NCBI RefSeq assembly: GCF_021390195.1
Contig: NZ_CP090003.1
Coordinates: forward strand, 3,803,501-3,867,500
Direction of reading: 5' to 3'
Length of the DNA: 64,000 nucleotides
From: Flagellimonas sp. CMM7
GTDB taxonomy: Bacteria; Bacteroidota; Bacteroidia; Flavobacteriales; Flavobacteriaceae
The notes beneath the pieces were generated by a model that saw only the letters and a program-made list of their open reading frames with translations, was not told the origin of the DNA and did no database searches. How positions within the stretch are numbered: position 1 is the stretch's first letter; every line of letters starts with the position of its first letter. Made by a program: the position numbers and the translations under genes. Positions 1-64,000 of the stretch are shown piece by piece.

Positions 1-1
1 T

Positions 2-1669
2 GAAGCTATAATACATTGTTTGTTGGCAGAAGGAGTGGATTTAATCTACGGATATCCAGGTGGAGCAATTATGCCCGTATATGATGAGCTATACAAGTTT
101 CAGGATAAATTAACACATATCTTAACCAGACACGAACAAGGAGCTACCCATGCTGCGCAGGGTTATGCAAGAGTTAGCGGAAAAGTAGGAGTCGCTATGG
201 CAACTTCAGGTCCTGGTGCCACAAATCTGGTCACTGGATTGGCAGATGCCCAAATAGACTCAACGCCAATGGTGTGCATAACTGGTCAAGTTCCCAGACA
301 TTTATTGGGTTCGGATGCCTTTCAGGAGACGGATATTGTTGGAATATCTACGCCAGTCACCAAATGGAACTATCAAGTTACCAAGGCTAGTGAGATTCCT
401 GAGATTATAGCAAAGGCTTTTTACATTGCTAAATCTGGCAGACCAGGTCCGGTATTGATAGACATCACCAAGAATGCTCAGTTTGACGAATTGGATTTTA
501 CTTACGAAAAATGCAAGGGTGTTCGTAGTTATAAACCCGTTCCAGAACCAAACGTAAAAGCAATTGAGGCAGCTGCTGAGCTCATCAATAATGCAAAAAG
601 ACCCTATATAGTTTTTGGGCAAGGAGTAATATTAGGTGAGGCAGAAGACGAATTGAAAGCGTTGGTGGAAAAAGCTGGAATTCCAGCGGCTTGGACCATT
701 TTAGGGCTGTCAGCAATGGACACTGATCATCCGCTAAATGTAGGTATGGTAGGAATGCATGGTAACTATGGCCCAAATGTATTGACCAATGAATGTGATT
801 TACTTATTGCTATAGGAATGCGCTTTGATGATAGGGTAACAGGTAGTTTGGACACTTATGCCAAACAAGCAAAAGTGATTCATTTTGAAATTGACCCTGC
901 GGAAATCAATAAAAATGTGAAAGCTGACGTGGCTGTTTTAGGAAACGCTAAACAGACCTTGGATTTATTACTTCCTTTGGTCAATAAAAATGAGCATGCC
1001 ACATGGAAGGCTGAGTTTGATAAGAGATATCAAATCGAATACGATACTGTAATCAAAGATGATGTGACACCTACAAAAGAGGGGCTTACAATGGGTGAGG
1101 TTATTGAGCAAATCAATATTTCCTCAAAACATAAGGCTGTCATCGTTACAGATGTGGGGCAGCACCAAATGATTGCCTGCAGATATGCCAAGTTTAAACA
1201 ATCCAAGAGCAATATAACTTCTGGAGGATTGGGAACTATGGGGTTTGCATTACCAGCGGCAATAGGTGCCAAAATGGGAGCAATGGACCGCGAAGTGGTT
1301 GCTGTTATTGGAGATGGTGGTTATCAAATGACAATTCAAGAGCTGGGAGTGATCTTTCAACATAATGTTCCGGTTAAAATTGTAGTATTGAACAACGACC
1401 ATTTAGGTATGGTACGGCAGTGGCAAGAGCTTTTCTTTGAAAGTAGATATGCTTCAACGGTAATGGTAAACCCTGATTTTGTGAAAATTGCAGAGGGCTA
1501 TCATATTAAATCGAGAAGAGTTGTGGAGCGCTCAGAATTAAAAGAAGCAGTTGCAGAGATGATAGCATCCAAAGACCCTTACTTTTTGGAAGTAAAGGTT
1601 GAGAAAGAAGACAATGTGTTTCCAATGATTCCTTCAGGAGCTTCTGTTTCAGATATCAGACTCAAGTAA
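2..1669 (+). CDS. ilvB: Acetolactate synthase large subunit (5' partial)
   Basis: This is the catalytic subunit of acetohydroxyacid synthase, which condenses pyruvate with pyruvate or 2-oxobutyrate as the first common step of valine, leucine and isoleucine synthesis. The reading frame is open to the left edge (codons from base 2 read EAIIHC before the LLAEG segment), so the TTG at 20 is not the start and the true N-terminus is a few residues upstream of the window. Visible hallmarks are the glycine-rich YGYPGG segment, the RHEQGA glutamate that activates thiamine diphosphate, and the GDGGYQM...VLNN thiamine-diphosphate/Mg motif near the C-terminus. About 555 codons are present, close to the family length. 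It heads an operon: the next ATG is 1 base after its stop. Confidence 0.97.
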   Translation, partial: EAIIHCLLAEGVDLIYGYPGGAIMPVYDELYKFQDKLTHILTRHEQGATHAAQGYARVSGKVGVAMATSGPGATNLVTGLADAQIDSTPMVCITGQVPRHLLGSDAFQETDIVGISTPVTKWNYQVTKASEIPEIIAKAFYIAKSGRPGPVLIDITKNAQFDELDFTYEKCKGVRSYKPVPEPNVKAIEAAAELINNAKRPYIVFGQGVILGEAEDELKALVEKAGIPAAWTILGLSAMDTDHPLNVGMVGMHGNYGPNVLTNECDLLIAIGMRFDDRVTGSLDTYAKQAKVIHFEIDPAEINKNVKADVAVLGNAKQTLDLLLPLVNKNEHATWKAEFDKRYQIEYDTVIKDDVTPTKEGLTMGEVIEQINISSKHKAVIVTDVGQHQMIACRYAKFKQSKSNITSGGLGTMGFALPAAIGAKMGAMDREVVAVIGDGGYQMTIQELGVIFQHNVPVKIVVLNNDHLGMVRQWQELFFESRYASTVMVNPDFVKIAEGYHIKSRRVVERSELKEAVAEMIASKDPYFLEVKVEKEDNVFPMIPSGASVSDIRLK

Positions 1670-1670
1670 G

Positions 1671-2252
1671 ATGAATCAAGCCAATATTTTAGATACACCA
1701 CAAGTGTACCCTGAATTACTTGTCAAGTGCAAGGAAGTAGGATTTACCATGCCTTCGGATATGTACATTGGGACATTTCTGAAAACATTGATTTCTTCTA
1801 AACCAAATGGCCGTTTTTTAGAATTGGGAACTGGGATGAGTTTATCTCTGGCATGGATGTTAGAAGGAATGGACAGGAATTCAGAGTTAATAAGCATTGA
1901 TAATGATAATGAACTTATTGAAATAGCAAGGCACTTTTTTAAAGAAGAGGAGAGACTCCAACTAATTTGTGCTGATGGAGATAAGTGGTTGCCTCAATAC
2001 AAGGGAGAAAGATTCGATTTAATCTTTGCAGATGCATGGCCGGGAAAGTATAGCTGTTTGGATGAAGTGTTGAAACTGGTTAAGGTTGGAGGCTTTTATG
2101 TGATTGATGATATGCGGAAACAAACCAATTGGCCTGCGGGTCACGAACACAATGCATCTTCATTAATCGAAGTATTGGAAGCAAAGGAAGATTTTACAAT
2201 TACAAAAATGGACTGGTCAACGGGAGTAGTAGTTGCCGTGAAAACAAAATAG
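1671..2252 (+). CDS. Class I SAM-dependent methyltransferase inside the ilv operon
   Basis: This 193-residue protein has a Rossmann methyltransferase core. The SAM loop FLELGTGMS is at about residues 60-68, the acidic end of strand 2 (SIDND) follows at about 85, and a FADAWPGKY segment resembles the FxDAxKxxY motif of O-methyltransferase family 3. No membrane segment or export signal is visible. The gene sits between ilvB (stop 1 base upstream) and ilvN (ATG 2 bases downstream), so it is almost certainly co-transcribed and probably translationally coupled. The two subunit genes of acetolactate synthase are normally adjacent, so this is an insertion into a conserved pair. The substrate is unknown. 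It could act on a small molecule linked to 2-oxoacid metabolism, or be a passenger. The fold assignment is firm; the function is not. Confidence 0.85.
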   Translation: MNQANILDTPQVYPELLVKCKEVGFTMPSDMYIGTFLKTLISSKPNGRFLELGTGMSLSLAWMLEGMDRNSELISIDNDNELIEIARHFFKEEERLQLICADGDKWLPQYKGERFDLIFADAWPGKYSCLDEVLKLVKVGGFYVIDDMRKQTNWPAGHEHNASSLIEVLEAKEDFTITKMDWSTGVVVAVKTK

Positions 2253-2254
2253 GT

Positions 2255-2782
2255 ATGGAAAAGCAATGGTACACCATCTCGGTTTATTCAGAGAACAATG
2301 TTGGATTATTAAATAGAATATCGGGAATATTCTTAAAGAGACACATTAATATAGAAAGTTTAAATGTCTCTAAATCAGAAATAGAGAATGTTTCTAAATT
2401 TACTATAGTTGTAGTTGCTCCAGAGGATTGGGTGAGAAAAATAGTAGGTCAGATAGAGAAGCAAGTAGAAGTGATAAAAGCTTACTATCACACAGATGAT
2501 GAAACCATTTATCAAGAATCTGCCTTGTTTAAGATAGCATCAGATCTATTGTTTGATGAAAGACAGATTCAGAACATTATCAAAGAAAGCAATTCACAAA
2601 TTGTAACCGTGGCCAGGGACTTTTTTGTTTTGGCCAAAACAGGACGCCGTCATGAAATTGATGAAATGCATGATGCTCTAGAACCATACGGAATTATGCA
2701 ATTTGTCCGCTCAGGTAGAATTGCAGTAAGTAAGGCTACAATGCCAATAACAAGTATTTTAGAAGAATTTCAAAATCAATAA
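2255..2782 (+). CDS. ilvN: Acetolactate synthase small (regulatory) subunit
   Basis: This 175-residue regulatory subunit of acetohydroxyacid synthase binds valine and stimulates the large subunit. An ACT domain occupies roughly residues 4-75 (YTISVYSENNVGLLNRI and the following INIESL strand), followed by the small-subunit C-terminal domain ending near the GRIAVSK segment. The ATG at 2255 is chosen because it follows the methyltransferase stop by 2 bases and begins the conserved MEKQWYTISVY start. A longer in-frame reading from 2129 would overlap the methyltransferase and adds 42 unconserved residues. ilvC follows after 24 bases. Confidence 0.95.
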   Translation: MEKQWYTISVYSENNVGLLNRISGIFLKRHINIESLNVSKSEIENVSKFTIVVVAPEDWVRKIVGQIEKQVEVIKAYYHTDDETIYQESALFKIASDLLFDERQIQNIIKESNSQIVTVARDFFVLAKTGRRHEIDEMHDALEPYGIMQFVRSGRIAVSKATMPITSILEEFQNQ

Positions 2783-2806
2783 ATAGCACAAAATCAAAAA
2801 CTAAAA

Positions 2807-4282
2807 ATGACAAATTATTTTAATACGCTATCACTACGGGATAAATTGGAACAGTTGGGAAAATGCAGATTCATGGATTCCAGTGAATTTGCTGATGGTG
2901 TTACTGCGTTGAAAGGAAAGAAAATTGTAATTGTAGGCTGTGGTGCCCAAGGCTTAAACCAAGGCTTGAATATGAGGGATTCGGGGCTGGATATTTCGTA
3001 TACCTTAAGGGAAGCTGCAATTAAAGAGCAAAGGCAATCCTATAAAAATGCCAAAGAGAATAACTTTAATGTAGGTACCTATGAAGAATTGATTCCTTCT
3101 GCTGATTTGGTTATCAATCTTACACCAGATAAGCAACATACCAATGTTGTTAGCATGGTAATGCCTTTAATGAAAAATGGGGCTACACTTTCCTATTCCC
3201 ATGGGTTTAACATTGTAGAAGAAGGAATGCAGATTAGAAAAGACCTTACTGTAATTATGGTTGCACCTAAGAGCCCTGGTTCTGAGGTTCGCGAAGAATA
3301 CAAGAGAGGTTTTGGAGTGCCTACCTTGATTGCGGTACACCCAGAAAACGACCCTGAAGGTAAAGGGTTGGCACAAGCAAAAGCATATGCTGCTGGCACA
3401 GGTGGGCATAAAGCGGGAGTATTGGAGTCTTCTTTTGTTGCAGAAGTAAAATCAGATTTAATGGGAGAGCAAACCATTCTTTGTGGATTATTGCAAACAG
3501 GTTCCATTTTGTCTTTTGATAAGATGTTGGAGAAAGGAATTGATGCGGGATATGCTTCAAAATTGATTCAGTATGGATGGGAAACCATTACCGAAGGATT
3601 AAAACATGGAGGAATCACCAATATGATGGATAGATTGTCCAACCCTGCCAAAATAAAAGCTTTTGATTTGGCCGAAGAATTAAAGGAAATTATGCGTCCT
3701 TTATTTCAAAAGCATATGGACGATATTATGAGCGGTCATTTTTCTAAGACTATGATGGAAGATTGGGCCAATGATGATAAGAATTTATTGGATTGGAGAT
3801 CAGCGACTGGTGAAACATCTTTTGAAAAAACTCCTGCAAGCGCAGATGCAATATCAGAACAAGAATTCTATGACAATGGGGTGTTAATGGTGGCTTTTGT
3901 GAAGTCAGGAGTTGAGTTGGCTTTTGAAACTATGACTGAATCTGGAATTATAGATGAATCAGCCTACTACGAATCTTTGCATGAGACACCTTTGATTGCT
4001 AATACTATAGCACGTAAAAAATTGTTCGAAATGAATCGTGTAATATCCGATACAGCGGAATATGGTTGTTATTTATTTGACCATGCCTGTAAGCCTTTAT
4101 TGTCAGATTTCATGAAAACGGTCGACACTGATATCATTGGCAAAAAGTATGGTGATGGAAAAGATAATGGTGTTGACAATGTTAAACTTATTGCGGTGAA
4201 CAAGGCTTTGCGTGAACACCCTGTCGAAATTGTAGGTACAAGATTGAGAGAATCAATGACAGCTATGAAACCCATAGCTTAG
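2807..4282 (+). CDS. ilvC: Ketol-acid reductoisomerase, class II
   Basis: This enzyme carries out the NADPH-dependent isomeroreduction of acetolactate or acetohydroxybutyrate to the dihydroxy acids of valine and isoleucine synthesis. At 491 residues it is the long class II form (two knotted C-terminal domains) rather than the short class I enzyme of about 330. The nucleotide-binding loop [11 protein letters not shown] is at about residues 44-54. Metal-binding acidic residues are expected in the [11 protein letters not shown] helix and the [11 protein letters not shown] helix, both present. It follows ilvN by 24 bases in the same operon. Confidence 0.97.
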
Positions 4283-4318
4283 ATTTGAGTTTCAGTTAAA
4301 TTGGGAACCAATAACCAG

Positions 4319-5584
4319 ATGAAAGAAACGGCAGCTACATATTTTCCGCAGATAGCTGATATTTATGAGGCTGCCGATATCATTAAGCAGGTTGCGGGTG
4401 AAACTCCCTTGCAGCAAAGTATTCGTTACTCAAAGAAGTATGATGCCAACATTCTGCTCAAGAGAGAGGATTTACAACGTGTAAGAAGTTATAAGATCCG
4501 CGGTGCTTTTAATAAGATAAGCTCTCTTACCAAGGAAGAGCTAAAAAATGGTGTGGTTTGCGCCAGTGCGGGAAACCATGCACAGGGAGTTGCATTTGCT
4601 TGCAACCACTTAGGGGTTAAAGGAACCATTTTTATGCCTGCGGTTACTCCAAAACAAAAGATAGACCAAACCAGAATGTTTGGTGGGGACTGGATAAAAG
4701 TGGTGTTGGAAGGGGATACTTTTGATGATTCCCAAAAGGCGGCTAAGTTGTTTTGCAACGAACATGATAAAACCTTTGTTCATCCTTTTGATGATACCAA
4801 AACAATAGAAGGCCAGGCTACTATTGGATTGGAGCTATTAAACCAATCAGAAAAACCAATAGATTACGTTTTTGTTGCTGTAGGTGGGGGAGGATTGGCA
4901 TCTGGACTATGTGGTACGTTTCAAGCGCTATCTCCCAAAACCAAAATCATTGGTATAGAACCCGAAGGTGCTCCCTCTATGAAAACGTCCATGGAAAAAG
5001 GAGAATTGATTGAACTGCCTCAAATTGATAAGTTTATCGATGGTGCAGCGGTTCAGAAAGTTGGGCAATACACTTTTCCTATTTGTAGAGACTATCTGCA
5101 CAAGATGGAAACTGTTCCAGAAGGAAAGGTATGTCAGACTATTTTGGATTTATACAACAGAGATGCCATTGTGGTTGAACCGGCCGGAGCTTTAACCATT
5201 ACTGCCTTAGATGATTTTAAAGACGAAATAAAAGACAAAACGGTGGTGTGTATTGTTAGTGGCAGTAACAACGACATTACACGTACAGCAGAGATAAAGG
5301 AAAGAGCTTTGTTGTATAGTAATTTAAAACATTATTTCATCATTCGTTTTCCGCAACGCCCAGGAGCGTTAAAAGAATTTGTAGCAGATATTTTGGGGCC
5401 AGATGATGATATCACGCATTTTGAATATTCTAAAAAATCGAGCAGGGAAAATGCACCTGCAATTGTTGGGATTGAATTAAAGTCTTCTGAAGATTTGAAA
5501 CCATTGATCAAACGAATGAAAATCAATAATTTTTTTGGAGATTATCTCAATAACAAACCAGATCTTTTTCAATATTTGGTATAA
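4319..5584 (+). CDS. ilvA: Threonine dehydratase (ammonia-lyase)
   Basis: This PLP enzyme deaminates threonine to 2-oxobutyrate, the first committed step of isoleucine synthesis. The PLP lysine lies in RSYKIRGAFNKI and the phosphate-binding glycine loop in VGGGGLASG. A single ACT-like regulatory domain occupies the C-terminal 90 residues or so (HYFIIRFPQRPGALKEF), as in the short Bacillus-type IlvA of about 420 residues. The ATG at 4319 gives 421 residues. An in-frame TTG at 4301 is possible but less likely. It is last in the ilv operon, 36 bases after ilvC. Because threonine-derived 2-oxobutyrate is supplied here, a citramalate route to isoleucine would be optional in this organism. Confidence 0.95.
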   Translation: MKETAATYFPQIADIYEAADIIKQVAGETPLQQSIRYSKKYDANILLKREDLQRVRSYKIRGAFNKISSLTKEELKNGVVCASAGNHAQGVAFACNHLGVKGTIFMPAVTPKQKIDQTRMFGGDWIKVVLEGDTFDDSQKAAKLFCNEHDKTFVHPFDDTKTIEGQATIGLELLNQSEKPIDYVFVAVGGGGLASGLCGTFQALSPKTKIIGIEPEGAPSMKTSMEKGELIELPQIDKFIDGAAVQKVGQYTFPICRDYLHKMETVPEGKVCQTILDLYNRDAIVVEPAGALTITALDDFKDEIKDKTVVCIVSGSNNDITRTAEIKERALLYSNLKHYFIIRFPQRPGALKEFVADILGPDDDITHFEYSKKSSRENAPAIVGIELKSSEDLKPLIKRMKINNFFGDYLNNKPDLFQYLV

Positions 5585-5745
5585 TCGATATAACAATTTT
5601 AAAATCTTTTCTGATAAAGGTTGAACTAAAACGTTTTCGTAGTTAAACCGTTGAAAATAAAGAGGTTTTAAGCCATTTTTGTATTAGCTTCGTGTGAAAT
5701 TTAAGCTAATAAACAGTGTTAACTATAAATTAAAAGCATAGGATT

Positions 5746-7335
5746 ATGCCAGTTAAAACAGCAATACCTGAAGAATTCCAAATTACATCAAAAATACATC
5801 AAAAGACCTATTTGGTAAATGGTGAATTAAAGGAGTGGGAAGGGAACAATACTACAGTAATATCAACAATCTCTTCTACAGAAGAATACGCACATACCGT
5901 TTTAGGAAGCATTCCAGATATGGGGGAAACTGAAGCATTAGAAGCTTTGGATGCAGCAGTGGGAGCTTATAATCAAGGTCAGGGTGTCTGGCCAACCATG
6001 AAGGTAAAAGACCGTATTGAATGTATGGAGTCTTTTGTAAAAAAAATGGAGGGGAAGAGAGAGGAGGTGGTAAAGCTCTTAATGTGGGAAATTGGAAAAT
6101 CATTGCCAGACTCGCAAAAGGAATTTGATCGTACCGTTGAATACATTTATGATACCATTGAGGATTATAAAAAACTAGATCGCGATTCTGCAAAGTTTCA
6201 AAAACATGATGGCGTATATGCTCATATCCGAAGAGGACCATTGGGTGTGGTTTTATGCCTAGGACCATACAATTACCCTTTAAATGAAACCTTTGCATTA
6301 TTGATTCCCGCAATCATTATGGGAAACACCACAGTTTTTAAGCCAGCCAAGCATGGAGTCTTATTAATAACCCCGCTGTTGGATGCTTTTCAGAGCAGTT
6401 TTCCAAAAGGCGTTGTTAATATTTTGTTTGGAAGGGGTAGAGCGGTAGCGGCTCCTATTATGAAAACAGGTAAGGTAGACGTATTGGCTTTGATTGGAAA
6501 CAGCAAATCTGCCAATGCTTTACAAGACCAACATCCAAAAAGTAACCGATTGAGATTAGTGTTGGGACTTGAGGCTAAAAACCCAGCTATTATTTTGCCA
6601 GATGCAGATTTGGATTTAACCATAAATGAATGTTTGGCCGGAACACTTTCGTTTAACGGGCAACGTTGTACCGCATTAAAAGTGGTTTATGTACATGAAG
6701 ATGTAAAAGATGAATTCTTAAAACGGTTCTCAGAAAAAGTTGACGCATTAAAATTTGGGAACCCATGGGATGATGGTGTTAAATTAACACCCTTGCCAGA
6801 ACCTGGAAAACCGGCTTACATTCAAGAATTATTGGATGATGCCAAAGGTAAAGGGGCCAAAATAAAAAATAAAAAAGGTGGAAAACAATCAGATAATTAT
6901 ATCTGGCCAGCAGTTTTATACCCCGTCTCCAAAGACATGAGAGTGTATGAAGAAGAGCAATTTGGACCTATTATTCCCGTGGTTTCTTTTAAAGATATAG
7001 AAGAGCCGTTGGATGATATGGCTGAGTCTAATTATGGTCAACAGGTAAGCTTGTTTGGAAAAGATGTGTATACCTTATCACCTTTGATTGATACGCTTGC
7101 TAATTTGGTCTGTAGAGTTAATTTGAACAGTTCTTGTCAAAGAGGCCCAGATGTTTACCCGTTTACCGGGAGAAAGGATTCTGCTCAATCTACTTTAAGT
7201 GTTCATGATGCATTACGGTCTTTCTCCATCCGGACTTTTGTTGCGTTTAAGGATAATGAACTGAACAATGAAACCATTGAGCAATTGTTGGAAGCAAAAG
7301 TGAGCAATTTTCTGAGTACCGATTATATTTTGTAG
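5746..7335 (+). CDS. gapN: NADP-dependent non-phosphorylating glyceraldehyde-3-phosphate dehydrogenase
   Basis: This 529-residue aldehyde dehydrogenase is of the GapN type and is expected to oxidise glyceraldehyde-3-phosphate directly to 3-phosphoglycerate while making NADPH. Active-site landmarks of the family are present: the asparagine in [10 protein letters not shown], the general-base glutamate in GLEAKNPAI, and the nucleophilic cysteine in [10 protein letters not shown]. The C-terminal [15 protein letters not shown] segment is also typical. It stands alone, with 161 bases upstream and convergent genes downstream. The substrate assignment rests on resemblance to GapN within the aldehyde dehydrogenase superfamily, so a related aldehyde remains possible. 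Confidence 0.85.
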
Positions 7336-7353
7336 TAGTCTTTTGGAAGGTGC

Positions 7354-7827
7354 TCAGGAATCGGGAATGGTAATTATTTCATATTTCCAATTCTTTTTTA
7401 TTTTATGACCTTTTAAGAGGTTTGGTGGTTTTATACCTCCATAGATAAAAGTAGCGGCAGGTATGGATAATAGAATTGCAGCTGAATTTTGAGTGATAAC
7501 ATAAATAAGAAACCCCACTGTAAGTGCCGTAGCAGCATTATAATAGAAAAATCCACTAATAATAATAGAAGCAAGCAGAGGATTCCGTTTCAGTTTTATA
7601 ATTTCATCGATTGCTACTTTTCTATGTTTTATGAGAATATAGTTTTTGTCCAAAATTGCAAACCTACCCGATAAGCGTTCTCCATTTTTAGTCTTTAGTC
7701 TTATCCGTTTATGTTCTTTTATAATTATTTGTTTTTGTAGGGTAGAATTTGTGATTTTGAGAGCTTTGTTTTGTGAAAAAGTTATAATAGTAAAAAGCAA
7801 GCTAAATAATAGAAAATGTATTTTCAT
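7354..7827 (-). CDS. Exported or membrane protein of unknown function
   Basis: This is a hypothetical protein of 157 residues. The N-terminus (MKIHFLLFSLLFTIITFSQ) is a Sec signal peptide, so the start is placed at 7827 rather than at 7911, where an in-frame reading would put 28 unrelated residues before the signal. Residues about 30-75 contain a basic, strand-rich stretch (RIRLKTKNGERLSGRF) that resembles a small SH3-like barrel. Two hydrophobic segments follow (around LLASIIISGFFYYNAATA and AAILLSIPAATFIYGGI). It lies 40 bases downstream of the lipoprotein gene at 7868-8347, so the two may be co-transcribed. The family is not recognised. Confidence 0.7.
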   Translation of the reverse strand: MKIHFLLFSLLFTIITFSQNKALKITNSTLQKQIIIKEHKRIRLKTKNGERLSGRFAILDKNYILIKHRKVAIDEIIKLKRNPLLASIIISGFFYYNAATALTVGFLIYVITQNSAAILLSIPAATFIYGGIKPPNLLKGHKIKKNWKYEIITIPDS

Positions 7828-7867
7828 TTTTAAAGTTTCTGATAAAAAAACGAACATATAATATGTC

Positions 7868-8347
7868 CTAATTACAATCTCCAATACAAGGTTCTGCACC
7901 CTCATAATCACTATCCGTTATTTGAAAAAGGAATTTGTCTTTACCGATTGAGACATAGTCCGTGTCTCTTAATAAATTTCTGTTGGCTGGATTGAAAGCA
8001 GGAACTCCCGTTTGCATGAATTCAATTGTGTACGTTGCTTTTTTTTCTTTATTGAAAATTACAGTTATAGAATCTGCTTCAAGAGATGCTACAGGATTAT
8101 CTATTAGTTGCTCCTTTGCAAGGTCATCCCAAGGTCCTCCGCTTCTAGTAAGCACTGAGCCTTCCAATTGGTTGGATGTATTTAATAAAGTCTCATTATA
8201 CCTGCTGGGTTCGCCATTTTTATAGAATTGCAGGACAATTTGAAAAGAAGAGCTGTTTTGAATAACATATTGCCTATCAAACATGGGAGCCTCGGGACCA
8301 CAAGCCAGAATTAAAAATAGTAGGGTAATTAGAGTTGTGTTTTTCAT
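7868..8347 (-). CDS. Small lipoprotein of unknown function
   Basis: This 159-residue protein has a lipoprotein signal: a short positively charged N-terminus, a hydrophobic core and the lipobox LILAC with C16 as the predicted lipidated residue. The mature part is strand-rich with no recognised domain. The C-terminus carries two more cysteines (EPCIGDCN). It is upstream of the exported protein gene at 7354-7827. The function is unknown. Confidence 0.75.
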   Translation of the reverse strand: MKNTTLITLLFLILACGPEAPMFDRQYVIQNSSSFQIVLQFYKNGEPSRYNETLLNTSNQLEGSVLTRSGGPWDDLAKEQLIDNPVASLEADSITVIFNKEKKATYTIEFMQTGVPAFNPANRNLLRDTDYVSIGKDKFLFQITDSDYEGAEPCIGDCN

Positions 8348-8722
8348 AGTATTATAAATAAGTTAGTTAGGTCAATTATTAACCCCAACCTTAATGGTAC
8401 TTTTCTATTTTTCCCTCTAACAACTCATCTTAGGCTTTTGTCTTTTCAGGAATACCTGGCTTTTTAGGATAATACCCTTCTTTGTGGCAGGGGAGAATTA
8501 AAAATATTGGAAGAACAAAAAATGGCAAACGGATTTTGCAGCCTTGTTTCATATTGTAGCATAGGTTTGGTTAAACAATAGGGGCGCTGCTGTAAATCCA
8601 AATTGAACTGTATCCTATGAAACTAGGAAAAGCTTACATTTTTAACTTTAAGAATTGATGAATAGACTGTTTGAATTGATAAATCTGGAGGTGTGAGAAA
8701 AATATTTTTCTAGAGATCAAAT
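8348..8722. other. Intergenic stretch without a recognisable gene
   Basis: This is about 375 bases between the lipoprotein start and the leu-operon terminator. Only very short reading frames occur (for example a 13-codon ATG frame near 8617). No structured RNA, repeat or promoter box could be supported. It may hold the promoter of the minus-strand lipoprotein gene. Confidence 0.5.
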
Positions 8723-8762
8723 AAAAAAGGGGGCATTTTTAACAAAATGCCCCCTTTTTTTT
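8723..8762. terminator. Bidirectional-looking rho-independent terminator after leuB
   Basis: This is a perfect GC-rich hairpin: AAAAAAGGGGGCATTTT (8723-8739), a 4-base loop, then AAAATGCCCCCTTTTTT from 8744. A and T runs on both sides let it act in either direction. It lies 15 bases beyond the leuB stop and so should end the leu operon on the minus strand. Confidence 0.9.
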
Positions 8763-8777
8763 ATTCCTAATGTATTT

Positions 8778-9833
8778 TTATAAATTCTCAGCCAACCAGT
8801 CTCCAACTTCACTGGTTTTATAAGCTTTTCCACCTTCGGAAAGATCTTCAGTGACAACACCTTCAGCTAAGGACTTATTTACTACAGTTCTTATTGCTTC
8901 AGCTTCATTCTTTAAATCAAAATCTTCAAAAAGCATAGCTGCGGATAAAACAGTAGCCAACGGATTGGCAATATCCTTATCTGCGGCCTGTGGATAAGAT
9001 CCATGGATAGGCTCATACAATTTGGATTTCTCTCCTACAGATGCAGAAGGCATTAATCCCATAGAACCTGAAATTACAGAAGCTTCATCAGTTAGAATAT
9101 CACCAAAAAGGTTTTCGGTAATAATAACATCATAGTCGCTTGGCCATTGCACCAAGCGCATGGCAACGGCATCAACAAATTCATAAGAAACTTCTACCTC
9201 AGGATAGTCCTTCTCCATAGCCTGTACCGTTTCTCTCCAGAGACGGGAAGATTCCAATACGTTGGCCTTATCAACACAACAAAGCCTTTTTGAGCGACCC
9301 ATGGCCATTTCAAAACCCTTTTTTGCCAAACGCTGAATCTCAGCACGGGTATACGTCATAGTATCAAAAGCGGTATTGCCATTGTCTTTTCTACCTCTTT
9401 CACCAAAATAAACACCTCCCGTTAACTCTCTTAGTATAATCAGGTCGGTACCCTCAATACGTTCTCTTTTTAAGGGAGACTTATCGATTAATGAAGGAAA
9501 GGTAAACGTAGGTCTAACATTAGCGAAAAGTCCTAGTTTTTGCCTCATTTTAAGCAAACCTTGTTCTGGACGTACTTTCGCAGAAGGGTCATTGTCAAAA
9601 CGAGGATGGCCAATGGCACCAAATAACACAGCGTCCGCTGCATCGCATATGGCATGGGTTTCTTCTGGATAAGGTTCCCCGACCGCATCAATAGCTGCAG
9701 CACCAGTTAGTGCCGGCGTCCAGTTTATTTCATGATTAAATTTCGTAGCGACTGCATTAGATACTTTTACAGCTTGATCTATTACTTCGGGACCAATTCC
9801 ATCTCCTGCCAATAAGGCTATATTTAATTTCAT
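8778..9833 (-). CDS. leuB: 3-isopropylmalate dehydrogenase
   Basis: LeuB oxidatively decarboxylates 3-isopropylmalate to 2-oxoisocaproate with NAD in leucine synthesis. The 351 residues show the family signatures: N-terminal LLAGDGIGPEV, the substrate-binding RELTGGVYFGERG segment, and the metal-binding NLFGDILTDEAS motif. The NAD-specific region HGSYPQAADKDIANP is also present. It is the last gene of the minus-strand leu operon, 24 bases after the synthase gene, and is followed at once by a strong hairpin terminator. Confidence 0.96.
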   Translation of the reverse strand: MKLNIALLAGDGIGPEVIDQAVKVSNAVATKFNHEINWTPALTGAAAIDAVGEPYPEETHAICDAADAVLFGAIGHPRFDNDPSAKVRPEQGLLKMRQKLGLFANVRPTFTFPSLIDKSPLKRERIEGTDLIILRELTGGVYFGERGRKDNGNTAFDTMTYTRAEIQRLAKKGFEMAMGRSKRLCCVDKANVLESSRLWRETVQAMEKDYPEVEVSYEFVDAVAMRLVQWPSDYDVIITENLFGDILTDEASVISGSMGLMPSASVGEKSKLYEPIHGSYPQAADKDIANPLATVLSAAMLFEDFDLKNEAEAIRTVVNKSLAEGVVTEDLSEGGKAYKTSEVGDWLAENL

Positions 9834-9857
9834 ATATACTTTTTATAGGTTGGTTTC

Positions 9858-11375
9858 TCAAATTAAATTGAGCATTTTTTCTGTAGCTTTTATGGCAGAT
9901 ACCGTTTGATCGGAATCTAAACCTCTGGTGGTAAAATCGTTTTCTTTGGTTCGCCAAGTAATTATAGTCTCACAAAGTGCATCAGATGTACTCCCGGGAG
10001 GTATGCGAACAGCATAATCCACCAATTTTGGTAACTCTAGTTTTTCTTTTTGATATACTTTATGAAGCGCATTTATAAAAGCATCGAACTGCCCATCACC
10101 CTGGGCATTTTCCTCATAAGACTTTCCATCAATTTCAATGGAAAGGGTAGTGGAGGGTTTTAAACCTTTTGAATGGGTCAACACATAAGATTTTACAAAA
10201 ACTCGTTGTTGATGTAATTCACTGTTTAAAACATCAGAAATAATGTACGGTAAGTCATCTTTGGTAACCCTTTCCTTTTTGTCCCCCAGCTCTATAATGC
10301 GTTCCGTTACTTTTTTAAGCTCATCATCATTAAGTGTTAACCCTAACTCTTGAAGATTCTTTTGAATATTTGACTTACCTGATGTTTTTCCTAAAGCATA
10401 TTTGCGTTTTCTGCCAAATCGTTCAGGTAATAAATCATTAAAGTAAAGGTTCTTTTTACTATCTCCATCAGCATGTATTCCAGCTGTTTGAGTAAAAACA
10501 TTATCTCCGACTATAGGTTTGTTGTCAGGAATGCCAAAACCTGTAAACGCCGAAACCAATTTACTCACCTTATATAGTGATGATTCCTTTACTCCGATAG
10601 AAATTTCGGGCAAAAAATCATTGATTACCGCAACGGCACTTGCTAAAGGTGCGTTGCCCGCGCGTTCCCCCATACCGTTAACAGTTAGGTGTAATCCATG
10701 GCAACCTGCTTTTAAAGCTTCCATGATATTGGCAACACTTAGATCATAGTCATTATGGCCATGAAAATCAAAATGTGAATTTGGATATCTCTTAATAATT
10801 TGCCCTAAAAAATCTGCGGTTTCATGATAGGTAAGTATGCCCAAAGTATCAGGAAGAAGTATCCGTTTTATGGGCAGACCGGTAAGGAAATCTAAAAATT
10901 GAAGTACATATTCTGGTGAATTCCGCATTCCATTGCTCCAATCTTCCAAATACACATTGGTTTCAATACCCAAAGCTTGAGCTTTGGTCACTACCGCTTC
11001 AATTTCCTTAAAATGTTGCTCCGGTGTTTTCTTTAATTGATGGGTAAGGTGGTTCAAAGAACCTTTGGTCAATAAGTTTTGCACTTTTGCCCCGGTTTCC
11101 ACCATCCAGTCCAGTGAAACACCTTTATCCACAAATGTCAACACTTCAACAGCAGATAGGTAACCCGCTGTTTTTGCCCAATCCGTAATACTTTTAACTG
11201 CTTTAAATTCCCCTTCTGAGACTCTGGCTGATGCAACCTCAATACGGTCCACTTTGAGTTCTTCCAATAGCAGTTTGGCCAGTGTAAGCTTTTCTGATGA
11301 AGAAAAGGACACACCCGATGTTTGTTCACCATCCCTAAGGGTGGTATCCATTATTTCAATGGTACGTGTTTTCAT
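9858..11375 (-). CDS. 2-isopropylmalate synthase or (R)-citramalate synthase family protein
   Basis: This 505-residue acyl-CoA-dependent aldolase belongs to the HMGL-like/LeuA family. The N-terminal TIM barrel begins with MDTTLRDGEQTSG (metal and acetyl-CoA site) and carries the HGHNDYDLSVAN metal-binding histidines and NGMGERAGNAPL. The C-terminal 130 residues or so form the allosteric LeuA dimerisation domain. In Bacteroidota leu operons this position is usually filled by this LeuA-like protein with the regulatory domain. Whether it makes 2-isopropylmalate or citramalate cannot be settled from motifs I can see. Pathway context (leuC, leuD, leuB on either side) favours leucine synthesis, and ilvA nearby makes a citramalate route to isoleucine unnecessary. 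Confidence 0.88.
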   Translation of the reverse strand: MKTRTIEIMDTTLRDGEQTSGVSFSSSEKLTLAKLLLEELKVDRIEVASARVSEGEFKAVKSITDWAKTAGYLSAVEVLTFVDKGVSLDWMVETGAKVQNLLTKGSLNHLTHQLKKTPEQHFKEIEAVVTKAQALGIETNVYLEDWSNGMRNSPEYVLQFLDFLTGLPIKRILLPDTLGILTYHETADFLGQIIKRYPNSHFDFHGHNDYDLSVANIMEALKAGCHGLHLTVNGMGERAGNAPLASAVAVINDFLPEISIGVKESSLYKVSKLVSAFTGFGIPDNKPIVGDNVFTQTAGIHADGDSKKNLYFNDLLPERFGRKRKYALGKTSGKSNIQKNLQELGLTLNDDELKKVTERIIELGDKKERVTKDDLPYIISDVLNSELHQQRVFVKSYVLTHSKGLKPSTTLSIEIDGKSYEENAQGDGQFDAFINALHKVYQKEKLELPKLVDYAVRIPPGSTSDALCETIITWRTKENDFTTRGLDSDQTVSAIKATEKMLNLI

Positions 11376-11410
11376 TTTGGTTATAGTGATCTGCCTATAA
11401 ACAAGCTATG

Positions 11411-12007
11411 TTAGAGCGAAGTATCTTCCGCGAACTCTTGTATTTCTTTTTTGATGTTCAGGAGGTAATCAATGTCATCAAAACCATTTAACATGTTTTC
11501 CTTTTTATACTCATTGATAACAAAACTTTCGCTTTCACTGGTTTCCAGAATGGTGATGGTTTGTTCAGAAAGATTGATTTCCATCTCGGTATTGGGGTCT
11601 TTTTCGATTGCAGTGAATATTTTGTCCAAAAACTCTGGACTTACTTGTACTGGTAAAACACCTATATTTAAACAGTTGTTTCTAAATATATCAGCAAAAA
11701 AACTAGATACCACGCAGCGGAACCCATAGTCATAAACAGCCCATGCGGCATGCTCCCTAGAAGAACCGGAACCAAAGTTTTTACCTCCAACCAATATTTT
11801 CCCTTTATAAATAGGGTTATTTAATACAAATTGTTCTTTGGGCGTATTGTCTGGGTTGTATCTCCAGTCTCTGAACAAGTTGTCTCCAAAACCTTTTCGT
11901 TCTGTAGCTTTTAAGAATCGAGCTGGGATAATTTGATCAGTATCCACATTTTCTATTGGTAATGGGACTGCTGAACTTTTAAGTATGTTGAATTTATCGT
12001 AAGCCAT
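11411..12007 (-). CDS. leuD: 3-isopropylmalate dehydratase small subunit
   Basis: LeuD is the swivel-domain subunit of isopropylmalate isomerase and pairs with LeuC. The 198 residues include the substrate-loop GSGSSREHAAWA motif and the following FADIFRNN segment typical of LeuD. It lies 16 bases after leuC and 35 bases before the synthase gene, in the order leuC-leuD-synthase-leuB. Confidence 0.96.
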   Translation of the reverse strand: MAYDKFNILKSSAVPLPIENVDTDQIIPARFLKATERKGFGDNLFRDWRYNPDNTPKEQFVLNNPIYKGKILVGGKNFGSGSSREHAAWAVYDYGFRCVVSSFFADIFRNNCLNIGVLPVQVSPEFLDKIFTAIEKDPNTEMEINLSEQTITILETSESESFVINEYKKENMLNGFDDIDYLLNIKKEIQEFAEDTSL

Positions 12008-12023
12008 TTTGTGTTCTTTTGAT

Positions 12024-13433
12024 TTAAGCGATTACTTCCTCCATTAATTCTCGTGGGTCCGTTACTTTTCCAGTAACCGCTGCCGCTGCTGCAACTAGTG
12101 GACTGGCCAACAGTGTTCGGGAACCTGGACCTTGTCTTCCCTCAAAATTTCTGTTTGATGTGCTCACAGCATATTTGCCTGCAGGAATTTTATCGTCGTT
12201 CATTGCTAAACATGCGGAACATCCTGGTTCTCTTAGTTCAAAACCTGCCTCGTGCAAAACATCAAGTATCCCTTCAGTCTTAATATCTTCCTCTACGCGG
12301 TGCGAACCAGGAACCAGCCATGCGGTGACATTATCTGCTTTTTTTCTACCCTTAATTATAGAGGCAAATGCTCTAAAGTCTTCAATTCTACCGTTGGTAC
12401 AACTTCCTAAGAACACGAAATCTATGGGTTTTCCAATCATGGAATCACCTTCATTAAAAGACATATATTCCAATGATTTTTTATAAGTGGCATTCCCACC
12501 TTCTACAGTGTCGGCATGTGGAATTCCATTTTGAATTCCGATACCCATTCCAGGGTTTGTGCCATACGTGATCATTGGTTCTATTTCAGAAGCATCAAAC
12601 GAAATCTCTTTGTCAAAAACGGCATCTTCATCGGAATAAAGCGTCTGCCAATAATCCATGGCTTTATCCCATGCTGCACCTTTTGGCGTATATTCTCTTC
12701 CTTTTATATACTCAAAGGTTTTCTCATCCGGAGCTATCATTCCTCCTCGGGCTCCCATTTCTATGCTCAAATTGCATACCGTCATCCGCCCTTCCATAGA
12801 CATATCTCTAAAGACTTGCCCTGAATATTCAACAAAATATCCGGTTGCACCAGAGGTAGTAAGCTTCGAAATAATAAAAAGAGCAACGTCTTTGGGCGTT
12901 ACACCTATGTTTAAATCTCCATCTATATTAATACGCATACTTTTTGCCTTGGGCTGCATAATACATTGGGTGGAAAGAACCATTTCAACCTCGCTGGTTC
13001 CAATTCCAAAAGCTATGGCACCAAATGCTCCGTGCGTAGAAGTATGGGAATCTCCACAAACAATAGTTGCCCCAGGAACGGTAATTCCGTTTTCGGGGCC
13101 AATAACATGAACAATTCCGTTTTTCTCATGACCAAGACCCCAATAAGGAATATTGTGAGCTTTGGAATTTTCTTCCAAGGCCTTTAACTGATTTGCAGAT
13201 AGCTTATCCTTAACGGGCAAGTGCTGATTAAGCGTTGGGGTGTTATGGTCTGCTGTGGCAAAAGTGCGTTCTGGATATAGTACTTTAATACCTCTATTCT
13301 TAAGTCCTAAAAAAGCTACAGGACTTGTTACTTCATGTACCAAATGTCTATCAATAAAAATCACATCAGGGCCGTTTTTAATGCGTTGCACTGTATGCGA
13401 ATCCCATACCTTATCAAATAGTGTCTTACTCAT
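12024..13433 (-). CDS. leuC: 3-isopropylmalate dehydratase large subunit
   Basis: LeuC is the aconitase-type [4Fe-4S] subunit of isopropylmalate isomerase, about 469 residues. Cluster cysteines are visible in [12 protein letters not shown] and in the [11 protein letters not shown]xxC segment. The [19 protein letters not shown] substrate motif is also present. The start is placed at the ATG at 13433 ([11 protein letters not shown], the usual family start). An in-frame ATG four codons upstream at 13445 is equally possible by sequence. It is the first gene of the leu operon, facing the divergent DUF2911 gene across about 400 bases. Confidence 0.96.
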
Positions 13434-13445
13434 AGTTGTGTTCAA

Positions 13446-13850
13446 TAATTATAAGCTGGTAAATTTAAAATATGAAAAAAAAAAGCTTGGTATTTAGTTG
13501 TGAAAATTACGATGTTCAAGCTTGGTTTTAAAACGGATTTTCTACTTTACGTGTGATTTTTGTGGATTTCAAACAAAAGTTGTCTCAATTGTTATCCAGT
13601 TGACAATGATTCAATCCGAGGTAATTTTAAGAAATCATTGTTCAAAGGAAATTCCCGATAAAAGTTTACTTTACGATTAAGAAATACGATATAATTTAAG
13701 TATTGATTTTGAAGATATTATACTTAATCTATTGAAATTTAACATGTTTCAATCTAATTTAACATTGCTGTAACGCTATGGAAACAATACGCGCTCTACT
13801 TTAGAGGATCGACCTAAAAGTTTATTCATTAACAAATCAAAAACGAACAA
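13446..13850. other. Divergent intergenic region upstream of leuC and the DUF2911 gene
   Basis: This is about 405 bases of very AT-rich DNA that must hold promoters for both flanking genes. I found no exact TTG/TAnnTTTG pair on either strand. A TACTTTAG box at 13797-13804 is the closest plus-strand -7 candidate, but its nearest TTG is too far upstream. No leader peptide with leucine codons or T-box structure was recognised. Confidence 0.4.
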
Positions 13851-14963
13851 ATGAAAAAAAGTTACTCGGCCGTTTCGGCCATGATTCTTATTGCAGTTTT
13901 TTTTATTTCCAATAGTACTTTTGCACAGCTAGATTTCTTGCCACGTGGCAGCCAAATGGCAAAAATATCTCAGCGTATTGGAAATACGGATGTTACTATT
14001 GTTTATTCTAGACCTAGCGTAAATGATAGAGAAGTATGGGGAACGTTGGTACCTTATGGTATGAACAACCTAGGATTTGGTACTGCTGCTGAATCTCCAT
14101 GGCGTGCGGGAGCCAATGAGAATACTATTTTTAAAACTTCAGATGACCTAACAATTGGTGGAAAAACACTACCCGCTGGAAAATACGGTCTACATATGAT
14201 TGTAAATGAAGATAATTCAGCGACAGTTATATTTTCAAAAAATTATGATGCCTGGGGAAGTTACTTTTATGAGCCAAGTGAAGATGCGCTCCGCGTAGAT
14301 GTTGAAACTAAGGAAATATCTCATGTTGAGCAGCTTACATATGCTTTTAATGAAGTTGATGCTACTTCAGCGGTGGCTTCTTTAAACTGGGAAAAGAAAC
14401 AGATTCCCTTTAAAGTAGAAACAGAAGTTACCAATAACGTTCTTGCGGATATACGTCAAAAATTACAGACATCTCCAGGGTTCAATAGGCAGACATGGGA
14501 GCAGGCGGCAAATTATGCACAAAACAATGGTGGAGATTTGGATGAAGCGCTAGGATGGGTTGACGCTGCAATTGCAGGTCAGTTTTTTAGCCAGAAAACG
14601 TTCAATAACCTGAGTATAAAGTCACAGATTTTGACAAAACAAGGAAAAACTGCTGAAGCTGAAGCTTTGATGAAAGAAGCATTGCCCTTGGGAACAGTTT
14701 TTCAGGTGCATGGTTATGGAAGGCAACTTATTGGTCAAGGAAAAAATACAGAAGCTTTAGAAGTTTTTAAATGGAACGTGAAAAATCATAAAGGCACTTG
14801 GCCCGTACATTATGGTTTAGCTAGGGGATATTCAGCCCTAGGGGACCATAAGTCAACGTTAAAACATTTAAAAATAGCCATGGGGAACGCACCCGCCCAA
14901 GCTAACAAAGATAGAGTAGCGGCCAATATTGCTAAGGCCGAAAAAGGAGAAGCAATCAACTAA
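13851..14963 (+). CDS. Secreted DUF2911 protein with C-terminal TPR-like region
   Basis: This 370-residue exported protein has a Sec signal peptide ending near NSTFAQ (about residue 25). Residues about 28-170 match the DUF2911 pattern (QRIGNTDVTIVYSRPSVNDREVWG, LPAGKYGLHMI, WGSYFYEP), a domain common in Bacteroidota periplasmic proteins of unknown role. The C-terminal half is alpha-helical with TPR-like repeats (for example the LTKQGKTAEAEALMKEALPLG and LARGYSALGDHKSTLKHLK units). It is monocistronic and followed by a hairpin terminator. The function is unknown. Confidence 0.88.
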   Translation: MKKSYSAVSAMILIAVFFISNSTFAQLDFLPRGSQMAKISQRIGNTDVTIVYSRPSVNDREVWGTLVPYGMNNLGFGTAAESPWRAGANENTIFKTSDDLTIGGKTLPAGKYGLHMIVNEDNSATVIFSKNYDAWGSYFYEPSEDALRVDVETKEISHVEQLTYAFNEVDATSAVASLNWEKKQIPFKVETEVTNNVLADIRQKLQTSPGFNRQTWEQAANYAQNNGGDLDEALGWVDAAIAGQFFSQKTFNNLSIKSQILTKQGKTAEAEALMKEALPLGTVFQVHGYGRQLIGQGKNTEALEVFKWNVKNHKGTWPVHYGLARGYSALGDHKSTLKHLKIAMGNAPAQANKDRVAANIAKAEKGEAIN

Positions 14964-14991
14964 CATTATCTTTTAAAAACCGCTTAAAGTC

Positions 14992-15019
14992 AAAATGCCC
15001 AGTGAAAACTGGGCATTTT
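14992..15019. terminator. Shared terminator between DUF2911 gene and recG
   Basis: A 12-bp perfect stem (AAAATGCCCAGT with ACTGGGCATTTT) is closed by a GAAA loop, flanked by A-rich and T-rich ends. It lies between two convergent genes and overlaps the last bases of recG, so it can terminate both transcripts. Confidence 0.9.
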
Positions 15020-17123
15020 AGCTTATGTAATTCCAAATGGTTTTTTGCTGCATCATTTTTGTATAGGCAAAAAGAATGGAACGATTTTCTTCTCTTTCCA
15101 GTCTAGGGTCGTCTTTGAATAACTGTAAGGCATGGTATCTTGCCGTTTTTAATATCTGATTATCTTTTACAATATCAGCAATTTTTAAGTTAAGCATACC
15201 ACTTTGTTGTGTTCCCATTAAATCTCCAGGACCGCGTAGTTTTAGGTCAACCTCCGCAATCTCAAAACCGTCATTGGTACGCACCATGGTTTCCAAACGG
15301 GTTTTGGCATCTTCAGACAATTTATGGCTGGTCATAAGAATACAAAAACTTTGTTCAGCACCGCGCCCAACACGTCCGCGTAATTGATGTAGTTGAGAAA
15401 GCCCAAACCTTTCTCCACTCTCAATAATCATAACAGATGCGTTAGGTACGTTTACCCCAACTTCAATAACTGTAGTAGCTACCATAATTTGGGTCTCGCC
15501 TTTTACAAAGCGTTCCATCTCATAATCTTTGTCCTTTGGCTTCATTTTGCCATGTACAATGGATATTTGATATTCGGGTAAGGGAAAATCCCTGGAAATG
15601 CTCTCATAACCATCCATCAAATCTTTATAATCCAAAGCTTCAGATTCTTGAATTAGCGGGTATACCATATAGATTTGCCTTCCCTTTTTTATTTCATCTT
15701 TAATAAATTGGAACACCTTTAATCTGTTACTATCAAACCTGTGCACCGTCTTTATGGGTTTGCGCCCTGGAGGTAACTCATCAATAACAGAAATATCTAA
15801 ATCCCCATACAGACTCATAGCCAAGGTTCTAGGGATTGGGGTAGCGGTCATGACCAAAATATGAGGAGGAATCTCATTTTTGTGCCATAATTTTGAACGC
15901 TGTGCCACACCAAACCTATGTTGCTCATCTATAATGGCCAAACCAAGATTTTTAAACTGAACCTTATCCTCTAGAACAGCATGAGTACCTACAAGTATGT
16001 TTAACTCACCATTTTCCAGTTGCTCATGAATACCGTTTCTGTCAGATTTTTTTGTGGAGCCAGTTAACAACGAGATATTGATTTCCATATCTCCTAACAG
16101 TTCTTTAAGGCCATTGTAATGTTGATTTGCCAAGATCTCTGTGGGAGCCATTAAACAAGTTTGAAATCCATTATCAATGGCCAACAACATGCACATTAAA
16201 CCAACAATGGTCTTTCCCGAGCCTACATCCCCTTGAAGCAAACGATTCATTTGGGCATTGCTGCCCATATCATTTCTAATCTCTTTAATAACTCTCTTTT
16301 GCGCATTGGTAAGTTCAAACGGAAGGTGGTCATTAAAAAAAGTATTGAAGTTTTCTCCTACTTTATCAAATGACAGCCCCTTAATTTTTTGTTTTCGAAG
16401 GAGCTTTTTAGAGATTAACTGGAGCTGTACGTAAAATAGCTCTTCAAACTTAAGCCTGAACTGTGCTTTGGCAAGTAATTCTTGGTTTTTAGGAAAATGA
16501 ATATTGAAAAGTGCTTCACTTTTTGGAATTAGTTTTAGCTCATCCAAGATAGCTGTGGATAAAGATTTAGGAAACTGTCCTTTACATTCCAAAAAGAGTT
16601 GTTGCATCATTTTGGCAATAACACGATTTGTAATCCCCTTATTGCTCAACTTTTCCGTTGAAGGATAAATGGGTTGCATAGAGATTTTTAACCCTTTCCG
16701 ATGCTCAGATAGCAGCTCCATCTCTGGGTGAGGCATGGAAAAAGTACTTCCATAACGCTTGGTTTTACCAAAAACAACATAAGGTTCATTAATTTTTAGA
16801 TTCTCCCTGATCCATTTATGACTGCGGAACCAGACCAATTCCATTTCTCCGGTTTCATCTACAAAACTGGCCACCAAACGCTTTCCTCTTTTTTGTTCCA
16901 CTGTTTTAATGTGCACAATTTTGCCAATTACCTGCACATCTGCTCCGCTAGGCTGAAGTTGGTTTATCTTATAATAACTTGTTTTGTCAAGATATCTATT
17001 TGGAAATAGGTGGAGCAAATCCCGATAGGTCTGAATACCCAATTCCGACCCTAAGGTATCAGCCCTGTTTGGACCTACACCTTTTAAGTATGGAATGGGA
17101 GTTTCAAGAAAATTGGGATTCAT
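15018..17123 (-). CDS. recG: ATP-dependent DNA helicase RecG
   Basis: RecG is a branch-migration helicase that remodels stalled forks and Holliday junctions. About 701 residues hold the N-terminal wedge/OB domain (residues about 60-160), Walker A LLQGDVGSGKT, the IIDEQHRFG box, MTATPIPRT (motif III) and the C-terminal QLRGRVGRG motif VI. The ATG at 17123 is preferred to the TTG one codon upstream. Its start is 43 bases from the divergent M1 peptidase gene. Confidence 0.97.
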   Translation of the reverse strand: MNPNFLETPIPYLKGVGPNRADTLGSELGIQTYRDLLHLFPNRYLDKTSYYKINQLQPSGADVQVIGKIVHIKTVEQKRGKRLVASFVDETGEMELVWFRSHKWIRENLKINEPYVVFGKTKRYGSTFSMPHPEMELLSEHRKGLKISMQPIYPSTEKLSNKGITNRVIAKMMQQLFLECKGQFPKSLSTAILDELKLIPKSEALFNIHFPKNQELLAKAQFRLKFEELFYVQLQLISKKLLRKQKIKGLSFDKVGENFNTFFNDHLPFELTNAQKRVIKEIRNDMGSNAQMNRLLQGDVGSGKTIVGLMCMLLAIDNGFQTCLMAPTEILANQHYNGLKELLGDMEINISLLTGSTKKSDRNGIHEQLENGELNILVGTHAVLEDKVQFKNLGLAIIDEQHRFGVAQRSKLWHKNEIPPHILVMTATPIPRTLAMSLYGDLDISVIDELPPGRKPIKTVHRFDSNRLKVFQFIKDEIKKGRQIYMVYPLIQESEALDYKDLMDGYESISRDFPLPEYQISIVHGKMKPKDKDYEMERFVKGETQIMVATTVIEVGVNVPNASVMIIESGERFGLSQLHQLRGRVGRGAEQSFCILMTSHKLSEDAKTRLETMVRTNDGFEIAEVDLKLRGPGDLMGTQQSGMLNLKIADIVKDNQILKTARYHALQLFKDDPRLEREENRSILFAYTKMMQQKTIWNYIS

Positions 17124-17166
17124 CAAACTAAAATATGTAATTTGGAAAGACTTTTGCTAATTACAA

Positions 17167-19257
17167 ATGATGAAGCTGTGCCCCGCCGTTCTTTTTTTCC
17201 TTTTTGGACAGATTCTTCTGTGCCAAATACAAGATAAAGTGGATTTCATTAAAGCAGATGTTTCGGTTGAAGCATTTCCGGAGGAGAAACGGATTAATGG
17301 CACCGTAACCTATGAATTTCAGGTTCTTAAAGATGTGGATTCCATATTTCTAGATGCTGTCAAGATTAATTTCCTTTCTGTTTTGTTAGATCTAGAGAAA
17401 GTAAAATTTACAAATGATGGAAAAACGATTTCTGTCAAAAGAAAATTCAAGAAAGGAGATTCATATAGCATAAAACTTGAATATACTACTAAACCCAAGC
17501 AAACGGTTTATTTTTTAGGTTGGGAAGATGAGAATCCTTCAAACAATCAAATCTGGACACAAGGTCAAGGAAAATATACGAGCCATTGGTTACCAAGTTT
17601 TGATGATATGAATGAGAAGGTGGAGTTTGATATGCGCATCACGACAAAAAATGGATTATCTGTTTTCTCCAATGGTAAATTAGTAGATAAAAGCTCCATA
17701 GATGGTAACAAAGAGGTATGGACTTTTAATATGAACAAACCCATGAGCAGCTATTTAGTTGCTTTTGCTATAGGGAATTTTAAAAAAAAGAGTGTTACTT
17801 CTTCTTCGCAGGTTCCAATAGAATTATATTATGAACCTAAGGATAGTTTAAAAGCGGAACCAACGTATAGGTATACCAAAGAAATTTTTGATTTTTTAGA
17901 GGTAGAGATAGGCATACCATACCCTTGGCAGAATTACAAACAGATACCAGTACAGGATTTTCTGTATGCAGGCATGGAAAATACAGGAGCTACCATTTTT
18001 TCCAACACTTTTATGGTGGATTCAATGGCTTTTGCTGATAAAAACTATGTCAACGTAAATGCACATGAACTAGCGCACCAATGGTTTGGAAATTTGGTTA
18101 CGGAACAAAGTGGAGATCATCATTGGCTCCATGAAGGATTTGCCACATACTATGCTTACTTAGCGGAAAAACAGATTTTTGGGGAAGAGTATTTTTATTG
18201 GCGTTTATTAGAGACGGCTGAGGCTCTTAACAATTTCTCCGGAGATGGAAATGGAGAGGCGTTGACCAATTCTAGTGCGGGCAGTCTTACCTTTTATGAG
18301 AAAGGAGCCTGGGCGCTTGTTATGTTGAAGGAAAGAGTAGGGGAAGCCAATTTTAAACAAGGAATCCAAAACTATTTGTCTCAATATGCACATAAAAATG
18401 TAACTATTTCGGATTTTATTTGGGAAATGGAGAAAGCATCTGGGATGAAACTTTCAGATTTTGAAGAAAGCTGGTTACAAGAATCTGAGTTTCCTTTTGA
18501 AAAGGTGAAAGACTTTTTAATTGATAAAAGCACTTCAATCTGCACCTATTTTGATATTCAAAACAACATCAAGAAGAAAACAGATTCAACAAAAATTATT
18601 CTAACAGATAAATGGGATACGTTACAGTCGGATGATTTGAAAAACCGTTTGATTTTGGATTATGGTAATGAACTATCCATGGATTTTCTGAAAAAAGTAC
18701 TCAATGAAGAAAGTCTTAAAGTGAGACAAGCGGTTGCACTTTCATTGGAGAAAACACCCTTGCTTCTTAAAGAAGAATTTGAAAGCCTTTTGTTGGATAA
18801 GAGCTATAGAACCATGGAGGCTGCACTTCACAGACTTTGGACTGATTTTCCGAATAACCAAAAATCATATTTGGATAAAGCCAACAATGTCATTGGATTC
18901 CCCAATAAAAATGTAAGGTTACTTTGGTTGATTCTTGCCTTGGTAAGTCCAGAGTATAATGCTGAATTAAAACCAAAGTACTATGATGAGTTAAGCAGTT
19001 ATACAAGTTCAGAATATCATTTTGAAGTACGCCTTTTGGCGTTTCAATATTTAAAAAATATTGGTGGTTTTAACGATAAAACATTAAGGAATCTTGTTGA
19101 AGCCTGTAGTCATCATGTTTGGCATTTTAAAAAATCGTCCCGTAACATTTTAAAGGAATTTTTGAAAGGAGAAGGAAACATAGCCCGACTTAAATCCATA
19201 TACCCATCTTTAGGGCAAGAACAACAACAATATTTAGACAAAGCATTGAGTAAATGA
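17167..19257 (+). CDS. Secreted M1-family zinc aminopeptidase
   Basis: This 696-residue metallopeptidase of the M1 (gluzincin) family has an N-terminal Sec signal (about 20 residues). The exopeptidase motif appears as AGMEN (about 268-272). The zinc site is complete: HELAH at 300-304 and the third ligand glutamate in WLHEGFATY at 323, giving the expected HEXXH-X18-E spacing. A conserved tyrosine region and an alpha-helical C-terminal domain follow. It should trim peptides in the periplasm or outside the cell. Its stop overlaps the patatin start by 4 bases (ATGA), so the two are translationally coupled. Confidence 0.92.
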   Translation: MMKLCPAVLFFLFGQILLCQIQDKVDFIKADVSVEAFPEEKRINGTVTYEFQVLKDVDSIFLDAVKINFLSVLLDLEKVKFTNDGKTISVKRKFKKGDSYSIKLEYTTKPKQTVYFLGWEDENPSNNQIWTQGQGKYTSHWLPSFDDMNEKVEFDMRITTKNGLSVFSNGKLVDKSSIDGNKEVWTFNMNKPMSSYLVAFAIGNFKKKSVTSSSQVPIELYYEPKDSLKAEPTYRYTKEIFDFLEVEIGIPYPWQNYKQIPVQDFLYAGMENTGATIFSNTFMVDSMAFADKNYVNVNAHELAHQWFGNLVTEQSGDHHWLHEGFATYYAYLAEKQIFGEEYFYWRLLETAEALNNFSGDGNGEALTNSSAGSLTFYEKGAWALVMLKERVGEANFKQGIQNYLSQYAHKNVTISDFIWEMEKASGMKLSDFEESWLQESEFPFEKVKDFLIDKSTSICTYFDIQNNIKKKTDSTKIILTDKWDTLQSDDLKNRLILDYGNELSMDFLKKVLNEESLKVRQAVALSLEKTPLLLKEEFESLLLDKSYRTMEAALHRLWTDFPNNQKSYLDKANNVIGFPNKNVRLLWLILALVSPEYNAELKPKYYDELSSYTSSEYHFEVRLLAFQYLKNIGGFNDKTLRNLVEACSHHVWHFKKSSRNILKEFLKGEGNIARLKSIYPSLGQEQQQYLDKALSK

Positions 19258-20168
19258 GAGCATTGGTGATTTCTGGTGGAGGCAGTAAAGGTGCGTTTGC
19301 AGGCGGGGTTGCACAATTTTTAATTCAAGAAGCCAACCATAAATACGATTTGTTTGTAGGGACATCAACTGGAAGTTTGTTGATTTCTCATTTAGCACTG
19401 AACAAGTTGGATAAGATTAAGGAAATTTACTCTTCAGTGAACCAAAAGAGCATTTTCAACAACTGTCCTTTTTTAATTAAAAAAAAGCACGGTGTAGAAG
19501 TAATTTCCATTAACCATTGGAACGTAGTAAAGAACTTCATGCGTGGTAAAAAGACATTTGGTGAGAGTGAGAATCTTAGGCAATTAATACGAGACTCGGT
19601 AACACCAGAGGAATTTGATATCTTAAAGAAAGGCTTAACAGATGTGGTAGTTACAGTATCCAACCTATCCTTGAATCAGGTAGAGTACAAGTCTATTAAT
19701 GATTGTACTTATGATGAATTTTGTGATTGGATTTGGATTTCGTCCAATTATACTCCATTTATGAGTCTTGCAAAACGAAATGGTTGCGAATATGCAGACG
19801 GCGGACTTGGTAGTTTGGTTCCTATTGAAGAAGCATTAAAAAGAGGTGCAACAGAGATTGATGTAGTGGTATTGCACACAGAGGTTAATTATCTAAACAG
19901 GATGCCCGTTAGAAACCCGTTTGAGCTAATGACCACGACTTTTAGCTTTATGTTGGATAGAATTGAAAATCAAAATATTAGGATAGGTAAACTGGTTGCC
20001 AATCAAAAGGATGCCATTATCAATTTTTATTACACGCCAACCGTTTTGACTACAAACTCACTTATTTTTAATAAAGAACGGATGACCTTGTGGTGGAAAA
20101 GAGGTTATTTATATGCCAAAAATAAAAACGAAGAAACTAGTCCTATAGACCCTGAACATCAAGAGTAG
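19254..20168 (+). CDS. Patatin-like phospholipase
   Basis: This 304-residue protein has the patatin catalytic dyad and oxyanion hole: the glycine-rich SGGGSKGAF near the N-terminus, the nucleophile serine in GTSTG (GxSxG) at about residue 38, and the aspartate in DGG (YADGGLGS) at about 180. No signal peptide is present, so it is probably cytoplasmic or membrane-associated from the inside. It is expected to be an acyl hydrolase on lipids. It overlaps the M1 peptidase gene and probably shares its transcript. Confidence 0.9.
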   Translation: MRALVISGGGSKGAFAGGVAQFLIQEANHKYDLFVGTSTGSLLISHLALNKLDKIKEIYSSVNQKSIFNNCPFLIKKKHGVEVISINHWNVVKNFMRGKKTFGESENLRQLIRDSVTPEEFDILKKGLTDVVVTVSNLSLNQVEYKSINDCTYDEFCDWIWISSNYTPFMSLAKRNGCEYADGGLGSLVPIEEALKRGATEIDVVVLHTEVNYLNRMPVRNPFELMTTTFSFMLDRIENQNIRIGKLVANQKDAIINFYYTPTVLTTNSLIFNKERMTLWWKRGYLYAKNKNEETSPIDPEHQE

Positions 20169-20171
20169 GGA

Positions 20172-20690
20172 CTACCAAAGTTCACCTACTTCTTTCTTAA
20201 CAAAACTCAGGGCAGTGGTAGAAGGAGACTGTTTTTCCATGGTTTGGTTCAAGATATCCTCTCTAAGTTTGTCTGGAGAGTCCGTCGCGCTCATACCCGC
20301 GGACCTTATAATCTGAATCGTGGCATTTTTTGCGGCTTTTATGATGTTCCAACATTCCTCTGACATATAAATTTGTTGGGAAAGATTATGTTCAAATTCT
20401 GTTTCTACTTGTTTTATGAGCAAATTTTCATAATCGTTCTTATCCTTTCCTTTTGGAGCAACACGCACTACCAAACTGTTAATCGAAATTCTTTCTAGAA
20501 AAAGGACCATTCTTTCATAAGCCTGCAACCGAACGGGCAGTGTATCTTTTTGGGAATCTTTATGCAGTAGAAAGCGTCTTCGACCCTCCTCATTTCTTGT
20601 ATGCAATCTAAAAAAGTAAAAGGCAATGGCTCCGGTTACTACGGCAGGTAATAAATAGGCAAAAAGTTGAAAGATGTTATCTCCAGTCAT
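20172..20690 (-). CDS. Small membrane-anchored protein of unknown function
   Basis: This 172-residue protein has one N-terminal membrane helix (about residues 8-28, LFAYLLPAVVTGAIAFYFF) followed by a soluble helical domain with the segment LQAYERMVLFLERISINSLVVR. The layout (anchor plus cytoplasmic helices) is common among conserved Flavobacteria proteins, possibly the DUF7935 group, but I am not sure of that label. It converges on the patatin gene with 3 bases between stops. The function is unknown. Confidence 0.75.
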   Translation of the reverse strand: MTGDNIFQLFAYLLPAVVTGAIAFYFFRLHTRNEEGRRRFLLHKDSQKDTLPVRLQAYERMVLFLERISINSLVVRVAPKGKDKNDYENLLIKQVETEFEHNLSQQIYMSEECWNIIKAAKNATIQIIRSAGMSATDSPDKLREDILNQTMEKQSPSTTALSFVKKEVGELW

Positions 20691-20876
20691 GGAATAGTTG
20701 GTTTTTTTGATTTTATAGAGATAAAACGCAGTAAAGTTTTAAATAGTATTTGTTCATTAAGTACAATTGAAAACCTTTTACCTGATTTATAATAATTATG
20801 TAGTTTTTTCTTTCATAAAGTGTGAATAAAGTTTTATTTAGCAGCTGCTTTTTAATGATTTAAAATTGATTGGAAT

Positions 20877-22538
20877 ATGAAATTGAAGCTATCAACTTTT
20901 TCTTTACTCACAATAATTTTTTTTGGATGTTCTTCCGATAGTGAACCAACTCAAGAGTCAAAAAATGATGATGAAGTTGTTGCGGTAGATGAGACAGCAC
21001 CTTTAATAAGCATTAGCGGCTTGGAAGATGAGGTTGAGATAAATTCCACTATTGAAGTGTCTATTGAAGATGAATCTTCAGTGGAGACGAGAATACTAAT
21101 TAATAATACGGAAATGATTTCAACCACTGAAAAGCAGTTCTCTTACGAAATAAACCCGTATAAAATACCGATTGGGGAAGCCTTAGTTAAAGTAATTTCT
21201 GAAGATGCGTCAAAAAATACTGTAGAGCAAGAATTTAAAATAGAGATTAGGCACTTGCTAATGGAATTCAATCTTGGTGCGGATGAGAATGATAGGTATA
21301 GCTCAATATGGACCTTTTTTAATGATTCACAAGGGAATCTGATTCAAGTCCTTAAAGGTGAACTGGGTTCTGCTAAAATTTATACAGAGGATTTGATAAC
21401 AGAGGATTTTATATTTTATACAATTTCAAAATTCAACCTTTTAGGAGATGGTCAAAATAAAGGCTTACGGATTACTACCTATAAAATGAAATTGGGAGAG
21501 AAAAGAAACGAAATAAACTTTTCTGAGGTATACGATTTGACCAATGAAGTTAAAATAGATATCAATTTGGAAGAGGATGATAATGGTTATAATAAGTATT
21601 CGGCCAAAGGATCCGGGTATGACACTTTTAGTAGCGGAACAGGAAGTTTTTTAACGAGTGTCGGTGTATCATATGATAATCCTGATGATATTTATTTAAG
21701 AACAAGTGTCCTGGGTGGGAGGCCAGAATTATTTGATGGTAAAAAGGAGAATTATGTCTATTACAAATTTGAACCTAATCCAAGTACTCCGCTGATTACG
21801 TTAAACCAAGCTGATTTAAACCCAGCAGAGGAATCGGTTCAGTTAACCATACCAGATCATATGCCAGGTAGTTTTGTCTTTGACAGGGCAGGATTTGAAG
21901 ATCAAGAAGATGTTGTAAAAGATATAGATCATGAGATATTTAATGTTCAGGAACCTAACGATCAATATAGAGATTATATAGATTTACCAATTGTACAAGG
22001 ATTAAACCTTTATAACAATACTGTTGTTTATTTTAATGAAGGAAAAAGTTTTTATGCCAGTTTGTTTGGAAATAATTTGGATGTAAACATGCCAGATTGG
22101 AATATTGATTTTGGAATCGAAAAAGGGAACATTTTTTTAGATGAAAAAAATGATTTGGATTATTATGTGGTCAGATTTTCTGAAAACAATACATCTGACA
22201 TTAATAATTTAAGGTTCTTTACATGGGATTATAGAGCTTTTGAGGCTACTGGAGGAAATCAAGAAGTTCCTATTTTAGATTTACCAACTGAAATTTTGGA
22301 TGAAATAAATGATGATTTTTATAATAATTATAGTAATTACTTGACCATCTCAACCGTAACAGGTGTTGATTTTGAATTATTCAATTCTTTTACTGAAGTA
22401 GTAGACTGGTTGGGGTTAAGCAAAACCCCACTAACTTTAGACCAATTGAGTTATAAGGAGGTAAGCTTTTACTCCAATACCATATCGGGAAAAAAGGTGA
22501 AAAATAAAGGTTATATGACTCAACAATCCCCTCAGTAA
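20877..22538 (+). CDS. Large lipoprotein with an Ig-like N-terminal segment
   Basis: This 553-residue protein has a lipoprotein signal ending in FFGCSSD (C18 as lipidated cysteine), followed by an acidic linker. Residues about 35-125 (ETAPLISISGLEDEVEINSTIEVSI and on) resemble the Ig-like bacterial surface domains often found after such linkers. The remaining 420 residues are strand-rich and very acidic, with no family I recognise. It is expected to be surface-exposed or periplasmic. It stands alone, convergent with the OmpA-like gene. Confidence 0.8.
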   Translation: MKLKLSTFSLLTIIFFGCSSDSEPTQESKNDDEVVAVDETAPLISISGLEDEVEINSTIEVSIEDESSVETRILINNTEMISTTEKQFSYEINPYKIPIGEALVKVISEDASKNTVEQEFKIEIRHLLMEFNLGADENDRYSSIWTFFNDSQGNLIQVLKGELGSAKIYTEDLITEDFIFYTISKFNLLGDGQNKGLRITTYKMKLGEKRNEINFSEVYDLTNEVKIDINLEEDDNGYNKYSAKGSGYDTFSSGTGSFLTSVGVSYDNPDDIYLRTSVLGGRPELFDGKKENYVYYKFEPNPSTPLITLNQADLNPAEESVQLTIPDHMPGSFVFDRAGFEDQEDVVKDIDHEIFNVQEPNDQYRDYIDLPIVQGLNLYNNTVVYFNEGKSFYASLFGNNLDVNMPDWNIDFGIEKGNIFLDEKNDLDYYVVRFSENNTSDINNLRFFTWDYRAFEATGGNQEVPILDLPTEILDEINDDFYNNYSNYLTISTVTGVDFELFNSFTEVVDWLGLSKTPLTLDQLSYKEVSFYSNTISGKKVKNKGYMTQQSPQ

Positions 22539-22548
22539 AGAGAAAATA

Positions 22549-23322
22549 CTAATTAGACGATTTCATATCTTGTTTAACCTTATCATAGAAACCTTTATAA
22601 TCAGGTTGTAGTCTAATGGTGATTCCTTCTTTAAAATTTCCATCTTTAACTGAAATGCCAATGCTTTCATTAGAAACTTCCAAAGAACCTACAAGCTCTT
22701 TGGAAATGGTGTTTACCTGATCAAAGGTTACTCCAAATTCACCAGTAATATTCAAGCCCTCTACTTTTGTTTTTAAGGTTGGGTTGGCTATAATCACTTT
22801 TGCCACATTTTCTAACCATGCTTTGCCTACATCCGTTAAATCAGAAGAGGTGTCAGAACCAAATAAGGTGTTTAAACTGTTAGACATAACAATGTCACCA
22901 TCTACAAAATCAGCTTTGGCTTCGCTGCCCATGGTCTGTTTTACTCTTCCTAATAAAACAATAGCCGTGGAATCATTGGATGCGATCATTTCATTAATTC
23001 CACTGAGTTGTTTTTCCTTCCGATCCAAAGCGGCCAAGGTAGCATTGACATTTTCACTGCTCTTTTTTGATAATTCCGAAAAACTGCTCAGATTTTTCAG
23101 GAGCGTTGCATTTGCACCACGGAGGCTTATATTTTCATTTTCCAAGGTTTCTGCCTTTGCTTCGCTTGAAGAGATTTTTCGCTTTGATTGTGCAAGCTCA
23201 CCCTCAACATTTCTTATTTCGGTTTTTAAGCTCTCTATTTCGGCAAAAAGCTCGCTCTTTTTCTGGGAAAGTCCCGCAGCTGTAAACAATAGTGCCAGTA
23301 AAATTGGTAAATGTCTTTTCAT
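22549..23322 (-). CDS. Coiled-coil protein with a degenerate OmpA-like C-terminal domain
   Basis: This 257-residue exported protein has a signal peptide of about 19 residues (ending GLSQ), a long coiled coil (about 20-110) and a C-terminal domain that follows the layout of the OmpA-family lipoprotein at 31025-31897. Both have a VEG segment, then ending blocks RLQPDYKGFYDKVKQDMK and VVLPKIDQFYNMIEEGMK that line up. Here, however, the GHTDNxP motif and the arginine that bind peptidoglycan diaminopimelate are absent. It is best seen as a paralogue that lost peptidoglycan binding. The gene is followed downstream by the FMN-binding glutamate-synthase-like gene's upstream neighbour region, with 38 bases to that gene's stop. 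Confidence 0.78.
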   Translation of the reverse strand: MKRHLPILLALLFTAAGLSQKKSELFAEIESLKTEIRNVEGELAQSKRKISSSEAKAETLENENISLRGANATLLKNLSSFSELSKKSSENVNATLAALDRKEKQLSGINEMIASNDSTAIVLLGRVKQTMGSEAKADFVDGDIVMSNSLNTLFGSDTSSDLTDVGKAWLENVAKVIIANPTLKTKVEGLNITGEFGVTFDQVNTISKELVGSLEVSNESIGISVKDGNFKEGITIRLQPDYKGFYDKVKQDMKSSN

Positions 23323-23360
23323 AGATTTGTATTTATTGTTTTTTGATTTTGAAGGCTAAA

Positions 23361-24935
23361 TTATGATGTTTTTTTCAAAACGCTCTTTCCGCCTAGATAA
23401 GAGCAGTCATAAAGTTCTTGCATAGAACTAAATGGAACCTCTGTTTTTTTGTAATCATAAACAGTTTCTAGATCACTGCTTAGATAATCATCATCAACAT
23501 TAACCTGTATGTCGTTCATTGTAAACTGACATGGATGCTCATACCCTGCAGCATGTGTAATTTCTATGAATTCCTTTCTAAAGGTTTTAAAATATTGGGC
23601 TAATCTGTCCGATTTTAAAGGAATATTGATGCCATTTTGCAACCATTTGCTTTGGGTTGCTACTCCTGCGGGGCATCTGTTGGTATGGCAAACCTGTGCT
23701 TGAATGCAACCAATACTCATCATCGCCTCACGGGCTACATTAATACAATCAACACCCATGGAAAATGCCATGGCCGCTTTGGCGGGGAAGCCCAGTTTTC
23801 CACTCCCAATAAAAACAATACGATCTGTAAGGTCTCTATCCTTGAAGGTTTTATAAACTGATGCAAATCCATAGACCCAAGGCAAAGAAACATGATCTGC
23901 AAAACTTGGAGGAGCCGCACCAGTGCCACCTTCACCACCATCGATGGTAATAAAATCTGGTCCTTTTCCGGATTTCTTCATTAAATCAGCCAATTCTTCC
24001 CATTGTTCCATTTTTCCAATAGCCGCCTTAATACCTACTGGAAGCCCGGTTTCGTTCGCTATAGCTTCAATAAGATTTAGCAGTTCAGGAATAGAATTAA
24101 ATGCTTTGTGAGTAGCAGGGGAGAGGACATCTTTTCCTACTTCAACACCTCGTATCTTAGCAATTTCAGGAGTTATTTTAGCTCCCGGCAAAACACCTCC
24201 TTTGCCTGGTTTTGCCCCTTGCGACAATTTTATTTCTATAGCTTTGATGCATGGATTTTCATCCACCAAAATTTTCATTTTTTCCATAGAAAAATTACCC
24301 TCCCTAGACCTAACACCAAAATATCCCGTTCCAAAATGGAATATAACGTCACCACCTTGTTTATGATAGGGTGACAAGCCACCTTCGCCTGTATTGTGAT
24401 AAGCATGGCATTTTTCAACACCCAGATTCATGGCATTTACCGCAGCCGCGGATAGCGAGCCAAAACTCATGGCGGAAATATTGATAACCGATGCTGGTCT
24501 GTACGGTTTTGAACGTTTGTTATACGCACCGATTACTTTTGCGCACGGCAGAAAATAAGGGTTTTCGATATTGGTGTGGTCATGGGCCATTTGATACCCG
24601 ATCATGGCATTCTTTATAAAAATGTGCTGATGAGAATAGATATCTCTATCTGTACCAAACCCTTCATAATTGTTTTCCTTTTTAGCAGAAGCATAAATCC
24701 AACCTCTTTCTATTCTGTTGAAGGGTAGTTCTTCCCGGTTGTTGGCAACAAAGTATTGGCGCATTTCTGGGCCAATACTTTCCAACCAATATCTTAGATG
24801 CCCTACTATAGGGAAATTATGGCTTATGGTATGCGCTTTTTGAAAAAAGATGTCGCGTATGGCTACAAAAAGTAGAATAATGAGAATCCATATCCACCAT
24901 GCAATACTTGCCAAAAAATCCAATAAGGTTTCCAT
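23361..24935 (-). CDS. Membrane-anchored FMN-binding glutamate synthase family protein
   Basis: This 524-residue protein consists mainly of the central/FMN domain of glutamate synthase large subunits. An N-terminal hydrophobic segment (about residues 8-28) suggests a membrane anchor. The FMN barrel shows GEGGLSPYH, KPGKGGVLPGAKI and TIDGGEGGTGAAP. The cysteine cluster CIQAQVCHTNRCPAGVATQ matches the [3Fe-4S] loop of GltB. The amidotransferase domain is missing, so it is not a complete glutamate synthase. The electron acceptor and substrate are unknown. It lies 1 base from the amidohydrolase gene stop to start, so an operon with the M20 and DsrE genes is likely. Confidence 0.88.
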   Translation of the reverse strand: METLLDFLASIAWWIWILIILLFVAIRDIFFQKAHTISHNFPIVGHLRYWLESIGPEMRQYFVANNREELPFNRIERGWIYASAKKENNYEGFGTDRDIYSHQHIFIKNAMIGYQMAHDHTNIENPYFLPCAKVIGAYNKRSKPYRPASVINISAMSFGSLSAAAVNAMNLGVEKCHAYHNTGEGGLSPYHKQGGDVIFHFGTGYFGVRSREGNFSMEKMKILVDENPCIKAIEIKLSQGAKPGKGGVLPGAKITPEIAKIRGVEVGKDVLSPATHKAFNSIPELLNLIEAIANETGLPVGIKAAIGKMEQWEELADLMKKSGKGPDFITIDGGEGGTGAAPPSFADHVSLPWVYGFASVYKTFKDRDLTDRIVFIGSGKLGFPAKAAMAFSMGVDCINVAREAMMSIGCIQAQVCHTNRCPAGVATQSKWLQNGINIPLKSDRLAQYFKTFRKEFIEITHAAGYEHPCQFTMNDIQVNVDDDYLSSDLETVYDYKKTEVPFSSMQELYDCSYLGGKSVLKKTS

Positions 24936-24936
24936 C

Positions 24937-26211
24937 TTACATATTCAAGTAATCCAATGCCAGTTGGGTCATAGTTTTTACACCTAATAACAAACCACTG
25001 TCATCAATTTTAAAGTCTGGGGTATGATGTGGAAATGACTCAGTGCTTCCGGGTGTCATACCTCCTAAGAAATAATAAAATCCAGGGACTTTCTCTTGAA
25101 AATAGCTAAAATCCTCCGCACCAGTAATAGCTTTGTGAATGGTAACATTTTCTTCCCCTGCTACCTTTTTAAGGGTAGGGGCCATCTGAGCGGTCAAATC
25201 CAAATCATTGTATGTAATGGCCGTAGAGGTATGAATATTTATAGTGGCTTCACCTCCATAAACCTTGGCGATGGCTGGCACCATTTCTTCCATACGTTTG
25301 TTAATGAATTTCTGCATTTCATAATCCAGAGTTCTAATAGTCCCAATCATTTCAGCGCTCTCAGGAATAATATTGGAACGAACTCCACTGGTTATTTTAC
25401 CAACGGATATAACTGCAGCTTCATTGATCAGTTCGGTTTCCCTGCTTATAATAGTCTGTAAACCATCAATAATTTTTGCGCTTATTAGGATTGGGTCAAC
25501 CCCTCCCCATGGTTGGGAACCGTGAGTCTGCTTTCCTTTGACATTGATTACGAAACGCTGGGCGGAAGCCATGCTACCTCCTGGCTTGTATTTTACAGTT
25601 CCTACTGGAGTTTGTGAGTTGATATGAAGGCCAAAAATGGCATCTACATTTGGATTGGTAAGTACACCTTCTTTTACCATTAACAAAGCTCCACCTTCTT
25701 CACCCGGTGGCGGTCCTTCTTCAGCGGGCTGAAAGATAAATTTTACCGTTCCTTTAATTTTGTCTTTGTTTTTGGAAAGTACTTCAGCAACTCCCATTAA
25801 AATTGCAGTATGGGTATCGTGTCCACATGCATGCATAACGCCTACACTTTTGCCTAAAAATTCAGAAGTTACTTCCGATTTGTATGGGAGGTCATTACGT
25901 TCGGTTACGGGTAGCGCATCAATATCTGCTCTTAATGCTACCACTTTACCAGGTTGGTCGCCTTTAAGCAAGCCAACAACACCAGTTACCGCTACTCCAG
26001 TCTGAACTTCAATACCAAGAGACTTTAGATGTTTTGCAATTTTCTCGGCAGTTTTAAACTCCCTATTGCTTAATTCGGGATTTTGATGGATGTCCCGTCT
26101 CCATTCAATCACTTTGTTTTCAACTGCTGAATAATCCTTTTCCAAGTTGGGGCCTTGTGCCCAAATGGAGAAACTGTTTAATAGCAAGGTAAGTGTGAGA
26201 ATTTTGTTCAT
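24937..26211 (-). CDS. Secreted M20-family amidohydrolase
   Basis: This 424-residue metal hydrolase is of the M20D/AmiE-like N-acyl-amino-acid hydrolase type (hippurate hydrolase, IAA-amino acid hydrolase). A signal peptide ends at IWAQ (about 19). Metal ligands are seen in MHACGHDTHTA (about residues 130-140) and in the EEGPPPGEEGG and HTPDF segments, with the dimerisation lid domain in between. It should remove acyl groups from small amides or amino acid conjugates in the periplasm. It sits between the DsrE gene (11 bases upstream) and the FMN protein gene (1 base downstream). Confidence 0.9.
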   Translation of the reverse strand: MNKILTLTLLLNSFSIWAQGPNLEKDYSAVENKVIEWRRDIHQNPELSNREFKTAEKIAKHLKSLGIEVQTGVAVTGVVGLLKGDQPGKVVALRADIDALPVTERNDLPYKSEVTSEFLGKSVGVMHACGHDTHTAILMGVAEVLSKNKDKIKGTVKFIFQPAEEGPPPGEEGGALLMVKEGVLTNPNVDAIFGLHINSQTPVGTVKYKPGGSMASAQRFVINVKGKQTHGSQPWGGVDPILISAKIIDGLQTIISRETELINEAAVISVGKITSGVRSNIIPESAEMIGTIRTLDYEMQKFINKRMEEMVPAIAKVYGGEATINIHTSTAITYNDLDLTAQMAPTLKKVAGEENVTIHKAITGAEDFSYFQEKVPGFYYFLGGMTPGSTESFPHHTPDFKIDDSGLLLGVKTMTQLALDYLNM

Positions 26212-26222
26212 ATGTGTTGGAT

Positions 26223-26762
26223 TTAAAATTTTATAAGTTGATAGCCTTCATTTTGAAGCTGGATAAGTGCTGTCATTGCGGAAAGGGAAATTTTAGTTCC
26301 AGAAATGAGCTCATTTTTAGGATATTTCCGTGAATTTGAAGATTGGCCACAAAGTATTATTTCCACGCCTGAGCCCGTCAACGTTTTTACCATATCATAA
26401 TTTGGGTTGGGAACTCCAAACCTGGATTTGTACGCTTCATTATCAATAACATCTTTTGAAGCTTTGTTATGAACCACTAAAGCTACTTTGAGCTGTGCTT
26501 TGGGAACACCACCTTGCACGTGCATGTTTAGGAATCGCGCAGCGGTTTCAATACTTCTGTTAATTTCGGTGTGGGACTCCGGGCTGTTCATAATATCAAA
26601 AACGACCTTGAATTCTGCATTGGTGTCTGTTCTAAAATCTGGATTTTCTATATGCCAAACTTCACCATAATTCTCTATTACTGGGCCTGCTTGCTTCTTT
26701 TGAGCATTTCCAACTAAACAAATCAAACCAAAAAGTAAAAGGGAAAAATAATTGTATCGCAT
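26223..26762 (-). CDS. Exported DsrE-family protein
   Basis: This 179-residue protein has a signal peptide of about 20 residues ending GNAQ and a DsrE/DsrF-like fold. A strand-helix core includes LKVALVVHN, and the conserved cysteine site is EIILCGQSSNSR at about residue 140. DsrE proteins shuttle sulfur or bind persulfide. Exported versions in Bacteroidota have no established role. It is the first gene of an apparent operon with the M20 amidohydrolase and the FMN glutamate-synthase-like protein. Confidence 0.85.
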   Translation of the reverse strand: MRYNYFSLLLFGLICLVGNAQKKQAGPVIENYGEVWHIENPDFRTDTNAEFKVVFDIMNSPESHTEINRSIETAARFLNMHVQGGVPKAQLKVALVVHNKASKDVIDNEAYKSRFGVPNPNYDMVKTLTGSGVEIILCGQSSNSRKYPKNELISGTKISLSAMTALIQLQNEGYQLIKF

Positions 26763-26896
26763 TATTAATTATTGAGTGTCTAAATATATTCAAAATCAAA
26801 TTAAAAGTGGTTTCGTGTTTATAAGTATTGAAAGGATGATTTTAGCATGAAACCATTATTGGCTAATTTCACGTTTACTTTAAAATACCTGAGCGT

Positions 26897-28972
26897 TTGA
26901 ATAGTTTTTTGGATGAATTGAATGATGCGCAGCGAGCCCCTGTACTGCACAAAGATGGCCCCCTAATGGTTATTGCTGGCGCAGGCTCTGGAAAGACCCG
27001 TGTTTTGACCTACCGAATCGCACATTTGATGGATCAAGGTGTGGATTCCTTTAATATCCTGGCATTGACCTTTACCAACAAGGCCGCTCGTGAGATGAAA
27101 AAAAGGATTGCCACAATTGTTGGTAATTCTGAAGCTAAGAATTTGTGGATGGGAACATTTCACTCGGTTTTTGCAAAATTGTTACGCTTTGATGGTGATA
27201 AACTGGGCTACCCAAGCAATTTTACAATTTATGACACCCAAGATTCCCAAAGATTGATTGCTTCAATCATTAAAGAAATGGGGCTTGACAAGGATATTTA
27301 CAAATACAAACAAATACAGAATAGAATATCTTCTTATAAGAACAGTCTGATTACTGTAAAGGCCTATTTTCAAAATCCAGAGTTAGTAGAGGCTGATGCC
27401 ATGGCCAAACGACCCAGACTTGGAGAAATCTACCAAAACTATGTGGATCGCTGTTTTAAGGCAGGCGCAATGGATTTTGATGACCTTTTATTACGGACCA
27501 ATGAGTTGTTGACCCGTTTTCCAGAAGTTTTAATGAAGTACCAGGACAGGTTTAGGTATATATTGGTAGACGAGTATCAGGATACCAATCACTCCCAATA
27601 CCTTATCGTAAAAGCATTGTCAGATCGCTACCAAAATATTTGTGTGGTTGGAGACGATGCCCAGAGTATCTATTCTTTTAGAGGAGCCAACATCAGTAAC
27701 ATCTTGAACTTTCAACGAGATTATGATGACGTAGGAATGTACCGTTTGGAACAGAATTATCGATCTACAAAGAATATCGTAAATGCTGCCAATTCTATTA
27801 TTGCCCAGAATAAAAATCAATTAGAAAAGGTTGTTTGGACCTCTAACGATGAAGGGAACAAGATAAAAATACATAGAAGTATTACTGATGCGGAGGAGGG
27901 GAGATATGTAGCCAGCTCAATCTTCGAGAATAAAATGCAACAGCAGATGCAAAATGGGGAGTTTGCCGTTTTGTACCGAACCAACTCTCAATCAAGAGCT
28001 ATTGAAGATGCTTTACGCAAGCGGGACATACCATACAGAATCTATGGAGGCCTTTCCTTCTATCAACGAAAGGAAATCAAGGATGTACTGGCCTATTTAC
28101 GAATGGTCATTAATCCCAAGGATGAAGAGGCCTTAAAACGGGTAATTAACTTTCCTGCAAGAGGTATTGGTCAAACCACCATTGATAAATTGGTTGTAGC
28201 TGCCAATCATTATGGCCGTTCCATTTTTGAGGTGATGGAGCACATGGAAAAGCTCGATTTAAAAATTAATACGGGAACCAAGCGTAAGTTGGGTGATTTT
28301 GTAACTATGATCAAGAGTTTTCAAATTATGAACGAAGGCTCAGATGCTTTTGCTCTTGCTGAACATGTTACCAAAAAGACCGGATTATTACTGGAATTCA
28401 AAAAAGATGGCACTCCTGAAGGCATAGCCAGAATGGAGAATATTGAAGAGCTTTTGAATGGAATAAAAGATTTTGTGGAAGGTCAAAAAGAATTGGCCGA
28501 TGCTACTGGGGCTATCTCGGAATTTTTGGAAGACGTTGCCTTGGCAACAGATTTAGATAAGGATACAGGAGATGATGACCGGGTGGCATTAATGACAATT
28601 CACTTGGCCAAAGGATTGGAATTCCCGTATGTCTATGTTGTTGGGATGGAAGAAGACCTATTCCCTTCAGCAATGAGTATGAACACCAGAAGCGAATTGG
28701 AAGAAGAACGAAGATTGTTTTATGTGGCATTGACAAGGGCCGAAAAGCAGGCATTTCTTACCTATACACAAAACCGATATAGATGGGGAAAGCTTATTGA
28801 TGCGGAACCTAGTAGATTTTTAGAGGAGATTGAAGAGCAATATGTTGAGAATCTTACCCCCGTTAATGATGGATACCGATATAAATCCATGATAAATGCG
28901 GATATTTTTGGTGATGTGGATAAAAGCAAATTACGCCAAATAAAACCAAAGAACGGTGCTCCCCTGCTGTAA
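26897..28972 (+). CDS. pcrA: PcrA/UvrD-type DNA helicase, main part (C-terminal tail frameshifted)
   Basis: This superfamily 1A 3'-5' helicase acts in repair and removal of stalled complexes. 691 residues cover all helicase motifs: Walker A AGAGSGKTR (about 27-35), DEYQDTN, GDDAQSIYSFRGA, HLAKGLEFPYVYVVGMEE and LFYVALTRAEK. The start is a TTG at 26897, because an in-frame stop lies at 26864 and no ATG intervenes. The frame stops at 28970 just after KPKNGAPLL. The usual C-terminal extension continues at once in frame +1 (28963-29226), so a single-base loss, probably in the CCCC run at 28961-28964, has split the gene or is a sequencing error. Confidence 0.93.
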   Translation: MNSFLDELNDAQRAPVLHKDGPLMVIAGAGSGKTRVLTYRIAHLMDQGVDSFNILALTFTNKAAREMKKRIATIVGNSEAKNLWMGTFHSVFAKLLRFDGDKLGYPSNFTIYDTQDSQRLIASIIKEMGLDKDIYKYKQIQNRISSYKNSLITVKAYFQNPELVEADAMAKRPRLGEIYQNYVDRCFKAGAMDFDDLLLRTNELLTRFPEVLMKYQDRFRYILVDEYQDTNHSQYLIVKALSDRYQNICVVGDDAQSIYSFRGANISNILNFQRDYDDVGMYRLEQNYRSTKNIVNAANSIIAQNKNQLEKVVWTSNDEGNKIKIHRSITDAEEGRYVASSIFENKMQQQMQNGEFAVLYRTNSQSRAIEDALRKRDIPYRIYGGLSFYQRKEIKDVLAYLRMVINPKDEEALKRVINFPARGIGQTTIDKLVVAANHYGRSIFEVMEHMEKLDLKINTGTKRKLGDFVTMIKSFQIMNEGSDAFALAEHVTKKTGLLLEFKKDGTPEGIARMENIEELLNGIKDFVEGQKELADATGAISEFLEDVALATDLDKDTGDDDRVALMTIHLAKGLEFPYVYVVGMEEDLFPSAMSMNTRSELEEERRLFYVALTRAEKQAFLTYTQNRYRWGKLIDAEPSRFLEEIEEQYVENLTPVNDGYRYKSMINADIFGDVDKSKLRQIKPKNGAPLL

Positions 28973-29226
28973 ATAAACCCAACGAGAATCAACTGCGAAA
29001 ACTTAGGAAACTAAAACCTGAACTTGCGGCTCCAACAAACAATACTGGCTCAATTGACCCTAAACTGGTTGAAGGTTCTTTAGTGAACCATACCCGTTTT
29101 GGCAAAGGAAAGGTTTTAAAGGTTGAAGGAATTGGCAATGATAAAAAGGCTGAGATTCAATTTGAAAGAGGAGATATTAAAAAACTATTGCTTCGCTTTG
29201 CAAAACTAGAGGTACTTAACAGTTAA
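28963..29226 (+). other. Out-of-frame C-terminal tail of the PcrA helicase (Tudor/SH3-like domain)
   Basis: Read in the +1 frame, these bases encode VNKPNENQLRKLRKLKPEL, a short linker, then LVEGSLVNHTRFGKGKVLK and about 35 more residues ending FAKLEVLNS and TAA at 29224. This is the small beta-barrel tail normally fused to PcrA/UvrD proteins of this group. It lacks its own plausible start and is only meaningful as the continuation of the upstream frame. Joined, the protein would be about 776 residues, the expected size. In Bacillus-type PcrA this tail binds RNA polymerase. Confidence 0.88.
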
Positions 29227-29233
29227 ATAGAGG

Positions 29234-30064
29234 TTAATAATAACGAATTTGAGCTAAACCAACTTGATTGGTAATATTAATAGGCTTTAATGATTCTTTA
29301 AAATAAGTATTGGTATATTGTGTTCCATCAAACTCTAAGGCTGAGAAAATAATTTTTGAGCCCGTAACCTGAGGAATTAAAATAAGAGACCCATCTTTTT
29401 CTATACTTGACCTAACATGAGCATGATGACCTAAAAATGAGTATTCAGAAATCAAAGAGTATTTCCGATTTGGAAATACTTTAGCTTTGATGGCTGTATT
29501 ATCTGAAATAGAGTAAGCATCAATCCTATTGCGATACGTAATTTCTGTTGACTCTTCCCAACCCTCAAATATATAGATAGGGTTTCCTTGCGCAGTTTTT
29601 AAAGTATAAATGTCATTATAGTTGGTAGGCTTTCCATGAAGGGCAATAGGTGTTACTTTTTCATCAATCTTATGTAATGCAAGATTTTTAATATCGTTGG
29701 TTGATTGGTTATTGGGTAAATGCCATGAAAAAACTACTACGTTTTCATCTTCGGAAATAGCAAATAAAAAACTTGGTTTTTTACGGAAATAGTGCTCTTT
29801 TACTTCATCTAGAAGAGCGGGAGTGCTAATACTCTCTATAGTTTTTACAATTCTAGCATTTAACTCCATTGTTGATTCATGATGGGCAGCGTTTTTTGAA
29901 TCAATACTGGCCAATTCATTGAGAAGCTGGTTTAGGCCGTATACAATATCCCTGCCGTTGTCATAGTCCTGATCAAAAGTATCCTCACTCTTTTTGTCAA
30001 TACAATTGAGAAAGGTAACTATCATCGATAAAAAGAAGATTTTGGATAAAGATTTAAGAATCAT
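29234..30064 (-). CDS. Lipoprotein of unknown function
   Basis: This 276-residue protein has a lipoprotein-like N-terminus: MILKSLSKIFFLSMIVTFLNC with C21 as the likely lipidated residue, and an acidic linker. Residues about 95-275 look like a beta-rich sensor or propeller-like domain (SFLFAISEDENVVVFSW, NPIYIFEGWEEST, YSLISEYSFLGHHAH). No family is recognised. It converges on the PcrA tail with 7 bases between stops. Confidence 0.75.
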   Translation of the reverse strand: MILKSLSKIFFLSMIVTFLNCIDKKSEDTFDQDYDNGRDIVYGLNQLLNELASIDSKNAAHHESTMELNARIVKTIESISTPALLDEVKEHYFRKKPSFLFAISEDENVVVFSWHLPNNQSTNDIKNLALHKIDEKVTPIALHGKPTNYNDIYTLKTAQGNPIYIFEGWEESTEITYRNRIDAYSISDNTAIKAKVFPNRKYSLISEYSFLGHHAHVRSSIEKDGSLILIPQVTGSKIIFSALEFDGTQYTNTYFKESLKPINITNQVGLAQIRYY

Positions 30065-30341
30065 GATGTATCAATAAAAAGTGATGTTTTCAAAATTCAG
30101 CATGATAAAGGTGACTGTTATTTTGTGTGGAATTGGGCTAAAATGAATTGATGCCTTATTCTATTTGATGAATCAAAGGTTTGAGAAAACGAATGGTAAT
30201 ATTGAGGGGTATTGGAATTTTTAGACCACCAAATAAGATGATTAAAGGGTTTTGCCCATAATCTTTGTTACTTTGTATATAATTTGATTGTTAGATTATT
30301 GCATTTCAAATTTCGAAGAGTCTTATTTTAACTAAAGAAGA

Positions 30342-30962
30342 ATGGCAGAGCTGATAAAGCTTTATGAAGAAAACCCAAACCCTAAACTGGTGGAGAAAAT
30401 TGGGAACGTGCTACGAAAAGGCGGGTTGATTATTTATCCCACTGATACTGTTTATGGTTTGGGGTGCGATATCACTAACTCTAGAGCTTTGGCAAAAATT
30501 GCTCGTATAAAAGGGATAAAGTTGGAAAAAGCGAACTGGTCATTTATCTGCCCCGATTTAAGTAAGCTTTCAGATTTTGTGCGGCAAATAGATTCGGTAA
30601 CGTTCAAAATTTTAAAAAGAGCGCTTCCCGGCCCCTATACTTTTATTCTGCCGGGCAATAATAACCTTCCAAAGGATTTTAAGAAAAAGAAGACTGTAGG
30701 AATAAGAGTGCCCGATAATGAAATTGTGAAGGCCTTGGTCACAGAATTGGGCAATCCTATCGTTTCTACTTCTATCTATGATGAAGACGATATTTTAGAA
30801 TATACAACCGACCCAGAACTTATATTTGAAAAATGGGAGAACTTGGTAGATATAGTTATTGATGGGGGATATGGAGGAAATATAGCCTCCACAGTTATTG
30901 ACCTATCCACTGGAGAACCAGAAGTTATAAGGGAAGGTAAAGGTAGTCTGGATATTTTTTAA
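30342..30962 (+). CDS. Sua5/YciO/YrdC-family protein (threonylcarbamoyl-AMP synthase type)
   Basis: This 206-residue YrdC-fold protein is of the kind that makes threonylcarbamoyl-AMP for the t6A37 tRNA modification, or of its less-defined YciO branch. Visible motifs are GGLIIYPTDTVYGLGCD, RALPGPYTFIL, VGIRVPDNE and the NPIVSTS segment. Its KxR-type loop reads KGIKLEKANWSF, closer to the YciO branch than to classic TsaC. A true TsaC may exist elsewhere. A hairpin follows the stop. Confidence 0.85.
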   Translation: MAELIKLYEENPNPKLVEKIGNVLRKGGLIIYPTDTVYGLGCDITNSRALAKIARIKGIKLEKANWSFICPDLSKLSDFVRQIDSVTFKILKRALPGPYTFILPGNNNLPKDFKKKKTVGIRVPDNEIVKALVTELGNPIVSTSIYDEDDILEYTTDPELIFEKWENLVDIVIDGGYGGNIASTVIDLSTGEPEVIREGKGSLDIF

Positions 30963-30980
30963 GAAAGTTTCTAAAAACAA

Positions 30981-31003
30981 AAAGCGGCCCTAAGGCCGCC
31001 TTT
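30981..31003. terminator. Hairpin between the Sua5-type gene and the OmpA-type gene
   Basis: The sequence AAAGCGGCCCTAAGGCCGCCTTT folds into a GC-rich stem (GCGGCC with GGCCGC) and a short loop. A-rich sequence precedes it and T-rich sequence follows. It lies between convergent genes and can serve both. Confidence 0.8.
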
Positions 31004-31024
31004 ATATTATCAAGTAAATATAAA

Positions 31025-31897
31025 TTATTTTCCAGATCCACCAATTGCAGGATCTTTCATTCCTTCTTCTATCATGTTATAGAATTGATCAATTTTTGGA
31101 AGAACAACAATACGTGTTCTTCTATTTTTTGCTCTGTCCGCAGCAGTGTCATTCGATGCCAATGGAACATAGAAACTTCTTCCAGCAGCAGTCATACGCT
31201 CAGGAGCCACGTTAAAGTCTTTTTGCAATGTTCTTACAACAGCTGTTGCTCTTTTTGAGCTTAAATCCCAGTTATCAACCAAGACACCACTAGAATAAGG
31301 AACGTTGTCCGTATGTCCTTCCACAAGGAATTCAAAATCTGGTTTGTTGTTTACCACTTTGGCAACTTTGCCCAATACTGCTTTTGCAGCACTGGTAATG
31401 TTATAACTTCCGCTTCTGAACAACAATTTATCAGAGATAGAAACAAAGACTACACCTTTCTCAACGCTTATTTCGATGTCTTCATCATCCAAATTGCCAA
31501 GAACACCTTTTAAACTTTGCACCAAGGAAAGATTTACAGAGTCTCTTCTAGTAACAGCATCTTGTAACTTTCTAATAGTTAAATCTTTTTCTTGAAGACT
31601 TTCAAGTGACTTTTCAAGATTTTCAGCACCTTTTGTAGTTAATGTAGTCAAATTCCCCATGTTGTTGATCAACTCTTGGTTGTTTGCTTTCAAAAACGCG
31701 TTTTGATCTTCTAAGGTTTGCAATTTTGAAGTTGCAGAGGCTTTCTCCTCTAAACAATCGTTAAGTTTAACGGTCGCCGAGTTCAAAAGATCTTGGGTTT
31801 CTTTTTGCTGTGCTTCTAGCTCAGCATATTTTTTTTGTGATACACATGATGACAATAAAATTGCCATTGTTAATGTTCCTAGGAAAACTTTTTTCAT
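31025..31897 (-). CDS. OmpA-family lipoprotein with coiled coil
   Basis: This 290-residue protein has a lipoprotein signal ending in LLSSC (C18) and a coiled-coil rod (about 25-135). The C-terminal OmpA-like peptidoglycan-binding domain has LLFRSGSYNI, VEGHTDNVP and the RATAVVRTLQ...RRTRIVVLP block, whose aspartate and arginine contact diaminopimelate. It should tether the outer membrane to the cell wall. A -7 box of the Bacteroidota type lies 54 bases upstream. It appears paralogous to the protein at 22549-23322, which has lost the binding residues. Confidence 0.92.
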   Translation of the reverse strand: MKKVFLGTLTMAILLSSCVSQKKYAELEAQQKETQDLLNSATVKLNDCLEEKASATSKLQTLEDQNAFLKANNQELINNMGNLTTLTTKGAENLEKSLESLQEKDLTIRKLQDAVTRRDSVNLSLVQSLKGVLGNLDDEDIEISVEKGVVFVSISDKLLFRSGSYNITSAAKAVLGKVAKVVNNKPDFEFLVEGHTDNVPYSSGVLVDNWDLSSKRATAVVRTLQKDFNVAPERMTAAGRSFYVPLASNDTAADRAKNRRTRIVVLPKIDQFYNMIEEGMKDPAIGGSGK

Positions 31898-31950
31898 AAT
31901 CTGAATGTATAAATTAAGGATTGTTAGATATCAATGCTAAAATCGTCAGG

Positions 31951-31958
31951 CAAAATTA
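31951..31958 (-). promoter_or_regulatory. -7 promoter box upstream of the OmpA-type gene
   Basis: The minus strand reads TAATTTTG, an exact match to the Bacteroidota -7 consensus TAnnTTTG, about 53 bases before the start codon. No TTG at the usual -33 distance was seen, so the call is only moderate. Confidence 0.5.
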
Positions 31959-31991
31959 GATAAAAAGCAAATTTTAAATATTTCGGCATCG

Positions 31992-32993
31992 TTAATCTTT
32001 TACTAAAATGTTAAAATTCTTTATTTGATGTACGAAATGAGACCAGACTATGGATGTTGTTGAATAATACTTTAATATAAAATTAGCTTTTTCCCTCTTT
32101 TTGTAAAACTTCCTAAAGTTAGCATAAAAACTTAGATGCGCCCGCAAGATGGCTAGGCAATGGTTGAATTTAAACTGAAAAATAAAACGTAAAGCAGCTA
32201 TTCCATCTAATATCAATCGCATGAAAACTATGGGCAATGCCTTTTTTCTTGGAAGATTTTTAGTAATGGAGTATAAAGAGTTCCTGAAATTTAGAAAAGT
32301 TTTCTTTGGATCCATATTCTTTAAGGTAGAACCTCCTAAATGGAATACTTGGCTTTCTCCTACATAATACACCTTATGATTTGAATTCTTCGCCCTCCAG
32401 CAAAGATCAATCTCCTCTTGATGGGCAAAATAGTCCTCATCAAAACCTTTTAAGGATTTAAACACCTCGCTTTTAATGAACATACAAGCGCCAGTAGCCC
32501 AGAAGACTTCTTTAATATCATCGTATTGCCCTTCATCCTTTTCCAAGGCCTGAAATATTCTGCCACGACAAAATGGATATCCTAATTTATCAATAAAACC
32601 ACCTGCCGCACCCGCATACTCAAAATATTCTCTTCGCTTTAAGTCCAATATTTTGGGTTGAACAATGGCCGCTTCGGGGATTGTGTTAAAAGCTTTAAGT
32701 ATAGGGTTCAACCAATTGGCAGTAACTTCAACATCAGAATTTAAAAGACAAAAAAGATCTACCTCAATATTCTTTAATCCATCATTGTATCCTTTTGCAA
32801 ACCCACCGTTTGTAGCGTTTTGGACAATACCTATAGTTGGGTAGGTATCTTTTATAAATGCGACAGAATCATCTGTACTCGCATTGTCAACAACATATAT
32901 GCTTGCTCCATGAGAATGGGCAATAACCGAGGGAAGAAATTTTTCTAGCAATGGCTTCCCATTCCAATTTAGTATGACAACGGCGACTTTCAA
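31992..32993 (-). CDS. Glycosyltransferase family 2
   Basis: This 333-residue GT-A-fold glycosyltransferase has the nucleotide-binding start VAVVILNWNGKPLLEKFLPSV, the VDNASTDDS motif, the metal-binding acidic motif NSDVEV, and the acceptor-side segment FAHQEEIDLCWRA typical of rhamnosyl-type GT2 enzymes. The C-terminal 90 residues are basic and include a hydrophobic stretch that may associate with the membrane. The start is a TTG at 32993, because the conserved N-terminal strand begins at once after it. It lies 12 bases downstream of the endonuclease-like gene. The sugar donor and acceptor are unknown. Confidence 0.9.
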   Translation of the reverse strand: MKVAVVILNWNGKPLLEKFLPSVIAHSHGASIYVVDNASTDDSVAFIKDTYPTIGIVQNATNGGFAKGYNDGLKNIEVDLFCLLNSDVEVTANWLNPILKAFNTIPEAAIVQPKILDLKRREYFEYAGAAGGFIDKLGYPFCRGRIFQALEKDEGQYDDIKEVFWATGACMFIKSEVFKSLKGFDEDYFAHQEEIDLCWRAKNSNHKVYYVGESQVFHLGGSTLKNMDPKKTFLNFRNSLYSITKNLPRKKALPIVFMRLILDGIAALRFIFQFKFNHCLAILRAHLSFYANFRKFYKKREKANFILKYYSTTSIVWSHFVHQIKNFNILVKD

Positions 32994-33005
32994 AACGGGA
33001 GCAAA

Positions 33006-33452
33006 TTAACGGCTAAAATCAGGAATTTCCTTCAAAAACCTGTATTTTTCATTTTCAAGATCCATTTCACAGTAATAATGGTCTATACCATTGGTCACCA
33101 TTAGGTAGTTGGATTTTAAAAGATAGTTGTACTGCGCAATCTGATCAAACGTAGTTTGATCAATTTTTATATCTGGCGATTTGCATTCCACTAGGATTTC
33201 TATGGTTCCATTTGGTTTAAAAACAACAATATCATAGCGTTTTTTTAGATTGTTGACTACCAATTGCTTTTCTATATTGATGAGAGTTTTAGGGTATTTT
33301 TTTGTTGAGATTAAATAATGAATTACATGTTGGCGCACCCATTCTTCGGGTTGTAGTACCACAAATTTTTTACGAATCACATCAAAGATATGGAGCCTAT
33401 TTTCGCTATTTTTGATTCTAAACGAATACTTGGGAAAGTTCAACGCTTGCAT
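33006..33452 (-). CDS. Protein with type I restriction enzyme HsdR N-terminal-like domain
   Basis: This 148-residue protein resembles the PD-(D/E)xK nuclease-fold HsdR N-terminal domain. Core residues are the aspartate in KRYDIVVF and the ExK in ILVECKSPDI, at about 85-105, preceded by the PEEWVRQHVIHYL helix. The start at 33452 (MQALNFPKYSF) is chosen because the longer frame to 33506 overlaps the divergent holA start. No methylase or specificity gene is nearby, so it is not part of a type I system here. It is a stand-alone conserved Bacteroidota protein of unknown role. Confidence 0.85.
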   Translation of the reverse strand: MQALNFPKYSFRIKNSENRLHIFDVIRKKFVVLQPEEWVRQHVIHYLISTKKYPKTLINIEKQLVVNNLKKRYDIVVFKPNGTIEILVECKSPDIKIDQTTFDQIAQYNYLLKSNYLMVTNGIDHYYCEMDLENEKYRFLKEIPDFSR

Positions 33453-33478
33453 TGGACAAATTTGATGATTTTTTCTGA

Positions 33479-34480
33479 ATGGATAGAATAAAGGAAATTG
33501 TTGCAAACATTAATCAGGGAACACCAAAACCCATTTATTTTTTAATGGGTGATGAGCCCTATTATATTGACAAGATTTCAAAATACATTTCTGATAATGT
33601 GTTGACGGAAGACGAGAAAGGATTCAACCAAATGGTTCTTTATGGAAGGGAAACCAGCGTAGATGATGTAATTTCAAATGCCAAACGCTTTCCAATGATG
33701 GCTCAGCATCAAGTTGTCATTGTCAAAGAAGCGCAGCATCTTTCTCGCAATATTGAAAACTTCAGTTCTTATGTTGAGAACCCGCAACCTACCACCATAC
33801 TTGTAATCTGCTACAAATACAAAAAGCTTGACAAACGTAAAAAGCTATATAAGACCATCCAAAAAAATGGAGAACTTTTTGAAAGTAAAAAACTGTATGA
33901 GAACCAGGTTTCTGAATGGATAAGGAGAACCTTAAGCGGAAGAAAACGAAAAATCTCTCCTAAAGCCTGTATGCTACTTGTTGAGTTTTTAGGAACTGAT
34001 TTAAGTAAGATCAGTAACGAATTGGATAAGCTAGCGATAGTAGTGCCAGAAACAACAGAAATTACGCCAGAGTTGATTGAGCAACATATTGGGTTTAGTA
34101 AGGACTTCAATAATTTTGAACTTAAAAAAGCTATTGGAGAAAGAAATGTGGGTAAGGCTACCCGTATTATTAACTATTTTTCGCAAAATCCCAAGGACAA
34201 TCCATTTGTGGTTACAATCACCTTGTTGAACACTTTTTTCACTCAGCTTTTACAGTACCATGGACTTAATGACCATTCTCCTGGTAACGTGGCCAAAGCA
34301 CTTGGTATAAACCCATATTTTGTGAATGAATTTACTGTTGCTGCAAAAAATTACCCGATGAAAAGTGTGAGTGGAATAATCTCAAGTTTACGACAGCTAG
34401 ATTTAAAAAGTAAGGGCGTTGGAGCAAACAATATTGCCCAAGCTGACCTTTTAAAAGAACTACTCGTAAAAATTGCGTAG
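33479..34480 (+). CDS. holA: DNA polymerase III delta subunit
   Basis: This clamp-loader delta subunit of 333 residues has the AAA+-like N-terminal domain (PIYFLMGDEPYYIDKI), a middle domain, and the C-terminal collar (LLNTFFTQLLQYHGL and following helices). The delta subunit opens the beta clamp. It is divergent from the endonuclease-like gene with 26 bases between starts and convergent with the DoxX gene. Confidence 0.93.
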   Translation: MDRIKEIVANINQGTPKPIYFLMGDEPYYIDKISKYISDNVLTEDEKGFNQMVLYGRETSVDDVISNAKRFPMMAQHQVVIVKEAQHLSRNIENFSSYVENPQPTTILVICYKYKKLDKRKKLYKTIQKNGELFESKKLYENQVSEWIRRTLSGRKRKISPKACMLLVEFLGTDLSKISNELDKLAIVVPETTEITPELIEQHIGFSKDFNNFELKKAIGERNVGKATRIINYFSQNPKDNPFVVTITLLNTFFTQLLQYHGLNDHSPGNVAKALGINPYFVNEFTVAAKNYPMKSVSGIISSLRQLDLKSKGVGANNIAQADLLKELLVKIA

Positions 34481-34482
34481 AC

Positions 34483-34860
34483 CTACTTTTTGTCTATACT
34501 ATACTTTCCAGGACCCAAAAGAAAAATTACAATAAAAATTGTGGCGTATAGCAATGCCAACTCTTTCTTCCCAAAAGGATCAGCTCCATGAACGACTATG
34601 GCAGCAACAAGCATTGTAATGGCCGAAGGAATAGCGGCCCAACGAGTTTTAAAACCAATGATCAAAAGGATAGGACATAAAAATTCGCCGATTACAGTTA
34701 AAAATAGAGTGGGGGCCTGCCCAATCCCTAATGGGTTGGGAAAATCAGTATTACCACTTATTAGATTCTGAAATTTTGGATAGCCATGGGTTAGCATAAA
34801 AGCAGACGGGACAATTCTCAGAAGAGCAAGTCCCAAGTGTATTAGAATATTGTTTTTCAT
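34483..34860 (-). CDS. DoxX-family membrane protein
   Basis: This 125-residue protein has four hydrophobic segments typical of DoxX proteins (around LALLRIVPSAFMLTHGYPKF, TLFLTVIGEFLCPILLIIG, AIPSAITMLVAAIVVHG and LALLYATIFIVIFLLG). The PKF...GIGQAP region is a family signature. The physiological role of this family is poorly defined. Confidence 0.9.
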   Translation of the reverse strand: MKNNILIHLGLALLRIVPSAFMLTHGYPKFQNLISGNTDFPNPLGIGQAPTLFLTVIGEFLCPILLIIGFKTRWAAIPSAITMLVAAIVVHGADPFGKKELALLYATIFIVIFLLGPGKYSIDKK

Positions 34861-34972
34861 TCAAAGGGGGAATTTAATTTTCGTGAAAATATAAATTATG
34901 TCTTAATGACAACAATAATTATTTATTAAAAATAATGTTAAGTAGAATGTCAAACAGATTTCAATATCCAAC

Positions 34973-37384
34973 TTAACGCAATGAAGGATAAGATTGCGGG
35001 TCAACTTCATTCATAATTTCATACACTTTTTCAAAGATATCTTCCGCGTTAGGTTTTGAAAAATAATCCCCATCTGAAGCATAAGCAGGGCGATGAGCTT
35101 TAGCCGTAAGTGTTTGCGGTGCACTATCCAAGTATTTATAGGCTGCTTGTTTTTCAATGATTTCTTGAAGCAAATAGGCCGAACACCCACCAGGGACATC
35201 CTCATCAATAATCAATAATCTATTTGTTTTTTTCAAGCTTTTGACCACGTCATGCTCAAGATCAAAAGGAAGAAGGGACTGAGCGTCTATGACCTCAGCA
35301 TCAATACCAACTTCTACTAATTCCTGCGCAACTTTTTCTACAATCCTTAAAGTAGACCCGTAAGAAAGCAAGGTAATGTCTTGACCCTCTTTTATGGTTT
35401 CCACTTTTCCAATGGGAGTGCAGAATTCACCAAGGTTTACAGGCTTCTTTTCTTTTAAGCGATACCCATTAAGGCTTTCAATAACAAGCGCAGGTTCGTC
35501 ACTTTTCATAAGAGTATTATAGAACCCGGCTGCCTGGGTCATATTTCTAGGCACCAAAATGTACATTCCCCTAAGCAAATGGATCAATCCGCCCATTTGG
35601 GATCCAGAGTGCCAGATACCTTCTAACCTATGACCGCGAGTTCTCACAATTAAAGGTGCTTTTTGTTTTCCGGCGGTGCGATACAATAGCGTAGCCAAAT
35701 CATCACTTAGGGTTTGTAATGCATAAAGGATATAATCCAAATATTGTATTTCAGCAATGGGTCTTAACCCTCTAAGAGCGAGACCTATACCTTGGCCAAT
35801 AATAGTTGTCTCACGAATTCCTGTATCTGCAACTCGTAGCGGACCGTATTTTTTTTGTAGCCCTTCAAGTCCTTGGTTTACATCGCCAATATTCCCGGTA
35901 TCTTCTCCAAAAACCAGAGCCTCAGGATATTTTTCAAAAAGTACATCAAAGTTGTCACGCAAGATAACCCTTCCATCCACTTGTTCGTCATCATTGGCGT
36001 ATGATGGTTCAAGAGCTTCTACATTAATGGCCTTGTTAGACAGTTCGTTATAAAGGTGAGAACTATATTTAGGCTGCGAGGTAGCCATAAAGTTTTCTGT
36101 CCATTTTTGGAGATTTGACTTTTCTGGTGTTGTTTCTCCAATCAGATATCGTAGCGCCTTTCTTGATTTTGCAGCCAAATCTTTTTTTAACGGCTCTTCA
36201 ATGGCAATGAGATCATTCCGTAATTTGGAGATAAAGCTGCGATTAGGACTTTTTTCAGCTGCATTTTCAAGTAATTGGACAAGTTGTTTTTTTGCGCTAA
36301 GGTGTGGGTTTAAAAATTCTGCCCAAGCTTCTTTTTTTGCGGCACGAACCTTTTGTTTTATCTCTCTTTCCAGGCTTTTCAGTTCTTCCTCAGTATAAAT
36401 ACCGTTTTCAAGAATCCACTCCCTAAAACGCTTATTACAATCATTTTCACGTTCCCATATCAAACGTTCTTCAGATTTGTAACGCTCATGGGAACCCGAA
36501 GTGGAATGACCTTGGGGCTGCGTAAGTTCGGTTACATGAATCAATACTGGAACATGATTTTCCCGTGCTATTTCTGATGCGTTTTCAAAAGCATGGATGA
36601 GTGCAGTGTAGTCCCATCCGTTTACTTTTAAAATTTCATAGCCATCATTGTTATCATCTCGCTGTAATCCTTTTAAAACTTCGGATATATCTCCTTTTGT
36701 TGTATGAAACTCGGCAGGAACGGAAATACCATAGGCATCATCCCAAACACACATTACCAAAGGCACTTGAAGCACCCCTGCGGCATTGATGGTTTCAAAA
36801 AAATGTCCTTCACTTGTACTTGCGTTACCAATGGTTCCCCAGGCCACTTCATTACCATTAGTGGAGAAATTGGTTTGATCAATATCCTTAAGGTTGCGGT
36901 AAATTTTAGATGCTTGTGCCAAACCCAGTAACCTTGGCATTTGACCAGCGGTACATGAAATGTCCGCGCTGCTATTCTTTTGTTTCGTTAAATCTTTCCA
37001 AGTACCATCTTCATTTAAACTATGTGTGGCAAAATGGCCGCCCATTTGTCTACCAGCGCTCATGGGTTCTTTTGCTAGGTCCGTAGTAGCATAAAGTCCA
37101 TGAAAAAACTCTTTTGGGCTGAGATACCCAAGGGCCATCATAAATGTTTGATCCCGGTAATAACCGCTCCTAAAGTCTCCATCTTGGAAGGCTCTAGCCA
37201 TGGCCAGTTGAGGCAATTCTTTGCCATCCCCGAAAATTCCAAATTTGGCCTTACCGGAGAGTACTTCCCGTCTACCTAGCAAACTACATTCCCTACTGGT
37301 AACAGCCAATTCATAATCGTTTAAGATTTGAGACTGAAAATCATCAAAGGAAATATCGTTTCTAGTGCTGGAATCTGGCTTCAT
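34973..37384 (-). CDS. Single-chain 2-oxoacid dehydrogenase E1 (alpha and beta fused)
   Basis: This 803-residue thiamine diphosphate enzyme has E1-alpha (about residues 1-400) followed by E1-beta (about 455-803) in one chain. The alpha half shows RRKxVLSG-like, GQMGGHFATHSL, and GTIGNASTSEGHFFE...DDAYGIS. The beta half shows VFGEDTGNIGDVNQG, ETTIIGQGIGLAL and the QSLLPFDLEHD C-terminal block. It should decarboxylate a branched-chain or related 2-oxoacid and pass the acyl group to a lipoyl E2 encoded elsewhere. The fused form is usual in Bacteroidota. The ATG at 37384 is preferred to a TTG four codons upstream. A promoter with both boxes lies upstream. Confidence 0.92.
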   Translation of the reverse strand: MKPDSSTRNDISFDDFQSQILNDYELAVTSRECSLLGRREVLSGKAKFGIFGDGKELPQLAMARAFQDGDFRSGYYRDQTFMMALGYLSPKEFFHGLYATTDLAKEPMSAGRQMGGHFATHSLNEDGTWKDLTKQKNSSADISCTAGQMPRLLGLAQASKIYRNLKDIDQTNFSTNGNEVAWGTIGNASTSEGHFFETINAAGVLQVPLVMCVWDDAYGISVPAEFHTTKGDISEVLKGLQRDDNNDGYEILKVNGWDYTALIHAFENASEIARENHVPVLIHVTELTQPQGHSTSGSHERYKSEERLIWERENDCNKRFREWILENGIYTEEELKSLEREIKQKVRAAKKEAWAEFLNPHLSAKKQLVQLLENAAEKSPNRSFISKLRNDLIAIEEPLKKDLAAKSRKALRYLIGETTPEKSNLQKWTENFMATSQPKYSSHLYNELSNKAINVEALEPSYANDDEQVDGRVILRDNFDVLFEKYPEALVFGEDTGNIGDVNQGLEGLQKKYGPLRVADTGIRETTIIGQGIGLALRGLRPIAEIQYLDYILYALQTLSDDLATLLYRTAGKQKAPLIVRTRGHRLEGIWHSGSQMGGLIHLLRGMYILVPRNMTQAAGFYNTLMKSDEPALVIESLNGYRLKEKKPVNLGEFCTPIGKVETIKEGQDITLLSYGSTLRIVEKVAQELVEVGIDAEVIDAQSLLPFDLEHDVVKSLKKTNRLLIIDEDVPGGCSAYLLQEIIEKQAAYKYLDSAPQTLTAKAHRPAYASDGDYFSKPNAEDIFEKVYEIMNEVDPQSYPSLR

Positions 37385-37403
37385 AGACGGTTGCAAATTT
37401 CTG

Positions 37404-37434
37404 CAAAATTACGAAAATCAGTTCGGAAAATCAA
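37404..37434 (-). promoter_or_regulatory. Bacteroidota-type promoter of the E1 gene
   Basis: On the minus strand TTG at 37434-37432 is followed after 20 bases by TAATTTTG at 37411-37404. This matches the -33/-7 consensus TTG-N(17-23)-TAnnTTTG. The predicted transcript starts about 15 bases before the ATG at 37384. Confidence 0.7.
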
Positions 37435-37542
37435 TAAGTAGTCTTGTTAATAAAGTAACAATTTTGTAAAAAATGTTTAAAATAATAAAGGATTATTCAG
37501 TACAAGCTTATTAAAACGCTATTTCGTTGCGAATATTTTAAA

Positions 37543-40383
37543 CTAAAACCACTTTCTGGTAAAAAGACGTATAAGCGTTTTTGGACTCAACGTTACCACA
37601 AACCGAATGCGCTCTCCATAATTGGGTTGGGCAATTTCATAGCCGTTATTGGAGTATACTGGAAAATATAGTTCGAAGAAATCAGTGACAAAATTCAAGC
37701 GTACCCCGGAATCGTATTTAAATCTCGCATTTTCACCACGATTTTTAATTGCACCAATATCACCATATAACTCAATCCACTGCCATATATTAAAACTGAG
37801 GTTACCGGTTAAAATCCAATCATTTCCAAAGCGATCATCAAAAATAGATTTAAAACCACCTTCAGATAGAATGAATTGTTGACTGGTAAGACCTGTGGCA
37901 TTTTGGGATCTGTTCAAATAATTTAAGTCAAAAAGATAATCCGTAGGTCTGTCCAATGCAAAGCTGAAAAAGTCCGAATCGCTGGTATTGCTTATAAATT
38001 TTCCGGCATAGAACCTTAAGTTTAATTGACGGTTGTTATCGAACAGTGTGCGCTGTTCCCATTCGAAGGATAATTTTGAAAAATTTCCTGACACTTGACC
38101 ATCGAGCACCCAAGATCTGTATCTGAGAATGTTGTTGTCAATATCACCATATCTAACATTGAATACGCTGAAATCAGGCTCAGTGTCAATTTGATCAATG
38201 ATACTTTCATCTATAGTCCTGAACACATTTCTGAGTCTTACAAAAAGAAATTGCCTACGATTTGAAATGAAATCATTGGGTCGCCAAATAAAATTAACAG
38301 CTGGCGTAATTGTTGTAAACCGAGAATTTACATCAAAGAAGGCGGTACTGGCGTTCATGGCGTAATTAATGGAGTTCAATTTGCCCTCATCGAAAAAATC
38401 GCGTATTCTGAAACCAACGCTTCCAACCAAAGATTTTTCTTTTGTTGAATATCTTGGTTTGATATCAAAAGAGAAAGGTTGATTGATAATCGGTCTATTG
38501 TTTAAACTGATACCTGCGGAAAGACCGTTATTGACATCGAACTTAAATTCGGGGACCCAAAACAATTGATTGTAATATGGATTCTCAATATCCTTTAAAA
38601 AGCGTAATTGTAATTTCTTATTGCTTGAAAAAAAGCCATTTAGACTTTTCCAGTTATTTCTCTGGTTAACTTCAGGAATCTTTTTATCGTAATTTAAAAC
38701 CAACCGGGTTTCCTCGTTTCTTGGTATGGTAAACGTGCGGGAAGTGTCAATGTCCTTAAACCAATACTTAGACACCACAGAATCTTTTTGAAGTCCAAAT
38801 AAGGATATTGGAACATTGGAACCAGTTCTATTTTTAATTGTGAATGTAATGGAATCTTCAGTCTTACTGACTTTTCTAATTTTAAAATCTATGTTTGTTC
38901 TAAGCGCAACGTATTCATCAAAAAACCAATCGATATCTTTTGTTGACTTATTTCGCAAAAGCATCTCCAACTTTTTGGCCTTTACATTGGAGTGTAGCTT
39001 AAATTGATCATAGAATTCAAGGATTGTGCTATCAATTTTGTCATAACCAATATATTCCCCCAAGTATGCCATCCCAAGACCTGCCTTGTAGCTATTTGCT
39101 ATTCTTTGATTAAATCGGGTTAGCGAATCGCTAGGAGTGGCGAGTGGCTGATGGTCGTTTCTGCGTACAGACAACATCTGCAAAAGGTAGTATTGTTCAT
39201 TAAAGTCAGTTTTGGCAAGGTTATATGCTCGAAAACCCCATAAGCGTGATAGTTTGCCTGTCAATTTCTGATCTGGATAATATTCATCCACATATTTGAT
39301 CAATAAATAATAAACAATACCATCCATGACCCATTTTTCTTTACGCTCGTCCAAAAACAGGGTTTCCTTTAAGATACTGTTCAAGGCAGTTTTAAGGAAC
39401 TTCATTTCAAATTGAAACTGTTCTCTATAGGGTCGTATAAAATTTGGTAATTGATTAATGCCATACAATGGGTTTCTGTTGTAATCGACTTCAGCGACCA
39501 AAAGATTCTCATGAGGATATTCACCTAAATTATTTTTAATGAACCTGGCAATTTTATCAATGGATATTCCCTGGGAAATTTCATCGTATTTTGAAGTTTC
39601 AATATCAGAGGTTACAGTTAAATCGCGAGTTACATGTTTGGTGAAATCTTTTGTGGGTGTAAGTATGATTTGATTATTTTTTCTTTGTGTTCCGATTAAA
39701 TGCGCTTCGTTTCCTATAGAAAAATCGGTACTTGAATTCACTTTAAAGTTAGTGGCTAAGTGTAACCCCTTTGGATAAGTAATCCGTATTTCGGTGTTGG
39801 TGACATCTGTGTTTTGATCATTCAAATCTTTATTGGAGTAAAGATTCCATTTTTCATCAAATACAGCAGGTGTAAGATACCAGTCACGTAGGTAATAACC
39901 TCTTCTATAACCGTGGCCATAATTGGTGTAGCGGCTGCTTGGCAAATCAATCTGGTAGGTTAAAAATAGCTCCACGGATGCTCCTGGTTCAACGGGTTTG
40001 TTTAGTACTACCTTAATGATATCAATAGCTTTTGTCCTTTCCCATTTCAATCCCATGTATTCACTGTCAACAATGCTCGCAACTTTTGTAAACCCTCTGT
40101 TTTTATCTTTTGCAAGGTGAAGGCTCTTATTGAATTCTTCACCAAACTTTTTAGCCAAAGCTGTCTTTTTACTCGAATAGGCATGGTTCCAGTCATTGAA
40201 GTAAAGCGTGACAAGCCCTCGGTCAGAATTATTGACATAGGTGAACTTTTGTCTTATCTGAATTTCTTTGGTTGTACCATTCAAAGTAGCACTTATCTCA
40301 TTCTTATGTTGACCCAAAGCAATTAGGTTCATAAACAAGAAAGATAACAGTGCAATTTTCTGAATGAAACGTTTTTTTACCAA
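37543..40383 (-). CDS. Outer-membrane protein: inactive M1-like peptidase domain fused to a beta-barrel
   Basis: This 946-residue exported protein has a signal peptide of about 25 residues (ending ALGQ). Residues about 30-500 follow the M1/gluzincin layout (beta N-domain, then an alpha-helical catalytic-type domain). The HEXXH zinc motif is absent: the stretch about 320-350 has no such pair of histidines. The position of the third ligand in WLxEGFAxY reads WVMDGIVYY (351-359). Residues about 600-946 are amphipathic strands ending in the aromatic KWF, as expected for a barrel inserted by the BAM complex. The start codon is a TTG, supported by the basic signal start VKKRFIQK. It is third in a uvrA-LOG-this gene operon. 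Confidence 0.8.
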   Translation of the reverse strand: MVKKRFIQKIALLSFLFMNLIALGQHKNEISATLNGTTKEIQIRQKFTYVNNSDRGLVTLYFNDWNHAYSSKKTALAKKFGEEFNKSLHLAKDKNRGFTKVASIVDSEYMGLKWERTKAIDIIKVVLNKPVEPGASVELFLTYQIDLPSSRYTNYGHGYRRGYYLRDWYLTPAVFDEKWNLYSNKDLNDQNTDVTNTEIRITYPKGLHLATNFKVNSSTDFSIGNEAHLIGTQRKNNQIILTPTKDFTKHVTRDLTVTSDIETSKYDEISQGISIDKIARFIKNNLGEYPHENLLVAEVDYNRNPLYGINQLPNFIRPYREQFQFEMKFLKTALNSILKETLFLDERKEKWVMDGIVYYLLIKYVDEYYPDQKLTGKLSRLWGFRAYNLAKTDFNEQYYLLQMLSVRRNDHQPLATPSDSLTRFNQRIANSYKAGLGMAYLGEYIGYDKIDSTILEFYDQFKLHSNVKAKKLEMLLRNKSTKDIDWFFDEYVALRTNIDFKIRKVSKTEDSITFTIKNRTGSNVPISLFGLQKDSVVSKYWFKDIDTSRTFTIPRNEETRLVLNYDKKIPEVNQRNNWKSLNGFFSSNKKLQLRFLKDIENPYYNQLFWVPEFKFDVNNGLSAGISLNNRPIINQPFSFDIKPRYSTKEKSLVGSVGFRIRDFFDEGKLNSINYAMNASTAFFDVNSRFTTITPAVNFIWRPNDFISNRRQFLFVRLRNVFRTIDESIIDQIDTEPDFSVFNVRYGDIDNNILRYRSWVLDGQVSGNFSKLSFEWEQRTLFDNNRQLNLRFYAGKFISNTSDSDFFSFALDRPTDYLFDLNYLNRSQNATGLTSQQFILSEGGFKSIFDDRFGNDWILTGNLSFNIWQWIELYGDIGAIKNRGENARFKYDSGVRLNFVTDFFELYFPVYSNNGYEIAQPNYGERIRFVVTLSPKTLIRLFTRKWF

Positions 40384-40393
40384 AGGCTACATA

Positions 40394-41080
40394 TTAGAAG
40401 TTAGGGCTAAAAGTTCGTCCCTTATAGAATGCATCAATAATCTTTACGACCTCATCCTCTGTATCCACAATTTTTATAAGATCAAGGTCTTTGGCACTTA
40501 TATTACCTGCTCCTAACATAGTGTCTTTAACCCAGTCTATAAGTCCGCTCCAAAATTTGGATCCAACTAAAACAATGGGGAATTTGTGGATTTTATTTGT
40601 TTGTATAAGGGTGATGGCTTCAAATAATTCATCCAAAGTTCCAAAACCACCAGGCATTACTACAAAGCCTTGGGAGTATTTAACGAACATTACTTTTCGG
40701 ACAAAGAAATAGTCAAAATCTAGGCTTTTGTCACTGTCAATATAAGGGTTGTCATGTTGTTCAAAAGGGAGTTCAATATTAAGTCCTACCGAAGTTCCAC
40801 CGGCTAAATGAGCTCCTTTATTTCCAGCCTCCATAATCCCTGGGCCTCCTCCTGTAATAACCCCATAACCAGCATCTGCAATGCTCTTGGCCACATTCAC
40901 CGCTAACTCATAGTAAGGTTCTCCCGGTTTAATACGAGCGGAACCAAAGATTGATACGCAGGGACCTATGGCACTCATTTTTTCAAAACCGTTGACAAAT
41001 TCACCCATAATTTTGAATATGGCCCATGAATCATTGGTTTTTATCTCATTCCATCCTTTATGATGTTGTTCTTTTCGCAT
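40394..41080 (-). CDS. LOG-family protein (TIGR00730 Rossmann fold)
   Basis: This 228-residue lysine-decarboxylase-like/LOG protein is of the group that includes cytokinin riboside 5'-monophosphate phosphoribohydrolases and PpnN-like nucleosidases. The hallmark motif PGGFGTLDELFE (family PGGxGTxxE) is present, and GGGPGIMEAGNKGA supplies the nucleotide site. It is expected to cleave purine nucleotide 5'-monophosphates. It is cotranscribed with uvrA (17 bases upstream) and the M1-like barrel gene (10 bases downstream). Confidence 0.9.
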   Translation of the reverse strand: MRKEQHHKGWNEIKTNDSWAIFKIMGEFVNGFEKMSAIGPCVSIFGSARIKPGEPYYELAVNVAKSIADAGYGVITGGGPGIMEAGNKGAHLAGGTSVGLNIELPFEQHDNPYIDSDKSLDFDYFFVRKVMFVKYSQGFVVMPGGFGTLDELFEAITLIQTNKIHKFPIVLVGSKFWSGLIDWVKDTMLGAGNISAKDLDLIKIVDTEDEVVKIIDAFYKGRTFSPNF

Positions 41081-41097
41081 ATGTATTGTTTTAATAG

Positions 41098-43959
41098 TTA
41101 AACAGCCGAAGCAATTTTCCGCTTAGCACTGTCCAACTCCTTTTTCAAAAACTTGGCTGTGTAACTTTTATTGTCTTTGGCAACTTCTTCTGGGGTGCCT
41201 TTTGCCACTATCATTCCACCTCCTCGACCACCTTCGTAACCTATATCAATAATATGATCCATCATTTTAATCACGTCCATATTATGCTCTATGACCAGAA
41301 TGGTATTCCCTTTGTCCACCAACTGATTCAAAACTTCCATAAGAACCCTAATATCTTCAAAATGTAGTCCTGTAGTGGGCTCATCAAGAATATAGAAGGT
41401 ATTTCCAGTATCCCGTTTAGAAAGTTCTGTTGCCAATTTTACCCGTTGTGCCTCTCCGCCGGAAAGAGTTGTAGATTGCTGACCCAAAGATATATAGCCC
41501 AGGCCAACATCTTTTATGGTTTTTAGCTTTCTATGAATTTTAGGAATATTTTCAAAGAAATCAACGGCTTCATTAATTGTCATTTCCAAAACATCCGCTA
41601 TGGATTTTCCTTTATACCTAATTTCTAAGGTCTCCCTATTAAAACGTTTGCCATTACATGTTTCGCATTCAACATAAACATCTGGCAAGAAATTCATTTC
41701 AATGACTTTTAAACCACCGCCTTGACATGTTTCGCAACGGCCACCAGCCACATTAAAACTGAAACGACCAGGTTTGTATCCACGGATAGTTGCTTCTGTT
41801 GTTTTTGCAAATAAAGCTCTGACCTCACTAAAAGTACCCGTGTATGTTGCTGGATTGGAGCGAGGTGTTCGGCCAATAGGGGACTGATTAATGTCAATAA
41901 CCTTATCCACATGATCCAATCCGGTAATTTTTTTATAGGGCATTGGTTTTTTAACACCGTTAAAATAATGGGCGTTCATAATAGGGTAAAGCGTCTCATT
42001 GACCAAAGTTGATTTTCCGCTTCCGGAGACTCCGGTAACCCCTATTAGTTTTCCCAATGGAAACTCTGCAGTAACATTTTTAAGGTTATTTCCCGTACAA
42101 CCAGAAAGTACTATCTTTTTTCCAGTGCCCTTTCTTCTATTGGATGGAATGGCAATTTCACGTTTTCCGGTAATGTATTCGGCAGTTAAGGTGTTGTACA
42201 GCTTTAAATCCTCTGGTTTTCCTTCGGAAATGATTTCTCCTCCATGTCTACCTGCTTTTGGTCCAATATCGATAACGTGATCTGCATGTTCAATCATGTC
42301 CCGATCATGCTCTACTACAATAACAGAGTTCCCAATATCCCGAAGAGATACCAAAGAATTGATGAGGCGTTCATTGTCCCTTTGGTGCAAACCTATACTT
42401 GGTTCATCTAAAATATACAGTACCCCAACCAATTGTGAGCCAATCTGAGTCGCCAAGCGGATACGCTGCGCTTCTCCTCCTGAAAGAGACTTGGAGCTTC
42501 TGTTGAGGGATAAATAATCCAAACCAACATCCAATAAAAACTGGATACGGGTCTTGATTTCTTTTATAATTTCTTCTGCAATTTTCTTTTGATTTCCTTC
42601 TAGAGCGCTCTCCAACTTTTCAAAAAAACCAGCTAGTTCAGCAATATCCAATTGGGCCAGTTCAGCAATGTTTTTTTCTCCTATCTTAAAATAAAGGGAT
42701 TCTTTTCTGAGTCGTGCCCCATGGCAATTTGGACAAGAAACCCGGTCCATATATTCTTTTGCCCATCGTTTTATGGAAGTAGAGTTGGCTTCTTCAAATT
42801 GCGTTTTAATAAAGTTGGAAATGCCTTCATAGTCAATTTTGTATTGTCTTTTTACGCCCAAGGTCTTTGAATCCACCTCAAAACTGTCATTACCTCCATT
42901 CAATATAACATCCATTGCTTCAGCAGGAATCTTTTCCAAAGGATCTGTCAATTCAAAATTATACCGTTGTGCAATGGTTTCAAGTTGTTTAAAGGCCCAG
43001 GACTTTTTATATTCTCCCAACGGAGCAATGCCGCCTGTTTTTATGGAGAGTTTTTTATTTGGAAATATCTTCTGTTCGTTCACCTCGTGCACATGCCCCA
43101 AGCCATTGCATTTAGGACACATTCCCTTTGGCGAGTTAAATGAAAATGTATTGGGCTCGGGAGTGGGGTAGGAGATGCCCGAAGAGGGACACATAAGGTC
43201 ACGACTAAAGTAGCGCGGTATTTTTTCACCTTCTTCCAAAACCATGAGTACATTGTTACCACTGTACATGGCAGTATTTATGGACTCATTAAGTCTTTTA
43301 TGAAACTCTTCGTTCTCTACAACTTTTAAGCGATCAATGACAATCTCAATATCGTGGGTTTTGTAACGGTCCACCTTCATGCCCTTGGTAATATCCAAAA
43401 CTTCACCATCAACCCTAACTTTTACAAAACCTTGCTTTGCAATTTGTTCAAAAAGCTCCCTGTAGTGTCCTTTTCTGGATTTAACCACAGGGGCAAGAAT
43501 GTTTATTTTCTTATCGCGGTAAGAATCAATTATGAGGGTCTTTATTTGCTCATCACTATAACTGACCATCTTTTCGCCCGTGTTATAGCTATATGCATCT
43601 CCAGCCCTGGCAAAGAGAAGCCTTAGAAAGTCATAAACCTCTGTAATGGTACCGACTGTGGAACGAGGAGATTTTGATGTTGTTTTTTGTTCAATGGCGA
43701 TTACAGGGGAAAGACCATCAATTTTGTCCACATCTGGGCGTTCCAGTCCACCCAAAAATTGGCGTGCATAGGCCGAAAAAGTCTCAATGTACCTTCGCTG
43801 TCCCTCGGCATAAATAGTATCAAAAGCCAAAGAGGATTTTCCACTGCCGGATAGACCGGTAATGACGACTAATTTTTCCCGCGGAATGGTAACATCAATA
43901 TTTTTTAAGTTGTGGACCCTTGCCCCTTGAACTTCAATATTTTCTTCGTAGTTGATCAT
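41098..43959 (-). CDS. uvrA: Excinuclease ABC subunit A
   Basis: UvrA is the damage sensor of nucleotide excision repair. The 953 residues have two ABC ATPase halves: Walker [13 protein letters not shown] near the N-terminus and [13 protein letters not shown] in the second half. Signature LSGGEAQR occurs twice and DEP boxes are present. Zinc-binding CxxC pairs are seen in [25 protein letters not shown] and CETCNGKRF. The ATG at 43959 ([17 protein letters not shown]) is the conserved start. An in-frame TTG at 43983 adds eight residues and is less likely. It leads the operon with the LOG and M1-like genes. Confidence 0.96.
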
Positions 43960-44123
43960 AGCACAAGATGCTAATGTAATCAATTGGGCAGTAAAAAAGA
44001 AACCAGAATAGGTTTAATAATCTTGCTTTTTAAGCCATAGCTTTTATTAGATTTTAAATTAACGAAGAGCGGATTATTTTGTCAATATCATGCATTCAAT
44101 TATATTGTTGCAAAACCACAATT

Positions 44124-45029
44124 ATGTTCACTAAATCCATAAATACATGCATTATTAATATTGTTTTGGGAAGTTTTATATTCTTTTCTGGTATGCAGCT
44201 ATCCGCTCAAAACAATGTCATAATTGATGCGGATACTGGCAATGAAGTAGATGATTTTTATGCACTGGCCCGAGTTTTTCTAGAGCCTTCAGTGAACATT
44301 ACCGCATTAAATGCCGCTCATTGGCAAACCAGCCATTGGGCCATTGAGAATACTATGGAAAACAGCCATCGTCTTAATCAACAATTATTGGGTGAAATGG
44401 GATTGTCCATTAAAACAAATCGCGGAGCTATGGCCCGTATGTACGATTGGGGAGAGCGCGCCCAACATTCAGCAGCGGCTTATGAGATTATAAAGCAGGC
44501 CCAAGAAAGTGAAAAAGTTCAGATTTTAGTGCTTGGTGCGCTTACTAATGTGGCTTCCGCAGTGTATATAGCACCTTCAATTGCAGAAAAACTTGAGGTA
44601 TACTGGCTGGGAACGACTGTAGATTTTGAACGTGGAATTTTAAAACGAAATGATTTTAATCCCTTGATGGACCCCTACGCTTTGGACTATTTATTGGATT
44701 CTAAGGTCAGCATGAAGATCATGCCGGTTAGTATCGCCGTAAAGATGGAAATTGATTTTGATGAATTGAACAATAAAATAGGAGATCATTTTCTTGGTGC
44801 ATTTCTAATGGATCGTTGGATAACGCATCTAGATGGTTCCCGTAGAAGCAGGGTATTATGGGATTTGGCATTAATTACTGCTTTTATTAAGCCAGAGATG
44901 GCTTCTACAAAACAACTGATAACCTCAAAGGATAGTGGTAATCGTGAAATAACCTTTTATGATGGAATAGATGCTGACGCGATATATGAGGATTTTTGTA
45001 AAACCTTATTGGCTTTTGAAAAAGAGTAA
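44124..45029 (+). CDS. Exported nucleoside hydrolase
   Basis: This 301-residue protein is of the inosine-uridine nucleoside hydrolase family, with an N-terminal signal peptide (about 29 residues ending LSAQ). The calcium and ribose-binding DADTGNEVDDFYAL motif lies directly after the signal. ALTNVASAV and NPLMDPYALDYLL follow the family pattern. An exported version would split ribonucleosides in the periplasm. The ATG at 44124 is chosen because the signal peptide begins there, whereas the in-frame TTG at 44079 would add a cysteine-rich stretch before it. Confidence 0.88.
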   Translation: MFTKSINTCIINIVLGSFIFFSGMQLSAQNNVIIDADTGNEVDDFYALARVFLEPSVNITALNAAHWQTSHWAIENTMENSHRLNQQLLGEMGLSIKTNRGAMARMYDWGERAQHSAAAYEIIKQAQESEKVQILVLGALTNVASAVYIAPSIAEKLEVYWLGTTVDFERGILKRNDFNPLMDPYALDYLLDSKVSMKIMPVSIAVKMEIDFDELNNKIGDHFLGAFLMDRWITHLDGSRRSRVLWDLALITAFIKPEMASTKQLITSKDSGNREITFYDGIDADAIYEDFCKTLLAFEKE

Positions 45030-45068
45030 CCTATTTTTAAACTTTAAATAAAAGAATACTAGTTAAAC

Positions 45069-45593
45069 ATGAAATTATTAGGCATAGGCTCGCGCATTGA
45101 TCATTCTGAATATGGAAAGGGTGTTGTAACAAACGTATCATCTAAACACTATTGGGTTACTTTTTTGGAAAATGGATTGGAAACCATTGATATTGACTCC
45201 GAATTTGAGGTGATTGATGGGGTGGAGGACGAAGTGGACAGTGTTAGCTTTTTTGATGTGGAACGTTCCCTGGTTTCTATTTTGCAAAAGTGGAGCGATA
45301 CTTCTGAAAAAGTGGCGATAGCGGATAAATGGCGTGGCGGAAAGTTAATCTTGGAACCTGGCGATGATTTGGCCAACAAAGAAATGCCCATAGATGGTTT
45401 CTTTCATAAAATAGTAATGGTGCGGGATCGCATTCGGGTTATGGAGCAGAAGATTAACAGCAGCAAAAATCTAGATGATCAAGAAAAGGTAGACCTTCAA
45501 CAATATATTACCCGTATTTATGGAAGCCTGACGACCTTTAATGTGCTGTTTAAAAATAAGAGTGACCAGTTTGTTGGGGAGCGGAGCAAATGA
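45069..45593 (+). CDS. Conserved hypothetical protein with SH3/KOW-like N-terminal module
   Basis: This 174-residue cytoplasmic protein has no signal or membrane segment. Residues 1-50 (LGIGSRIDHSEYGKGVVTN and the following strands) form a small beta-barrel-like module of the same pattern as the PcrA C-terminal tail encoded at 28963-29226 (GSxVxHxxFGKGxVxxV). The rest is helical and acidic. The protein may interact with a polymerase or helicase partner, but that is inference. It follows the nucleoside hydrolase by 39 bases. The accessory segment begins just after it. Confidence 0.75.
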   Translation: MKLLGIGSRIDHSEYGKGVVTNVSSKHYWVTFLENGLETIDIDSEFEVIDGVEDEVDSVSFFDVERSLVSILQKWSDTSEKVAIADKWRGGKLILEPGDDLANKEMPIDGFFHKIVMVRDRIRVMEQKINSSKNLDDQEKVDLQQYITRIYGSLTTFNVLFKNKSDQFVGERSK

Positions 45594-45757
45594 TTATACT
45601 GTTGGTATTTTAGTTTAAAATCGCCAAAGTATTCGGACAAAAGAATGCGGGAGTTTCGTTATCGGTCTCGGCTATGATACGTTGCGTGAAAAATCCAGCC
45701 GTATTAAAAGTAGTGAATTTTAAGGTTTGGCAGAGACAGCAATGAATTATAGCCCTT

Positions 45758-45766
45758 GTTAGCCAC
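45758..45766 (+). repeat. Left half of a 9-bp inverted repeat flanking the PIN/ImmA pair
   Basis: GTTAGCCAC occurs here 5 bases from the DUF4411 stop. Its exact reverse complement is at 47508-47516, on the other side of the two-gene unit. The pair could be terminal repeats, parts of related intergenic elements, or chance. Confidence 0.45.
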
Positions 45767-45771
45767 TGGCT

Positions 45772-46281
45772 TTATTCCGACTTACAAGTAAACTTTATAT
45801 TCAAATCTCTTATAAATTCAAAATCATCAATCCACTTTACATCCATATTATCACAAACGTGAGGGATTTTAATTTTGGTTTCCTTTTTAAAATAGTCTTT
45901 CGTTTCCTTCGTGACAACAACTGCATTTTCTTTCATAGCGTGGGCAATTACCCAAGGGTCAGCTTTTGAGTGAATCCCATTACTTGATACTAAATATTTA
46001 TGGTTAGGATTTGTATTGTAGATTTCTTTAAGGCAATTTGTTACATCTCCATCAATTTTTTTAACAGGAATATCACTATTCTTTAGCCACTCAAATAGAT
46101 TATCTTCTCCTTTTTCAATTTCTTCATAAACTAATTCGGGAATAAAAATCACACCTTGTTTTCCTAAACTATTTAAAACTTCCCAATATGATGGACAAAT
46201 TTCTGGAGAATAATATTTTTGCCAGGCTTGAATAAGAATATTAGCGTCAATACAGTAAACTACTTTTTGATTTTCAAACAT
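45772..46281 (-). CDS. DUF4411 family PIN-like protein (probable toxin)
   Basis: This 169-residue protein of the DUF4411 group has a PIN-domain nuclease fold. Acidic residues typical of PIN active sites are present: VVYCIDANILIQ (Asp near residue 11), ELVYEEIEKGEDN (glutamates at about 52-59), SKADPWVIAHA (Asp about 109) and VVVTKETKDY. It is expected to be an RNase toxin. Its ATG overlaps the last base of the stop of the upstream HTH-ImmA/IrrE gene (TAATG arrangement), the usual coupling in this kind of pair. The AT-rich composition and the flanking repeats point to recent acquisition. Confidence 0.85.
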   Translation of the reverse strand: MFENQKVVYCIDANILIQAWQKYYSPEICPSYWEVLNSLGKQGVIFIPELVYEEIEKGEDNLFEWLKNSDIPVKKIDGDVTNCLKEIYNTNPNHKYLVSSNGIHSKADPWVIAHAMKENAVVVTKETKDYFKKETKIKIPHVCDNMDVKWIDDFEFIRDLNIKFTCKSE

Positions 46282-47453
46282 TAAGCAAGTAGTTTTTCAA
46301 ATTTTTGGAACTTATTTATCTGTGTATTAAGCAGATTACTTGCTATTGAGGGAGATAATGAACCATTGTTAAAAGAATCCATTACAATTCTCGTAAAGAG
46401 TTTACTATTTTTATTGAGACGAAGTAGATAAGCATCTGGACCTCCTTTTCGTTCTCTTTGCTTTTCTTTTTTAATTTTTTCTCTTTCTAAAAACTTCTCA
46501 AACTCATCTTGAGCATCTTGTTTGAGAATCTTATAATTAGATTGAGAAATTAAATTTAAGTTCAATGCTCGAACTAATAAGGCAAACGAACTTATACCAA
46601 GTTCTTTCGCTTGCTTAAAAATCTTATTGTTTGAATCAAAAGTATCTTTGCCAAGTTGTGCAACTAATTCTCTTGGCATTAAAGCATTAGCTGCAACCTG
46701 ATTGCAAAATAATTCCACTGGATGAAATTTTGATTTTGCTTTATCGTTAAAGTCAATATCTACCTCATTTGATATGCCTGATTTTGCTATCCAAATATGA
46801 GCCAATTCGTGCACAAGTGTGAAAAGTTGTGGTGCATTCCAATTTTTTGAATTTACAAAAACAAATGGGGCATATTTATCGGCAATTGCAAATCCTTGTA
46901 TTAAATCTCTGTCTAGAACCAGTCTTGAGTGTAGGAAACTTGCCCTAGAAATAAATATTCCGGCACTTTCCGCTTTGTCAATCCATTCTGCAATTGGTGT
47001 TTTTTTGTAGTCGCTAGGATTAATTTTTAAAGTACTCAATATGTCTTTGGCAATAACTTCTGGATTATCCTTTATTGAATATTTGCCAACAAAAGGAAGT
47101 GTACTTTCTCCAATTTCTTCAAATAACTCACTAATCCAATTTTGTTTTTCTTGGACATCTCTAATTATAAATAACGAAGCAGTATCTAATTCTTGCGAGT
47201 CATCTCTTCTATAATCTTGAAGTGGATGAAAATCTTTTGGTATTTCAGGTAAAAAGAAAAGAGAAAAAGGTCTCCTAAAACTCTTTGCCAAGATTTTTGC
47301 TTGTCGAATTGTCGGAAAATCAATCCCATCTTCCCACGTCAGATACCTTTCAGGTGATACAGAAACTTTTTTGGCAGCATTTTCCACAGAGATTTTGGCG
47401 GACATTCTAGCCCACTTTAATATCTCGGATGTTATAAATGCTTTGTCAGCCAT
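46281..47453 (-). CDS. XRE-type HTH plus ImmA/IrrE metallopeptidase (probable antitoxin/regulator)
   Basis: This 390-residue protein has an N-terminal helix-turn-helix (about residues 8-60) and a C-terminal IrrE/ImmA-type zinc peptidase domain with the HELAH motif at 215-219. The further zinc-ligand-like glutamate is in the PVELFCNQVAANALMP segment. Proteins of this design accompany DUF4411/PIN toxins, or act as protease regulators of mobile elements. It is the first gene of the two-gene unit and overlaps the DUF4411 gene by one base. Together they form a plausible type II toxin-antitoxin pair. Confidence 0.88.
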   Translation of the reverse strand: MADKAFITSEILKWARMSAKISVENAAKKVSVSPERYLTWEDGIDFPTIRQAKILAKSFRRPFSLFFLPEIPKDFHPLQDYRRDDSQELDTASLFIIRDVQEKQNWISELFEEIGESTLPFVGKYSIKDNPEVIAKDILSTLKINPSDYKKTPIAEWIDKAESAGIFISRASFLHSRLVLDRDLIQGFAIADKYAPFVFVNSKNWNAPQLFTLVHELAHIWIAKSGISNEVDIDFNDKAKSKFHPVELFCNQVAANALMPRELVAQLGKDTFDSNNKIFKQAKELGISSFALLVRALNLNLISQSNYKILKQDAQDEFEKFLEREKIKKEKQRERKGGPDAYLLRLNKNSKLFTRIVMDSFNNGSLSPSIASNLLNTQINKFQKFEKLLA

Positions 47454-47507
47454 TACTTTTTATACGAAGGTAAAATTTTAATTCGGAACGTAATTTTTTT
47501 CAAGCTT

Positions 47508-47516
47508 GTGGCTAAC
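47508..47516 (+). repeat. Right half of the 9-bp inverted repeat
   Basis: GTGGCTAAC, the exact reverse complement of 45758-45766, starts 54 bases before the ImmA/IrrE start codon. It is followed by AACGTTTAAGATATGG, which resembles the start of another spacer at 50766. Confidence 0.45.
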
Positions 47517-47579
47517 GTTTAAGATATGGTCTCGTTTTAATACTGAAACAAGTTCAGTACAAGTGTGCTATATCAATCG

Positions 47580-47651
47580 ATAACGAAGTTCGTTGATTTT
47601 TCTTTCAGAATCAAGAGGTTATACGGTAGGATATGGCTTATTTTTCAACAA
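47580..47651 (+). repeat. 72-bp dispersed intergenic repeat, copy 1
   Basis: This copy aligns without gaps to 51276-51347, with 59 of 72 identical bases (counted by eye). It starts ATAACGAAGTTCG and ends near a TTATTTTTCAACAA run. It lies 49 bases beyond the amidohydrolase stop. Both copies lie just 3' of a minus-strand gene. Confidence 0.8.
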
Positions 47652-47700
47652 CCACTGTATTGTCATTTAGAGTCGAATGAGATGTTTTTCTACGCTAATG

Positions 47701-49263
47701 TTAATCAGCAAATTGTTTTCTAATGAGTGGACTTCCCAATAGGCTGAAAAAGAATTTGACATTCATATGAAATGAGGACGCCAAAGATGCGGTGTCTTCT
47801 TTGTATGTTTCCAAGGTTTCTTTATCATAATGAACGCCATTTAATAGCACACTTGAAATGGAGGCGGTATGGCTAATGTTATCCAGTGGGTTTTTCTTAA
47901 GAATTACAAGGTCTGCCATCTTACCTTGATCAACACTGCCATAGTCCTTTTCCACATTGCTGTAGGTTGCAGGAATAATGGTGGCAGCTCTTAGTGCCTC
48001 TAAATTTGTTAGACCACATGCCGTAAACTCTTCAATTTCTGTATGCAGCGCAAAACCAGGAAAAGCGTAAGAATCCGTAACATCTGTTCCGGTCATTATG
48101 GGAACACCTCTTTTGTGAGCCATACCCACTTGTAGTTTCGCAGATTCATACAACTTCATATTTATTCCTTTTCCATCACTGGAATTATTGTATTTGCCCG
48201 CTCTTCCAACATCCGGATTCCACCAAAGCTTCTTTCTAAGAGTGGGAATGTATTTAAGATTTTGGTTTTCAACATAACTCTGGTTATTGGCATAGGCTGA
48301 TATTTTCAACATCTGTAAAGTAGGCACCCAATGCGCATTTCTTTGGTGCATTAAATCCATCAAGCGTGCCGCTTTTTCAACATCAAAATTTTCACTTATC
48401 GATTTTTTGGATTCATAGTACATGGCTCTTTTGTCCTCCGCAACCAATAGTTTGTCCGCCTCCGGAAAACAATCGAACATAAATACTCTTCCGTGTTCAA
48501 AACTACGTTGCCCCAATGTAATGGCATCTTCCAACGAAACGCCCAATGGTTTGTGTCCTGCTATATGCAAGCCATACTTTGGTGCTTCTTTGGCAATTTG
48601 TTTATAGGAGGTAGCTGGGATGTCTGAATATACTTTAATAAAGTCGGCACCTACTGTTTGATAATGCTCTAATAATAGAGGTACATCTTTAACATCTTCT
48701 ACACTAAAAAACTCAGGAAAACCAGAGGGTACGGAATTGTCACCGTTTATTTGATAGCTGCTTTGCAAAATATATCTAGGGGTAACTTGCTCATGATTTT
48801 CAAGTTTTTTATTCCAACTAAGCCTGTCTTTTGTACCAGCCCAATAACTATCTTCCTTACCCATTTGCCCAGACAAATCCCTGATAGAGGTAACACCGTG
48901 TGCAATGTACAGCGGATGGTGAAGCCATTTGGAATGTTGTGTTGAATGTGTATGCATGTCCCAAAGCCCTGGAATAAGATACTTTCCATCCCCATCTATG
49001 GTAAAACTGTCCCCATAGTTTTTATCTGATGTTGCACTGTCTATAGCTTGGATTCTATTCTTTTTTATCCAGACGTTTCTATTTTTAAGAATGTTACCAG
49101 TGTTTACATCAACAACGTTGATAGATTTAATTAGGATACTTTCATGTTTTTCTGGTAAGCTTACATCTGGCATAGGCCAAATGAGTCCTGCGACTATGAT
49201 TAGACCAAACACCACAAATGAAATCAATACAAACTTTAAAGTTTTAAAAACTTTCCTCCTCAT
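47701..49263 (-). CDS. Membrane-anchored amidohydrolase (imidazolonepropionase-like)
   Basis: This 520-residue metal-dependent hydrolase belongs to the amidohydrolase superfamily. An N-terminal hydrophobic segment (about residues 10-30) is an anchor or uncleaved signal. Metal ligands are seen in LWDMHTHS (HxH, about 105), in GLHIAGHKP and FEHGRV, and in the TGTDVTDS aspartate loop. It is expected to hydrolyse a small amide, cyclic imide or dipeptide in the periplasm. The substrate is unknown. Confidence 0.88.
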   Translation of the reverse strand: MRRKVFKTLKFVLISFVVFGLIIVAGLIWPMPDVSLPEKHESILIKSINVVDVNTGNILKNRNVWIKKNRIQAIDSATSDKNYGDSFTIDGDGKYLIPGLWDMHTHSTQHSKWLHHPLYIAHGVTSIRDLSGQMGKEDSYWAGTKDRLSWNKKLENHEQVTPRYILQSSYQINGDNSVPSGFPEFFSVEDVKDVPLLLEHYQTVGADFIKVYSDIPATSYKQIAKEAPKYGLHIAGHKPLGVSLEDAITLGQRSFEHGRVFMFDCFPEADKLLVAEDKRAMYYESKKSISENFDVEKAARLMDLMHQRNAHWVPTLQMLKISAYANNQSYVENQNLKYIPTLRKKLWWNPDVGRAGKYNNSSDGKGINMKLYESAKLQVGMAHKRGVPIMTGTDVTDSYAFPGFALHTEIEEFTACGLTNLEALRAATIIPATYSNVEKDYGSVDQGKMADLVILKKNPLDNISHTASISSVLLNGVHYDKETLETYKEDTASLASSFHMNVKFFFSLLGSPLIRKQFAD

Positions 49264-49353
49264 CCTTAAGTTTTATAGGTTCTTAAGGGATGACGATGCT
49301 ATGCAGATAATGTTACTTAAACTAGAGGATAATTCTAAGAGACGGTATTGCTT

Positions 49354-49848
49354 TTAGTTTGGTGAATTTAGTCCCATTTTATTTCCTTCCGTATCTAGAA
49401 ATAAGGCAAAAAAACCACTTTCATCAGCGTGTGCGGTTTTGGGCACCATTATTTTACCCCCGTTTTTTTCAATTTTATCAAGTATAATTTGAAGATCATC
49501 TCCGCCATTCAAGTATATGGTTACCCCATCGGATGATGGCTTGTAACCTTCTCCTTTTATTATAATCCCCGTGACCAATTGCTCTTCGTATGGAAATATT
49601 CCCATTTCCATACCGGGCATTTCCATTACTTCAATGTTAATGTCTAATATGCGTTGATAAAAATTGACAGCCCGTGAAACATCCGTTGCCGGGATTTCAA
49701 AAAGAGAAACAAAGCTTTTCATATCATTCTGTGTTTTTTCTTGATTGGAATCTGTTTTTTGTACTTCTGGACTAACTTTATTCTTATTGGTACAAGACAG
49801 AAGTGCAAAAGCCACTATTATAGTAGTGCGTAGTAAAATGCTATTCAT
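49354..49848 (-). CDS. VOC-superfamily lipoprotein
   Basis: This 164-residue protein has a lipoprotein signal ending in LLSC (C19), a linker, and a glyoxalase/VOC domain from about residue 45 (FEIPATDVSRAVNFYQRIL, ending FALFLDTEGNKMGL). The role may be detoxification or binding of a small molecule at the membrane; no metal ligands are certain. It lies 72 bases downstream of the AraC-type gene. Confidence 0.85.
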   Translation of the reverse strand: MNSILLRTTIIVAFALLSCTNKNKVSPEVQKTDSNQEKTQNDMKSFVSLFEIPATDVSRAVNFYQRILDINIEVMEMPGMEMGIFPYEEQLVTGIIIKGEGYKPSSDGVTIYLNGGDDLQIILDKIEKNGGKIMVPKTAHADESGFFALFLDTEGNKMGLNSPN

Positions 49849-49920
49849 TTTTTTGGTTTAAGTATGGAATGAAGATAAATCGATTTTGAGTGCTAAAATT
49901 GTAAAAATGCGACACTACAA

Positions 49921-50736
49921 CTATTTGTAGAAAAGAGTGGAAAGCGCCATGTTTTCATTTCCTAAAAAAGCTGTAGGCTTTACTCCTGTGAACTCCTTAA
50001 AGTCTTTTATAAAATGTGCTTGGTCATAATATTCACTTTTATAAGCGATATTGGTCAGGCTTTCAGTCTCATTATTAAGTAACATTTTTAATGCGGTTTG
50101 CAGTCGAATTACTTTACCTAACTGCTTTGGACTAACGCCAATTTGTTTTGCAAACTTTCTCTCAAGTTGTCTTCTTTTGGACAGGTCTTCTTTAAGAATG
50201 TCCTTTATTGGTACATTGCCATTTGCCAAATACAGGGCATCAACGGTTGTTTTCACAATATTTTCAATCGTAGTTTCTTCATTAAGTTTGTTTAAAAGAA
50301 AGGATTCCACAATTTTAATGCGTTGTTGCTTGTTAGATGCATTCACTATTTTTTTTTCTAGCTCTTTTGCAGCAATTTCCCCTAATAGATCTTTGAGGGG
50401 TATTTCTTTATCTACTAAATTTTTGAGAGGTGTATCCACGAAGTTTGAAAAACCATAAGGGTAAAAGCAAATTGCAAATGAGTTAACATCTCCTGTGGGT
50501 TCAATATAGTAGGATTTCGTTCTTTGTCCCATAACCATTGCACAAGGATGAAGGATGAATTCGCTATCGGAAGTATATCGTTTAATTTTATCTCCGAGAT
50601 TGAAAGTCATTTCAATAAAACCATCAGGGATTATTTTTTGTTTTGAGTTATTTACATCAAATGGCACTTCAAGTGTCCAATAAAAATTAACTATAGCACT
50701 TAAGTCAGGATGTGGTTGAAATGTTTGATAATTCAC
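49921..50736 (-). CDS. AraC-type transcriptional regulator
   Basis: This 271-residue protein has an N-terminal cupin-like sensing domain (about 1-140, with NYQTFQPHPDLSAIV and the MVMGQRTKSYYIEP segment) and a C-terminal AraC-type DNA-binding pair of helix-turn-helices (about 175-265, QIGVSPKQLGKVIRL and YYDQAHFIKDFKEFTGVKP). The start is GTG at 50736. It probably regulates the downstream VOC lipoprotein gene, as is common for such neighbours. The ligand is unknown. Confidence 0.9.
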   Translation of the reverse strand: MNYQTFQPHPDLSAIVNFYWTLEVPFDVNNSKQKIIPDGFIEMTFNLGDKIKRYTSDSEFILHPCAMVMGQRTKSYYIEPTGDVNSFAICFYPYGFSNFVDTPLKNLVDKEIPLKDLLGEIAAKELEKKIVNASNKQQRIKIVESFLLNKLNEETTIENIVKTTVDALYLANGNVPIKDILKEDLSKRRQLERKFAKQIGVSPKQLGKVIRLQTALKMLLNNETESLTNIAYKSEYYDQAHFIKDFKEFTGVKPTAFLGNENMALSTLFYK

Positions 50737-50852
50737 TATTTCGCTAATTTTTTTTAGTGACGCACAACGGTTTTGTATATGGCACTGAACTTTCGTAAAC
50801 CACTGAAGGCCCTATTCGTTATTACGGTGTTATCTGCTTTTTCCACTCAAAT

Positions 50853-51224
50853 TTAATCTGCTTTTCTTCCCAAATGTTCAGTCAACAACTTCCATTTAAA
50901 ATCTTCTTTTATTAAAACAGAAGTCCCAATTCCATTTCCAGATGCGGATTTTCCCTCTATAATTCCAGTCCAATTAAATTCGAATAAATAGATCGCATAC
51001 TTTTGATCCTTAACCAACCATTTAATATTTTCAATAGCATATTTTTCATTTTTAATTGAGGAAAAATTTTTCTCAAATGCTTTTTGAACATTTTCTTTTC
51101 CAATATGAATCGTTCCATTGGAAAAGGTAACACTTACATTTTTGGAAACTAAAGGCTCAACTGCTTTCCAATCTTGAGTTCCTAAAGCTGTTTCATATGA
51201 TTCAATAAATTCTTCTGGATTCAT
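50853..51224 (-). CDS. NTF2-like / SnoaL-like domain protein
   Basis: This 123-residue single-domain protein of the NTF2-like superfamily opens with a helix (FIESYETALGTQDWKAVEPL), followed by the curved sheet (VSVTFSNGTIHIGKENVQ) and an ending sheet (SVLIKEDFKWKLLTEH). Its ligand and activity are unknown. It is preceded and followed by spacers with shared sequence, so it may belong to the accessory cassettes. Confidence 0.8.
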   Translation of the reverse strand: MNPEEFIESYETALGTQDWKAVEPLVSKNVSVTFSNGTIHIGKENVQKAFEKNFSSIKNEKYAIENIKWLVKDQKYAIYLFEFNWTGIIEGKSASGNGIGTSVLIKEDFKWKLLTEHLGRKAD

Positions 51225-51275
51225 TACTTTCTAATTGCAGGTAACAATATTGGTTAAGGGGAATTTCAATTTGTT

Positions 51276-51347
51276 ATAACGAAGTTCGCGGATTTCTCTT
51301 TTAGAACCAAGTGGTTATATACTAGATTATTGCTTATTTTTTAACAA
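51276..51347 (+). repeat. 72-bp dispersed intergenic repeat, copy 2
   Basis: This second copy of the 47580-47651 repeat is 82 percent identical over 72 bases with no gap. It lies 11 bases beyond the AlkD-like gene stop. No terminal repeats or coding potential were seen in it. Confidence 0.8.
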
Positions 51348-51358
51348 TGGCCATTCCA

Positions 51359-52129
51359 TTATTTTACTACCCCCAAAGCCCATTTATCCTTTGTCTTTAT
51401 CAAATTCCGTAAGGCATGTTTAATAATCCATTTTCTTTCTTTTGTAGGATTGGGAGTCCAACTTTCAACAAGCCCTTTTGCGATTTCAGGATTGTCCTTT
51501 AAAATATCATTAATACAATTGGCTACAGATGTCTGCACATATTTACTGGAGTCGTTTTTTAAGTTTTCCAATATAGGTAGGATAGGAGTGGGGTCCTTAA
51601 TAAAGATATCCAATTTACTGGCCCAAGGCAGTCTGGGGCGTACCCCTTCGCTGCTTAAACGCCGTACATGTTTGTTTTTATCCACAGACCACTTTTGCAT
51701 AATTTTTAATGTACGTTCTGGATAGTTTTCCAAATAGGGGCGAATGGTATATTCCCCTGTATTACGTTTGGTAATCTCATGAATGGCGTTCATAGAAAGA
51801 TCAAAATGTTTCAAACCATATTTCTCAACGTATTTAGCAATTGGCATGACCCAATAGTACTCTTTAAACATGCCTGTTTCTTTTTCGTTCTCTGGGCCAA
51901 GAATTTGTATCAGTTGTGAGATGGCGGCAACGTAATTATTAGATAGATGTGCTTTTAAAGCATCGGCAATCCATTCCACCCGATCTTTAAGTTCTAAGTC
52001 ATCTACTTTATTGGCGACTGTCTGCACAAAAGAATTCTTATCAAATTCGACTCCTGCTTCCATAAGCTTGTTCGCTAGCAGTATAGCCAAATCAACATCG
52101 AACCAAAGCTTTAATTGTTTAAAGGCCAT
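51359..52129 (-). CDS. DNA alkylation repair protein, AlkD-like HEAT repeats
   Basis: This 256-residue all-helical protein is of the AlkD/HEAT-repeat DNA glycosylase family. The helical repeats and the ending KERKWIIKHALRNLIKTKD, with a tryptophan and an arginine-rich face, are typical. It is expected to excise positively charged alkylated bases. It starts 3 bases after the TIGR03915 gene's stop and so belongs to the repair operon. Confidence 0.85.
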   Translation of the reverse strand: MAFKQLKLWFDVDLAILLANKLMEAGVEFDKNSFVQTVANKVDDLELKDRVEWIADALKAHLSNNYVAAISQLIQILGPENEKETGMFKEYYWVMPIAKYVEKYGLKHFDLSMNAIHEITKRNTGEYTIRPYLENYPERTLKIMQKWSVDKNKHVRRLSSEGVRPRLPWASKLDIFIKDPTPILPILENLKNDSSKYVQTSVANCINDILKDNPEIAKGLVESWTPNPTKERKWIIKHALRNLIKTKDKWALGVVK

Positions 52130-52132
52130 TAT

Positions 52133-52909
52133 TTATGCTGTTTCTTTCTTTTCACTAAGGTACTTCCAATACCGTTTTGGCACATGTTGTGTATGTAATT
52201 TTCTATTGATTCGAGATTTAATATTGGTGCTTTTAAAATAGTCGTTCCATAAGGTTTGGTAATCATATTCATCACTTAAAAAGGCATCACTTTTATGGAT
52301 CTTATTAAAGTGTACCTCTTTCAAATTGAGCGATATCAATTCTACATGCTCCATATTATAGTAAATTCCGTACTTACGCTTTACATCATAGATTAACCAT
52401 TGCTGGTCAGCATACCTATTCCTAAAATGTTTTGAAATCAATGGTAAAACATCAAAGTCAGGCTCAATATTCGCAAAGTAAATATCATCCTTGGTCAATT
52501 GAAAACGAACAAAGGCTTCCATTCTGTGTTTTTCCCGACCTACGGAAAGTGCCAATTGGCTAATGCGAAGTACAACACCATCTGAATAGTCCGTTTGTTT
52601 TGTTCCTTTGCCGATCATCAGCTTTTGAATATAGGTGTATAGCGTAAGTTCTATACCATCTACCTCACTTAAAAACGCAAAGTATACATTGGTAATAGCA
52701 TTATGGCTTGTGTTGCGTATACCGTTCCATACGCGTTTAGCCTTTTCCACATTTGTGAAAATTGTCTCTGTTTCGGAGAAAAGCCCGTTTTGGCCTTTGG
52801 TATTACGTTGAACATCCACCACATCTATTTTTTCTTCAAAGGCAACAAAGACCGTGGTAAGAAAGCCATTAAAGCTTCCGTCGTAAATGAGTGTTTTTGA
52901 GTTTTTCAT
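52133..52909 (-). CDS. Putative DNA-metabolism protein, TIGR03915 family
   Basis: This 258-residue protein matches the TIGR03915/DUF4130 pattern by its start (LIYDGSFNGFLTTVF), the HRMEAFVRFQLTKD segment and the WLIYDVKRKYGIYY segment. The family is associated with the radical SAM TIGR03916 partner and believed, without proof of reaction, to act in DNA repair or base modification. The partner gene lies 220 bases upstream on the same strand and the AlkD-like gene follows directly. Confidence 0.88.
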   Translation of the reverse strand: MKNSKTLIYDGSFNGFLTTVFVAFEEKIDVVDVQRNTKGQNGLFSETETIFTNVEKAKRVWNGIRNTSHNAITNVYFAFLSEVDGIELTLYTYIQKLMIGKGTKQTDYSDGVVLRISQLALSVGREKHRMEAFVRFQLTKDDIYFANIEPDFDVLPLISKHFRNRYADQQWLIYDVKRKYGIYYNMEHVELISLNLKEVHFNKIHKSDAFLSDEYDYQTLWNDYFKSTNIKSRINRKLHTQHVPKRYWKYLSEKKETA

Positions 52910-52919
52910 TAGTACTGAA

Positions 52920-53072
52920 TTAGAGGTGAAATGAAGTAATATGTTTTTTTAATGTGGTCAGTGATTTCTTTGCTCTGCTTTTGAAAACAATGAAATCATA
53001 TCCTAGACTTAAGATGGTATCTCGGCTACGCTCTATAAAGTCTTCGTCTTTTTGGGTTTGTAAGGTGTTCAT
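52920..53072 (-). CDS. Candidate 50-residue protein in the repair operon
   Basis: An ATG at 53072 opens a 50-codon frame ending at TAA 52920-52922, 10 bases before the TIGR03915 start. The product is basic and helical (MNTLQTQKDEDFIERSR, then ending KKHITSFHL). Position between the radical SAM gene and TIGR03915 suggests it may be translated in the same transcript. It could also be chance; no family is known. Confidence 0.4.
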   Translation of the reverse strand: MNTLQTQKDEDFIERSRDTILSLGYDFIVFKSRAKKSLTTLKKHITSFHL

Positions 53073-53129
53073 AGTGTTCCTTTTTTCTAGTGTTTATACT
53101 TCGAGACAGGCTCCGTATGACAATAGCAA

Positions 53130-54392
53130 TTAATTAAACAATGATAATTGTGTACTATACTGATTCCGAAACTTTCCAGAGGATTGTTGTAGAATCATTC
53201 CTTTAATTTTTTCCGCATCCAAATCCTTACGCTCCCAATTTCTAGAATCGCAAATCATAAAATACTTGGCACGGTTGAGGGCCACTCCAATTTTCTTGAG
53301 GTGGTCCCAGTTCAATTTTCGAAACTTACGGGCATTTAAAATCTTCCCAACAGATCGCATGCCCATTCCTGGAATACGAACGAGCATACGCTTATCTGCA
53401 CTATTGACATCCACAGGAAAATGATGCATGTTCCGTAATGCCCAAGAAAGTTTTGGGTCTACATCTATATCTAAATTTGGATAATCATTGTTCAAGATTT
53501 CATTCACGGCAAAACCATAAAAACGCAACAACCAATCTGTCTGGTACAATCTATTTTCCCGCAACATGGGTACTTGCGAACCAATAGAAGGTAAGCGGCT
53601 ATCTTTCGCAACGGGCACGTAACCAGAATAATACACCCGTTTCATATTGTACTGTTTGTAGTAATAGGTGGCAGAATACATAATGTCCTTATCCGTTTCA
53701 CCTGTTGCGCCCACAATCATTTGAGTACTTTGCCCTGCCGGAGCATATTTTGGGGTACTTTTAATGATTTTTTGCTCATTTTTAAAACGAATCAATTCGT
53801 TTTTGACCTTTAACATAGGTTTGGTAAAATCCTCATGCTTTTTATCAGGAGCTAAAAGTTTAAGGCCTGAGATGGTAGGGATTTCAATATTTACTGAAAG
53901 TCGGTCTGCATATAGTCCTGCCTCATACATTAACTCATCACTAGCATCAGGAATGGATTTTAAGTGGATGTATCCATTAAAGTTCTCTTCTAGCCGTAAT
54001 TTTTTGGCTACTGCAATGAGGCGTTCCATGGTATAGTCGGCATTTTTGAAAATACCCGAACTTAAAAACAACCCTTCAATATAATTTCTTCTATAAAAGT
54101 TGATGGTTAAATCCACTACCTCTTGGATTTTGAAGGCAGCTCGTTTTACATCATTGCTCTTACGGGTGACACAGTAGGCGCAATCAAAAATGCAATGGTT
54201 TGTCAACAGTATTTTTAAAAGGGACACGCATCTGCCATCTTCGGTATAGCTATGACATATACCCATTTTACTGGCATTGCCAAGCCCTTTGTCCTTATTG
54301 GACCTATCACTACCGCTGCTGGCACAAGAAACATCGTATTTGGCAGCATCGGCCAAAACATTCAATTTTTCTTGTATTCGATTAAAGCCCAT
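53130..54392 (-). CDS. Radical SAM putative DNA modification/repair protein, TIGR03916
   Basis: This 420-residue protein has the radical SAM cluster cysteines in NHCIFDCAYCVTR (CX3CX2C). It has the TIM-barrel features around FLSSGIFKNADYTMER and the C-terminal helix-hairpin-helix-like segment VRIPGMGMRSVGKIL, which suggests DNA binding. Known as a partner of TIGR03915; the proposed reaction on DNA is unproven. It is divergent from the LexA-like repressor gene, with 99 bases between starts that contain its promoter and operators. Confidence 0.92.
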   Translation of the reverse strand: MGFNRIQEKLNVLADAAKYDVSCASSGSDRSNKDKGLGNASKMGICHSYTEDGRCVSLLKILLTNHCIFDCAYCVTRKSNDVKRAAFKIQEVVDLTINFYRRNYIEGLFLSSGIFKNADYTMERLIAVAKKLRLEENFNGYIHLKSIPDASDELMYEAGLYADRLSVNIEIPTISGLKLLAPDKKHEDFTKPMLKVKNELIRFKNEQKIIKSTPKYAPAGQSTQMIVGATGETDKDIMYSATYYYKQYNMKRVYYSGYVPVAKDSRLPSIGSQVPMLRENRLYQTDWLLRFYGFAVNEILNNDYPNLDIDVDPKLSWALRNMHHFPVDVNSADKRMLVRIPGMGMRSVGKILNARKFRKLNWDHLKKIGVALNRAKYFMICDSRNWERKDLDAEKIKGMILQQSSGKFRNQYSTQLSLFN

Positions 54393-54410
54393 CCTTTTTT
54401 GTAATTAATC

Positions 54411-54418
54411 CAAAATTA
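54411..54418 (-). promoter_or_regulatory. -7 box of the radical SAM gene
   Basis: The minus strand reads TAATTTTG, an exact TAnnTTTG match, 18 bases upstream of the start codon at 54392. No clear -33 TTG is found, so activity may depend on more than the core promoter. Operator 1 begins 2 bases upstream of the box. Confidence 0.6.
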
Positions 54419-54419
54419 T

Positions 54420-54430
54420 GGAAATATTCC
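54420..54430. promoter_or_regulatory. Operator palindrome 1
   Basis: GGAAATATTCC, an 11-bp perfect palindrome around a central base. It is 18 bases from operator 2 and lies right behind the radical SAM -7 box. Confidence 0.7.
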
Positions 54431-54437
54431 TAAAAAT

Positions 54438-54448
54438 GGAAATATTCC
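54438..54448. promoter_or_regulatory. Operator palindrome 2
   Basis: GGAAATATTCC, identical to operator 1. It lies where the -33 region of the radical SAM promoter should be. Confidence 0.7.
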
Positions 54449-54458
54449 AAATTATTTT

Positions 54459-54487
54459 TTGGAAACATTCCAAATTTGCTATATTTG
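54459..54487 (+). promoter_or_regulatory. Promoter of the LexA-like repressor gene
   Basis: TTG at 54459-54461 is followed after 18 bases by TATATTTG at 54480-54487, a very good -33/-7 match. The transcript would start near the ATG at 54492, so the mRNA is almost leaderless. Confidence 0.75.
54461..54471. promoter_or_regulatory. Operator palindrome 3
   Basis: GGAAACATTCC differs from operators 1 and 2 at one base. It overlaps the last base of the repressor gene's TTG box and occupies its spacer, which fits negative autoregulation. Confidence 0.7.
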
Positions 54488-54491
54488 AAAT

Positions 54492-55253
54492 ATGGAGAAT
54501 GAGTTAACACTAAAACGGTTTATTGATATTAGAAGAGAATTGGGACATACGCAGGCAGAATTTGCCACGTTATTGGGCATTTCCAGTACCACGGCAGATA
54601 TTGAAAGGGGACGCACCAAATTATCAGGTAAAGTAGTAGCTGAATTGCTGAAACAATTCAATATTAATCCACTTTGGTTGTTTGGTGAAAGCGAAGAAAA
54701 GCATTTGGAAACTTCCAGAACCAGTGTAATTCCGAAAGTGGTAACCGTAGATAGTGCTGATAATGACAATATGGTTTTGGTAAATGCGAAAGCCGCCGCT
54801 GGATATCCCCAAAATATTGCAGATACTAGTTGGTACCATCAATTGCCGGCTTTTGATTTGCCTATTCCCGAGTTTAGAAATGCCACTTACAGAGGTTTTC
54901 AGGTGGAAGGGGAAAGTATGTTGCCCAATCTAAGGCCTAACGATTGGGTGTTGGCCAAATCTGTTGAACATATTGATCACATAAGCGCCAATAAAATGTA
55001 TGTGGTAGTGTTACAAGATGCGGTATTGGTCAAGAAGATTGAAAAGCGTCCAAACTCCAATAACATTACATTGGTTTCTTTGAATGAAACCTATCCGCCA
55101 TATGACATAAAGCCCTTTCAGATACAAGAAATTTGGGAAGTGAGCAGTAAATTGACCTTTAATGTCGATGCTACTACTGACACGGGACTTTTACGACAAC
55201 TTCATCAATCTATGGAAGAGTTAAAACAGCAGATGGGAAGTGTAAAAAACTAG
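54492..55253 (+). CDS. LexA-like S24-peptidase transcriptional repressor
   Basis: This 253-residue regulator has an N-terminal XRE helix-turn-helix (about residues 8-62, LGHTQAEFATLLGISSTTAD). Its C-terminal S24 domain has an Ala103-Gly104 cleavage site (KAAAGYP), the nucleophile Ser142 in VEGESMLPN, and a lysine at 181 or 182 in AVLVKKIEK. These are the residues needed for RecA-stimulated self-cleavage. With three palindromes in front of it and a divergent repair gene, it most likely represses the repair operon and itself until DNA damage. It is not called lexA because the HTH is XRE-type. Confidence 0.9.
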   Translation: MENELTLKRFIDIRRELGHTQAEFATLLGISSTTADIERGRTKLSGKVVAELLKQFNINPLWLFGESEEKHLETSRTSVIPKVVTVDSADNDNMVLVNAKAAAGYPQNIADTSWYHQLPAFDLPIPEFRNATYRGFQVEGESMLPNLRPNDWVLAKSVEHIDHISANKMYVVVLQDAVLVKKIEKRPNSNNITLVSLNETYPPYDIKPFQIQEIWEVSSKLTFNVDATTDTGLLRQLHQSMEELKQQMGSVKN

Positions 55254-55313
55254 TTTGTTGGTTTCTAGTAATTCTTGATTATATTAGTCACTTAACCAAC
55301 CTCTTTATTTTCA

Positions 55314-56387
55314 GTGAAAAAGCTACTTTTAATTGCACTCTTTTTGAGTAATTTTTCATTTTCACTTGCCCAAGTAGAAAGGGACACCTTGTTGGTCGGC
55401 TATACATCGGCCGCTCCATTTATTATTCAAGAAGGAGAACTGTTGGAAGGTATCAATGTGTGGTTGTGGAAACGAGTGGCTGAACAACTGGACTTGGAAT
55501 ACAAAATGGTTCCCATGGATTTTTCCAAGATGTTAGATTCCTTAAAACAGGGAAATATTGATGTTAGTATTAATCCGTTGACCATCACGGGAAAACGCAG
55601 TAAACATATAGAGTTTACGCATTCTTTTTTTGCTTCTCACTCCACAGTAGCTGTTGCTGAAACATCATCGATTCAGAAAATAAGGAGTTTTTTGGATGCT
55701 TTTTTACACATTAATTTTCTTAGGGGATTTCTGCTTCTCTTCTTTATATTACTCTTTTTCGGCACATTGATCTGGCTTTTTGAAAAACGGGGTAATTCCG
55801 AACATTTTCGACCAAACCTTAAAGGGATATGGGATGGCCTTTGGTGGTCTGTGGTAACCGTAACCACTGTAGGCTATGGGGACAAAGCACCCAAAACACG
55901 AATGGGTAAGATTGCGGCTTTGGGCTTAATGTTTAGCGGTCTTCTGTTTGTTTCTGGGCTTACAGCTAGTATAGCATCCAGCCTTACTGTAAATCAATTA
56001 TCAAATAATTCTGATAGTTTCAGTGCTTTTAAAGAACGTAAAGTGGGTACGGTAAATAGTTCAAGTGCCAATGATTTTCTAAAAGTTCATTTTTTTAAAA
56101 AGATTTCCCTTTATGATAGTGTTATTTCAGGGTTATCGGATCTAAAAGAGGAAAAAATTGATGCTTTTATTTATGATGAACCTATTTTGCAATATCGAAT
56201 TAAAAAAGATTCTACTTTAAACGGATTGGAATTGTTGCCTATTAAATTTGATGTTCAGTTTTATGCCTTCGGAATTGTAAAAAACAATATTGAGCTAGAG
56301 CAAAAAATATCACAGGCCATTTTAGAAATAATGGAGACCCAAGAGTGGGGAGTAGTACTTGCCGAATACGGATTGAGCGAGATATGA
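55314..56387 (+). CDS. GluR0-like ligand-gated potassium channel
   Basis: This 357-residue protein has a signal peptide of about 20 residues, then a split periplasmic substrate-binding domain (about 22-125 and 232-357). Between the two parts lie a transmembrane helix (about 137-156, FLRGFLLLFFILLFFGTLIW), a pore loop with the potassium selectivity filter TVGYGD at 185-190, and a final helix (about 200-222). This is the layout of bacterial ionotropic glutamate receptors such as cyanobacterial GluR0. The start is GTG at 55314. The ligand is likely an amino acid; the IDVSINPLTIT and FIYDEPI segments line the expected pocket. It follows the repressor by 60 bases. Confidence 0.9.
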   Translation: MKKLLLIALFLSNFSFSLAQVERDTLLVGYTSAAPFIIQEGELLEGINVWLWKRVAEQLDLEYKMVPMDFSKMLDSLKQGNIDVSINPLTITGKRSKHIEFTHSFFASHSTVAVAETSSIQKIRSFLDAFLHINFLRGFLLLFFILLFFGTLIWLFEKRGNSEHFRPNLKGIWDGLWWSVVTVTTVGYGDKAPKTRMGKIAALGLMFSGLLFVSGLTASIASSLTVNQLSNNSDSFSAFKERKVGTVNSSSANDFLKVHFFKKISLYDSVISGLSDLKEEKIDAFIYDEPILQYRIKKDSTLNGLELLPIKFDVQFYAFGIVKNNIELEQKISQAILEIMETQEWGVVLAEYGLSEI

Positions 56388-56393
56388 TTGAAA

Positions 56394-57083
56394 TTAATTA
56401 TACCCCTTAATAGCTCCCATACCCAGGGTTAAAGGACCTAATTGATGGTATTGAGGCAGATATGCTCCGCTTTCCATCACTTTCCAATCGTCCCAGGTAG
56501 CTTCAATTCCACCGATAGGTATAATTTTCACCCACATTTTAAAACTATTGGGAAATCCATCAGGGTTTAATCTCCAGAGGTAATGATCGCCAGGGGTAGT
56601 GCCACCTTTTGAATAGGAAACCAACAGACCTGATGAACCATCATCCAGTGCCACGATACTTCGTTTTGTACCTGCATCAAACACTTTATAAGGCGCTACC
56701 AACCAAAAGGAATCATTGTTGAACATTTTTAGAGCTTTCGCAACAGCTTTATTTTCTTTTTGATGCGAAATACGCTTTCCTGATTTGGTGACCTTACTAT
56801 TTTTAGTATCAACCAGATTTAATAGTACTACATAATCATCCCATTTTACTTCAACAACACCATTTTCTTTATCCCATTTATATTGATTTGCACCGTTTCT
56901 GTATGTCCATTCAATATATTGGGTATCCTTATATTTTTGATAATGGAGTGCGTTCAGCATCTTATGCGCAAGGGTATCCGCTTCGGCGTTTGAGTTTCCT
57001 TTTGGTAAGGGTTCGTGTATGATCCATGCGAACAGTAGTAGCCCTAAAACTAGAATGCTTAAAAGTTTTATGGCACGTTTCAT
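56394..57083 (-). CDS. Conserved protein with N-terminal anchor, unknown function
   Basis: This 229-residue protein has one N-terminal hydrophobic segment (about 5-24, LLSILVLGLLLFAWII) and a beta-rich exported domain. The QYIEWTYRNGANQYKWD segment and the repeated WD/WR turns suggest an outer-envelope binding domain, but no family is recognised. Its ATG overlaps the ATP-grasp stop by one base, so it is coupled to that gene. Confidence 0.75.
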   Translation of the reverse strand: MKRAIKLLSILVLGLLLFAWIIHEPLPKGNSNAEADTLAHKMLNALHYQKYKDTQYIEWTYRNGANQYKWDKENGVVEVKWDDYVVLLNLVDTKNSKVTKSGKRISHQKENKAVAKALKMFNNDSFWLVAPYKVFDAGTKRSIVALDDGSSGLLVSYSKGGTTPGDHYLWRLNPDGFPNSFKMWVKIIPIGGIEATWDDWKVMESGAYLPQYHQLGPLTLGMGAIKGYN

Positions 57084-57997
57084 TAAAAAAGACTTTCTTT
57101 TATGCAGGTAGCTAGGCTATCTGCTGCTTTGGGAAAAAGTCTGAACCAAAGCTCGGGTTCAAAAATTTCTAGTTCCGCCAAGGCCCAATTACCATCATTG
57201 TCTTTAAAAATATCCACACGTGCGTAAATTGGAGGCTCTGGGGCCGCTAAAACCACTTCTTCAGCAAAATCGATTTCTTCTTGCGAGGGTGTATACTCTT
57301 GAACGCTACCACCAAAATCATCCTGTACCCTAAAATCTCCAGGTTTGGCAACCTTTAAAACGGCATTGGCGAACTTCCCATTGAATACCATCATAGATAT
57401 TTCACCTTGTTCCACAATGTTTTGTTGAAACTCTTGCAACATCATTGCTTCTTGTGCTATCAATTCTTGAAATAGGATTTCATATTGACTGATTTCTTCT
57501 GGCTTGATTTTATAAGTATGTCTTGCGCCACCAGAAAGACAGGGTTTTAGAACAAGATTTTTTGGGCGGAAACCGTGTTTCTCAATCGCATGCTCATATG
57601 TTTGTTTTAGACTGGTTGCCGTCCCTTTTTCAATAAATAAGGTTCGAGGAATGGTCACTCCAGCATCAGCCATGTCCTGCATATAATGCTTGTCTATATT
57701 CCAGTTGATTAAACTTTCAGAGTTAATGAGTTGTGTCTTGTTAGATACATCATTGAGCCAAAGGGAGAATTCTGGAAAGCGCTCAAAGCAATCCCATGTG
57801 CTTCTGAACAAAGCATATTTGGTAGTTGTCCAATCAAATTCAGGATCATCCCAAGACTTTCTTGCTACCTTAAGTCCATTGCTTTTCAAAGCATCTGAAA
57901 CCAGTCCATCTTCTAATAAAACATTGTCAATTGATTTGCTCGTGGTTTCTGGATCTATAAACCTTCGGTCTGTGAGAATTACAACATCATAGGTCAT
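57083..57997 (-). CDS. ATP-grasp family ligase
   Basis: This 304-residue protein has the ATP-grasp fold. The nucleotide-binding lysine region is PKNLVLKPCLSGGARHTYK, and QEAMMLQEFQQN and the metal-binding LAELEIFEPELW segments are present. ATP-grasp enzymes join a carboxylate to an amine or thiol. The family of this one is near cycloserine-biosynthesis DcsG and glutathione-synthase-like proteins, but the substrate is unknown. It lies 11 bases from the gamma-glutamyltransferase gene and overlaps the next gene by one base. Confidence 0.85.
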   Translation of the reverse strand: MTYDVVILTDRRFIDPETTSKSIDNVLLEDGLVSDALKSNGLKVARKSWDDPEFDWTTTKYALFRSTWDCFERFPEFSLWLNDVSNKTQLINSESLINWNIDKHYMQDMADAGVTIPRTLFIEKGTATSLKQTYEHAIEKHGFRPKNLVLKPCLSGGARHTYKIKPEEISQYEILFQELIAQEAMMLQEFQQNIVEQGEISMMVFNGKFANAVLKVAKPGDFRVQDDFGGSVQEYTPSQEEIDFAEEVVLAAPEPPIYARVDIFKDNDGNWALAELEIFEPELWFRLFPKAADSLATCIKESLF

Positions 57998-58008
57998 TGC
58001 TGTCCAAA

Positions 58009-59691
58009 TTAATATCCAACTGCAGTATCATCACCTCTTTTGTCAGCACCACCTTCCAGTTTTCCATCTTTCAGCACTCGTATAGCATCCACTTTTCCAA
58101 TAATTCGGTTTCTCCCTTCATATATGGAGTACCCTTTTTCTTTAAGGTTTGATTTTAGTTCTTCTGAAAAACCTTCTTCTTCGAATATTACAACATCTGG
58201 TAACCACTGATGATGAAAACGTGGCGCATTTACGGCCTCTTGCATGCTTAAATTATGCTCATAAACATTAAGAATGGTTTGCGCTACCGCGGTTATTATA
58301 GTGGAACCGCCAGGAGTACCTACCACCATATAAAGTTTTCCATCCTTTTCTACCAAAGTTGGAGTCATGCTACTTAACATACGTTTTTCTGGTGCTATGC
58401 TGTTTGCCTCTGCGCCAATTAAACCGAACATATTTGGAACACCGGCTTTGGAACTAAAATCGTCCATCTCATTATTTAAAAAGAAGCCCAGTTCTTTAGA
58501 ATATAATTTAGACCCGTAACCACCATTCAATGTAGTTGTAGCGGAAATGGCATTCCCCTTATCATCAACAATGGAGTAGTGGGTAGTCTCCATACTTTCT
58601 ACGATTTCAATTTCACCATGTCCAACATCTGATGACGGCGTAGCTTTATCAAAAGAAAAATCTTGCATTCGTTCCTGTAGATAGGCATCACTTAAAAGAA
58701 CATCCATTGGAATATCAGCAAAGTCAGGGTCTCCCAAAAAATAATTGCGATCTGCGTAGGCACGTCTTGCCGCTTCAGTAAACAATTGAATGGATTTAGT
58801 GGAGTTATGTCCAAATTTTGAAATATCATGAGGTTCAATCATCTTAAAGATTTGATTGATGGTGACGCCTCCGCTGCTTGGCGGGCTCATGGAAATAACA
58901 CGTAAATCCTTATAGTTGAAAATTACGGGCTGACGCCATTTGGCTTCATATTTTTCTAAATCTTCCGTAGTAATAAAACCACCCTTCTCCTGTATGAATG
59001 CCGCTAGCTTTTCAGCTACTTCACCCTTATAAAAACCATCCCTGCCATTTTCCAATATTTTTTCCAAGGTTGATGCCAGTGCTGGATATTTAATAGTATC
59101 TCCTTTTACAAAGTTGGCTGCAAACTTGGTGCTGTCTCCATTTACTTGAATAAAACGCTCTTTATAGCTTTCTAGTCTTTTTGCCTGTTTTTCGGTAACT
59201 ACAACACCTTTTTTTGCCAATTTAATCACAGGTGTTAGGATGTCCGAAAGCGGTAATGAACCAAACTTTTTGTGAACTTCAATAACTCCGGCTACGGTCC
59301 CTGGCACTCCTACAGCGGTAGCTCCAACAGTACTCATGTCTGGTATTACATTGCCTAAGGAGTCCAAATACATATCTCTATGTGCTGATAGGGGAGCTTT
59401 TTCTCTGTAATCTAAACCTCCAACATCTCCATTGTTTTTTCGGTAGACCATAAAACCACCACCACCTAGGTTACCGGCAAAAGGGTAGGCAACTGCTAAG
59501 GCCAATTCTGTTGCAACCATGGCATCAAAGGCATTCCCTCCATTTTGCATGATTTCTGAGCCTATTTTGGAAGCTTCTTCTCTGGCAGAAACTACCATTG
59601 CTTTTTCGGTTACTAATCCAGTTGGGAGTGCAGGTTGTTGTTTACAGTTTAGGAATAAAAGAAAAGGGATAGCAAGTATTATTCTTCGCAT
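58009..59691 (-). CDS. ggt: Gamma-glutamyltransferase (gamma-glutamyltranspeptidase)
   Basis: This 560-residue Ntn hydrolase transfers or hydrolyses gamma-glutamyl groups from glutathione and similar amides. The self-cleavage threonine lies in METTHYSIVD, with the following GNAISATTTLNGGYGS segment. The N-terminal FLNCKQQPALP region is a lipoprotein-type signal (C16). The small subunit follows the threonine (residue about 375). It starts 13 bases inside the acpH gene and is followed by the ATP-grasp gene, a likely operon. Confidence 0.92.
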   Translation of the reverse strand: MRRIILAIPFLLFLNCKQQPALPTGLVTEKAMVVSAREEASKIGSEIMQNGGNAFDAMVATELALAVAYPFAGNLGGGGFMVYRKNNGDVGGLDYREKAPLSAHRDMYLDSLGNVIPDMSTVGATAVGVPGTVAGVIEVHKKFGSLPLSDILTPVIKLAKKGVVVTEKQAKRLESYKERFIQVNGDSTKFAANFVKGDTIKYPALASTLEKILENGRDGFYKGEVAEKLAAFIQEKGGFITTEDLEKYEAKWRQPVIFNYKDLRVISMSPPSSGGVTINQIFKMIEPHDISKFGHNSTKSIQLFTEAARRAYADRNYFLGDPDFADIPMDVLLSDAYLQERMQDFSFDKATPSSDVGHGEIEIVESMETTHYSIVDDKGNAISATTTLNGGYGSKLYSKELGFFLNNEMDDFSSKAGVPNMFGLIGAEANSIAPEKRMLSSMTPTLVEKDGKLYMVVGTPGGSTIITAVAQTILNVYEHNLSMQEAVNAPRFHHQWLPDVVIFEEEGFSEELKSNLKEKGYSIYEGRNRIIGKVDAIRVLKDGKLEGGADKRGDDTAVGY

Positions 59692-60272
59692 AGGGAATTA
59701 TATTTTTGTTGGGAAAAGGTAATCAATTCTTCAAAAAAAAGAGTAAACTCATTTTCAAAAGCACTATAATGCTCCTCTAAATCTAAAATGGCAAAATTCA
59801 TTTTTGATTTGTTTTTGGTTCTTCTGTTCATTCCCGCAAGCACTTTTGAGATACCATCTAAACCCGCATAGCTCAATAACCAGTTATCCGTAATCATATA
59901 GGGCATCATACGCTGGGTTGCCAGCGGCAAAACACTATAGTTGTCTTCCAGCAAATCATAGAAGTTTTCAATAAATTCTTCCAGCGGTATTTTAGAATAG
60001 TTTTGCCAGTTTTTGGCTAAAAAGTGATCATAAAAAATATCGACAATAACCCTACTGTAGTGACTGTAGTTTTTATGGAGTCGTTTGCTGCTCTGTTTTG
60101 CAATAGGATGAGAATCTGTAAAGGTATCTATCTCTCTGTGCAATAAAATTCCTTTTTGAATGCGTTCTGGAAAGTGTTTAAACTTGTTTCCACGAATATG
60201 ATCAGCAAAAAAATTACCAAGGGTAATTTCCGGATCATCAAAAGACAAATAGATATGTGCCAAGAAATTCAT
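59679..60272 (-). CDS. acpH: Acyl carrier protein phosphodiesterase
   Basis: This 197-residue AcpH (DUF479) protein has the family start MNFLAHIYLSFDDPEITLGNF and the LHREIDTFTDSHP segment with metal-binding histidine and aspartates. It removes phosphopantetheine from holo-ACP. It is the first gene of the acpH-ggt-ATP-grasp group; its last 13 bases overlap the ggt start. Confidence 0.88.
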   Translation of the reverse strand: MNFLAHIYLSFDDPEITLGNFFADHIRGNKFKHFPERIQKGILLHREIDTFTDSHPIAKQSSKRLHKNYSHYSRVIVDIFYDHFLAKNWQNYSKIPLEEFIENFYDLLEDNYSVLPLATQRMMPYMITDNWLLSYAGLDGISKVLAGMNRRTKNKSKMNFAILDLEEHYSAFENEFTLFFEELITFSQQKYNSLCEE

Positions 60273-60335
60273 TACTGTAATTTTCTTTTCTGATGAAATT
60301 TACAAATTCGAAACATGGAAAAGCAAATACCCGTT

Positions 60336-60343
60336 TATATTTG
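60336..60343 (+). promoter_or_regulatory. -7 box of glmM
   Basis: TATATTTG lies 20 bases upstream of the ATG at 60364 and exactly matches TAnnTTTG. The -33 TTG is not evident. Confidence 0.55.
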
Positions 60344-60363
60344 CAAAAACTTTTTTAACAATT

Positions 60364-61755
60364 ATGACGCTTATAAAATCAATTTCTGGAATACGTGGTA
60401 CTATAGGAGGAACTACAAATGATAACTTAACCCCAATAGATGCTGTAAAATTTGCCGCTGCCTATGGAACATGGTTAAAAGATTATGCTGGAAAAGAGAA
60501 ATTGACCGTTGTTATTGGAAGAGATGCACGCCTGTCTGGAGAAATGATTCAGAATTTAGTGGTGTCAACTCTTGTTGGCCTTGGAATTGATGTAGTTGAT
60601 TTAGGATTGTCCACTACACCCACTGTTGAAATTGCAGTTCCTTTAGAAAAAGCGGATGGAGGTATTATACTTACCGCAAGCCATAACCCCAAACAATGGA
60701 ATGCGTTAAAATTGCTAAATGAAAAAGGGGAGTTTTTAGATGCGAAACAGGGGGCTATTATTCTAGAGTTGGCAGAAAAAGAGGATTTTAACTTTGCTGA
60801 AGTAGATGATTTAGGTAAAATCATTAGGAACGATTCTTATATCGATATCCATATTGATGAAGTTTTGGAACTTCCCTTGGTAGATAAAGAAGTGATAAAA
60901 AAAGCTGGTTTTAAAGTAGTGGTTGATGGTGTTAATTCTACAGGAGGAATTGCCATTCCCAAATTATTGGAAGAATTAGGGGTAGAGGTGATAAAGTTGT
61001 ATTGCGACCCTACTGGGCATTTTCCGCATAACCCGGAGCCTTTAAAGGAACACTTGGGTGATATCTGTAAGTTGGTTGTTGAAGAACAAGCAGACTTTGG
61101 AATCGTTGTAGATCCAGATGTTGATAGGTTGGCTTTTATTAGCAATGACGGGGAAATGTTTGGTGAAGAATACACTTTGGTTGCATGTGCTGATTATGTG
61201 TTGGGAAAAACAAAGGGCAATACGGTTTCTAATCTGTCTTCCTCAAGAGCACTTCGTGATATTACTGAAAAACATGGTGGAACCTATGAAGCAGCGGCAG
61301 TTGGTGAAGTAAATGTTGTCACCAAAATGAAAGCTAACAATGCAATTATTGGTGGTGAAGGTAACGGAGGAATAATTTACCCTGAAAGTCATTATGGACG
61401 TGATTCTTTAGTAGGGATAGCATTGTTTTTAATGTTAATGGCGGAAAAAGGAGGTACAGTTGCCGAGCTTAGGGCAAGTTACCCTAGCTATTTTATGAGC
61501 AAAAAGAAAATTCAGTTGACACCAGAGTTAGATGTGGATGCACTATTGGAAGCCATGCATGATAAATATAAAAATGAACAGGTATCAATTATTGACGGAG
61601 TGAAAATTGATTTTCCTGAAAATTGGGTTCACCTTCGCAAGTCCAACACCGAACCTATTATCCGTATCTATACCGAAGCTAAAAGTCAGCAAGCAGCAAA
61701 TGACCTTGCAGACAGAATCATTGATGAGATTAAAGAGGTAGCTGGATTAAAATAA
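60364..61755 (+). CDS. glmM: Phosphoglucosamine mutase
   Basis: GlmM interconverts glucosamine-6-phosphate and glucosamine-1-phosphate, on the way to UDP-GlcNAc and peptidoglycan. The 463 residues have the phosphoserine loop TASHNPKQWNALK (about 101-113), the metal loop DPDVDRLAF (about 245), the GEGNGGIIYPE sugar-binding segment and the LRKSNTEPIIRIY phosphate-binding C-terminus. A related phosphomannomutase could look similar, but the length and motifs favour GlmM. Confidence 0.9.
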   Translation: MTLIKSISGIRGTIGGTTNDNLTPIDAVKFAAAYGTWLKDYAGKEKLTVVIGRDARLSGEMIQNLVVSTLVGLGIDVVDLGLSTTPTVEIAVPLEKADGGIILTASHNPKQWNALKLLNEKGEFLDAKQGAIILELAEKEDFNFAEVDDLGKIIRNDSYIDIHIDEVLELPLVDKEVIKKAGFKVVVDGVNSTGGIAIPKLLEELGVEVIKLYCDPTGHFPHNPEPLKEHLGDICKLVVEEQADFGIVVDPDVDRLAFISNDGEMFGEEYTLVACADYVLGKTKGNTVSNLSSSRALRDITEKHGGTYEAAAVGEVNVVTKMKANNAIIGGEGNGGIIYPESHYGRDSLVGIALFLMLMAEKGGTVAELRASYPSYFMSKKKIQLTPELDVDALLEAMHDKYKNEQVSIIDGVKIDFPENWVHLRKSNTEPIIRIYTEAKSQQAANDLADRIIDEIKEVAGLK

Positions 61756-61757
61756 CC

Positions 61758-62291
61758 TCAATCATTCAATTCGTAGATGATATCTTGACTGTTGAATTCA
61801 GCAGCATCAATATTGATTCTTTTATCAGAATCAAGCCATAATTTCCAAACGCCGTTTTCTTTTTTTAATCCGACATTAAAAAGGCCATAACCTCTAACCA
61901 CTAAGTCAGGATCATCTTTTCGTTTGGAACTAAAACGGTAATACCCTGTTTGGTATGCCAATTCCTCTTTTTCATCGATGGCGGTAGTTAAAATGGTAAA
62001 AGCTATTCCCAAACGGTCATCGCGTTGCTTCATGTCGTCCAAAAAACCTCCAAAATTATCCATGTAGCTTTGTCCGTTTTCCACGATATTCTGATCTAAA
62101 TAGATTCTGACAATATCTGGTGAATGGATAGATCTCAGTTTTTTTGAATCTAAATTGGCATATGCTTCCATAAACGGAATCCAAATATCTTTTTTGATAG
62201 CGGTCATGGTCTCTTTAGAAATCTCCCTGGTTTCTTGCCCCATGGATAATCCAAAAAAGCATAAAGCAATTAGAGCGAACAGTTGTTTCAT
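61758..62291 (-). CDS. Secreted NTF2-like protein
   Basis: This 177-residue protein has a signal peptide ending SMGQ (about 19) and an NTF2-like/SnoaL-type domain (FMEAYANLDSKKLRSIHSPDIV, ending NGVWKLWLDSDKRI). Such proteins often bind or rearrange small ligands, and the substrate is unknown. It converges on glmM with 2 bases between stops. Confidence 0.8.
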   Translation of the reverse strand: MKQLFALIALCFFGLSMGQETREISKETMTAIKKDIWIPFMEAYANLDSKKLRSIHSPDIVRIYLDQNIVENGQSYMDNFGGFLDDMKQRDDRLGIAFTILTTAIDEKEELAYQTGYYRFSSKRKDDPDLVVRGYGLFNVGLKKENGVWKLWLDSDKRINIDAAEFNSQDIIYELND

Positions 62292-62378
62292 CGTTTCATT
62301 TTTTGATTGTGATATAATTTAGGAAACAATAGATAAAGGAAACTGATTTTAAGAAAAGTTTATGTCATTTGCTTTTTA

Positions 62379-63560
62379 CTAAGGGAGTAATCCATTTTTC
62401 CAATACACTATTTCGCCGTTATACAATGCATCCAATCCCATTTGAACGCATATTGCAGCTTTTGCTCCGGTAATTACATTGGATTTAGGTAGGGAATTAT
62501 GAAATACACTATCCCTAAAATCGAGCAACGCCTGTTTACTTGGATCCAAATGCTCGACTTCTATGGGAATCCCTTTTTCTTGATCCCATTTTACAGTAGC
62601 TCCAGAAACCCCATCAACCTCGCCGATTTCTTTAGTGGTTTCATTCTTTTCCGGATAAAACCAGGCTTTGGTATAGTCAATTGTAATAGTACCCTTATCT
62701 CCAAAAACCTTAATAAGGTAATCATCTTTTGAATTACTGGTTAAGCATGTGAATTTGGCTCGGACTCCATCAGGATAGCTATAGATCATGTGAACATTAT
62801 CTAGAGTTTCCCTTCCATCTTTCCAATAATCTATTCCACCATCACCCATAACTTGGGTGGGAACTGCATTTAGAACCCAATTGCTAAAGTCTAATTGATG
62901 GGAGCAGAGCTCTGCCAAAAGTCCACCAGAAAACTCGCGATACATTCGCCAATTAATAGCTCTTTCATGCTCTGGGTTTTGTACTGGTCTTCGCCAGTTA
63001 CCATTTCGGTTCCATTGACATTCTATCGCGGTGATCTTTCCAATTTTTCCATTTTGAATTAAGTCAACAAGGTGCGTGTACAATCTGGAACTATGATACT
63101 GGTGTCCGGTTTGGAATATTTTTTTGGATTTTGAGGCATTTTCCACCAATTCTTTGATTGCAGGATATCCTTTCACCATGGTCTTTTCACAATACACATG
63201 TTTTCCCGCATCTAGAGAATCAATAGCAATTTTATTGTGGGTGCTGAATGGCGTTGCGATTAGAACTGCATCGATATCCTTATTATCTAAAAGTTCCCTA
63301 TAATCTGAATACCCTTTTGCCTTACCTTGAATTTTTTCTAACCCACTTTGCAATCTAAATGGAAGAACATCGGCACAGGCACCAACACGCATACCTTCAA
63401 TTTCATTGATTATAGGAATAAACCCGCCGCCTCGATCTCCGGTTCCTATAACACCTATATTGAGTACATCATTCTTAGATGGGCGCAGTGCACTGGCATT
63501 TATAGTGGATATTCCGGCTGCAACTATACCAGTTTTTGCAACAAAATCTCTTCGCTTCAT
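62379..63560 (-). CDS. Gfo/Idh/MocA-family oxidoreductase with Tat signal
   Basis: This 393-residue NAD(P)-dependent sugar oxidoreductase starts with a twin-arginine signal (MKRRDFVAKTGIVAAG). The Rossmann loop GVIGTGDRGGGF, the EKT motif (CEKTMVKGYPAIKELV) and the GGLLAELCSHQLDFSNW active-site histidine segment are typical of Gfo/Idh/MocA. An exported member that carries its cofactor inside is expected to act on a sugar or glycoside. It lies 3 bases from the related partial gene at the window edge. Confidence 0.92.
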   Translation of the reverse strand: MKRRDFVAKTGIVAAGISTINASALRPSKNDVLNIGVIGTGDRGGGFIPIINEIEGMRVGACADVLPFRLQSGLEKIQGKAKGYSDYRELLDNKDIDAVLIATPFSTHNKIAIDSLDAGKHVYCEKTMVKGYPAIKELVENASKSKKIFQTGHQYHSSRLYTHLVDLIQNGKIGKITAIECQWNRNGNWRRPVQNPEHERAINWRMYREFSGGLLAELCSHQLDFSNWVLNAVPTQVMGDGGIDYWKDGRETLDNVHMIYSYPDGVRAKFTCLTSNSKDDYLIKVFGDKGTITIDYTKAWFYPEKNETTKEIGEVDGVSGATVKWDQEKGIPIEVEHLDPSKQALLDFRDSVFHNSLPKSNVITGAKAAICVQMGLDALYNGEIVYWKNGLLP

Positions 63561-63563
63561 TTT

Positions 63564-64000
63564 TTATAGTTTAGGTTCCCAACCTTGCTCGTATTCTCTT
63601 TTCCAATTTTTCATAACGGCATCATCATTAAGCACTTCTCCCGTAGTCGTATCAATTTTCAAAGTGTGTCCCGCGTCCTGGGCCATATTGCCTAGATGGC
63701 ATAACATGGTAGAAACGCTAGCATCGTTAATATCTGCTTTTAAAGACTCATCCTTTCTTATGGCATTGAAAAAATTGGCAACATGGTCAACGTCCAACCC
63801 ACCTATGCCTTGTGTGTTTGTGGTTGCACTTTGAGATTTTTCAAACTGAAACTTCACAGGATTCCCACCTAAATCATAAAGCTTGTAAAAATTCCTGCTC
63901 AATTCAATACTTCCTTTGCTTCCGTAGATGGTTACACCCCTTCCAGGCCGTTCTGGTTTCATTATACCGCGACTATGCCCTGTCCACGTAATGAATTTAT
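63564..64000 (-). CDS. Gfo/Idh/MocA-family oxidoreductase, C-terminal part (5' partial)
   Basis: The frame is open to the right edge; bases 64000-63960 read KFITWTGHSRGI before MKPERPGRGVTIYGSKGSI. These 145 or so codons are the C-terminal region of a second oxidoreductase: the RGVTIYGSKGSIEL segment, and DVDHVANFFNAI. The internal ATG at 63962 is therefore not its start. The pair is likely co-transcribed and serves a sugar-processing step. Confidence 0.9.
   Translation of the reverse strand, partial: KFITWTGHSRGIMKPERPGRGVTIYGSKGSIELSRNFYKLYDLGGNPVKFQFEKSQSATTNTQGIGGLDVDHVANFFNAIRKDESLKADINDASVSTMLCHLGNMAQDAGHTLKIDTTTGEVLNDDAVMKNWKREYEQGWEPKL

Follow-up and report, generated by a model that had tools for sequence, protein, structure and literature searches.

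Non-canonical LexA proteins of Bacteroidetes were described by Sanchez-Osuna et al. (NAR 2021, PMC8565304), whose main text distinguishes two operator motifs, GGA-N5-TCC, found mainly in Flavobacteriaceae, and CTAA-N5-TTAG. For S. agarivorans, gel shifts there showed binding to GGA-N5-TCC, with a single repressor of this group attaching both to the umuD promoter and to its own, and mitomycin C was shown to induce; the predicted targets went up after damage and recA was not induced, regulation of recA being observed in several species. The regulon of the GGA-N5-TCC group, as presented in the same text, is dominated by dinB, often accompanied by a DNA polymerase III alpha gene, and also includes a SplB-type radical-SAM gene, the COG1573-COG4277 pair, umuDC and SRAP. 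It was reported that changes in the spacer had no effect in gel shifts and that several promoters carry two or more sites (PMC8565304). The string "cooperativ" is absent from the main text of that article, and Muricauda and Maribacter are not named in it. A literature search whose coverage left most subscription journals outside found no second paper on the GGA-N5-TCC regulon.

Two further kinds of regulator invite comparison. Lambdoid phage CI has several operators lying between divergent promoters, one of which is its own. HdiR and UmuDAb are like the repressor considered here in being S24 regulators that govern error-prone polymerases and are distinct from LexA. By description they are set apart from it by their separate origins and minimal regulons (PMC8565304).

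The DNA analyzed here, referred to below as the window, is a stretch of 64,000 nucleotides from Flagellimonas sp. CMM7, and all coordinates are positions within it. The repressor gene occupies positions 54492..55253 of the plus strand and encodes a 253-aa protein of the XRE-HTH/S24 type, in which a domain search finds HTH_3 (PF01381) at the N-terminus and a Peptidase_S24 domain at the C-terminus. The predicted cleavage bond A103-G104 (54798-54803, plus strand) and both members of the Ser-Lys dyad, S142 (54915-54917, plus strand) and K181 (55032-55034, plus strand), are identical across 16 aligned repressors, one of which is just 43% identical; K181 is presumably the catalytic lysine, judging from the LexA motif. 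The canonical LexA family TIGR00498 is absent among the NCBIfam matches of the repressor (E up to 0.001), and its N-terminal domain is HTH_3. No other S24 protein turned up in the 4.42-Mb genome. The repressor shares with the GGA-N5-TCC group of non-canonical LexA its HTH_3 and S24 domains, the Ala-Gly bond and the Ser-Lys dyad, the presence of the motif in its own promoter, and a regulon with dinB and the DNA polymerase III alpha gene, a radical-SAM repair gene, a COG4277 gene, umuDC and SRAP (PMC8565304, main text). We therefore infer that it belongs to this group and is probably an ortholog of S. agarivorans WP_075324850.1, an assignment that rests on motif, domains and family. Since both the repressor family and the motifs were already described in 2021 (PMC8565304), the locus is a further, well-preserved example of that system.

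The non-canonical group is characterized by an additional C-terminal helix that LexA and CI lack; for the protein of the window, a poor structure model (mean pLDDT 57.1) places a helix at residues 232-249. A search of solved structures returned a single weak match, to the chain DBP48 (E 0.003), a PADLOC search likewise yielded a single weak match, to an HTH, and the nearest phage proteins among those found are less than 30% identical to the repressor. The gene downstream of the repressor (55314-56387, plus strand) encodes a solute-binding domain fused to an ion-channel domain, in the manner of prokaryotic glutamate-receptor channels.

The repressor gene and a TIGR03916 radical-SAM gene diverge from a 99-bp gap, in which three palindromes can be read directly. 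Predicted operator site 1 (54420..54430, GGAAATATTCC) adjoins the -7 box of the radical-SAM promoter; predicted site 2 (54438..54448), with the same sequence, lies 18 bp from site 1; and predicted site 3 (54461..54471, GGAAACATTCC) follows 23 bp from site 2, within the repressor promoter. The sites are assigned to no strand, and the positions of all three are conserved. All have the form GGAA-N3-TTCC, extended at site 3 to the longer palindrome TTGGAA-N3-TTCCAA, and all match the published GGA-N5-TCC, twice as GGA-AATAT-TCC and once as GGA-AACAT-TCC. Another occurrence of GGAAATATTCC in the window, at 49592, falls within an open reading frame and was left uncounted.

The sites are closely interwoven with the promoter elements, whose -33 and -7 types we assigned from the Bacteroidetes promoter consensus. 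The -33 box of the repressor promoter, TTG, spans 54459..54461 on the plus strand and thus has its last base in common with site 3. It is followed after an 18-bp spacer, spanned by site 3, by the -7 box TATATTTG (54480..54487, plus strand), with the repressor ATG at 54492. On the other side, the -7 box of the radical-SAM promoter, TAATTTTG (54411..54418, minus strand), is one base off site 1. The first-pass annotation had put the palindromes at 54420, 54438 and 54461 between the two genes, had let site 3 overlap the last base of the TTG box and the spacer, had set the other sites next to the radical-SAM -7 box, and had the repressor keep the Ala-Gly bond, serine and lysine; on each of these points it read the DNA correctly.

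For comparison we used upstream regions of the best 80 of 394 encoded relatives in named genomes, drawn from records of Allomuricauda, Flagellimonas, Muricauda, Maribacter, Croceitalea and a few others (the named loci). The conserved part of the repressor -7 box, TAnnTTTG, lies at a distance of 19 bp, measured from where the proximal site starts, in 75/79 of these loci, and that of the opposite promoter, CAAAnnTA, 9 bp to the left of a site in 75/80. No good TTTG is visible by eye at the usual -33 distance on the radical-SAM side of the window, where a generic sigma-70 scan also gave chance level only, with 2 matches against 4.1 expected.

We consider it about 90% probable that the locus is the SOS repressor control region of the Allomuricauda/Flagellimonas group, in which a non-canonical LexA of the GGA-N5-TCC group would hold down two divergent promoters until DNA damage leads to its cleavage and the release of the repair genes. 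Very probably, this phage-like repressor binds at the three palindromes. Its dimers would occupy all three and hold down both promoters, site 3 serving the promoter of the repressor itself and sites 1 and 2 that of the TIGR03916-TIGR03915-AlkD-like genes. Upon damage, RecA filaments would stimulate self-cleavage of the repressor at A103-G104 by the S142-K181 dyad; the cleaved dimer would come off the DNA, allowing expression of the local repair genes, and, at other places in the genome, of dinB-dnaE and of a radical-SAM gene of the PA0069 type. The RecA-cleavage half of this scheme is drawn from the residues and from published relatives, and binding, cleavage and induction in the organism of the window itself are likewise expected from sequence and by analogy.

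The weakness of the -33 region on the radical-SAM side would also suit a protein that activates, rather than represses, the radical-SAM promoter through sites 1 and 2, and the 2021 authors state that they cannot exclude activation without non-cleavable mutants (PMC8565304). We judge activation very unlikely here: sites 1 and 2 occupy the -33 region and the -7 box lies right against site 1, so that a bound protein should block the polymerase, and the predicted targets in S. agarivorans rise after damage (PMC8565304).

The repair genes that the proposed repression would reach at this locus all lie on the minus strand. The TIGR03916 gene (53130..54392) encodes a 420-aa radical-SAM putative DNA modification/repair protein, matching its family with 671.1 bits (cut-off 343.5), and we take COG4277, linked to UDG, to be the same family. 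Next to it are a gene for a 258-aa putative DNA repair protein of TIGR03915/DUF4130 (52133..52909, found by family and domain search) and one for a 256-aa DNA-alkylation-repair-like protein (PF08713, 51359..52129, domain search). The latter begins 3 bases past the TIGR03915 stop and is a probable third member of the operon that the TIGR03916, TIGR03915 and AlkD-like genes would together form; a PF08713-type gene adjoins the locus in 16/80 named loci. Between the genes for TIGR03916 and TIGR03915 there is a 50-codon open frame (MNTLQTQKDEDF..., 52920-53072, minus strand).

The operator appears to be more constant than the gene it faces. The divergent neighbor of the repressor is TIGR03916 in 63 of the 80 named loci, TIGR03915 without TIGR03916 in 16, and neither in one. 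Among 40 genomes of the genus (Allomuricauda/Flagellimonas), TIGR03916 is unmatched in eight, one of them just 71% complete, and only partially matched in a ninth. In all seven of the remaining genomes without TIGR03916, TIGR03915 stands divergently beside the repressor with the sites in between. The persistence of the operator where TIGR03916 is gone links TIGR03916 and TIGR03915, a pair about which little is understood, to damage control. Some of the TIGR03915 proteins encoded beside the operator without TIGR03916 (L182, L183, L184, L187) are 43-53% identical to that of the window, and the other TIGR03915 neighbors in genomes without TIGR03916 are 73-78% identical to it. This split in divergence suggests that the arrangement of TIGR03915 beside the repressor had more than one origin.

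The palindromes themselves are conserved in relatives. GGA-N5-TCC is present upstream of the repressor in 79/80 named loci, the exception being L278. Clustered GGAWWWWWTCC sites number three in 41 loci, four in 35, two in three and none in one, so 76/80 real upstream regions have three or four; letter-shuffled 300-bp upstream regions of the 80 orthologs contain on average 0.0036. The spacings are 23-18-23 bp in 34 loci, 18-23 in 29 and 18-22 in eight, a near-fixed geometry shared by 71/80, with the other nine differing; the named loci are mutually related, so these counts do not represent independent events. The five middle bases of the array sites are strongly biased to AATAT/AATAA, whereas published gel shifts were insensitive to spacer changes (PMC8565304, main text).

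In a sample of 149 genomes of the family, repressor orthologs (E up to 1e-40) occur in 54, and the upstream regions of 50 of these, own genome included, were examined. GGA-N5-TCC is present in 47/50, or in 46/49 when the own genome is excluded and only other genera are counted; the three loci without sites are L333, L337 and L375. The other published motif, CTAA-N5-TTAG, occurs in 3/50, each time alongside GGA-N5-TCC. Gaps of 17-24 bp between neighboring sites make up 36/39 in the 20 closer genomes (at least 70% identity) and 34/41 in the 29 more distant ones. Gaps of 18-20 bp account for 18/39 and 17/41, respectively, and gaps of 22-23 bp for 18/39 and 15/41; six of the remaining gaps in the more distant genomes measure 31-32 or 41-43 bp. 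Many genera keep spacings of 18-20 and 22-23 bp in the array though the letters of the sites vary.

This near-constant spacing, unmentioned in the text of PMC8565304, distinguishes the locus from the GGA-N5-TCC group as published, and the spacings may be derivable from the supplementary tables of that article. The geometry, similar in other genera and resembling a phage operator region, is possibly new. The likeness to the operator regions of lambdoid CI is that a CI-like repressor has several operators in the interval from which two promoters diverge, its own promoter among them; the differences are the repair gene in place of a lytic regulator and the 11-bp sites spaced 18 and 22-23 bp.

A lone GGAWWWWWTCC is uninformative genome-wide, being near background: it occurs at 83 places in the own genome, and the reversed pattern at 74. 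Tandem pairs behave differently. The tight pair GGAANTANTCC-N4-16-GGAANTANTCC is found in 38/40 genus genomes, against 1/40 for the reversed control, and a looser pair 19 bp apart in 39/40, against 0/40. If the palindromes were chance products of an AT-rich gap or of a simple repeat, the near-background count of single sites would be expected, but the near absence of tandem pairs from the controls and the conservation of site positions in other genera would not, which makes such an origin negligibly probable; chance clustering of the sites is ruled out by the tandem-pair controls and the shuffled upstream regions.

The genus genomes contain 80 places with the 19-bp pair, of which 49, left from 59 rows once duplicates were removed and drawn from 33 genomes, were classified. 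Directly downstream of 46 of these 49 is dinB, a PA0069-type radical-SAM gene, umuC or an SRAP gene; the query proteins were drawn from the same loci, so this gene-class test was not blind. The own genome has two such pairs, one before dinB and one before the PA0069-type gene. With dinB matched in 33/40 genomes (E up to 1e-60) and 30 loci fetched, a site is present upstream in 29/30 and a pair 19 bp apart in 28/30; the polymerase found is DinB-like. As a practical rule, 19-bp pairs, unlike single sites, point to four kinds of DNA-repair or damage-response genes, as at 46 of the 49 classified places.

The same cannot be said of recA. It was matched in 38/40 genomes and 30 loci were fetched, one of which (L118) was set aside as its contig ends near the gene; GGA-N5-TCC is found within 330 bp upstream in 0/29 usable genus loci, nor is it found at recA of the own genome. 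We thus reject recA as a target in this genus, which departs here from classical SOS, and from the several published species of the GGA-N5-TCC group in which recA is regulated (PMC8565304).

Together these results confirm from raw sequence that an SOS repressor system of phage-like type is present in this genus of flavobacteria. recA is the usual SOS sensor gene, and its lack of a site, together with an array that is densest and tightest at the repressor locus, might point to a local stress switch by which the repressor controls itself and the divergent repair genes independently of RecA, the other sites being read by another protein. That arrangement seems to us very unlikely: no second S24 protein was found in the genome, dinB is preceded by the same motif in 29/30 loci, the cleavage residues are invariant, and the S. 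agarivorans repressor bound the umuD promoter in addition to its own (PMC8565304). The SOS control region of a genome-wide regulon is thus the reading we prefer, and it modifies what the first-pass annotation had proposed, namely a small SOS-like switch with its own non-classical operator. The SOS-like character and the operator stand, in agreement with the LexA-like repressor, the conserved sites and the published group data (PMC8565304); the small, separate switch does not, the locus being part of a described regulon. The annotation's proposed checks, conservation of the palindromes in relatives and their enrichment before repair genes, came out in its favor, and its suggestion of recA among the targets failed in this genus.

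What may be new, as observations on sequence, are the array geometry, the rule for 19-bp pairs, the lack of a recA site in the genus and the survival of the operator where TIGR03916 has been lost. The fixed spacing suggests a tentative idea, which we consider less likely than not: repressor dimers might bind cooperatively in a chain along an operator switch inherited from a phage type, its lytic gene having given way to a repair gene. The wider SOS regulon would then have arisen from two-site, 19-bp forms of this switch, and a functional target would be defined by the spacing and not by the single site. The near-constant geometry makes cooperative, phage-like binding directly testable.

The three classified pairs that do not precede one of the four gene kinds lie in G018, G019 and G025. 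In G018 and G019 (L313:2417-2695 and L314:1938-2216) a 92-aa gene starts right at the 19-bp pair, beside a gene that by eye is SRAP-like, and is a possible new member of the regulon. In the relative G025 (G025:C2:2351500-2391000; L109, L377, L378, L323) about 36.7 kb of phage-like DNA, encoding a baseplate hub protein and, in the manner of Mu-like phages, a transposase together with a DNA transposition protein, lies within the first codons of dinB and separates the SOS operator pair from this gene.
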